From Pseudomonadota bacterium (lineage in GTDB: Bacteria > Pseudomonadota > Gammaproteobacteria > Xanthomonadales > Rhodanobacteraceae), in contig JAJYSM010000034.1 in NCBI GenBank assembly GCA_021793575.1, forward strand, positions 1 through 35,571: a stretch of DNA of 35,571 nucleotides, in the 5' to 3' direction. A program made the position numbers and the translations under genes. The notes beneath the pieces were generated by a model that saw only the letters and a list, made by a program, of their open reading frames with translations, was not told the DNA's origin and did not search any database. Positions 1 through 35,571 of the stretch are shown piece after piece (the stretch's first letter is position 1; each line of letters opens with the position of its first letter).

Positions 1-147
1 CTCCTACACGGGTGCAAGCACACCAATGCAACATCGGTCTCTACTTCCCGCGCGCACTCCATGATGCCGCAGCCCATGTTTGTTCCGCGACAGCGCGCCG
101 CCAAAGGCGGGGCGAAAACTCCTACAATTGTTGCAAGGTCACCCAAC

Positions 148-816
148 ATGCCGTTGCCACTGAAAATCCGCCGCCTCGGCCGCCAGCCGTACGCGACAGT
201 CTGGCGCGCGATGAGCGCGTTCACCGACAACCGCGTGGCGGACACGCTGGATGAACTGTGGCTGCTGGAACACGACCCGGTGTTCACCCTGGGCCAGGCC
301 GGCAAGCTGGAGCATGTGCTGGCGCCGGGTGACATCCCGGTGCTGCCGGTGGATCGCGGGGGCCAGGTGACCTATCACGGCCCGGGCCAGATCGTGGCCT
401 ATCCGCTGCTCGACCTGCGCCGGCTCGGCGTGGGCGTGCGCGAGCTGGTCAGCCGGATCGAACAGGCGATCATCGACACGCTGGCGCACTGGCAGATCGA
501 GGCAGTGCGGCGCGAAGGTGCGCCCGGTGTGTATGTGGGGGCAGCCAAGGTGGCTGCGCTTGGCCTGCGCGTGCGGCGCGGCTGCAGCTTCCACGGGCTG
601 GCCTTCAACGTGGCGATGGATCTGGAGCCGTTCCAGCGGATCAACCCCTGCGGCTACAGCGGGCTGGCGGTCACGCAGATGGTAGACTTGGGCGGTCCGT
701 CGCGACTGGCGGACGTCGAAACGCAGCTGATTGGCGAGTTCTGCCGTCAGTTCGGTTTTGCTGCCGAGCCAGCTGCCTCCGTCTTACCCGAACTCCCCGC
801 TCGCGCAGCGGTCTGA
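148..816 (+). CDS. lipB: Octanoyltransferase LipB
   Basis: LipB moves the octanoyl group from octanoyl-acyl carrier protein to a lipoyl-domain lysine, the first step of lipoate assembly in the cytoplasm. The protein has 222 residues, normal for the family. The family signatures are visible: [12 protein letters not shown], the substrate-binding lysine in GAAKVAALG (K134) and the acyl-carrying cysteine in INPCGYSG (C168). I chose the ATG at 148 because it has an AAGG-type ribosome site about 10 bases upstream and gives the usual [15 protein letters not shown] N-terminus; the same frame is open back to ATGs at 61 and 64, but that extension does not look like LipB. lipA follows after 9 bases, so the two are almost certainly one transcript. 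Confidence 0.96.
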
Positions 817-825
817 GCTGTCTAC

Positions 826-1833
826 ATGAGCGAAACATCCCCATCCTCCCGCAGCATCCCGATCAGCGTCGTCGCGGGCATGCCCGTGGCCGACAAGCAG
901 GTCGGCAACGACAAGATCGCGCTGAACCGCGCCGGATTCGACACCACGATACCGGTCCTGCGCAAGCCATCGTGGATCCGCGTGCGGCTGCCGCAGGGCA
1001 ACGCCGTGCAGCAGCTGAAGGCGCGCCTGCGCGAGAACTCGCTGGTCTCCGTGTGCGAGGAGGCATCCTGCCCGAACATCCACGAGTGCTTCAGCAAGGG
1101 CACCGCCACCTTCATGATCCTGGGCGAGGTGTGCACCCGCCGCTGCTCGTTCTGCGATGTGGCGCACGGCCGTCCGCTGGCACCCGATCCGCTGGAGCCG
1201 GCGCGGCTGGCGCAGACCATCGCCGACATGCGCCTGCGCTACGTGGTGATCACCTCGGTCGACCGCGACGACCTGCGCGACGGCGGCGCCGAGCATTTCG
1301 CCAGCTGCATCCGCGCCGTGCGTCATGCCAGCCCGGATATCCGCATCGAGATCCTCACCCCCGATTTCCGCGGCAAGGGTCGCATGGAGCGCGCGCTGGA
1401 AGTGCTGCAGGACTTCCCGCCGGACGTGTTCAACCACAACCTGGAAACCGTGCCGCATCTGTACCGCGAGGTGCGCCCGGGTGCCGACTACCAGTGGTCG
1501 CTGGATCTGCTCAAGCGCTTCAAGGCGCAGCATCCGGACGTGCCGACCAAATCCGGCATCATGCTGGGGCTCGGCGAGACGCACGAGCAGGTGCTCGAGA
1601 CGATGCGTGATTTACGCGCCCATGACGTCGAGATGATCACCATCGGCCAGTATCTGCAGCCTACGCCCCATCACCATCCGGTGGTGCGCTACTGGACGCC
1701 GGAAGAATTCGAGGCCCTGCGCATAGCTGGTGAGGCGATGGGTTTCCATCACGTCGCCTCCGGCCCGCTGGTGCGTTCGTCCTATCACGCCGACCTGCAG
1801 GCTCATGCAGCCGGTGTCACCGAACACGCTTGA
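826..1833 (+). CDS. lipA: Lipoyl synthase LipA (radical SAM)
   Basis: LipA inserts two sulfur atoms into protein-bound octanoyl groups to form lipoyl cofactor, completing the pathway started by LipB next door. The 335-residue protein shows both iron-sulfur sites of the family: the auxiliary cluster cysteines C77, C82 and C88 in [12 protein letters not shown], and the radical-SAM motif C103-x3-C107-x2-C110 in CTRRCSFC. The C-terminal RSSYHAD (serine 318), which supplies the unusual serine ligand of the auxiliary cluster, is also present. The ATG at 826 lies 9 bases after the lipB stop. The stop is followed 8 bases later by the prc start, so lipB, lipA and prc probably form one operon. Confidence 0.97.
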
Positions 1834-1841
1834 GAGAATCC

Positions 1842-4112
1842 ATGAAACTCCGTTCCCTGCTGGCCCTGCTGCTCGCTCTCACCGTGACCTGCGTCTTTGC
1901 GCAGTCGGCGGCCGACCTCGGCGCCGGTCACCCGCACCGCAAGGCTTCGGTGTGGCCGCTCAAGCCCACCGTCACCGAGGCGCAGGCGGCGCAGCTCTCC
2001 GCGCGCTTCCTGACCCGCTTCCACTATGCCGCGCAGCCGCTCGACGACGCCATGTCGCAGCGCATCTACAAGGCGTACTTCAAGCTGCTCGACGGCGAGA
2101 AGGTGTTCTTCACCCAGCAGGACATGGACAAGTTCGCGCCGCTGAAGACCAAGCTGGACGACGCGATCTGGAACGAGGACCTGAGCGCGCCGTTCTCGAT
2201 CTTCAACCTCTACCTGCAGCGTGCAGTGGAGCGCATGACCTATGCGCGCAGCCTGCTCAAGCAGGGCTTTGACTTCACCACCAGCGAGACCTACACCTTC
2301 GACCGCAAGAAGGCCGACTGGCCCAAGGATCAGGCCGCACTGAACGAGCTGTGGCGCAAGCGCACCATGAACGACTGGCTGCGCCTGAAGCTGGCCGGCA
2401 AGACCGATGCGGAGATCCGCCAGACGCTGGACAAGCGCTACGCCGGCTACATCGAGCGGGTCAGGCAGCTCGATGGCGAGGACGCGTTCCAGACCTTCAT
2501 GACCGCCTACGCCGAGACCACCGATCCGCACACCGACTACCTCAGCCCGCGCGCGGCGGAGAACTTCGACATCTCGATGAAGCTGTCACTGGAAGGCATC
2601 GGCGCGGTGCTGCAGGCACGTGACGATTACACCCAGATCCGCGAGCTGGTGCCCGGCGGCCCGGCCGCCAAGTCCGGCAAGATCCAGGTCGGCGACCGCA
2701 TCGTGGGCATCGGCCAGGGTGACAGCGGCCCGATCACCGACGTGATCGGCTGGCGCCTGGACGACGTGGTCAACCGCATCCGCGGCAAGAAGGACACCAC
2801 CCTGCGGCTGGAGATCATCCCGGCCGACACCGGCGTGGACGGCAAGCACGAGATTGTCACGCTGGTGCGCAAGAAGGTCAGCATCGAGGAGCAGGCGGCG
2901 AAGAAGAAGATCGTCGAGATCAAGGACGGCGGCATCACGCGCAAGATCGGCGTGATCGAGTTGCCCACCTTCTACTCCGACTTCGGCGCGCGCAGCGAGG
3001 GTGACAAAAACTTCAAGAGCGCCACCCGCGACGTGGCCAAGCTGATCGGCGAGTTGAAGGCCGCCGGCGTGCAGGGCCTGATCATGGATCTGCGCAACAA
3101 CGGCGGCGGCTCGCTGGCCGAGGCCGATTCGATGACCGGGCTGTTCATCGACAAGGGTCCGGTGGTGCAGGTGCGTGATGCCAAGGGCCACGTCGAGGTG
3201 CAGGGTTCCGACACTCCGGGGATGGCCTGGAGCGGCCCGCTGGCAGTGCTGGTCAATCGCGGCTCGGCCTCGGCGTCGGAGATCTTCACCGCGGCGATCC
3301 AGGACTACCATCGCGGCCTGATCGTGGGCGAGCCCACCTTCGGCAAGGGCACCGTGCAGAACCTGGTCGACCTCGACCGCTTCGGCAGCAGCCCCGACGG
3401 CGGGAAACCGCAGTACGGCGATCTGAAAATGACGATCGCCGAGTTCTTCCGCATCAACGGCGGCTCCACCCAGCTCAAGGGCGTGACCCCGGACATCGAA
3501 TATCCGAAGAGCGGCGACGACAAGGAGTTCGGCGAGTCCACCTACGACAATGCGCTGCCGTGGACCCAGATCGCACCGGCCAGTTACCAGCCGGTGGCCA
3601 ACCTGGACGCCTACCTGCCGCAGCTGGAACAGGATCACCTGGCGCGCGTGGCGAAGTCGCCGGCGTGGAAGCTGATGCTGGACGAACTGGCCCAGTACAA
3701 GTCGATGCGCGACAAGACCTCGGTCTCGCTGAACTTCGCCACCCGCGAAGCCGAACGCAAGCAGCAGGATGCGATCCAGGCCGGCTTCCGCGCGCGCCAG
3801 AAGGCGATCGACGGCAGCGACGCCTATCTCAAGGACGAAGACACCAGCCTGGACGACGGCCTCGACGCCAGCGAGCGCAGCCTGAAGAGCGAGCTGAAGC
3901 AGGAAAAGGACGCCAAAAAGGCCAAGGACGTTTACCTGGACGAGACCGCGCACATCCTGTTCGACGTCGACGGCCTGATCCAGGCCAGCCCCACGCTGGC
4001 GGCGCAGGTGCTGCCGTATGGCGGCAAATACAGCGCCGACTTCATGGCGTCACTCGCCAAGCCGGTCGCTGCTGCCAAGCCGGCCGCTGCGGTCGCGCCC
4101 GCTACTCACTGA
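1842..4112 (+). CDS. prc: Carboxy-terminal processing (tail-specific) protease Prc
   Basis: This is a periplasmic S41 serine protease of the Prc/Tsp type, which trims or degrades proteins from their C-termini and helps control cell-wall enzymes. The protein has 756 residues. It starts with a signal peptide (MKLRSLLALLLALTVTCVFA), then the Tsp N-terminal domain, a PDZ domain around residues 235-330, the S41 core, and the C-terminal DUF3340 region. The Ser/Lys dyad is visible as S477 in RGSASASEIF and K502 in PTFGKGTVQ, 25 residues apart as in E. coli Prc. The frame is open to a TTG at 1830, but the ATG at 1842 gives a clean signal peptide. It is the last gene before the terminator at 4133-4166. 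Confidence 0.95.
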   Translation: MKLRSLLALLLALTVTCVFAQSAADLGAGHPHRKASVWPLKPTVTEAQAAQLSARFLTRFHYAAQPLDDAMSQRIYKAYFKLLDGEKVFFTQQDMDKFAPLKTKLDDAIWNEDLSAPFSIFNLYLQRAVERMTYARSLLKQGFDFTTSETYTFDRKKADWPKDQAALNELWRKRTMNDWLRLKLAGKTDAEIRQTLDKRYAGYIERVRQLDGEDAFQTFMTAYAETTDPHTDYLSPRAAENFDISMKLSLEGIGAVLQARDDYTQIRELVPGGPAAKSGKIQVGDRIVGIGQGDSGPITDVIGWRLDDVVNRIRGKKDTTLRLEIIPADTGVDGKHEIVTLVRKKVSIEEQAAKKKIVEIKDGGITRKIGVIELPTFYSDFGARSEGDKNFKSATRDVAKLIGELKAAGVQGLIMDLRNNGGGSLAEADSMTGLFIDKGPVVQVRDAKGHVEVQGSDTPGMAWSGPLAVLVNRGSASASEIFTAAIQDYHRGLIVGEPTFGKGTVQNLVDLDRFGSSPDGGKPQYGDLKMTIAEFFRINGGSTQLKGVTPDIEYPKSGDDKEFGESTYDNALPWTQIAPASYQPVANLDAYLPQLEQDHLARVAKSPAWKLMLDELAQYKSMRDKTSVSLNFATREAERKQQDAIQAGFRARQKAIDGSDAYLKDEDTSLDDGLDASERSLKSELKQEKDAKKAKDVYLDETAHILFDVDGLIQASPTLAAQVLPYGGKYSADFMASLAKPVAAAKPAAAVAPATH

Positions 4113-4132
4113 GCTTTGGCACCGCAAGCAAG

Positions 4133-4166
4133 AAAAAAGGCAGCGCTTTTGCGCTGCCTTTTTTTC
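4133..4166. terminator. Rho-independent terminator, probably bidirectional
   Basis: An 8-bp GC-rich stem (GGCAGCGC / GCGCTGCC) with a TTTT loop is flanked by A6 on the left and T7 on the right. It stands 20 bases after the prc stop and about 90 bases beyond the TonB-receptor stop on the other strand. The symmetric A and T runs suit termination from both sides of this convergent pair. Confidence 0.9.
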
Positions 4167-4252
4167 TGCGGTGATCGGTCAATCCGCGCTGGTGGCGGCC
4201 GGCACACGGGTCGCCGCATTGCGATCCGTGCGCCGGCCGCAGATGGCGCGCG

Positions 4253-7147
4253 TCAGAACTTCACGCTGGCCTGCACGTAGGTGAAGCGGCTGGGCGTGTC
4301 GTAGGTCGACGCGTCGTAGCCGTTCAGCGAACACGACACGCAGATCGGCGGCTGCTTGTTCCACAGGTTGTTGATGCCGGCGCTCAGCGTCATATCCAGG
4401 CTGAGCGGCAGCTTCCAGCTGGCGCGCAGATCCTGATAGACCACCGCCCCGAGGTAGTGGGTGCCGTTCGGGCGGGTCGGCGTGATCTCGCTGGGATGGT
4501 TGCAGATCGCGTAGCCGGCGGCAGCCGAGCAGTCCTCCTTCAGTGCGCTGGTGTAGCGGAAGCGGGTATTGACGCTCCAGGCCTGGTGCGACCAGCCCAG
4601 ATCCAGATTCGACGACAGCCGCGGGATCGCGCTGTCGTTGAGTTCCAGCCCCACGCTGCGCGGCTCCACGTTGCCGGCCTTGTTGCTGGCCCGGTAGTTG
4701 GAGACGTAGGTGCTCTGCCAGTTGGCGGTGAACACGCCGATGGCGGATTCCGGTCCGCGCCAGTTCACGCCGATGTCCCAGCCGCTGGTGTTGATCAAGC
4801 CCAGGTTTTGCAGGGTGTTGTCGAAGCCGTCGATGTTGCCGGTAGCGTTGCGGTGGATGCCGGCGCAGAACACCGAGGTGGGGCTGCCACTGTCCACGCA
4901 GCGGTTGAGCTTGGTCTGCGCATCCAGCGCCTGGATCGCGCCGTCGATCTTGATGCGGTAATACCCCACGGTGAGGTCGAGCCGGTTGGCCCATGCCGTG
5001 TTGGCTGCCCAACTCGGGCTGTAGACCGCGCCAGCGGTCAGGCTGCGCGCGGTTTCCGGCTGCAGGCTGGCGTTGCCGCCGGTGCGCACCGAGATCTGCG
5101 TGTTGGACTGGCTGTAGCCGGCCGGCACGCCAAAGCCGGCGCACTTGCTGGCGGTCTGCGGGTTGGCGATTGGCGCCGAGCAGGGATCCAGCAATACCGC
5201 GTCGAAGCGCGCCGGCGATCCGAACAGCTCGCCGATCGACGGCGCGCGGAAGCCCTGCGCCAGCGTGCTGCGCAGGGTCAGGTCGTCGAATACCTGCCAG
5301 CGCAGGCCCAGCTTGCTGTTGGTGGTGCCGCCGAAGGTGGAGTAGTCCGAGTAGCGGGTCGCCGCGGACAGGTCCAGCGATTTCACACCGGGCAGATCCT
5401 TCAGCAGCGGCGCGTTCAACTCCAGGTAGTACTCGTTGATCGAGTAGCTGCCGGAGATCGGCAGCGACGGCACGCCGTTGGATTCGCCCGCCACCACCAC
5501 CGCGTCGGGTTGGTAGCTGCCGCGGTAATTGCGGTGCTCGAAGCCGGAGGCGAAATTGACGGTGCCCGCCGGCAGCTCGAACAGGTTGCCGGAGAGGTTG
5601 GCGGTGGCCAGCTGCAGTTTGTTCTCGCTGGTGTCGTGCTCGATGTACTGGATGTACTGCAGCATCGCCGGGGTCAGCGTGCCGGGGCCGCTGAAGAAGT
5701 TCAGCGGCACGCAGCTGCCGGTGCAGTTGGCCAGCGGGCCCAGCCCGCGCTGGATGTGCGCGATGTTGTAGGTGCCGTGCACCGTCTGGGTGGCCTTGTT
5801 GTCGCCGCTGGCGAGGTTCACGTCCCAGTTCAGGTCATGCTGGCCGATGCTGAAGCTGCCCTCCAGGCCGGTGGCGAAGTAGGCGGTGTCGACTTGCTGC
5901 TCGAAGATGCGCGGGCCGCCCTCGACCGGCCGCCGCGCCAGCAGGATGAGGTTGCCGTTGGCTGGATCGGGGTTGAGGGTGAAGCCGAACGGGTTGTACG
6001 GATTGGTCACGTCCACCCCGACGCTGTCGGCGAGGCCGCCGGTGCCGGCACCGGGTCCCAGGAAGATCGGCTCCGGCGCGGCTTGGTTGACCGACTTGCG
6101 CGTGTTGTACAGGCCGCGCATGTACCAGGTGACGTTGTCGGTGACCTTGTAACGCGTCTGCGCAAAGATCGCGTTGCGTTCGCTCGGGGTCAGCAGCATG
6201 TTGTAGCGGGCGAAGTTGAAGCGGTCGGCGCCGGTGAAGTGATGGTAGTCGCCGGGGTAGGACGGCTTGCCGGCGAACGTGCCGTTGGGCGTGACGCTCA
6301 CCGTGGCGCCGGTGCCGTCGGTGAAGATGAAGCGGCCGGTCGGGGTGGCCGAGCTGCAGTTGTCCAGTCCGGTGCCGGGTACGCACGCGTTGCTGGACTG
6401 GCCCCAGGCGTTGGAGAAGATCGCGTCCTGCTTGACATGGCTGACATCGACGAAGAATTCGTAGCGGTCGGTCTTGCCGCCGAACGACAGGTCGGCGCTG
6501 CTGGTGGTACCGCCCTTGAGGTTGTTGTAGTCGCCGATGTAGAAATTGGCCGCCGCACCCTGCTGCGAGCGCTTGGTGATGATGTTGACCACGCCGGCGA
6601 TGGCGTCCGAGCCGTACAGCGCAGAGGCGCCGTCCTGCAGGATCTCGATGCGCTCGATGATACTGGCCGGGATGGTGTTCAGGTCCACCGCGGCGGAGAC
6701 GCCCGAGGCGGAGCTCTCGTTCACCCAGCGGATGCCGTCGACCAGGATCAGCACGCGCTTGGCGCCGAGGTTGCGCAGGTCGAGCGTGGCCGAGCCGGAG
6801 CCCACGCCGCTGCCGTCCGGCGCGAAGCCGAAGTTGCCGGCCGAGTTGAACTTGGTGTTGAGCGCGGAGCCCGCCGAGCTCAGCTGCTGCAGGATGTCGC
6901 CGATGCTGGTCAGGCCGGTCTTCTGAATGTCGGCCGCGCTGATCGTGATCACCGGCACCTGGCTGGCCATGTCGGCGCCCTTGATGCGCGTGCCGGTCAC
7001 CTCGATCGACTGCAGGTTGGTGGCCGTCTTGGGTGCGGCCGCAGGCTGATCCTGCGCATGGGCGGCCGTGGCGCCCAGCGAGAGGGTGGCGAACAGGGCG
7101 CTGGACAGCGCCAGAGCGAGCCGATGATGAGGCAGTGCAGGATGCAT
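4253..7147 (-). CDS. TonB-dependent outer-membrane receptor
   Basis: This outer-membrane beta-barrel imports a bound ligand with energy from TonB; the ligand cannot be read from the sequence. The 964-residue protein has a signal peptide ending near AHAQ, a TonB-box-like IEVTGT segment, a plug domain ([53 protein letters not shown]) and a long barrel ending in the typical terminal phenylalanine (VQASVKF). All twelve cysteines occur in six close pairs, suggesting disulfide-bonded extracellular loops. The ATG at 7147 has a GGGGAGAA ribosome site 6-7 bases upstream. No transporter, sigma factor or glycoside hydrolase gene lies beside it, so context does not reveal the substrate. Confidence 0.95.
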
Positions 7148-7410
7148 GAAGTTCTCCCCGTGGACAAATGAAAGGTTTTGTGACGATCGTGGCGGCGGCG
7201 CTTTTCGTGCGTGCTCCCTTCAGTTGAGCGCTTGCACGCCCCTCTCCCAAGGGCGCGTACTGATCGCCATAACCTGAGTGCTTGTGACGTGTGGCGATTG
7301 CAACACAGCGATCTGCCTTTCCTGGAGGCGAAACATCCTGCGTAATGACGTGGATTGAACAACGCCGCCAGGAACCTGCAGATCGGAGCGAAGGATCACA
7401 CGAGTCCGCA
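7148..7410 (-). other. Leader/promoter region of the TonB receptor
   Basis: About 260 bases lie between the receptor start and the terminator of the aminopeptidase gene, both on the minus strand. Beyond the ribosome site next to 7147 I could not pick a convincing -35/-10 pair, Fur box or other operator. Open frames here are shadows without ribosome sites. Confidence 0.4.
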
Positions 7411-7440
7411 AAAAAAAACAGCGCCGAGGCGCTGTTTTTT
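7411..7440 (-). terminator. Rho-independent terminator after the M17 aminopeptidase
   Basis: The palindrome CAGCGC-CGAG-GCGCTG is flanked by A8 and T6 on the plus strand. Read on the minus strand it ends in a U8 run and lies 17 bases after the aminopeptidase stop, so it closes that transcription unit. Confidence 0.88.
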
Positions 7441-7457
7441 GCGCACAGAACTTGCGC

Positions 7458-8837
7458 TCAGCGGCGGTAGCGCTGCTGCAGATACGCGAACAGCGCGCGC
7501 AGCCCCATCGCCTCGCCGCCGCGCGGGCGACCGGGGCGGTCGGCATCGTTCCAGGCGTAAGTATCCAGATGCAGCCAGCCGATGCCGTCGGGGACGAAGC
7601 GCTCCAGGTACAGCGCTGCGGTGATCGCGCCGGCGTGCCGCGAGGCACCGGCGTTGGCGAAGTCGGCCAGGTAGGAGTCCAGCATGCGCCGGTACGGCCG
7701 CCACAGCGGCAGCTGCCACAGCGGATCGTCGACCATGCGGCCGGCGGCCAGCACCGCCTGCGCCAACTCGTCGCGATTGGCAAACAGCGCCGGCAGATCC
7801 GGCCCCAGCGCCACCCGTGCGGCGCCGGTGAGGGTGGCGAAGTCGACGATCAGCTCGGGCTGCTGCTCGGCGCCGTAGGCGATCGCGTCGCACAGCACCA
7901 GCCGGCCCTCGGCATCGGTGTTGTCGACCTCCACGCTGAGCCCGGCGCGGGTGGTGATCACGTCGCCCGGACGCATCGCGTTGCCGGCCACCGCGTTCTC
8001 CACCGCCGGCACCAGCAGGGTCAGCCGCAGCGGCAGCTGCGCCTGCATGATCAGGCCGGCCAGCGCGATCGCGTGGGCGGCGCCGCCCATGTCCTTCTTC
8101 ATCCAGCGCATGCCGTCGGACGGCTTCAGGTCGAGTCCGCCGGTGTCGAAGCAGACGCCCTTGCCGACCAGCACCAGTTTCGGGTCGGAGGCCTTGCCCC
8201 ACGTCAGCTCGATCAGCCGCGGTGCGCGGTGGCTGGCGCGGCCCACCGCGTGGATGGTGGGAAAGTTGGCTTTCAGCAGCTCGTCGCCGACCCACTCGCG
8301 CACCTTCGCCTTGTGCGCCTTGCCGAGTTGCTTGATCGCGTCGGCCAGCTGCTTCGGGCCCATGTCCTCGGTCGGTGTATTGACCAGGTCGCGCACCTGC
8401 GCGGTGGCCGCCACCAGCGGCGCAAGTTGCTGCAGCTCGGCGGCGGCTATGGCCAGCTGCGCCGGCGCGCGCGGTGGCTTGCGGTAGCGGTCGAACCGAT
8501 AGGCGCCCAGTGCCCAGCCCAGCGCCGCCTGCAGCGGATCGGCCAGCACGCTCTCGGCGGCCAGCTGGTAGATGCCAGCGGGCAGCGCCTGCGGCAGCGC
8601 CGCCAGCGCGCCGAGGCCATCGCGCGCATCGACTCCCACCAGCACCCGCACCAGCTTGCCGCTGGCATCGGTGAGCAGGGCGAAGGTGCGCGCGGCGGCA
8701 TCGAAGCCGCTGTCGCTTAGCCAGCGCCGCTGCGCCGGGCTGAGCCGCCGCCGCGTGGCGGCGTAGTGCGCCGCGTCGGTGGTCTCGATGGCGATGGCGG
8801 GACGGGCGCCGGGGTGGCGTTCGAGCAGGGCGGACAT
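7458..8837 (-). CDS. Leucyl aminopeptidase family protein (peptidase M17)
   Basis: This is a two-metal cytosolic aminopeptidase of the PepA/LAP family that releases N-terminal residues from peptides. The 459-residue protein carries the catalytic C-terminal domain: the metal/catalytic lysine K226 in VGKGVCFDTGG, the KKDMGGAAHA stretch, and the family signature NTDAEGRLVL at 306-315 containing Asp, Glu and Arg. The N-terminal domain is shorter and less conserved, as in the PepB/YwaD-like branch rather than classical PepA. The ATG at 8837 was chosen over an in-frame start at 8888 because GAGGAA lies 6 bases upstream. It follows the HAD gene by 83 bases and ends at a strong terminator. Confidence 0.93.
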   Translation of the reverse strand: MSALLERHPGARPAIAIETTDAAHYAATRRRLSPAQRRWLSDSGFDAAARTFALLTDASGKLVRVLVGVDARDGLGALAALPQALPAGIYQLAAESVLADPLQAALGWALGAYRFDRYRKPPRAPAQLAIAAAELQQLAPLVAATAQVRDLVNTPTEDMGPKQLADAIKQLGKAHKAKVREWVGDELLKANFPTIHAVGRASHRAPRLIELTWGKASDPKLVLVGKGVCFDTGGLDLKPSDGMRWMKKDMGGAAHAIALAGLIMQAQLPLRLTLLVPAVENAVAGNAMRPGDVITTRAGLSVEVDNTDAEGRLVLCDAIAYGAEQQPELIVDFATLTGAARVALGPDLPALFANRDELAQAVLAAGRMVDDPLWQLPLWRPYRRMLDSYLADFANAGASRHAGAITAALYLERFVPDGIGWLHLDTYAWNDADRPGRPRGGEAMGLRALFAYLQQRYRR

Positions 8838-8920
8838 GCAGATTCCTCGCAGCGGGTACGGCACAGAGGCCGCCGGGGTCGCAATCAATCACGCATGATG
8901 CGCGATTTGGCGCGGGTTGC

Positions 8921-9622
8921 CTATGCGGCAGCGGGCTGCTGTTCGAGCCAGTCGGCCAGCGCGCCGAGGTCGCGCAGATCCAGCTCCGGCGCCGGCCCCA
9001 GCGTGGCCGGCCAGGGCGCGCCGGCGCGATTGATCCACGCCGTGCGCAGGCCGGCGTCGCGCGCGCCGACCATGTCCAGCAGCGGGTCGTCGCCGACATG
9101 CAGGATCGCCGCCGGCGGCACGCCCAGCTGGGCGGCCGCGGCCAGGAAAATCTGTGCGTCGGGCTTGGCCGCGCCGGTATCGCGGGCGCAGACGTGATGC
9201 GCGAAATGATGCCGGATGCCGATGCGCTGCAGGTCGGCGTTGCCGTTCGTCAGGCTGGCCAGCGGCCAGCGCGCGGCGAGGCGCGCGAGCGCCGGCAGGC
9301 TGTCCGGATAGAACTCGACGCCGTTGCGCGCCGCGAAGTAGACCTCCCACAGCGCATCCACCGGCGCCTCGGCCACGCCGCAGGCGGCGAACGCATGCTG
9401 CAGGGTGAGCCGGCGCTGGGTGGTGAAGTCATGCGCCAGATCGAGTCGCTCGGCGGCCACCTGCGCGCGCAGCTCGCGCATGGCCGCGATCGGCCACGCG
9501 CGGGCGACTTTCGGATGGTGCTGGCGCAGCCAGTCATCGATCGCCAGGTCGGCGCGTTCGATTGCCGGCCATACCGGCCACAGTGTGTCGTCCAGGTCCA
9601 GCGTCAGCGCCAGGATACGCAT
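8921..9622 (-). CDS. HAD-superfamily hydrolase (YigB/HAD-IA type)
   Basis: This is a predicted small-molecule phosphatase of the haloacid dehalogenase superfamily, subfamily IA, like E. coli YigB, an FMN phosphatase. In 233 residues it shows motif I as DLDDT (nucleophile D9, acid/base D11), motif II SLTNGN, motif III lysine in AKPDAQIF and motif IV HVGDDPLLD. The alpha-helical cap sits between motifs I and II. It starts only 13 bases after the stop of the LysM-fused binding protein on the same strand, with no good ribosome site of its own, so translational coupling is likely. The exact substrate cannot be told from sequence. Confidence 0.88.
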   Translation of the reverse strand: MRILALTLDLDDTLWPVWPAIERADLAIDDWLRQHHPKVARAWPIAAMRELRAQVAAERLDLAHDFTTQRRLTLQHAFAACGVAEAPVDALWEVYFAARNGVEFYPDSLPALARLAARWPLASLTNGNADLQRIGIRHHFAHHVCARDTGAAKPDAQIFLAAAAQLGVPPAAILHVGDDPLLDMVGARDAGLRTAWINRAGAPWPATLGPAPELDLRDLGALADWLEQQPAAA

Positions 9623-9635
9623 GGCGCCGCGCGCT

Positions 9636-11018
9636 TCAGCGGCCCACGCGCAGCCGCTGGCCGAGCCGGATCTGGTTGTCGCGCAGATGGTTCCACTCGC
9701 GCAGCTGGGTCACCTCGACCGCGTGCTTGCGGGCGATCGAGGAGAGCGTGTCGCCCCTGGCCACCGTGTAGATCTTGCCGGCGTGGCCGAAGCTGCTCGC
9801 ACTGACGCTGGCATCGGCGGTGACGCGGCGGAAATCCGCGCCGCTGGCAATCGCTTCGTTGACCGTGGTGGCGCTGCCGCTGGCCTGCGCCAGGCTGGTC
9901 ACGCTGACCCCGGCCACGCCGCCGCGCACGTCGCTCAGGTCGGTCCTGGGGCTGGCCTGGCTCTTCGCGTTGCGACGTTCCAGCGCCACCCTGGCCGCCA
10001 GCGTATCCGGCGAAGTGGGGGCGATGGCCGAACGCGCCGCATAGGTGGCGCCGGGCGCCGAGAGCGGCGTGGCTGCCGGCGCAATCTGGCTGGCGCGAGC
10101 ACCCACGTCGGCGAGGATGCGGCTGCGCCGCGCGCCGTCCATCGCCAGCAGCGCGCTGCCGTCTGCATACGGCAGTACGGCGTGGCTGCGCATCGCCGCT
10201 TCGGCCGGCGCAGTCTGCAGGAAGTCGAGGAAGGCCTGTACCTGGGCGGCCTTCGGGCTGCGCGGGTTGGTCACCAGGTAGAGCGGGGTGAACAGCACGT
10301 AGCTGCCGTTGGCGACGTTGGCGAAGGTGGCCGCCGTGCCGTCGATGGCTACCGCCTTGAGCTTGGGATTGCTGCGGATGTCGGACAGCGTGGCCGCGCC
10401 CATGCCGTTCGGGTTCAGCGCCACGCCGTCCTCCAGCTTGTGCGTGTTGACGTACAGCCGCGGCGCGGCCACCGGCTGGTTGCCGCGGCCGAACAGCAGG
10501 CTGCGCAGGCTGTACTCCACGCCGTCGCCGGGGCTGGCCACCGAGTACAGGTCGATCGGCGCGTTGTTGCCGCCGACCTGGCTCCAGTTGGTGATCTTGC
10601 CGTAGTAGATGTCGTGCACCTGCTTCAGGGTCAGGCTGCGCACGGGGTTGGCGGCCTGCACGATGATCACCAGCCCGTCCCACGCCACCGGGGTGAAGGT
10701 GAGGTTGGCATTTTCGGCGCTGCCGTCGCTGGGGCGCGCGCTGCCGGCCAGATCCGCGCTGCCGCCGCTCACCGCGTCGATGCCCGAGGCGGTGTTGAAC
10801 GGCTGCAGCTCGATATGGCCGTGGCCGGCGCGTTCCCACGCGCGTGCTACCTCATCCACGACACCTTCGCCGGTGGCCACGTCGCCACGCCAGATCAGGG
10901 TGGAACCCTTGGTTGCGGCGCTGGCCCGCGCGTGCGGGTGATTCCTGGCCAGGGCGGGAGTGGCGAGGCAGCCGCCGATGACGGCGATGCAGAGCAGGCG
11001 GGCAAGACGGACGGACAT
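9636..11018 (-). CDS. PstS-like phosphate-binding protein fused to a C-terminal LysM domain
   Basis: This is a secreted periplasmic-binding-fold protein of the PstS type (460 residues). A signal peptide (MSVRLARLLCIAVIGGCLATPALA) is followed by a type II binding domain to about residue 320. Visible PstS features are TLIWRGDVATGEGVVD, the GGSADLAGSARP segment, the IYYGKITNWSQVGG motif and a domain closing with VQAFLDFLQT. A serine/alanine-rich linker then leads to a LysM module at about 415-460 (YTVARGDTLSSIARKH ... NQIRLGQRLRV), which in other proteins binds peptidoglycan. No pstCAB or phoU lies nearby, so it may not feed a transporter. The frame runs open to 11186; the ATG at 11018 was taken for the signal peptide, although its ribosome site is weak. 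Confidence 0.88.
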   Translation of the reverse strand: MSVRLARLLCIAVIGGCLATPALARNHPHARASAATKGSTLIWRGDVATGEGVVDEVARAWERAGHGHIELQPFNTASGIDAVSGGSADLAGSARPSDGSAENANLTFTPVAWDGLVIIVQAANPVRSLTLKQVHDIYYGKITNWSQVGGNNAPIDLYSVASPGDGVEYSLRSLLFGRGNQPVAAPRLYVNTHKLEDGVALNPNGMGAATLSDIRSNPKLKAVAIDGTAATFANVANGSYVLFTPLYLVTNPRSPKAAQVQAFLDFLQTAPAEAAMRSHAVLPYADGSALLAMDGARRSRILADVGARASQIAPAATPLSAPGATYAARSAIAPTSPDTLAARVALERRNAKSQASPRTDLSDVRGGVAGVSVTSLAQASGSATTVNEAIASGADFRRVTADASVSASSFGHAGKIYTVARGDTLSSIARKHAVEVTQLREWNHLRDNQIRLGQRLRVGR

Positions 11019-11236
11019 GGCGGCGGTGAACCCCGGCGTGATTTCGTTGAAGGCGGCAGAAGTGTGCCGCCTGAGGGCGCACACAATCAGTGAACGGTTC
11101 GCGTATTTCATCGGCCTGAACGCCGAACAGCAAGCACTTTTATGCCGCTGCGTGCGGCCGGTCACCCGACGTGTGCGCCGCGGCACAGGCCGGATGGGCG
11201 TGCGGCCGGCGTGCGCCGGTCATCCAGCGGGCCCGG

Positions 11237-12613
11237 TCAGTTGACCACCACGTAGCGGGTGCCCGCCTGATCCGCCACCAGCAGCACCAGCTGGCGTGGC
11301 TGCACGCCGGTCAGCCCGCGCAGCATGCGCAGGCTGGTGATGCGCTGGCTGCCCACGCCGACCAGCACGTCGCCGGCGTGCAGGCCCGCGCGGGCGCCCG
11401 CACTGCCGGGCTGTACCGCGCTGATGGTGACGCCGTCGCCGCCGTTGCCGCGCTGCGACGGCGGCGGTTCGCTGAAGCGCACCCCGCGCAGTCGCGCGTC
11501 GAGCTGGCCGCCATCCAGGCTGGGCCGCGGCTCCGCGCTCAGCGTGGCGTTGACCTGCTGCAGCTGGCCGTTGCGCAGCACGCCCAGTTGCAGCGTGCTG
11601 CCCAGCGGCAGCAGACCTTCGGCGTTGCGCAGCTGCTGGCCGTCGCGCAGCGGCTTGCCGTTGAGCGCGGTCAGGATGTCGCCCGGCTGCAGGCCAGCGC
11701 GGCCGCCGGCCGAGCCGCGGTCGACCGCGGTCACCACCACGCCGTTGGGGCTTTTCATGCCCAGCAGCTGCGCCATGCGCGGCGTGATCGCCTGAGTCTG
11801 CACGCCGAGGCTGCCGCGCTCGACCTTGCCGTGCGCGATCAGCTGATCCATCACCTCGCTGGTGAGGTCGCTGGGGATGGCGAAACCGATGCCGGCGCTG
11901 GCGCCCGAGGGCGAGAAGATCATCGAGTTGATACCGACCAGTTCGCCGCGCAGGTTGACCAGCGCGCCCCCGGAATTGCCGGGGTTGATCGAGGCGTCGG
12001 TCTGGATGAAGTTCTGGTAGTCGCTGCCGCCCAGGCCCGAGCGGCCGAGCGCGGACACGATTCCGGAGGTCACCGTCTGGCCCAGCCCGAACGGGTCGCC
12101 CACCGCCACCACGTAGTCGCCCACGCGCAGCCTGGCCGAGTCGGCCAGCGGCAGCGCGGTGAGGTGGTGCGCCGGAATTTGTACCACCGCCACGTCGGTG
12201 TCCGGATCGGTACCGATCAGCTTGCCCTTGAAGCTGCGCCCGTCCTGCAGCGTCACCGTGATGTCGTCGGCGCCGGCCACCACGTGGTTGTTGGTCAGCA
12301 CGTAGCCCTTGGCCGCGTCCACGATCACGCCCGAGCCCAGACTCTGTTCCACCCGCTCCTGCGGCGTGGCGGGCAGACCGAAGAACTGGCGCACCATCGG
12401 ATCGTCGAAATACGGATCGCGCACTTGCACCCGCGTCTTGCTGGAGATGTTCACCACCGCCGGCGTCACGTGCTCAAGCATCGGCGCCAGCGACGGCATC
12501 GGCTGGCCGTCGACCACCGGCGGCAGCGCCGCGCGGCCCGAACACGGCAGCGCGCCGATCAGCAAGGCGGCCAGTCCGCCGGTCAGCCGGCGGCGCAAGG
12601 GGCTCAGTGACAT
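11237..12613 (-). CDS. DegP/DegQ-type periplasmic serine endoprotease
   Basis: This is a trypsin-like periplasmic quality-control protease of the HtrA family. The 458-residue protein has a signal sequence, a catalytic domain with the triad H110 (TNNHVV), D140 (DPDTDVAVV) and S214 (GNSGGAL), then two PDZ domains at roughly 255-345 and 365-450. The length and double PDZ match DegQ/DegP/MucD. The ATG at 12613 has GGAGG about 6 bases upstream; the longer reading to 12688 is unsupported. A linker of roughly 20 residues between the PDZ domains, rich in Pro, Ser and Gly, is slightly unusual. It is transcribed away from nrdJa across a 349-base divergent region. Confidence 0.93.
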   Translation of the reverse strand: MSLSPLRRRLTGGLAALLIGALPCSGRAALPPVVDGQPMPSLAPMLEHVTPAVVNISSKTRVQVRDPYFDDPMVRQFFGLPATPQERVEQSLGSGVIVDAAKGYVLTNNHVVAGADDITVTLQDGRSFKGKLIGTDPDTDVAVVQIPAHHLTALPLADSARLRVGDYVVAVGDPFGLGQTVTSGIVSALGRSGLGGSDYQNFIQTDASINPGNSGGALVNLRGELVGINSMIFSPSGASAGIGFAIPSDLTSEVMDQLIAHGKVERGSLGVQTQAITPRMAQLLGMKSPNGVVVTAVDRGSAGGRAGLQPGDILTALNGKPLRDGQQLRNAEGLLPLGSTLQLGVLRNGQLQQVNATLSAEPRPSLDGGQLDARLRGVRFSEPPPSQRGNGGDGVTISAVQPGSAGARAGLHAGDVLVGVGSQRITSLRMLRGLTGVQPRQLVLLVADQAGTRYVVVN

Positions 12614-12699
12614 GCAGGTCCTCCGGGGCGAGTGGGCAGCGCAGCTTCGACCGGGCGCGGGCGCAACGGTTCCGCACGCTATAAACATGCGCCGGGCAC

Positions 12700-12728
12700 T
12701 TTACATCCGGCGGCGTCGAGGGTAGTTT
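12700..12728 (+). promoter_or_regulatory. Possible nrdJa promoter
   Basis: TTTACA at 12700-12705 matches the sigma-70 -35 hexamer in five of six positions. A 17-base spacer leads to TAGTTT, a weak -10 match. Transcription would begin near 12735, just before the NrdR-like palindrome. This is read by eye only. Confidence 0.3.
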
Positions 12729-12745
12729 GGCGATCCGATAGCAAC

Positions 12746-12792
12746 CACAACATCTTGTGTGCAGACGCCGGTCGCCAAACAAGCACTGGTGT
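12746..12792. promoter_or_regulatory. Putative NrdR box, with a weaker second half
   Basis: CACAA-CATC-TTGTG at 12746-12759 is an interrupted palindrome with perfect 5-base arms, close to the NrdR operator pattern (ACAC, AT-rich core, GTGT). A degenerate partner, ACAAGCACTGGTGT, lies at 12779-12792, centre to centre 33 bases away; functional NrdR boxes usually come as pairs about three helical turns apart. The position upstream of a ribonucleotide reductase supports repression by NrdR when nucleotides are plentiful. The second box is weak. Confidence 0.5.
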
Positions 12793-12962
12793 CAACTGCA
12801 GCGCTCTTGTCAGGGGGAGTCGTTGTCATCGGAAGCAGCGGCAGGCGGCCCGGCGGGCCATCCGTGGGCCTGTCGGCCGTCACCCGTACCGCATGAACGA
12901 CGACGTCGTATCCAATAAAAACAACGGAGGCCGCAAGGCCGCACCGGGAGGTCAGGAAGCCT

Positions 12963-15900
12963 ATGAGCACAGCGCGTGCACCAGCCACCAATCCAGCCAT
13001 GAATCGTGATGCCGCCGTGGAGATTCCGCTGCAACCCGCGTCCTACGACATCTGGGACAAGAAGTATCGCCTCAAGGCGAAGTCCGGCGAGCCGGTGGAT
13101 GTCAGCATCGACGACACCTACCAGCGCGTGGCGCGCGCGCTGTCCGAGGTCGAGGCCAGCGACGAACTGCGTCAGCACTGGTTCGAGCGCTTCCTGTGGG
13201 CGCTGCGCCGCGGCGCGATCCCCGCCGGCCGCATCACCTCCAACGCCGGCGCGCTGGCGCACAAGCCGGCCACCAGCACGATCAACTGCACCGTCTCGGG
13301 CACCATCCGCGATTCGATGGACGACATCCTGGAGAAAGTCCACGAGGCCGGCCTCACGCTGAAGGCGGGGTGCGGAATTGGCTATGAATTCAGTACGTTA
13401 CGTCCACGCGGCGCGTATGTCTCCGGCGCCGGCGCGTATACCAGCGGCCCGCTGTCGTTCATGGATATCTACGACAAGATGTGCTTCACCGTGTCCTCCG
13501 CCGGCGGCCGCCGCGGTGCGCAGATGGGCACCTTCGACATCAGCCATCCGGACGCCAAGGAGTTCATCCGCGCCAAGCGCGAGGACGGCCGGCTGCGCCA
13601 GTTCAACCTCAGCCTGCTGATCACCGACGGCTTCATGGACGCGGTGGAAAACGACCAGGACTGGCCGCTGGTGTATCCGGTGCACGTCAAGGAGCAGCAC
13701 GAGATCGACCTCGCCGACCCCACCAAGGTGGTGTGGCGCGAGTGGCCCACGCACGAGAACTACGTCGACCGCGAGGACGGCCTGGTCGCCTGCAAGATCT
13801 ACAGCCACATCCGCGCGCGGCATCTGTGGGACATGATCATGGTGTCCACCTACGACTACGCCGAGCCCGGCTTCATCCTGATCGACAAGGTCAACGAGAT
13901 GAACAACAACTGGTGGTGCGAGCACATCCGCGCCACCAACCCGTGCGTTACCGCCGACACGCGCCTGGCCACCCAGTACGGCATGGTGCCGATCGGCGAG
14001 CTGCACGCCAGCGGTGCGCCGCTGCAGGTGTCGGTGGATCGCCGCTCGCTGGAGCAGGAAGGCCGCGGTGTGGAAACACGGCCGGCGAAACCGGCCTTCA
14101 TGACCGCCGCCCGCGCACCGGTGTTCCGCGTGGTCACCGAGGACGGCTACGCGATCAAGGCGACCGAATGGCACGACTTCTACGTCGAGCGCGGCAAGCT
14201 CAAGCTGCGTGACCTGAAAGTCGGCGATCGCCTGCTGGTGCAGTCGGGCAAGGGTCAGTTCGGCCAGCAGGGCAGCGATGATCTGGGGCTGCTGCTGGGC
14301 CTGATCACCGGCGATGGCCACTTCACCAACCGCGGCAAGGAGCAGCAGGCCGCCATTGTCAGCCTGTGGGGTGAGGAACGCGCCCTGGCCGACCGCGTGG
14401 CGGCCTACATCAACACCCTGATTGCGCACACGGCCCAGGGCAACCTGCGGGAATACCGGGTGGCGCCGGTGGCGGTTCCCGAGCGCAACCACGTGTTCAT
14501 CCGCTCGGTGCTGCTGGCGCGGCTGCTCGAACACTACGGCTTCAGCGCCGCGACCAAGCTGCGCGTGCCCGAGGTGATCTGGCGCGGCAGCGAAGCCTGC
14601 GTCAAGAGCTATCTGCGCGCCCTGTTCCAGTGCGATGGCACCGTCAACGTATCGAGCCGCAGCCTGAGCTGTTCGATACGACTGGCCTCCAGCCAGCCGG
14701 AGCTGCTCAGGGACGTGCAGATGCTGCTGGCCAACCTCGGCGTGTTCTGCCGCATCAAGCAGCGCCGCAGCGCCGGCATGCGCACGCTGCCGGACGGCCA
14801 TGGCGGTGCGCGCGACTATGCCTGCGCCGCCGACCACGAGTTGATCATCGACGGCGAGTCGCGCGAGCAGTTCATGCACGAGGTCGGCTTCCTGCTGCCG
14901 ACGAAGACGCAGCGCTACCTCGATTGGCGCGAAGGCAAGGCCTTGCGCAAGACGCAGCGCTTCACCTCGCGCATCGCCAGCATCGAGTTCATCGGCGAGG
15001 AGGCCGTGTTCGACACCACCCAGCCCGACCACAACGCGGTGATCTTCAACGGCCTGGTGACCGGGCAATGTGGCGAGCAGCCCTTGCCGCCGTATGGCTC
15101 GTGCCTGCTCGGCTCGATCAACCTCACCACCTTCGTGCGCGATCCGTTCGGGCCGAAGGCGCGCTTCGACTGGGACGAGTACCGCGAGGTGGTGAAGGTG
15201 TTCACCCGCATGCTCGACAACGTGGTGGAGATCAACGGCCTGCCGCTGCCGCAGCAGCGCCACGAGATCGAATCCAAACGCCGCCATGGCATGGGTTTCC
15301 TCGGCCTGGGCAGCACGCTGACCATGCTCAAGCACCGCTATGGCACCGCCGAGGCGGTGGCGTTCACCGAGGAAGTGTCGCGCGAGCTGGCGGTGGCCGG
15401 CTGGGAAATGGCGCTGGAACTGGCGAAGGAAAAAGGCCCGGCGCCGATCCTGCTGCAGGACTTCACCGTCACCGGCGACATGCTGCGCAAGCGCCCGGAG
15501 ATGGTCGCCGACGGCTACAAGGTGGGCGACAGTATCCCCGGCCGCGTGCTGCACGCCCGCTACAGCCGCTACATGCAGCGCATCGCCAGCGTGGCGCCCA
15601 ACCTGGTGGCCGAGCTGGCCGAGACCGGTGCGCGCTTCACCCACCACAGCTCGATCGCGCCCACCGGCACCATCTCGCTGAGCCTCGCCAACAATGCCAG
15701 CAACGGCATCGAGCCCAGCTTTGCCCACAGCTATTCGCGCAACGTGATCCGCGAGGGCAAGAAGTCAAAGGAAAAGGTCGAGGTGCTCAGCTACGAGCTG
15801 CTCGCCTACCGCGCGCTGATCAACGCCGAGGCCAAGGCGTTCACCGACGAGCCGGCCAACCAGCTGCCGGCGTACTTCGTGGCCGCCGACGACATCAGCC

Positions 15901-16250
15901 CGAAGGAGCACGTGGACATTCAGGCCGCCTCGCAGAAATGGATCGACTCGTCCATCTCCAAGACCGCCAACGTGCCCACCGACTATCCCTACGAAGACTT
16001 CAAGGACATCTACTTCTACGCCTACAAGCAGGGCCTGAAAGGGTGCACCACCTTCCGCTTCAACCCCGCCGCGTTCCAGGGCGTGCTGGTGAAAGAGTCC
16101 GATCTTGAAAGCACCCTCTACCGCTTCGAGTTGGAGGACGGTAGTGTTGTCGAACTGAAAGGCAACGAGCAGGTGGAGTACGACGGCGAGATGCATTCGG
16201 CCGCCAACCTCTTCGATGCCTTGAAGGAAGGCTACTACGGCAAGTTCTGA
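12963..16250 (+). CDS. nrdJa: Cobalamin-dependent class II ribonucleotide reductase, large part NrdJa, with intein
   Basis: This enzyme reduces ribonucleotides to deoxyribonucleotides with an adenosylcobalamin-generated thiyl radical. The 1095-residue reading contains a 375-residue intein; the joined exteins give 720 residues, the size of NrdJa in split class II enzymes such as that of Pseudomonas aeruginosa. Visible are redox cysteine C109 (STINCTVSGT), the radical cysteine C703 and glutamate E705 (CGEQPLPPYGSC), redox partner C714, GSINLTTF, and the phosphate-binding APTGTISL loop. The protein lacks the usual C-terminal zinc ribbon, which NrdJb supplies. The ATG at 12963 has AGG-rich ribosome sites just upstream; another ATG at 12999 lacks one. 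Splicing is needed to rebuild the active site. Confidence 0.95.
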   Translation: MSTARAPATNPAMNRDAAVEIPLQPASYDIWDKKYRLKAKSGEPVDVSIDDTYQRVARALSEVEASDELRQHWFERFLWALRRGAIPAGRITSNAGALAHKPATSTINCTVSGTIRDSMDDILEKVHEAGLTLKAGCGIGYEFSTLRPRGAYVSGAGAYTSGPLSFMDIYDKMCFTVSSAGGRRGAQMGTFDISHPDAKEFIRAKREDGRLRQFNLSLLITDGFMDAVENDQDWPLVYPVHVKEQHEIDLADPTKVVWREWPTHENYVDREDGLVACKIYSHIRARHLWDMIMVSTYDYAEPGFILIDKVNEMNNNWWCEHIRATNPCVTADTRLATQYGMVPIGELHASGAPLQVSVDRRSLEQEGRGVETRPAKPAFMTAARAPVFRVVTEDGYAIKATEWHDFYVERGKLKLRDLKVGDRLLVQSGKGQFGQQGSDDLGLLLGLITGDGHFTNRGKEQQAAIVSLWGEERALADRVAAYINTLIAHTAQGNLREYRVAPVAVPERNHVFIRSVLLARLLEHYGFSAATKLRVPEVIWRGSEACVKSYLRALFQCDGTVNVSSRSLSCSIRLASSQPELLRDVQMLLANLGVFCRIKQRRSAGMRTLPDGHGGARDYACAADHELIIDGESREQFMHEVGFLLPTKTQRYLDWREGKALRKTQRFTSRIASIEFIGEEAVFDTTQPDHNAVIFNGLVTGQCGEQPLPPYGSCLLGSINLTTFVRDPFGPKARFDWDEYREVVKVFTRMLDNVVEINGLPLPQQRHEIESKRRHGMGFLGLGSTLTMLKHRYGTAEAVAFTEEVSRELAVAGWEMALELAKEKGPAPILLQDFTVTGDMLRKRPEMVADGYKVGDSIPGRVLHARYSRYMQRIASVAPNLVAELAETGARFTHHSSIAPTGTISLSLANNASNGIEPSFAHSYSRNVIREGKKSKEKVEVLSYELLAYRALINAEAKAFTDEPANQLPAYFVAADDISPKEHVDIQAASQKWIDSSISKTANVPTDYPYEDFKDIYFYAYKQGLKGCTTFRFNPAAFQGVLVKESDLESTLYRFELEDGSVVELKGNEQVEYDGEMHSAANLFDALKEGYYGKF
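13944..15068 (+). mobile_element. LAGLIDADG intein in NrdJa (residues 328-702)
   Basis: This is an in-frame protein intron with a homing endonuclease. It begins with Cys (CVTADTRL, block A), has block B with TxxH (ATEWHDF), two LAGLIDADG motifs (LLLGLITGDGHF and YLRALFQCDGTV), block F (EAVFDTTQPDHNAVIFNG) and ends GLVTGQ followed by extein Cys. Removing it restores ATNP-CGEQPLPPYG, the uninterrupted reductase sequence, so both borders are firm. The penultimate Gly and terminal Gln replace the usual His-Asn; terminal Gln is known from a few inteins, including a viral ribonucleotide reductase intein. Whether it splices efficiently cannot be read from sequence. Confidence 0.93.
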
Positions 16251-16297
16251 GGCCTCTTCGCGGTGCGGAGGCAAGCCTCGCAGCAGGCCTGAAACGT

Positions 16298-16317
16298 CGC
16301 ACGCCGCGTGGCGTGCG
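16298..16317 (+). other. Stem-loop between nrdJa and the histone-like gene
   Basis: CGCACGCC-GCGT-GGCGTGCG forms a perfect 8-bp stem with a 4-base loop, about 47 bases after the nrdJa stop. No T-run follows, so it may be an RNA-stability or partial termination element rather than a full terminator. Confidence 0.55.
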
Positions 16318-16353
16318 GCACATTCAAGTTGTCCACCGGAGGGGAGTCACACC

Positions 16354-16947
16354 ATGTCCATCGATACCGAAGTCGCCGTCACCACTGCCGCACCCGCCAC
16401 CACCGAAGTGCCCGCCGTCGCGGTGCCGGCCACGCCGGCACCGATGTCGGCCGCTCCGGCGGCGGCGCCGAAGAAGAAGCCGGCGGTGAAGAAGGCTGCC
16501 GCCAAGCCAGCCGCCGCGCCGGTCGTCGCGCCGGTCGTCGCGCCGAAGCCGGCTGCGCCGGTCAAGGCCGCCGCGAAGAAAGCCGCGCCCAAGAAAGCCG
16601 CGCCGAAAAAGGCAGCGGCCAAGAAGGTCGCCAAGAAGGCTGCGCCGAAAAAGGCAGCCGTCAAGAAAATCGTGAAAAAAGCCGTCAAGAAAGCGGTGAA
16701 GAAAGCCGTCAAGAAGGCCGCCGTCGCCAAAAAGACGGTGAAGAAGGCGGTCAAGAAGGTCGCAAAGAAGGTCAGCAGCAAAAAGACGGCCGCCAAGAAG
16801 GCCGCGCCGAAGAAGGCGGCAGTCAAGAAGTCCGCCAGCAAGAAGAAGGTCGTCGCCAAGACGGCCAAGAGGTCCACTGCCAGCAAGAAAGCGGTCAAGT
16901 CGGCGAAGAAACCCGCCGCCAAAAAAGCCGCCGCAAAAAAGAAGTAA
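16354..16947 (+). CDS. Histone H1/AlgP-like lysine- and alanine-rich protein
   Basis: This is a predicted DNA-binding, histone H1-like protein of 197 residues. Residues 1 to about 40 are Ala/Pro/Val/Thr-rich and nearly uncharged. The rest is a long chain of KKAA, KKAVKK and PKKAA repeats ending AAKKK, so it is strongly basic, disordered and low in complexity, like AlgP/AlgR3 of pseudomonads and H1-like proteins of other bacteria. The ATG at 16354 has GGAGGGG about 8 bases upstream. It sits between nrdJa and nrdJb on the same strand and is likely co-transcribed. The repetitive, A-rich coding makes length variation between strains likely. The function is inferred from composition only. Confidence 0.85.
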   Translation: MSIDTEVAVTTAAPATTEVPAVAVPATPAPMSAAPAAAPKKKPAVKKAAAKPAAAPVVAPVVAPKPAAPVKAAAKKAAPKKAAPKKAAAKKVAKKAAPKKAAVKKIVKKAVKKAVKKAVKKAAVAKKTVKKAVKKVAKKVSSKKTAAKKAAPKKAAVKKSASKKKVVAKTAKRSTASKKAVKSAKKPAAKKAAAKKK

Positions 16948-16955
16948 GCCGCACC

Positions 16956-16988
16956 GCCGCCAGCCCGGCCATGCGCCGGGCTGGCGGC
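16956..16988 (+). other. Perfect 14-bp hairpin after the histone-like gene
   Basis: GCCGCCAGCCCGGC and GCCGGGCTGGCGGC pair without mismatch around a CATGC loop, starting 9 bases after the stop codon. There is no T-run after it. It could weaken transcription into nrdJb, protect the upstream mRNA 3' end, or terminate without a U-tract. Confidence 0.65.
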
Positions 16989-17081
16989 CTCCTGCCGCGC
17001 CGCCCAGCGCGTGACACGCAACACCGTGCCGGTTGAATCGTCACCGCACCGCATCGACACACAGAAGAAGAAGCGAACGCC

Positions 17082-17840
17082 ATGTCCATCAAGATCGACC
17101 AGAAGATCACCGGCTACAACGTGGTCAAACCCGAAGACAAGGCTGTCGCCCCGGTCGCTCCCGCCGCGGCCAAGGAGCCACGGCAGGCCGAAGTGATCCA
17201 GATGCACGAGAGTGTCGAGCGGCCGGAAACTCTGGTCGGCTCCACCTTCAAGGTCAAGTCGCCGCTGTTCGAGCACGCCTTGTACGTCACCATCAACGAC
17301 ATCGTGCTCAACGCCGGCACCAGGCACGAGCTGCGCCGCCCGTTCGAGATCTTCATCAACTCCAAGAACATGGACCACTTCCAGTGGATCGTGGCGCTCA
17401 CCCGGCTGATGTCCGCCGTGTTCCGCAAGGGCGGCGACGTCACCTTCATCGTGGAAGAGCTGAAGGCCGTGTTCGACCCCCGCGGCGGCTACTTCAAGGC
17501 CGGCGGCGTCTACATGCCCAGCATCGTCGCCGAGATCGGCGCGGTGATCGAGCAGCACATGAAGAACATCGGCCTCATCCACGACCCGGAGATGGACGAG
17601 GGTACGCGCAAGCTGATCGCCGAGAAGCGGGCGGCGTATGAGGCGGCCGGGGCAAAAAAAAACCCTGATGCCGCCGCTGTTCCTGTGGGAGCGGCTTCAG
17701 CCGCGATAGCCTCCCATGACGCCGAATCCTCCGGCTTCCCGCCCGGCGCCACGCTGTGCGCCAAGTGCAACACGCAGGCGCTGGTGCTGATGGATGGGTG
17801 TCAGACGTGTCTGAATTGTGGGTATTCGAAGTGCGGGTAA
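17082..17840 (+). CDS. nrdJb: Class II ribonucleotide reductase C-terminal component NrdJb
   Basis: NrdJb is the separate C-terminal part of a split class II ribonucleotide reductase, needed with NrdJa for activity in P. aeruginosa. The 252-residue protein has a conserved core (about 50-185: STFKVKSPLFEHALYVTIND, RPFEIFINSKN, AVFRKGGDVTFIVEELK) and a C-terminal zinc-ribbon/redox tail with C226, C229, C240, C243, C246 and C251 (SKCG end). Between them, residues about 188-215 are an odd low-conservation stretch. It is encoded by an A9 run (17654-17662) and a REP-like palindrome at 17684-17708, both read in frame. The ATG at 17082 follows an AGAAGAAGAAG ribosome-site stretch. It lies 134 bases after the histone-like gene. 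Confidence 0.92.
   Translation: MSIKIDQKITGYNVVKPEDKAVAPVAPAAAKEPRQAEVIQMHESVERPETLVGSTFKVKSPLFEHALYVTINDIVLNAGTRHELRRPFEIFINSKNMDHFQWIVALTRLMSAVFRKGGDVTFIVEELKAVFDPRGGYFKAGGVYMPSIVAEIGAVIEQHMKNIGLIHDPEMDEGTRKLIAEKRAAYEAAGAKKNPDAAAVPVGAASAAIASHDAESSGFPPGATLCAKCNTQALVLMDGCQTCLNCGYSKCG
17684..17708. repeat. REP-like palindrome inside nrdJb
   Basis: TGTGGGAGCGGCTTCAGCCG and its continuation (GCGGC-TTCA-GCCGC stem) match the GTGGGAGCGGCTTCAGCCGC type of repetitive extragenic palindrome that I know as abundant between genes of pseudomonads and xanthomonads. Here it is within a coding region and keeps the frame. I found no second copy in the window. Confidence 0.6.
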
Positions 17841-18031
17841 GTAAAACTTGATGCAGAGCGCCCTGCACGCCGCGGATGGAGGAAGCCGTGCCCCCCATCC
17901 ATCCGCATCCGCGAAGCCGTCGGTGTCGGGGGAAATGGCGGGAATCCTCCTCGGCGCGCTGCACTGCCAGCCCACCGTTACCATCCGTGCGCCGGCCATC
18001 CCTGGGTTGGCGCAAGGCACAGGAAGCCACC

Positions 18032-18424
18032 ATGATCGAAGGCACCTGCCACTGCGGCGCGGTGCGCTGGCAGTTCGACGGCCAGCCGGACGGACCCACG
18101 GCCTGCAACTGCACGGTGTGCCGGCGCTACGGCGGCGTGCTCTGGGTCTACGGCTAAGAGGGCGAAGGCATTCGCGTGGCGGGGCACACGCCGGGCTACG
18201 TGTGCGGCAACGCCATCGCGTTCCACTTCTGCCCGGTCTGCGGCTGCGTGGTGTGCTGGCGCGGCCGTGAGACGGACGGGGCGGGGCGCCGTCGCATTGC
18301 GGTCAACCTGCGCCTGGCCGAGCCCGACGCCGTGGCGCAGATTCCCATCGACCGTTTCGATGGGCTTGACACCTTCAGTGACCTGCCGCGTGACGGCCGC
18401 TGTGTGGCGGACTACGGGTTCTGA
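18032..18424 (+). pseudogene. GFA-family (glutathione-dependent formaldehyde-activating-like) gene with in-frame stop
   Basis: This is a zinc-binding GFA/Mss4-like protein gene interrupted by one TAA codon at 18155-18157. Before the stop it reads GTCHCGAVRWQF, CNCTVCRRYG and LWVYG; after it the same frame continues EGEGIRVAGHTPGYV, HFCPVCGCVVCWRG and DRFDGLDTFSDLP, completing a normal 130-residue protein with all zinc cysteines. In relatives the broken codon is Tyr (YGYEGEG), so a single TAC-to-TAA change or a sequencing error explains it. A GGAAG ribosome site precedes the ATG. The stop leaves a 41-residue fragment. The family's substrate is mostly unknown despite its name. Confidence 0.85.
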
Positions 18425-18501
18425 TGGTTCGCGGGGTTCATCCGCCTTCGTCACCGGCAAAGCCCTATGCTGCAGGGCGATCGCGCGCCGGGAGTCACGC
18501 C

Positions 18502-18723
18502 ATGACCGATATCTGCGGCAAGACCAGCAACGGCTTTGCCTACGAGGGCAACTATCACCCGCCGGGCGCGGGCCGGGTGCACTGGTCGGTGACGTTTCGC
18601 CACAACGGCGATTTTGCCGGCATGCGGCATGGCTGCGTGCACGGCATGCAGGATGCCCAGGGGGCCGCGCTGGAGGACGCGATCAAGCGCGACATCGAAT
18701 CGGCGTGGACGCTGGTGCATTGA
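18502..18723 (+). CDS. Small hypothetical protein (73 aa)
   Basis: I do not recognise this 73-residue protein. It is soluble, with no signal peptide or membrane segment, and contains HWSVTFRHNGDFAG followed by a helical-looking acidic C-terminus (ALEDAIKRDIESAW). The ATG at 18502 has GGGAG 7 bases upstream, which fixes the start within a longer open frame from 18424. It lies between the broken GFA gene and a GNAT gene, all in the same direction. Confidence 0.65.
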   Translation: MTDICGKTSNGFAYEGNYHPPGAGRVHWSVTFRHNGDFAGMRHGCVHGMQDAQGAALEDAIKRDIESAWTLVH

Positions 18724-18801
18724 CGCCGCGGCGCGCGATCCGCTTCACTGCAGGCCGCACTCGCCATTCATCAACCCCGCCCGCATCCGCAAGGCTCGCC
18801 C

Positions 18802-19311
18802 GTGCTTCGAGACGCCACCGCCGCTGATTTCCCCGCCATCCTCGAACTCAACGAGGCGTTCGTGAGCGTGCTCAGTCCGCTCGACCACGCGCGCCTGGCG
18901 CGGTTGCATGCGCAGGCGGCGCGGCATCGGGTGATCGAGCAGGACGGACGTGTCGAGGCCTTTCTGCTGGCGCTGCGCGAGGGCGCCGACTACGACAGCC
19001 CCAACTACCGCTGGTTTGCCCAGCGCCATGCGCGCTTCCTGTATGTGGATCGCGTCGTGGTCGCCGGCACCACCCAGGCGCGCGGTGCCGGCAGCATGCT
19101 GTACCGCGATCTCCACGCACTGGCCGTGGATGAAGGCGTGCCGCTGATGGCCTGCGAATTCGATCTCGAACCGCCCAACCCGGCGTCCGCGCGCTTCCAT
19201 GCAAAGCTTGGCTTTCGCGAAGTCGGCCGGCAGACGCTGGACGGCGGGCGCAAGACCGTCTCGCTGCAGCTGCTGGATGTCACCCGCCACCCGAACGGAG
19301 CCACGCCATGA
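18802..19311 (+). CDS. GNAT-family N-acetyltransferase (COG3818-like)
   Basis: This is a predicted acetyl-CoA-dependent N-acyltransferase of 169 residues; the acceptor is unknown. It resembles the COG3818 group: RDATAADFPAILELNE at the start, FLLALREGADYDSPNYRWF, then the core strand FLYVDRVVV, a pyrophosphate-binding loop near AGTTQARGAGSMLY and CEFDLEPPNPASARFHAKLGF. The start codon is GTG with an AAGG upstream. Its stop overlaps the M14 peptidase start by four bases (ATGA), so the two are translationally coupled and probably act in one process. Confidence 0.88.
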   Translation: MLRDATAADFPAILELNEAFVSVLSPLDHARLARLHAQAARHRVIEQDGRVEAFLLALREGADYDSPNYRWFAQRHARFLYVDRVVVAGTTQARGAGSMLYRDLHALAVDEGVPLMACEFDLEPPNPASARFHAKLGFREVGRQTLDGGRKTVSLQLLDVTRHPNGATP

Positions 19312-20234
19312 GCACCCACGCCACCTATCCGATCGGCACGCCCGGCACGCCGTGGGGCGCGGCGGAAATCGCGGCGTGGCGCGCACGCCAGACGCGCCGG
19401 CGCAGCTATGAAGCGGACGTGCTGCGCGCGGTCGAGTCGCTACGCGCGCGCTTCGACGTGCAGCAGTACGGCCAGGTGGAATACGCCCCCGACCGCTACC
19501 CGCTGTTCGCGATCCGCAGCCGCCCCTGGCGCGACGAGCTGCCGGTCGTGCTGGTGACCGGCGGCGTGCATGGCTACGAGACCAGCGGCGTGCACGGCGC
19601 GCTGCAGTTCGTCGACCGGCAGGCAGCGCGCTATGCCGGCCGCGCCAATCTGGTCATCGCGCCCTGCGTGAGCCCGTGGGCGTACGAGCGCATCCATCGC
19701 TGGAACGCGGACGCGATCGACCCGAACCGCTCGTTCCGCGACGACAGCCCGGCGCAGGAATCGGCGGCGCTGATGCGCCTTGTGGCGCCGTGGCGCGGGC
19801 GCGTGCTGGCGCACGTCGACCTGCACGAAACCACCGACAGCGACGAGTCCGAGTTCCGCCCGGCGCTGGCCGCCCGCGACGGCAAGGCGTACGAGCCCGG
19901 CGATATTCCCGACGGGTTCTACCTGGTCGACGACAGCGAGCATCCGCAGCCCGCATTCCAGCAGGCGATCATCGCGGCAGTGGCGAAAGTCACCCACATC
20001 GCGCCGGCCGATGCACGCGGCGAGATCATCGGCTCGCCGATGGTGGCGCCGGGCGTCATCCGCTATCCGCTCAAACAGCTCGGCCTGTGCGCCGGCATCA
20101 CCGGCGCCCGCTACACCACCACCACCGAGGTCTACCCCGACAGCCCGCGCGCCACCCCCGCGCAGTGCAACGCGGCGCAGGTGGCGGCGGTATGCGCGGC
20201 GATCGACTTCGCGCTGGCGCACCCTTCCAGCTAA
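19308..20234 (+). CDS. M14-family zinc carboxypeptidase-like protein
   Basis: This is a cytoplasmic zinc peptidase/deacylase of the M14 superfamily (308 residues, no signal peptide). Zinc ligands H88 and E91 are in GGVHGYETSG and H173 in AHVDLHETTD. A C-terminal TTTTEVYP supplies the likely catalytic glutamate. ARYAGRANLVIAPCVSPWAYER and DPNRSF are further family marks, similar to the succinylglutamate desuccinylase/aspartoacylase-like branch. The start overlaps the GNAT stop (ATGA). An acetyltransferase coupled to a deacylase/peptidase suggests a modification-removal or amino-acid salvage pair, but that is inference. The nitronate monooxygenase gene converges from the right with a 57-base gap. 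Confidence 0.88.
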   Translation: MSTHATYPIGTPGTPWGAAEIAAWRARQTRRRSYEADVLRAVESLRARFDVQQYGQVEYAPDRYPLFAIRSRPWRDELPVVLVTGGVHGYETSGVHGALQFVDRQAARYAGRANLVIAPCVSPWAYERIHRWNADAIDPNRSFRDDSPAQESAALMRLVAPWRGRVLAHVDLHETTDSDESEFRPALAARDGKAYEPGDIPDGFYLVDDSEHPQPAFQQAIIAAVAKVTHIAPADARGEIIGSPMVAPGVIRYPLKQLGLCAGITGARYTTTTEVYPDSPRATPAQCNAAQVAAVCAAIDFALAHPSS

Positions 20235-20291
20235 CGAAAGTGCAACGGGACGGAGGTAGTCGATTGCGGATAACTCATCCCGTTTTGAAAC

Positions 20292-21365
20292 TCATGCTTG
20301 CAGCCTGCCCAGCGCCTGCGCGGCCAGCTGGCGGGTGAGTGCTTCGGCCGGCAGGGCGCGTGCCAGCAGTGCGGATTGTCCGGCCCACAGCGCGATGAAG
20401 TCGTCGCTGCCCAGCGCGCTGGCGCGTGCGCGCAGCGGCGCCAGCGCGTTGCTGGCAGTGGGAAAGGCCGGCGCGGCGTCGCTGAGCGGGCCGAGTTCGC
20501 GCATCAGCCGGTTCACGATGCTCCGCGCGGGACGCCCGGTGAACACATTGGTGAGCGCGGTTTCTGCGGCGTGGGGCGAGTGCAGCGCGGCGCGATGCGC
20601 CGGGCTGATGCGGGCCTCGTCGCTGAGCAGGTAGGCGGTGCCGATCTGCACGGCGGCCGCGCCCAGGGCGATCGACGCCACGATGCCGCGCGCATCGGCT
20701 ATGCCGCCGGCGGCAATCACCGGCACCGATACCGCATCGGCCACCTGCGGCAGCAGGGAGAACAGCCCGACCTGGGTGCCGGCCTCGTCGGTGAGGAACA
20801 TGCCGCGATGGCCGCCGGCCTCCGCGCCCTGCGCAATGATGGCGTCGCAGCCGCGCGCAGCCAGCCAGACGGCCTCGGCGACGGTGGTGGCGCTGGCGAT
20901 GACAAAAGCGCCGCTGGCCTTGACCCGGTTCAGCAGATCCGCTGCCGGCAGGCCGAAATGGAAACTCACCACCTCGGGTCGCAGGCTTTCGACCAGCGCG
21001 CACAGGGCGGCATCGAACGGTGTCCGCTGCGGCACGGGCGACGTGGCGTCCGGCTCCAGCGCGAGCTCGGCGTAGTAGGGGGCCAGCCGCTCGCGCCACT
21101 GCGCTTCGCGTACCGCATCCGGCAGCGGCGGCGCGTGGCAGAAGAAGTTCAGGTTCAGCGGTGCATTCACCGCCGCACGGTACGCGGCAACCTGGCGGCG
21201 GATCGTGTCGGCATCGAGCATGGCGCAGGGTAGCGCGCCAAGTCCGCCGGCTCTGGCTACCGCGATGGCCAGCTCCGGGCCGGCTGCACCCGCCATCGGC
21301 GCGAGCAGGATCGGATGGACGATGCCGAGGCGGTCGGCGAGTCGGGTATCGGGCCAGTGCGACAT
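20292..21365 (-). CDS. Nitronate monooxygenase (2-nitropropane dioxygenase family)
   Basis: This is an FMN enzyme predicted to oxidise alkyl nitronates such as propionate 3-nitronate, for detoxification. The 357-residue TIM-barrel shows HPILLAPMAGAAGPELA at the start, LNLNFFCH, the FMN/active-site segment AQGAEAGGHRG (catalytic His186), VPVIAAGGIAD, and LGAAAVQIGTAYLL, all typical of class I enzymes. The reading frame extends upstream to 21518; the ATG at 21365 gives the normal N-terminus, but I see no good ribosome site, so the start is less certain than the product. Confidence 0.92.
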   Translation of the reverse strand: MSHWPDTRLADRLGIVHPILLAPMAGAAGPELAIAVARAGGLGALPCAMLDADTIRRQVAAYRAAVNAPLNLNFFCHAPPLPDAVREAQWRERLAPYYAELALEPDATSPVPQRTPFDAALCALVESLRPEVVSFHFGLPAADLLNRVKASGAFVIASATTVAEAVWLAARGCDAIIAQGAEAGGHRGMFLTDEAGTQVGLFSLLPQVADAVSVPVIAAGGIADARGIVASIALGAAAVQIGTAYLLSDEARISPAHRAALHSPHAAETALTNVFTGRPARSIVNRLMRELGPLSDAAPAFPTASNALAPLRARASALGSDDFIALWAGQSALLARALPAEALTRQLAAQALGRLQA

Positions 21366-21579
21366 GTCGTCATCGTGCGCTGAAGGAGACGCCACGCATT
21401 GTGGGCGCGTGGCGCCTCTGGCGCAGCAGCTTTCGCCGGGCACGTGGCACGTGGCGGGCCGCCAGGTATCCCGCCGGCGCGGCCGTGCGCAAGTCGCGGG
21501 AGTCGTTTCATGCCGCATGCACGCCAGCGGGGCAAAACGCGGCTAGTCTGGAGCCCGCACAACACTTCCCGGAGAGCCC

Positions 21580-22101
21580 GTGACGGAACCCACCACCAAG
21601 CGCTGCCCGGCGTGTGCCGAGGAGATCCAGGCGGCGGCGCACAAGTGCCGCTTCTGCGGAACGGATCTCGACAGTTACGTGGCGGCGCATGAAGTGGCGG
21701 CGGAAAAGCCGCTGTTCTCCGGCCACCCGAGAGTCATCTGGACGTTCGGCCAGTACGTCGTCGTGATCTGCACGCTCGGCCTGGCGTGGCTGGTGTACTG
21801 GCTGCGCAGCCTGAGCACCACCTTCGTCATCACCACGCAGCGGGTGCAGATCGAGCGCGGCCTGTTCTCGAAGGCAAAAGACAGCCTCGAACTTTTCCGG
21901 GTGGACCACTTCGACATGCTGAAACCCTTCGGCATGCGCCTGCTCGGCCTGTGCAAGGTGCATCTGCACTCCTCCGATCCGGGCATGTCATCGGTATTCC
22001 TTTACGGCATCCCCGGACTGGAGGCACTGGCCGACACCCTGCGCGACTGCTCGCTGCGCGAACGCGCGCGCCGTCGCGTATTGCCCTTGGAGCAGATGTA
22101 G
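21580..22101 (+). CDS. Zinc-ribbon and bacterial PH (bPH2) domain membrane protein
   Basis: This is a 173-residue predicted inner-membrane protein of unknown role. Residues 9-26 are a zinc ribbon (C9PAC12, C23RFC26), the type often annotated UPF0547/zinc-ribbon. One or two hydrophobic segments follow around 50-75 (VIWTFGQYVVVICTLGLAWLVYW). The rest is a YdbS/YdbT-like bPH2 domain, with TTFVITTQRVQIERGLFSK and VDHFDMLKPFGMRLLG. The start codon is GTG at 21580 with GGAG 6 bases upstream. It stands alone, with 147 bases before the next gene. Confidence 0.85.
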   Translation: MTEPTTKRCPACAEEIQAAAHKCRFCGTDLDSYVAAHEVAAEKPLFSGHPRVIWTFGQYVVVICTLGLAWLVYWLRSLSTTFVITTQRVQIERGLFSKAKDSLELFRVDHFDMLKPFGMRLLGLCKVHLHSSDPGMSSVFLYGIPGLEALADTLRDCSLRERARRRVLPLEQM

Positions 22102-22248
22102 CGCGTCGTCGCCATGCGTGTCGCGTCCGTGAGGGCGGCGCGCCGGCGGCCGCGTGGCGTGCCAGCATGCGCGATCCATCGTCCGCCGGTTCTTTTCAGT
22201 AGCGCCCGGCCCGGCGAAGATGCACCGGGTAGCCGCAAGGGTGATGCC

Positions 22249-22803
22249 ATGAATGTGAGGATGCTGGACGCCACCGATGCGCAGGCCTATCAGGCGCTGC
22301 GGTTGCTGGCGCTGCGCGAGAGCCCGGCAGCTTTCAGCTCCAGCCATGCGGAGGAGGCGGGTCGGTCGCTGCAGCAGGTGGCGGCGCGCATCACGCCGGC
22401 GGCCGACGGCTCCTGCGTGCTGGGGCGGTTCGAGCAGGATCAGCTGGCCGGATCCCTCGCGCTGCGCCATCCACAGCGTGCCAAGCTGCGTCACGGCGTC
22501 GAACTGGCCGGCATGTACGTGGCTGCATCGTTTCGTCGTCGAGACATCGGCAGCGAGCTACTGCAGGCTGCCATCGTCCACGCGCGTTCGCTGGCCGGGG
22601 TGCGCCGGATCGCGCTGGGCGTCAATGACACCAACGCGGCGGCCAAGGCGCTGTACCGATCGGCCGGTTTCGTCAGCTACGGTGTGGAGCCGCAAGCCCT
22701 GCAGATCGATGGCCGCTTCCACGACGTGGAGCACTACGTGCTGCCACTCCAGCCGATCCGCGTCACCCGAGGTGATGCGCAGGATTTCTTTCGGGCACGA
22801 TAG
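22249..22803 (+). CDS. GNAT-family N-acetyltransferase
   Basis: This is an acetyl-CoA N-acyltransferase of 184 residues with unknown acceptor. Motif order is normal: N-terminal strand/helix VRMLDATDAQAYQALRLLALRE, ESPAAFSSSHAEE, LAGMYVAASFRRRDIGSELLQAA (acetyl-CoA loop) and LGVNDTNAAAKALYRSAGFVSYG. The FxSSxxEE stretch is common in GNATs annotated as phosphinothricin- or RimI-like enzymes. The ATG at 22249 has AAGGGTG upstream and was preferred over the open frame from 22114. The acyltransferase-3 gene begins 33 bases later on the same strand. Confidence 0.88.
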   Translation: MNVRMLDATDAQAYQALRLLALRESPAAFSSSHAEEAGRSLQQVAARITPAADGSCVLGRFEQDQLAGSLALRHPQRAKLRHGVELAGMYVAASFRRRDIGSELLQAAIVHARSLAGVRRIALGVNDTNAAAKALYRSAGFVSYGVEPQALQIDGRFHDVEHYVLPLQPIRVTRGDAQDFFRAR

Positions 22804-22836
22804 CGCACCCGTCCACCCTGTTCCGACCGGATATCC

Positions 22837-23973
22837 ATGCAACGTCTTCCCGGCCTCGACCTGCTGCGTGCCATCGCCATCGTCTGGGTGATGCTGTTCC
22901 ATGCCTACGCCCTGTTCGGGCTTGGCGTTGGCTTCGGCTGGCTCTCAGGCTACGGCTGGATGGGTGTGGACATCTTCTTCGTGCTCAGCGGCTTTCTGAT
23001 CGGCACGCAGGTGCTGCGGCCGCTGCAGCGCGGCGAGCGGCTGTCGTTCGGCGGCTTCTATGCGCGCCGCGCCTGGCGCATCCTGCCGGCGTTTGCCGTG
23101 GTGCTGGCCTTGTACGCAAACTTCCCCGCGCTGCGCGAGGCGCCGGGGTTGCAACCGTGGTGGCAGTTCGCCACGTTCACGCTGAACTTGCTCATCGACT
23201 ATGACCACAACCAGGCGTTCTCGCACGCGTGGTCGCTGTGCGTGGAGGAGCATTTCTATCTGCTCTTTCCGCTGCTGGCGTGGTGGCTGACGCGGCGGCC
23301 GTCGGCGCTGAAATTCGCTGCCACCTGCGCGGGCATCGTGGTGTTCGGCATCGCCCTGCGCAGCGCGGTGTGGCTGCACGATACGGTGCTCGATCCGCCG
23401 CGTAACTGGTTTGTCGAGGACATCTATTTCCCCAGCTGGATGCGGCTGGACGGCCTGCTGATGGGCGTGATGCTGGCGGTGCTGCGGGTGTACCGGCCGC
23501 AGCGCTGGGCGCAGCTGCAGCAGCGCGCCGATGCGGTGCTGCTCGGCGGCCTGCTGCTGGCAGGCCTGGCGCTGTGGTTGTTCCGCGATCGCACCGGCCT
23601 GCCCGCCAATGCCCTCGGCTGGCCGCTGCTGTCGCTGGGTTTCGGGCTGGTGGTGTTTGCCGGCGCCGATGGCCGCAGCGTGATCGGACGCTGGCGCGTG
23701 CCTGGTGCGGGCTGGCTGGCGGCGATTTCCTACAGTCTCTACCTCAGTCACAAGCTGGCCTTCCATCAGGTGCAGACGAGGTTGGTCCAGCCGCTGGCGC
23801 TGCACGGCGCGGCGGCCTTCCTTGCCTACGCGCTGGCGGTGCTGCTGCTGGGTGCCGCCCTGCACTACGCCGTCGAGCGGCCATGCCTGCGCTGGCGCGA
23901 CCGGCGGGCCGGCGATGCGGGCGGCCGGTCACTGCGCGGGGTGCCCTCGCCGATCGGCGCGACGGCCGAATGA
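22837..23973 (+). CDS. Acyltransferase 3 (OafA/YrhL-type) membrane protein
   Basis: This is a multi-spanning inner-membrane acyltransferase that transfers acetyl or other acyl groups to extracytoplasmic glycans or lipids. The 378-residue protein starts LPGLDLLRAIAIVWVMLFHAY, with the conserved RxxA and His22, followed by GWMGVDIFFVLSGFLIG, FYARRAWRILPAF and SHAWSLCVEEHFYLLFPLL, all hallmarks of the family. About ten hydrophobic segments follow. Without glycan-synthesis genes nearby the substrate is open. The ATG at 22837 is the only good start; its ribosome site is weak. A GNAT gene follows 60 bases after the stop. Confidence 0.9.
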   Translation: MQRLPGLDLLRAIAIVWVMLFHAYALFGLGVGFGWLSGYGWMGVDIFFVLSGFLIGTQVLRPLQRGERLSFGGFYARRAWRILPAFAVVLALYANFPALREAPGLQPWWQFATFTLNLLIDYDHNQAFSHAWSLCVEEHFYLLFPLLAWWLTRRPSALKFAATCAGIVVFGIALRSAVWLHDTVLDPPRNWFVEDIYFPSWMRLDGLLMGVMLAVLRVYRPQRWAQLQQRADAVLLGGLLLAGLALWLFRDRTGLPANALGWPLLSLGFGLVVFAGADGRSVIGRWRVPGAGWLAAISYSLYLSHKLAFHQVQTRLVQPLALHGAAAFLAYALAVLLLGAALHYAVERPCLRWRDRRAGDAGGRSLRGVPSPIGATAE

Positions 23974-24033
23974 GCACGCCCGCGCCGTCTTCATGCATCG
24001 CACTATGCTGTGCGTTTGCGAGGGAGTTCCGGC

Positions 24034-24495
24034 ATGACTGAAAGCCTGCACGTGCGCCCGCTGGCGCCGGCCGATCGCTCGGCGTGGCAACCGCTGTGGG
24101 ATGGCTACAACGCGTTCTACGGGCGGCACGGCGAGACGGCGCTGGCGGCGGAGATCACGCAGACCACGTGGCAGCGCTTCTTCGATCCGCATGAGCCGGT
24201 GTTTGCGCTGGTGGCGGAGCAGCAGGGGCGGCTGCTGGGGCTGGTGCACTACCTGTTCCATCGCAGCACCACGCGGATCGAGCCGACCTGCTATCTGCAG
24301 GATCTGTTCACCGCGCCGGCGGCGCGCGGGCGCGGCATCGGCCAGGCGCTGATCGAAGGCGTGTACGCGCAGGCCGCCGCCGCGGGCGTGCGGCGCGTGT
24401 ACTGGCAGACGCACGCCGGCAACGCCACCGGGCGCCGGCTGTACGACCGCATTGCCACGCACGCGGGCTTCATCATCTACGCGCACGACGGCTGA
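24034..24495 (+). CDS. GNAT-family N-acetyltransferase
   Basis: This is a 153-residue GNAT enzyme, the third in about 5.7 kb. It reads VRPLAPADRSAWQPLWDGYNAFYG, an N-terminal pattern common in short bacterial GNATs. The core strand CYLQDLFTAPAARGRGIGQALIEGVY contains the acetyl-CoA RGRGIG loop, and VYWQTHAGNATGRRLYDRIA closes the fold. The ATG at 24034 has GAGGGAG upstream and was chosen over the open frame from 24010. The MFS gene follows by 60 bases. The acceptor is unknown. Confidence 0.9.
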   Translation: MTESLHVRPLAPADRSAWQPLWDGYNAFYGRHGETALAAEITQTTWQRFFDPHEPVFALVAEQQGRLLGLVHYLFHRSTTRIEPTCYLQDLFTAPAARGRGIGQALIEGVYAQAAAAGVRRVYWQTHAGNATGRRLYDRIATHAGFIIYAHDG

Positions 24496-24555
24496 CGCTG
24501 GGCGGCCGCGCTGGCGGTTACCATCGTCGCTTTCGCCACACGCTGCTGCCTGCCG

Positions 24556-25791
24556 ATGCCCTTTCCTCCAAGCGCCGTAGCCACGCCGCTGCCGCGCAAC
24601 GTGCGGCTGCTGATCGGCATGCGCGCGGCGCGCAGTTTCGGCCAGGGCGCGATGGTGGCGGCGTTCGCGCTGTACCTGCACGCGCTGGGCTGGCACGGCC
24701 CCGGCATCGGCGCGGTGCTGATGGCGGCGCTGCTGCTGGGCAGCGCGCTGAGCCTGGTGGTGGGGCCACTCAGCGATCGCCGCGGGCCGCGCGGCTTTCT
24801 GCTCGGCTACGAAACGGTGCAGGTGGCGGCGGCGCTGATCGCGCTGCTCACCAGCACGCCGTGGCTGCTGGTGGCGGCGGCCATCGTCGGCGGCTTCGGT
24901 CGCGGCGCCAACGGTTCGGCCGGGCCGTTCGCGCCGGCCGAGCAGGCGTGGTTGGCGCTGGAACTGCCGACGGCGCGGCGCGCCGGCGTGTTCAGCCTGA
25001 GCACGGCGGTGGGCTTTCTCGGCATGGCCGGCGGAGCGCTGCTGGCAGCGCTGCCGTCGTGGCTGTCCGGTCATGCGATGCGGCCGGCCGATGATCGCCT
25101 GCTGTTCGCGCTGCCGCTGCTGGGCTCGCTGATCTGTCTGGGCCTGCTGCTGGCCACGCGCGCGACGGCGCCGGCGGCTGCGCCTTCGCGCTCGCCCGCG
25201 ACGACCGCCACGCGCCAGCGCGAGAACCAGCTGCTGCGGCGGCTGGTGCTGGTCAACGCGTTCAACGGTTTCGGCATCGGGCTGGTCGGGCCGCTGATCG
25301 CCTACTGGTTTGCGCTGAAGTTTCAGCTGGGGCTGGCGGCGATCGGGCCGGGCATCGCGCTGGGTTTTCTGCTGGGCGCCAGCGGCTCGCTGCTGGCCGG
25401 GCGGCTGGCCCGCCGATTCGGCGTGGTGCGCGCGGTGGTGGCGATGCGCGGCACCGGCCTGGCACTGCTGCTGCTGCTGCCGCTGGTGCCGTGGTTCTGG
25501 CTGGCGGTGGCGCTGTACGCGCTGCGCGCGGCGTGCAACCAGGGCACCGCCGGCGTGCGCCAGGCGCTGGCCGCCGGGCTCACCGGCGCCGGCCGCCGCG
25601 GCCTGGCCAGCAGCCTGCAGAACGCGTCGATGCAGCTGCCGCGCGCGGTCGGCCCGCTGCTGGCCGGCGCGCTGTTCCACGCCGGCTACCTGGTGCTGCC
25701 GTTCCTGCTCGGCGCGGCGTTCCAGGGCGCCTATCTGCTGCTGTACGCGCGCTTCTTCGGCGCACATGAGGCAGCACAGGCGCCGGTGTAG
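24556..25791 (+). CDS. Major facilitator superfamily transporter
   Basis: This is a polytopic inner-membrane exporter-like protein of 411 residues with about 12 hydrophobic segments in two halves. The first half shows the MFS loop 2-3 signature (GPLSDRRGPRGFLLGYE), and a charged central loop near 215-230 separates the halves. Segments such as GFLGMAGGALLAALPSW and LARRFGVVRAVVAMRGTGLALLLLL fit drug/metabolite exporters, but the substrate cannot be assigned. I took the ATG at 24556; it lacks a clear ribosome site, and an in-frame GTG lies at 24601. The following 400 bases contain only a gene remnant. Confidence 0.88.
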   Translation: MPFPPSAVATPLPRNVRLLIGMRAARSFGQGAMVAAFALYLHALGWHGPGIGAVLMAALLLGSALSLVVGPLSDRRGPRGFLLGYETVQVAAALIALLTSTPWLLVAAAIVGGFGRGANGSAGPFAPAEQAWLALELPTARRAGVFSLSTAVGFLGMAGGALLAALPSWLSGHAMRPADDRLLFALPLLGSLICLGLLLATRATAPAAAPSRSPATTATRQRENQLLRRLVLVNAFNGFGIGLVGPLIAYWFALKFQLGLAAIGPGIALGFLLGASGSLLAGRLARRFGVVRAVVAMRGTGLALLLLLPLVPWFWLAVALYALRAACNQGTAGVRQALAAGLTGAGRRGLASSLQNASMQLPRAVGPLLAGALFHAGYLVLPFLLGAAFQGAYLLLYARFFGAHEAAQAPV

Positions 25792-26030
25792 CGCGTCATG
25801 CCGGCGAGACGAGGCAGCCATTGGTTCCGATCATGCGGCGCCGATCGCGATCATCGCGAGGCATTTCGAATCCATACCTTCCGCGCTCCTCAAAGCCGCG
25901 TGCGCTTCGCTACGCTCGGTACGAATGGCAGGGATACCCTATTTGCGGGCCGGATCCATAGGCCCGGGCAAGTCTTGTGGCGGCGCTGGGTCACACCACC
26001 TGGCAGCTCTATCCGCTGCGGCTGTGATCC

Positions 26031-26156
26031 ATCGGCCTGATCGGCGGCATGAGTTGGAAATCGATGGCGTCGTATGACTGGCTGAGCAACCAGACGGTGC
26101 AGTCCTCCCAGGCGGCGGTGGAGTGGGCGCTGGCCCTTGGCATCGCCATCGGTTAG
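26031..26156 (+). pseudogene. Remnant of an aspartate/glutamate racemase gene, internally deleted
   Basis: One frame reads IGLIGGMSWKSMASYDWLSN, the very characteristic N-terminus of YgeA/RacX-type amino-acid racemases (IGLIGGMSWES...YYxxLN). It then jumps directly to SSQAAVEWALA and a stop, which resembles the last residues of the same family (HAEAAVEWAL). About 190 middle residues, including both catalytic cysteines, are missing. The original start is also lost: a TGA lies two codons upstream of IGLIGG, and the only ATG left is internal, at 26049. The upstream 240 bases (25792-26030) hold no gene I can recognise. Confidence 0.75.
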
Positions 26157-26189
26157 CGTGCTGGCTGCGCAGACGAAGGGGAGTCGTCC

Positions 26190-27533
26190 ATGAAGCAGGT
26201 TCTTGCGATGTTGCTGGTGGCCATGATCGCGGTGGCTGTACCACGTATTGCAGCCGCCGCGGCCGCGCCCGCCGTGCCGCCGACCAGCGCCAGCGTGGCG
26301 CGGGCAGCCGCCGCGCCGTTCGACGTCACCGCTGCCACCGATGCCTACATGGCGCAGCTGTCGCCGCAGGCGCGCGCTCGCTCCGACGCATACTTCGAGG
26401 GCGGCTACTGGCTGATCCTGTGGGATGCACTGGTGGCGCTGGGCGTGGCCTGGCTGCTGCTGGGCTCGCGGCTGTCCGCGCGCATGCGCGATGCCGCCGA
26501 GCGCATCACGCGCTGGCGCTGGCTGCAGACCGCGCTCTACGCGCTGCAGTACATCGCGCTGACCAGCGTGCTGACGCTGCCCTGGAACGTGTACGAAGGT
26601 TTCGTGCGCGAGCACCAGTACGGGCTGTCCAGCCAGAACCTGGAGCAGTGGCTGGGCGATCAGGCCAAGGGTCTGCTGGTGGGTCTGGTCCTGGGCACGC
26701 TGGCGCTGGTGATCATCTATGCGGTGATCCGCCGTGCCACGCGCACGTGGTGGCTGTGGGGCGCCGGCGTGGCGATCGCGTTCGTGGTGTTCGTCGCCAC
26801 CATCGCGCCGGTGTACATCGCGCCGCTGTTCAACACCTACAAGTCGCTGCCGGACAGCCCGCTTAAGGCGCAGATCCTGTCGATGGCGCGCGCCAACGGC
26901 ATCCCCGCCACTGACGTCTACTGGTTCGATGCCTCGAAGCAGAGCAAGCGCATCAGCGCCAACGTCAGCGGCATGTTCGGCACCACCCGCATCAGCCTCA
27001 ACGACAACCTGCTCAAGCGCAGCAGCCCGGCCGAGATCAAGGCGGTGCTGGGCCACGAGATGGGTCACTACGTGCTCAACCACGTGTACAAGGGCGTGGT
27101 GTTTTTCGGACTGATCATCGTGCTCGGCTTTGCCTTCGTGCGCTGGGGCTTCGAGCATGCGCAGCGCCGCTGGGGCGCGCGCTGGGGCATCCGCGGCATC
27201 GGCGACGTGGCCGGGCTGCCGCTGGTGGCGGCGCTGTTCACGATCTTCCTGTTCATGATGACGCCGGTCACCAACACGCTCACCCGCAGCATGGAGGCGG
27301 AGGCCGATGCGTTCGGCCTCAACGCCGCGCGCCAGCCGGACGGCTTTGCCGAGGCGGCCGTGCAGCTGTCCGAATACCGCAAGATGCATCCCGGCCCGGT
27401 CGAGGAGTTCGTGTTCTTCGATCATCCCAGCGGCTGGAACCGCATCCACCGCGCGATGATCTGGAAGGCCGAACACATCGACGATCCGGATATCCGCGCG
27501 TCCGAGTCCGCCGCGCCGCCGGCGGCGCGCTGA
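26190..27533 (+). CDS. M48-family Ste24/CAAX-type membrane metalloprotease
   Basis: This is a membrane zinc protease of the Ste24 group (447 residues). A signal/anchor segment is followed by transmembrane stretches. The N-terminal M48_N region (LPWNVYEGFVREHQYGLSSQN) precedes the zinc site H289-E290-x-x-H293 (LGHEMGHYVLNH), a pair of hydrophobic segments, and the third ligand E369 in SMEAEADAFGL. The C-terminal FFDHPSGWNRIHRAM is the substrate-recognising HPS..R stretch of the family. Bacteria carrying it generally lack prenylated CAAX proteins, so its role here is likely membrane protein quality control. The ATG at 26190 has AGGGGAG upstream. A carboxylesterase follows after 18 bases. Confidence 0.94.
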   Translation: MKQVLAMLLVAMIAVAVPRIAAAAAAPAVPPTSASVARAAAAPFDVTAATDAYMAQLSPQARARSDAYFEGGYWLILWDALVALGVAWLLLGSRLSARMRDAAERITRWRWLQTALYALQYIALTSVLTLPWNVYEGFVREHQYGLSSQNLEQWLGDQAKGLLVGLVLGTLALVIIYAVIRRATRTWWLWGAGVAIAFVVFVATIAPVYIAPLFNTYKSLPDSPLKAQILSMARANGIPATDVYWFDASKQSKRISANVSGMFGTTRISLNDNLLKRSSPAEIKAVLGHEMGHYVLNHVYKGVVFFGLIIVLGFAFVRWGFEHAQRRWGARWGIRGIGDVAGLPLVAALFTIFLFMMTPVTNTLTRSMEAEADAFGLNAARQPDGFAEAAVQLSEYRKMHPGPVEEFVFFDHPSGWNRIHRAMIWKAEHIDDPDIRASESAAPPAAR

Positions 27534-27551
27534 GCGGCATGCCGTGAAATC

Positions 27552-29243
27552 ATGCTTCGATCAACCGGGCCTTTCCGCATGACGATTGCCACGACGCGCG
27601 CATCCCTTTCCCCGTCGCCAACGCGTCTGCGCACGCAAGCGCTGTTGCTGGCCGCCGCGCTGCTGGGCGTCGCCGCTGCCGCCAGCGCCGCGCCGCTCGA
27701 CGGCGCCGCGCCGGCACCGCGTGTGACCGTAGCCGCGGGCACGCTGGAAGGCCGCTGGGCGCAGGTCGACGGCGTGCGCCTGCGCGAGTTCCGCGACATT
27801 CCCTACGCTGCGCCGCCGGTCGGCGCGCTGCGCTGGCGGCCGCCGCAGCCGCCGGCGGCATGGCGCGGCGTGCGCGCGGCGCAGCGCTTCGGGCCGCGCT
27901 GCATGCAGCTGCCGCTGTTTGCCGACATGGTGTTCCGCAGCGATGGCATGAGTGAAGACTGCCTGCATCTCAACGTGTGGACGCCGGCGTCGGCCTCCCG
28001 TCCCACGGCGAAGCTGCCGGTGCTGGTGTACTTCTACGGCGGCGGCTACGTCGGCGGCGACGGCTCGGAGCCGCGCTACGACGGTGCCAGCCTCGCGGCG
28101 CGCGGCATCGTCACGGTGACGGTGAGCTATCGCCTGGGCGTGTTCGGCTTCCTCGCGCTGCCGGCGCTGGCCGCCGAATCGCCGCAGCATGCGGCGGGCA
28201 ACTACGGCCTGCTCGACCATGTGGCGGCATTGCGCTGGGTGCGTGCCAACATCGCCCGCTTCGGCGGCGATCCGGCGCGGGTGACGATCGGCGGCGAGTC
28301 GGCCGGCGCCATCTCGGTCAGCGCGCTGATGGCGTCGCCGCTGTCGCGCGGCCTGCTGGCGGGGGCGATCGGCGAGAGCGGGGCGCTGATCGCGCCGATC
28401 GGGCCGCTGCCGCTGGAGCAGGCCGAGCAGCAGGGCAGCGCCTTCGCCGCGAAGCTCGGCGCCCGCTCGCTCGCCGCCTTGCGCGCGATGCCGGCCAGCG
28501 CGCTGCTGCAGGCTAGCGGCGAAGCCGGCGCGCCTGCCGCGATGCCCGATCTGGACGGCTATTTCCTCACCGAGCCGCCGGCCGCCACGTACGCGCGCGG
28601 CGCCCAGGCGCAGGTGCCGCTGCTGCTGGGCAGCAACTCGCAGGAGGGTTATTACCCCGCCATCCTGCAGCAGGAATCACCCACGCCGGCGCACTACCGG
28701 GCGGCACTGCAGCGGCTGTTCGGCAGCCAGGCGGCGCGCGCGCTGGCGCTGTACCCGGGTGACAGCGCGGCGCAGGTGCGGCGCTCGGCCACCGCGCTGG
28801 CGGGCGACATCTTCATCGCCCACAGCACCTGGCGCTGGATGGACCTGCAGCGGCGCAGCGGCCACGCGCCGGTGTACTTCTACTACTTTGCGCAGCCGCG
28901 CCCGGCCAAGCGCCGGCCCGCGCCCGGCGAGCGGCCCGACGCCGGCGCCGTGCACAGCGGCGAGATCGAGTACGCGCTGGGCAACCTCGACGGCAACCAG
29001 GTCTACGCGTGGACGCCGGCCGACCGCACCACCGCGCAGGTGATGGAAGGCTACGTGGCGCAGTTCATCAAAACCGGCAACCCGAATGCCGCCGGCCTGC
29101 CGCACTGGCCTGCGGTGCGGCCCGAGGATGGCGGCCTGCTGCGCCAGACCATCGCCGCGCATACGCGCACGGAGGTTGACCGCGGCGCCGCGCGGCAGGC
29201 CTTCCTGCAGCAGTTCTTCGTCCACCATCGCGCGCCGTTCTGA
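27552..29243 (+). CDS. Secreted type B carboxylesterase
   Basis: This is an alpha/beta-hydrolase of the carboxylesterase type B/cholinesterase family, predicted to be exported and to hydrolyse esters. The 563-residue protein has a signal segment (QALLLAAALLGVAAAASAAP), the family signature SEDCLHLNVWTP, an oxyanion YGGGYVGG, the catalytic serine S250 in GGESAGA, SNSQEGYY and the catalytic histidine in AVHSGEIEYALGN. The C-terminus (YVAQFIKTGNPN, LPHWP) is typical. The ATG at 27552 or the one at 27579 could be the start; neither has a strong ribosome site. It follows the M48 gene closely and may share its transcript. Confidence 0.92.
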   Translation: MLRSTGPFRMTIATTRASLSPSPTRLRTQALLLAAALLGVAAAASAAPLDGAAPAPRVTVAAGTLEGRWAQVDGVRLREFRDIPYAAPPVGALRWRPPQPPAAWRGVRAAQRFGPRCMQLPLFADMVFRSDGMSEDCLHLNVWTPASASRPTAKLPVLVYFYGGGYVGGDGSEPRYDGASLAARGIVTVTVSYRLGVFGFLALPALAAESPQHAAGNYGLLDHVAALRWVRANIARFGGDPARVTIGGESAGAISVSALMASPLSRGLLAGAIGESGALIAPIGPLPLEQAEQQGSAFAAKLGARSLAALRAMPASALLQASGEAGAPAAMPDLDGYFLTEPPAATYARGAQAQVPLLLGSNSQEGYYPAILQQESPTPAHYRAALQRLFGSQAARALALYPGDSAAQVRRSATALAGDIFIAHSTWRWMDLQRRSGHAPVYFYYFAQPRPAKRRPAPGERPDAGAVHSGEIEYALGNLDGNQVYAWTPADRTTAQVMEGYVAQFIKTGNPNAAGLPHWPAVRPEDGGLLRQTIAAHTRTEVDRGAARQAFLQQFFVHHRAPF

Positions 29244-29452
29244 GGCGGCTGCGGCGGGACGTCTGGACGTCTGCTGCATGCGTTACGTCTGAAGTCCAGC
29301 CGTCAGGCTGGCCATGGATCGCCGCCGATGACCCAGCCCGACGCTGCCGTTGCGGTCGCCTCGGGACCCATCACATGGGCTAGACGCCGGGGGTCGGCAT
29401 GATGCGGTGCGCGCTCGTCAGCGTGTCACCCCAACCCAAGGAGTACGTTTCC

Positions 29453-29608
29453 ATGTTGATCACCATCCTGATCGTCGTGCTGGTCATTGCATTGATCGGC
29501 GGCTTGCCGACCTGGTCGCACTCGCGCTCCTGGGGCTACGCGCCCAGCGGCGGCGTCGGCCTGATCTTGCTGATCCTGCTGGTGCTGTTTCTGATGGGCC
29601 GGCTGTAG
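29453..29608 (+). CDS. DUF3309-like small membrane peptide
   Basis: This is a 51-residue protein with two hydrophobic segments (LITILIVVLVIALIGGL and GLILLILLVLFLMG) around a short polar turn PTWSHSRSWGYAPSGG. That pattern matches the small DUF3309 proteins, of unknown function. An AAGGAG ribosome site lies 10 bases before the ATG, which separates it from the longer open frame. It is single, 209 bases after the esterase, and converges on trmO. Confidence 0.85.
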   Translation: MLITILIVVLVIALIGGLPTWSHSRSWGYAPSGGVGLILLILLVLFLMGRL

Positions 29609-29623
29609 TCGCGCAGTCCTGCC

Positions 29624-30157
29624 TCATCCCGCGGGCTTGCGCGGACGGCGCGGCCCCGGCGCGGAGTGCGCGCCCTGCGCCGCGTCGATCGCATCGATCC
29701 AGCCGGCGCGCACGCCGGGGAACGCATCGGCGTACGGCACGTACGGCTTGATGTCGAGGATCGGTGTGCCGTCAAGCAGGTCCATGCCGCGCACGCGCAG
29801 CGCGCGCTCGTCCACCCCGATCAGTTCGACCGCGGACAGCCCGATCGCATTCGGCCGGTGCGGCGAGCGGGTGGCCAGCACGCTGCGCTTGCCACCGCCG
29901 CGCGGCGGCCGCACCTCGGGCTTCCAGCCTTCGCTGCGATGAAACACGAACAGCAGCCAGATCCGCTCGAAGCCGGCGAGATCGCGAAAGGCCGCCGCCG
30001 GAAAGTCCGCGGCAAACTCGATGCTCGCTTCGGCTGCATCGCCGGTTTCGGTGCCTGCCACCACGGTGGCCTGATGCGGCGCGTCGATGCGTCGCGCGTA
30101 GGGCGAGCGCACCCACGCGATCGGCCGGCAGATGAAATCGCTGGGCGGCTCATGCAT
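29624..30157 (-). CDS. trmO: tRNA (adenine37-N6)-methyltransferase TrmO (TsaA/YaeB family)
   Basis: TrmO uses S-adenosylmethionine to methylate N6 of t6A37 in certain tRNAs. The 177-residue protein has the beta-barrel UPF0066/TsaA domain: ICRPIAWVRSPY at the start, FERIWLLFVFHRSEG, VLATRSPHRPNAIGLSAVELIG, and GTPILDIKPYVPYADAF, all highly conserved in the family. It lacks the longer C-terminal domain of E. coli TrmO, ending with a basic tail. I chose the ATG at 30157; the same frame is open upstream and an ATG at 30193 is an alternative. It diverges from the cytochrome c4 gene across about 195 bases. Confidence 0.9.
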   Translation of the reverse strand: MHEPPSDFICRPIAWVRSPYARRIDAPHQATVVAGTETGDAAEASIEFAADFPAAAFRDLAGFERIWLLFVFHRSEGWKPEVRPPRGGGKRSVLATRSPHRPNAIGLSAVELIGVDERALRVRGMDLLDGTPILDIKPYVPYADAFPGVRAGWIDAIDAAQGAHSAPGPRRPRKPAG

Positions 30158-30352
30158 GGTTCTATCCGTGGGTTGCGTCGAGGCAAGTGACATCCCCCGA
30201 AGTAGTGAAAAACAACTCCTGCCGGTAGCCTGATTGGCGCTCGCCAGAAGTTGACCTGCGAACCGGGCCACCTGATCTTTTCGTTCCGGTGCGCTATATG
30301 ATCGGACACGCCGCGCGCCGCGGTGGTGGCAGTGTCTGACGGGAGAAAGCTC

Positions 30353-31000
30353 ATGATAACTTCGTGTCGCATGTGGGTGACGGTGCTGGCGCTCGGATGG
30401 GTCGCGGCAGCGACCTCGGCGCAGGCTGCGGACACGCTGGTCGGCAACGCCGATGCCGGGCACGCCCAGGTAACTTCGGTTTGCGCGGCTTGCCATGGTG
30501 CGGACGGCAATTCGGTCGACCCGCAGTACCCCAAGCTGGCCGGACAGCACGCGGCCTACATCGAACATCAGCTCGAGTCGTTTCAGAATGGCAAGCGAGC
30601 CAACTCGATCATGTCGGGCATGGCGAGCATGTTGTCGAAGCAGGGCATTGCCGACGTGGCGGCCTACCTGTCGCAGCAGAAGACCTCGCCGGGGCCGGTG
30701 GACACCGATCAGCAGGCACTCGGGAAGTCGATCTACGACAACGGCATCACTGCGGTCGGACTGCCCTCCTGCGAGTCCTGCCATGGCCCCAAGGGCCTCG
30801 GCGACAGCGCCAAGCTGTACCCGGTGATCGCCGGCCAGCACGCGCAATACGTGGAGCAGGTGTTGACCGGCTGGCACAACGGCCAGGCCTGGGGCGATGG
30901 CCCGCACGCCAAGCTGGCGCTGTCAGTGGGTCAGAAGCTGACCGTAGCGCAGATCCACGCTATCGCGGCCTATGTGCAGGGCATGAATGCGGTGCAGTGA
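30353..31000 (+). CDS. Di-haem cytochrome c4-like protein
   Basis: This is a periplasmic electron-transfer protein with two covalent haems, in this family usually donating to terminal oxidases. The 215-residue precursor has a signal peptide (ending AAATSAQA), two CxxCH sites (C44-C47-H48 in CAACHGADGN and C140-C143-H144 in CESCHGPKG) in two similar halves, and the GQHAAYIEHQLESFQNG/GQHAQYVEQVLTGWHNG repeats typical of cytochrome c4. The ATG at 30353 has GGGAGAAAG upstream. Possible -35 TTGACC at 30251 has only a poor -10 partner. No oxidase genes are nearby. Confidence 0.92.
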   Translation: MITSCRMWVTVLALGWVAAATSAQAADTLVGNADAGHAQVTSVCAACHGADGNSVDPQYPKLAGQHAAYIEHQLESFQNGKRANSIMSGMASMLSKQGIADVAAYLSQQKTSPGPVDTDQQALGKSIYDNGITAVGLPSCESCHGPKGLGDSAKLYPVIAGQHAQYVEQVLTGWHNGQAWGDGPHAKLALSVGQKLTVAQIHAIAAYVQGMNAVQ

Positions 31001-31224
31001 TCGTCCGGATGAGGCTGTCCCGATGACGCCCGCGCCTGCAGCTGCCGGCATGGCGCCCTGGCAAAACCCGTAACCCCGGTCGGCAACCCGGGGGCTTGGT
31101 GACGCGATCTGCGTATGCCGACGGCGGCGCGGCATGTGCGCCGCACTGCGCCGTTGGCCGCGCGAGGCTTCCCAAATCGCGCCTGCTCGCGCACCATGCT
31201 GGCCCGACCGCCGGTGATACCCGC

Positions 31225-31761
31225 ATGAGCAGCTTTGACGACGACGGCTTCGAGCACGAGCGCGACTTCGACGAGGCCGACGACGACTCGGTCGAGGCGC
31301 AGGTGTGGCAGCTGCTGCTGCTGCTCAACCCGGGCGACGAGGAGACGGCGCTGCAGCAGTTCGCCGACTACCGCGAGGCCGCCGCCGGGATCGATCCGGA
31401 TGCGCTGGTGCCGGTCGAGCTGATCGGCCGCGTGATCGACTGGCGTTCGGGTTTCATGGTCGATGCGCACGACCTGCGTGCGCTGGTGCAGGCGATCAAC
31501 GAGCTGGCCTCGCGCTGGAACCTGGCGCTCGACTGGAACGGCGATCCGGACGACGACGACTTCTTCGACGACCTCGACGCCGCCGAGCTGTTCTCGATCG
31601 CCTACGACCGCCTCGCCGAATTCGGCTACACCCTGTGGGCGTGGGAGCCGGAGACGGACGGCTACGCCGGCTGGATCACCCTGACCCGCGATGCCGAGCC
31701 GCTGCGCGAGCTGGCCACGGCGCTGCACATCAACCTGCGGCTGGGCAGCGAAGTCGGCTGA
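31225..31761 (+). CDS. Uncharacterised acidic protein
   Basis: This is a 178-residue soluble, strongly acidic protein without signal peptide or membrane segment. It begins with an Asp/Glu run, contains WQLLLLLNPGDEETALQQFADY and a DDDDFFDDLDAAELFSIAYDRLAEFGYTLW-like acidic block (written here in parts: DDDDFFDD, LFSIAYDRLAEFG, WAWEPETD). It may belong to an uncharacterised DUF such as DUF6630, but I am not sure. The ATG at 31225 was chosen because the protein-like composition starts there; the upstream frame to 31096 looks like noise. Its role is unknown. Confidence 0.75.
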   Translation: MSSFDDDGFEHERDFDEADDDSVEAQVWQLLLLLNPGDEETALQQFADYREAAAGIDPDALVPVELIGRVIDWRSGFMVDAHDLRALVQAINELASRWNLALDWNGDPDDDDFFDDLDAAELFSIAYDRLAEFGYTLWAWEPETDGYAGWITLTRDAEPLRELATALHINLRLGSEVG

Positions 31762-31802
31762 GCGCACGCGGCGCCCCCTTCTGATCACGGCGGAGATGGT
31801 GG

Positions 31803-32009
31803 ATGCTGCAACTGATCGGCTATGGCGCCCAGGGCGTGACACTGTCGCTGGTGGAAACCGGCAGCGCGATCACCGAAGACCGCAGCACGACGACACAGAG
31901 TCATCAGCTGGTGCAGATCGGCAAGCGCATGCCACAGCACCCGGTGGCGCTGCTGCCGGGTATCCGCGAGGCGGTGGCGGCACAGTGGCGTGAGCGCGCC
32001 ACGGCTTGA
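31803..32009 (+). CDS. Possible small hypothetical protein (68 aa)
   Basis: A short frame between the acidic protein and the quinone oxidoreductase begins at an ATG with GGAG 9 bases upstream. It encodes a soluble, mildly polar peptide (starts MLQLIGYGAQGVTLSL, ends EAVAAQWRERATA) with no recognised domain. It fills most of the 305-base gap here, which otherwise shows nothing. The evidence is only the ribosome site and the open frame in GC-rich DNA, so it may not be real. Confidence 0.3.
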   Translation: MLQLIGYGAQGVTLSLVETGSAITEDRSTTTQSHQLVQIGKRMPQHPVALLPGIREAVAAQWRERATA

Positions 32010-32066
32010 ACCCCGGGCGCTCCGCTCCCATGGTGTGCATCCCCTTCGATCCTGGAGCACCACGCC

Positions 32067-33029
32067 ATGCACGCCCTGATATTCGAGCGCTTCGGAGGTC
32101 CCGAGGTGCTGCATTGGGCCGAGCGGCCCGACCCCAGTCCCGCACCCGGCCAGGCGGTGGTGCGAATGCAAAGCGTTGGCCTGAATTTCGCCGATGTGTA
32201 TCGGCGCAACGGTAACTATCACCTCAGTGGCACAGCACCGTGGCTGCTCGGTTACGAGGGTGCCGGGGTGATCGAGCGGGCGGCGGAGCACGATCACCTT
32301 TTCCCGAAGGGAACCCGGGTCGGCTTTGCCGACATGCCGCAGGCGAATGCGGAACGGGTCGTGGTGGATCTCGACAAGCTGATTCCATTACCGGACGACA
32401 TCACGTGCGACATCGCGGCAGCCACTCTGTTGCAGGGTTTGACCGCGCAGTATCTGGTGACCGACAGCTACATGGTGAAGCATGGTGATCTGGCGGTGGT
32501 GCATGCAGCCGCTGGTGGGGTCGGCCTGCTGCTGACGCAGATGCTCAAGGCGCGTGGCGCGCGAGTGCTCGGTATCGCCTCCAGCGCCGCGAAACGCACG
32601 GCGGTGCTCATCGCCGGCGCGGATGCTGCGGCCGGTTATGACGACTGGGTCGATCAGGCACGCACGCTCAGCGGTGGCCGCGGCGCCGATGTGGTCTACG
32701 ACTCGGTCGGGCGTACTCTCGGCGACAGTCTGGGTGCCACCCGCACCGGGGGCACTGTGGTGTTCTACGGCATGGCGGCAGGAGATCCCGACCCGGTCAA
32801 TCCGCGCCTGTTGATGGATCGCTCCCTGACGCTGACCGGCGGTGATTTGTGGAATGTGCTGACCAGCGCGCCGATCCGGCGGGAACGTGCCGCCGCCCTG
32901 TTCGCCCAGATTCGCACAGGTGCGGTCCAGCCGACCATCGCCGCCCGCTTCCCGCTCAGCGAGGGTGCGAAGGCGCATGCCTGTCTGGAAAGCCGCGAGG
33001 TGATCGGCAAGGTATTGCTGACCCTGTGA
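32067..33029 (+). CDS. NADPH:quinone oxidoreductase (zinc-free MDR family)
   Basis: This is a cytoplasmic NADPH-dependent quinone/enone reductase, 320 residues, of the medium-chain dehydrogenase superfamily without zinc, like E. coli QorA. It reads GPEVLHWAERPDPSPAPGQ, VGLNFADVYRRNG, LGYEGAGVIE, then ATLLQGLTAQYL and the nucleotide-binding HAAAGGVGLLLTQ of the Rossmann fold. KRTAVLIAGADAAAGYDDW and GGRGADVVYDSVGRTL follow in usual order. No zinc-binding cysteine cluster is present. The ATG at 32067 has GGAG upstream. It is the rightmost gene before a small minus-strand gene converging on it. Confidence 0.93.
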   Translation: MHALIFERFGGPEVLHWAERPDPSPAPGQAVVRMQSVGLNFADVYRRNGNYHLSGTAPWLLGYEGAGVIERAAEHDHLFPKGTRVGFADMPQANAERVVVDLDKLIPLPDDITCDIAAATLLQGLTAQYLVTDSYMVKHGDLAVVHAAAGGVGLLLTQMLKARGARVLGIASSAAKRTAVLIAGADAAAGYDDWVDQARTLSGGRGADVVYDSVGRTLGDSLGATRTGGTVVFYGMAAGDPDPVNPRLLMDRSLTLTGGDLWNVLTSAPIRRERAAALFAQIRTGAVQPTIAARFPLSEGAKAHACLESREVIGKVLLTL

Positions 33030-33065
33030 GGCCGGGCTCGTCGACGCTTGACGTCGAGTGTGCGG

Positions 33066-33326
33066 TCAGGGCTCGTCGTCGAAGCCGGTATAGCCCTCCG
33101 GGAAGATCGGTGTGCCGTCGGGCTCCAGCCCGAGCATGTCGGCGAGCGACTTGGCGGCGGCGGCCTCGGCGAGGTCGCTGGCGCGGAAGCTGCGGTTTTC
33201 GCAGATTGCGAAGTACATCGGGAAGCCGTGCCCGCGCGGGCTGACCGCGAGGTACGCGGTGTAGCGCGAACCTTCCAGGGTGGCGCCGGAGCGCACCAGG
33301 TAGTTGTCGAATGCGCGCTCGGCCAT
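33066..33326 (-). CDS. Conserved hypothetical protein (86 aa)
   Basis: This is an 86-residue soluble protein with no known domain. It has a compact, protein-like sequence (AERAFDNYLVRSGATLEGSR, AYLAVSPRGHGFPMYFAICE, SFRASDLAEAAAAKSLADMLG) that I believe recurs in xanthomonads. The ATG at 33326 is preferred to the longer frame back to 33455, because the extension overlaps the neighbouring plus-strand region and is Arg/Gly-rich. No clear ribosome site is visible. It converges on the quinone reductase gene and diverges from the CPXCG gene. Confidence 0.7.
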   Translation of the reverse strand: MAERAFDNYLVRSGATLEGSRYTAYLAVSPRGHGFPMYFAICENRSFRASDLAEAAAAKSLADMLGLEPDGTPIFPEGYTGFDDEP

Positions 33327-33435
33327 CGGGCTTGTCCGCCAGCAAAGACGCCCAGTGTATCGCCTGGCCGCCGCGCCGCGCCGGCGACCGCGCTGTGGCA
33401 AGCTGTCTGCCTCCGCGTCCCCCGGCTGTCCGACC

Positions 33436-33624
33436 ATGCTCACGCCCGCCGCCATTTCCTGCCCGTACTGCGGCGAGCCGATCGAGATCCTGATCGATGC
33501 CTCCGCCGGGGATCAGCGCTACATCGAGGACTGCCAGGTCTGCTGCCGCCCGATCGCTCTGAGCGTGCAGGTGGACGCCGACGGCGACGCGCAGGTGCAT
33601 GCGGCGGGCGAGAACGAAGCCTGA
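33436..33624 (+). CDS. CPXCG-motif cysteine-rich protein
   Basis: This is a 62-residue protein of the CPXCG family. It carries C9PYC12 near the start and C33QVC36C37 near the middle, a likely small zinc-binding fold, followed by an acidic tail (DADGDAQVHAAGENEA). Function unknown. The ATG at 33436 gives the family's normal N-terminus. Its end is followed 13 bases later by the GTG start of the PIN-domain gene, or overlaps it if that gene uses the ATG at 33599. Confidence 0.85.
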   Translation: MLTPAAISCPYCGEPIEILIDASAGDQRYIEDCQVCCRPIALSVQVDADGDAQVHAAGENEA

Positions 33625-33637
33625 CCGGGCGACTGCC

Positions 33638-34093
33638 GTGACGCCGCCGCCGCGCATCGTGCTGGACACCAACGTGTGCCTGGATCTGTTCGTGTTCCGC
33701 GAGCCGCTGTGCTCGCACCTGCTGGCGGCGCTGCAGCGCGGCGCGGTGCAGGCGGTGACGCGCGAGGACTGCCGCGACGAGTGGCGGCGCGTGCTGCATT
33801 ACCCGCAGCTGCCGATCGACGCCGCCCTGCGGCTGCGCGCGAGCGCCGCGTTCGACGCCTGGGTGCGGCTGCTGCCGGCGCAAGAGTCGACTCCGGCCGA
33901 CGACACGGCGCTGCCGCGCTGCGCCGATCCGGACGACCAGATGTTCCTGCAGCTGGCGCTGGCCTCCGGCGCGCGCTGGCTGCTCAGCAAGGACAACGCG
34001 CTGCTCACGCTCGACCGCCGCACGCGCGCCAGCGGGCTGTTCGCGATCTGCCTGCCGCAGCAGTGGTCGGTAGCCGCGGCCGCGTCGCCCTGA
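33638..34093 (+). CDS. PIN-domain protein (COG1569-like, possible ribonuclease toxin)
   Basis: This is a predicted Mg-dependent RNase fold of 151 residues. The family acidic residues are in IVLDTNVCLDLF (D10), REDCRDEW, CADPDDQMFLQLALASG and LLSKDNALLTLD. This subgroup is often annotated as a toxin of a toxin-antitoxin pair, but no antitoxin-like gene is beside it; the upstream neighbour is the CPXCG protein. The GTG at 33638 starts just before the first conserved strand; an ATG at 33599 would overlap the CPXCG gene. Whether it is a toxin or a housekeeping nuclease is open. Confidence 0.82.
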   Translation: MTPPPRIVLDTNVCLDLFVFREPLCSHLLAALQRGAVQAVTREDCRDEWRRVLHYPQLPIDAALRLRASAAFDAWVRLLPAQESTPADDTALPRCADPDDQMFLQLALASGARWLLSKDNALLTLDRRTRASGLFAICLPQQWSVAAAASP

Positions 34094-34100
34094 GCCGGGC

Positions 34101-34739
34101 TCAGGCGCCTTCGATCAGGCCGATCGCCTGCGCCTGCAGTGCGGCGCGGGTGGCCGCATCGGCGCCCGGCGTCACCGGCCGGCTCAGATCCCACAGCAGC
34201 TGCGTGCGGAAGCCCAGCGCGGCCGCGTCCTGTGCCGTCCACAGCACGCAGACATCGCGCGCCAGTCCGCATACGTGCACCTCCTCCACGCCGCGTTCGC
34301 GCAGCCAGCCGGCCAGCCCGGTGACGGGACGCCGGCCGTCCGGGCCGTGGTTTTCGCGGAAGCCGCTGTAGGAGTCCACGGCGGGATCGCGGCCCTTGCG
34401 GATCAACACGTCCAGCGCCGACCAGTCCACCCGCGGATCGAGCTCGGCGCCGGCGCTGCCCTGCACGCAGTGATCCGGCCACAGCGTCTGCGGCTGGCCG
34501 TACAGCGCGATGCGCTCGAACGGCTGGCGGCCCGCGTGCGAGCTGGCGAACGAGACGTGGCCGCGCGGGTGCCAGTCCTGCGTGGCTGCCACGTGGCGAT
34601 AGCGGCCCGCGCGCAGCAGCCGGTCGATGCCCGGCACGATCGCGTCGCCGGTGTGGCAGGCCAGCGCGCCGCCGGGCATGAAGTCCGGCTGCAGGTCGAC
34701 CACGATCAGGGCGGTGCGGGGCGACATAGCGGGTGGCAT
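34101..34739 (-). CDS. pncA: Nicotinamidase PncA
   Basis: PncA deamidates nicotinamide to nicotinate for NAD salvage in the cytoplasm. The 212-residue protein has the catalytic triad D15 (LIVVDLQPDF), K115 (LIRKGRDP) and C164 (GLARDVCVLWTA), and metal ligands D55, H57 and H61 in TQDWHPRGHVSF. LWPDHCVQGSAGAEL and DSYSGFREN are further family marks. The ATG at 34739 or the one at 34727 (MSPRTALIVVDLQ) may be the start; neither has a clear ribosome site. It converges on the PIN gene with only 7 bases between stops. Confidence 0.95.
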   Translation of the reverse strand: MPPAMSPRTALIVVDLQPDFMPGGALACHTGDAIVPGIDRLLRAGRYRHVAATQDWHPRGHVSFASSHAGRQPFERIALYGQPQTLWPDHCVQGSAGAELDPRVDWSALDVLIRKGRDPAVDSYSGFRENHGPDGRRPVTGLAGWLRERGVEEVHVCGLARDVCVLWTAQDAAALGFRTQLLWDLSRPVTPGADAATRAALQAQAIGLIEGA

Positions 34740-34843
34740 GGGCGGCGGCTCGCGCGGGGATGCCGCCGCAGTCTAGCGCCGCGGGCAGCGTCTGCGCCGC
34801 CGTGCATAATGCCCCACGGAACCACGGCCAGCGCGGAGTAGGC

Positions 34844-35224
34844 ATGCCATTCGATCAATCGTGGATGGGCTACGGCATCGTCGGCGGCCTGCAGGCCGGG
34901 TTGATTTCCACGCTGGCTGCGCTGCTGCTGTTCGGCCTGTTTCACTGGCTGGGCCGGCGCCACGGCTGGAGCTACGGCCCGCAGATCGGCTGGTCGTTTC
35001 TGCTGGCCACGCTGCTGACCGCCGGCGGCGACCTGTGGAACCTGTTCTATTTCAACTATGGTCGGCTGCAGTCGCTGGACCTGCTGCGCGCCGAGCTGGC
35101 GCAGGTGCATGACCCCGACAGCCTCGGCATGCGCGCGCTGTGCGAGCTGCTCGGCGTGGCGCTGGGCATCGCGGCGGGCGTGCTGCTGTGCCAGCTGGAC
35201 TGGCGGCGCTGGTTCCGCCGCTGA
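34844..35224 (+). CDS. Small membrane protein, uncharacterised (126 aa)
   Basis: This is a 126-residue protein with about three hydrophobic segments: one at about 10-30 (IVGGLQAGLISTLAALLLFGL), one at about 46-62 (IGWSFLLATLLTAGGDL) and one near 95-115 (CELLGVALGIAAGVLLCQL), ending in a basic WRRWFRR. No known domain. The ATG at 34844 has GGAG 7 bases upstream. Its stop is 9 bases from the stop of the partial hemerythrin-like gene on the opposite strand. Confidence 0.78.
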   Translation: MPFDQSWMGYGIVGGLQAGLISTLAALLLFGLFHWLGRRHGWSYGPQIGWSFLLATLLTAGGDLWNLFYFNYGRLQSLDLLRAELAQVHDPDSLGMRALCELLGVALGIAAGVLLCQLDWRRWFRR

Positions 35225-35233
35225 GGCCGCCGC

Positions 35234-35571
35234 TCACGCGGTGGCGTGGGCGGCGATGTGGCGGTACTGGCCCGGCGGCAGGTAGAGCGGAAACAGGGTG
35301 GACTCCTCCTGCCGCAGCAGCTGGCTCAGCGCACTCGCGGCGCGTGCCACATCGGCGACGAAATGCCGGCGGCTGCCGCGATGCCACGGTGCGCCCAGAT
35401 ATTCGGCAAGGATCGCCTCGATGCCCAGCGCGTGGCGCTGCACGTCGGCCTGCACCGAGCGGAAGTGGATCATGGTGCCGGTATCGCGCCCCAGCGCCCA
35501 GTTCAGATAGGGGTAGAACTGCACGCCCTTGAGCAGGGTGGTGCGGTGGAAACAGTCGGCGAAATTGCGCA
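35234..35571 (-). CDS. Hemerythrin-like (HHE) domain protein, partial
   Basis: This gene continues beyond the window; 111-112 C-terminal residues are visible. They read NFADCFHRTTLLKG, FYPYLNWALG, IHFRSVQADVQRHALGIEAI and RQEESTLFPLYLPPGQYRHI. The helical pattern with RxEExxLFPLY resembles the last helix of hemerythrin-like HHE domains, which bind a di-iron site, but the first histidines lie outside. A GTG at 35522-35524 is inside the frame and is not the true start. The assignment is moderate. Confidence 0.6.
   Translation of the reverse strand, partial: RNFADCFHRTTLLKGVQFYPYLNWALGRDTGTMIHFRSVQADVQRHALGIEAILAEYLGAPWHRGSRRHFVADVARAASALSQLLRQEESTLFPLYLPPGQYRHIAAHATA

Follow-up and report, generated by a model that had tools for sequence, protein, structure and literature searches.

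The window (the whole 35,571-nucleotide stretch of DNA that was analyzed, contig JAJYSM010000034.1 of the Rhodanobacteraceae assembly GCA_021793575.1) encodes a split class II (AdoCbl) ribonucleotide reductase (RNR), with the gene for the catalytic subunit, nrdJa, at 12963..16250 and that for the second chain, nrdJb, at 17082..17840, both on the forward strand, as are all intein and active-site features below. The nrdJa product matched TIGR02504 with 566.6 bits (cut-off 399.95), and the nrdJb product matched PF12637 (TSCPD, 36.0 versus 22.8 bits) and aligned to positions 583-759 of the 759 of PRK08665, below that model's cut-off. In the split class II enzyme of P. aeruginosa, NrdJa holds the catalytic machinery and AdoCbl binding and NrdJb carries out thiol-disulfide exchange (PMC4520616). 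Between the two genes lies a Lys/Ala-rich ORF of 197 aa (16354-16947, forward strand) that is histone H1-like in look and gave no Pfam or NCBIfam match at E 0.001, and about 6 kb away from the B12-dependent reductase the reverse strand (4253-7147) encodes a TonB-dependent receptor that partly resembles the vitamin B12 receptor, at a score below cut-off. Elsewhere, the draft genome (3.2 Mb, 123 contigs) encodes nrdB and a second large subunit, nrdA, whose SNLCTE site is uninterrupted, and a genome-wide search for class III NrdD returned no match at E <= 0.001.

Within nrdJa sits an intein of 375 aa (Cys1 to Gln375, residues 328-702 of the product, 13944..15068), supported by TIGR01445, the predicted fold and intein-free relatives, such that the ORF translation is 1095 aa long with the intein and 720 aa once it is removed; both PF02867 in the nrdJa product and PF14528 in the intein scored above their Pfam cut-offs. 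The first-pass annotation had placed the intein exactly between Asn326-Pro327 and Cys703-Gly704-Glu705, and a script run on the ORF returned the same placement, with 13938..13940 for Asn326, which belongs to the catalytic N-P-C-G-E group on the N-extein side and is presumably catalytic as in class I/II RNR, 13941-13943 for Pro327, the last N-extein residue before the intein, and 15069..15077 for Cys703-Gly704-Glu705, with Cys703 a TGT codon at 15069-15071 and Glu705 at 15075-15077. A phmmer comparison with solved structures paired Cys703 (..CGE) with C322 of T. maritima NrdJ (1xje, STNPCGE), which we take to be the radical cysteine, so that, as the annotation also held, the radical cysteine doubles as the +1 splicing residue and 375 residues separate the two parts of the catalytic N-x-C-x-E group. 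Alignment with intein-free NrdJa, which the annotation had named as a check, did not place the radical cysteine elsewhere, with NPCGE uninterrupted in 26 parsed loci of intein-free relatives. The unspliced NrdJa precursor is thus probably inactive. An assembly artefact or a wrong reading frame, to which a draft genome in 123 contigs might be prone, is refuted by other, independent assemblies, in which about two dozen loci, those of R. fulvus Jip2 and of two Azotobacter strains included, carry this insert at the very same residue, and we give it next to no weight.

Structurally, the intein combines most of the parts expected of a class 1 element that also carries a homing endonuclease. Its N-terminal region matched TIGR01445 (35.7 versus a cut-off of 24.5 bits), and PF14890 (Intein_splicing) reached 33.6 against 35.8 bits, 2.2 bits under its cut-off. 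Block B contains T74-E-W-H77 (TxxH, 14163..14174), the LAGLIDADG_3 domain (PF14528, 89 bits) spans 14598..14888, and blocks F and G occupy 15006..15068, ending N-G-L-V-T-G-Q. The two LAGLIDADG aspartates, D124 (14313-14315, upstream of the PF14528 stretch) and D231 (14634-14636), are, like T74, H77 and V372-T373-G374-Q375, invariant in 28/28 aligned loci of this intein family (hereafter family A), which together with the PF14528 match points to a two-motif LAGLIDADG homing endonuclease. The structure prediction (mean pLDDT 89.7) gave a modeled HINT fold plus endonuclease domain, and Foldseek found the model to resemble intein-endonucleases, with TliVMA and PI-PfuI among the best matches and PI-SceI also present. 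Cys1, TxxH, the +1 Cys (C703) and uninterrupted host homologues are all class 1 characters, whereas the C-terminal Asn of that class is replaced by Gln375 (Gln and Asp are documented variants) and the penultimate His, often though not always present, by Gly374, again in 28/28 loci. Since Gln is a documented splicing variant (PMC4031507), we file the intein as a Gln-terminal variant of class 1. This Gly-Gln end, a departure from the usual His-Asn, was absent from the first-pass annotation, as was the downstream nrdJb.

Across relatives, the unusual end proved to be a family rule. Among 42 intein-bearing loci parsed (some of them copies of one another, and the window counted three times), the intein and host residues met as VTGQ/CGE in 31 and as HAHN/CGE in 11, where the slash marks the junction. 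An alignment of 28 family A loci, 26 of them distinct and the window included, has 98 invariant positions, including Cys1, T74, H77, D124, D231, D357 and the V-T-G-Q end, and two more loci, L057 (VTGQ/CAE) and L058, are consistent with the family A end; L057, from 3437 onward, is a Moraxellaceae MAG locus with CAE after the intein instead of CGE. In a survey of the class, matches were found in 53 of 369 genomes (the window's own included), and 25 of the best 29 loci besides the window could be parsed, all 25 with the intein at NP/CGE; nine end in GQ (7 VTGQ, 1 VSGQ, 1 ATGQ) and 16 in HN, some of them possibly repeating species of the loci collected earlier. The four remaining loci of the best 29 comprise two that end VTGQ (L225, L227), one with the intein start only (L219) and one unparsed (L228). 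Gly-Gln was the end of every family A member whose end was read. The block F His is missing in 6 of 26 members (L040, L045, L046, L048, L050, L054), one of which has a His one residue later, and adds to the Gly-Gln end as an odd feature of the family.

Mechanistically, terminal-Gln inteins able to splice are on record from Chilo iridescent virus RNR and from the Pho and Pab Pol-II proteins (PMC4031507, PMC8229266). The Chilo iridescent virus intein splices less well when Asn takes the place of its native Gln, which indicates that a terminal Gln is compatible with splicing, whereas two Pol II inteins spliced slowly with Gln at the end and did better with Asn (PMC4031507). Pho Pol-II differs from family A in that it keeps the penultimate His and the block F His, where family A has a penultimate Gly. 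The intein of the SPbeta phage gene bnrdE and its relatives are full-length homologues with 29-38% identity at the equivalent NL/C-x-E site (4 records, L077-L080, examined of 56 phage and 3 plasmid records matching), which differ in their phage or class Ib RNR hosts, in a -1 Leu and in an end that reads VTGN or ATGN. By annotation, SPbeta bnrdE also has an intron.

Could the Gly-Gln end instead mark decay, that is, an intein that no longer splices and leaves a dead nrdJa? The atypical end and the PF14890 score below cut-off point that way and also count against a working intein, as does the -1 Pro, a residue unfavorable for many inteins. However, the frame is open, the splicing residues are invariant, and the Gly-Gln end is shared by the family and not a private change of the window. 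Selection argues in the same direction: in comparisons of the window with L004, L005, L034, L035 and L037, all Rhodanobacter-type loci, dN/dS was 0.05-0.12 in the splicing part and 0.08-0.12 in the endonuclease, hence near 0.1 in both parts in all five. Against L006 it was 0.42 in the splicing part and 0.55 in the endonuclease, so that beyond the genus the degree of constraint varies. Decay is, on this evidence, very unlikely. From the codon comparisons the endonuclease is under purifying selection, and self-spread alone would explain the persistence of the intein.

Evolutionarily, the distribution fits a mobile element. In the 60 genomes searched, a full-length intein gene was present in 13 of the 59 other than the window's own, with family A in 2 of 35 same-genus and 1 of 24 same-order genomes, and a second family, B, in 10 of the 35 same-genus genomes; for G019, G029 and G034, represented by fragments, the state of the site could not be told. 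Family B occupies exactly the same site as family A, shares about 31% identity with the window intein along almost the whole length, is 90-97% identical internally and has the canonical His-Asn end. The window's nearest relative, 98% identical in the extein, is intein-free. An extein tree of 58 rows (32 of the 42 intein-bearing rows, with 6 duplicates and 4 truncated loci set aside, and 26 of 26 intein-free) contains seven starred sister pairs of unlike state (window/L017, L005/L026, L035/L019, L016/L067, L004/L021, L013/L030 and L015/L031), and its starred branches require the "no intein" state to have changed 11 times or more. Four long rows (L046, L076, L042, L043) cannot be relied on, nor can L023, because another intein falls within its N-extein window, and our conclusions rest on the starred pairs inside the genus. 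In one genome (G010), which has no intein at the radical Cys, NrdJa carries a different intein of roughly 430 aa that ends HN and sits before the Cys of KAGCGIGY (L245, G010:C53, about 837-2131).

Thus, we posit with considerable confidence that the insert is a self-splicing, homing class 1 type intein, chiefly a mobile element, whose splicing is probably routine. After translation of nrdJa, the intein would excise itself, with Cys1 attacking the Pro327 carbonyl, the chain then passing to the radical cysteine as the +1 residue, and cyclization of Gln375, most likely doing the job usually done by Asn, releasing the intein; excision would rebuild the NPCGE active site. The intein presumably still homes, and would persist by targeting a codon stretch that is nearly unchangeable, its splicing being routine rather than a control point. 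It is well known that inteins and group I introns favor conserved sites (PMC2814812).

The first-pass annotation had gone further, proposing that redox or metal control of splicing would gate dNTP supply, and this claim found no support. Under such conditional splicing, oxidation of Cys1 or of the +1 radical Cys, or metal binding there, would halt splicing and gate NrdJa by redox, an idea made attractive by the identity of the +1 nucleophile with the radical Cys and by two precedents, the mycobacterial DnaBi1 intein, in which oxidation blocks splicing (PMC6195587), and the reversible inhibition of DnaB splicing by zinc (PMC7360933). DnaBi1 is alike in that one residue, the P-loop serine, serves both in splicing and in the function of the host enzyme, but it is a class 3 mini-intein with a Cys48-Cys118 redox switch (PMC6195587), whereas Cys1 is the sole cysteine in the splicing domain of the window intein (residues 1-105 and 335-375), which leaves an internal-disulfide switch of the DnaBi1 kind without a partner. 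Further splicing-domain cysteines occur in 11 of 26 family A members, none of them conserved, and the other invariant cysteines (219, 243) fall within the endonuclease part; pairing of Cys1 with the +1 Cys or with extein cysteines may be the remaining route to redox trapping. Moreover, intein presence is patchy and flips between sister species, a pattern not expected of a conserved regulatory role, and because nrdA and nrdB supply a second RNR, a block of splicing is not expected to stop aerobic dNTP synthesis. With the endonuclease itself under selection, we regard redox gating as improbable; splicing at the radical cysteine as a control point is testable, and nothing in the present data favors it.

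Returning to the intein as a mobile element, its occurrence at this site is already known. An intein named rir1-b has been listed in the ribonucleoside-diphosphate reductase of R. fulvus, Rhodanobacter sp. 2APBS1, R. thiooxydans, B. subtilis and about 60 other taxa (PMC4071816), and as R. fulvus Jip2 (L033) has family A at NP/CGE, the present site is by inference that of rir1-b, with three Rhodanobacter species already on record. The available text of that account gives neither the insertion residue nor the radical cysteine, the Gly-Gln end, the split into two Rhodanobacter families or an intron, and treats group I introns only in general (PMC4071816). An nrdJa intein was also reported from Azotobacter chroococcum NCIMB 8003 (Achr_580), and potentially from R. 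fulvus (PMC4465626), in the same host gene, at the same place (aa 321-690) and with LAGLIDADG_3; it differs in its host and is about 71% identical to the window intein, and the portion of the report at hand discusses neither the radical cysteine nor the Gln end (PMC4465626). A. chroococcum DSM 2286 (L045) belongs to family A, with the same VTGQ end. The Aquifex aeolicus NrdB intein is likewise in an RNR, where it separates catalytic residues, namely two iron ligands, and splices efficiently, but it lies in the other subunit and there improved iron loading (PMC8772380). Given the rir1-b listing and the A. chroococcum report, what the present analysis adds, and what we have not seen in print, is the conserved Gly-Gln end, family B at the same site, and a probable intron one base away. 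The literature searched, which included few subscription papers, yielded neither a Rhodanobacter group I intron nor an RNR Cys codon shared by an intein and an intron.

The probable intron came from a second nrdJ copy in two same-genus genomes (G028 and G030), where inserts of 274 and 267 bases directly follow NP (L063 1651-1977, reverse strand; L064 1649-1960, forward strand; L213 6001-6255). When the flanks are joined in frame they read NPCGE, and the insert splits the Cys codon after its first base, one base from the intein site. In the insert, P3, P7 and P8 follow the group I order, P1 places a U.G pair at the 5' splice site, and the last base is G; a relative lies in phage MW202674.1 (L214 2496-2712), between the two annotated halves of a P22-like coat gene. 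P3 and P7 together hold four compensatory pairs, and the P1/P3/P7 cells are 100% paired, a level reached by 4 of 500 shuffles, in a test of three sequences only, with P1 in two. Rfam returned no group I match for the second-copy inserts or for the phage relative, which either counts against a group I reading or reflects a limit of the Rfam model, and the assignment therefore rests on topology and covariation; on these the insert is a probable group I intron. A degenerate mini-intein was considered for the same insert and rejected, because the insert starts with a stop, has no intein match and contains core helices of the group I type, in which compensatory changes occur.

In G030, the intron-bearing stretch is on a 4.2-Mb contig, and the second-copy stretch is identical over 3501 bases to a 205-kb plasmid of R. 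denitrificans FW104-R5. The intron copy was present in 2 of 45 genomes searched, and in that search the window genome had no match to it. A pattern scan of viral contigs gave 115 stretches, which are raw pattern matches; short matches (24-60 bases) and the candidates H25 and H27 in the intron searches were taken as chance, and a further, weak scan, in which only two candidates were scored per genome, added no copy. Both intron-bearing genomes carry intein B in their main nrdJa, against 10 of 35 same-genus genomes overall, although two genomes are too few to prove a link. We suggest, tentatively and as the less probable reading, that the radical-Cys codon of nrdJ is contested by intein A, intein B and a small group I intron, and that the intron may shield the second copy. 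If so, the intron, by splitting the intein target, would protect a second nrdJ, whether on a plasmid or on the chromosome, from the main-copy intein's endonuclease.

More broadly, the conserved Gly-Gln end makes family A a natural family in which to ask how Gln replaces Asn in splicing. Furthermore, self-splicing elements at the protein level and, probably, at the RNA level are found on one catalytic codon within one genus, which would provide a clean natural test of whether homing elements take up sites that the host is unable to change.
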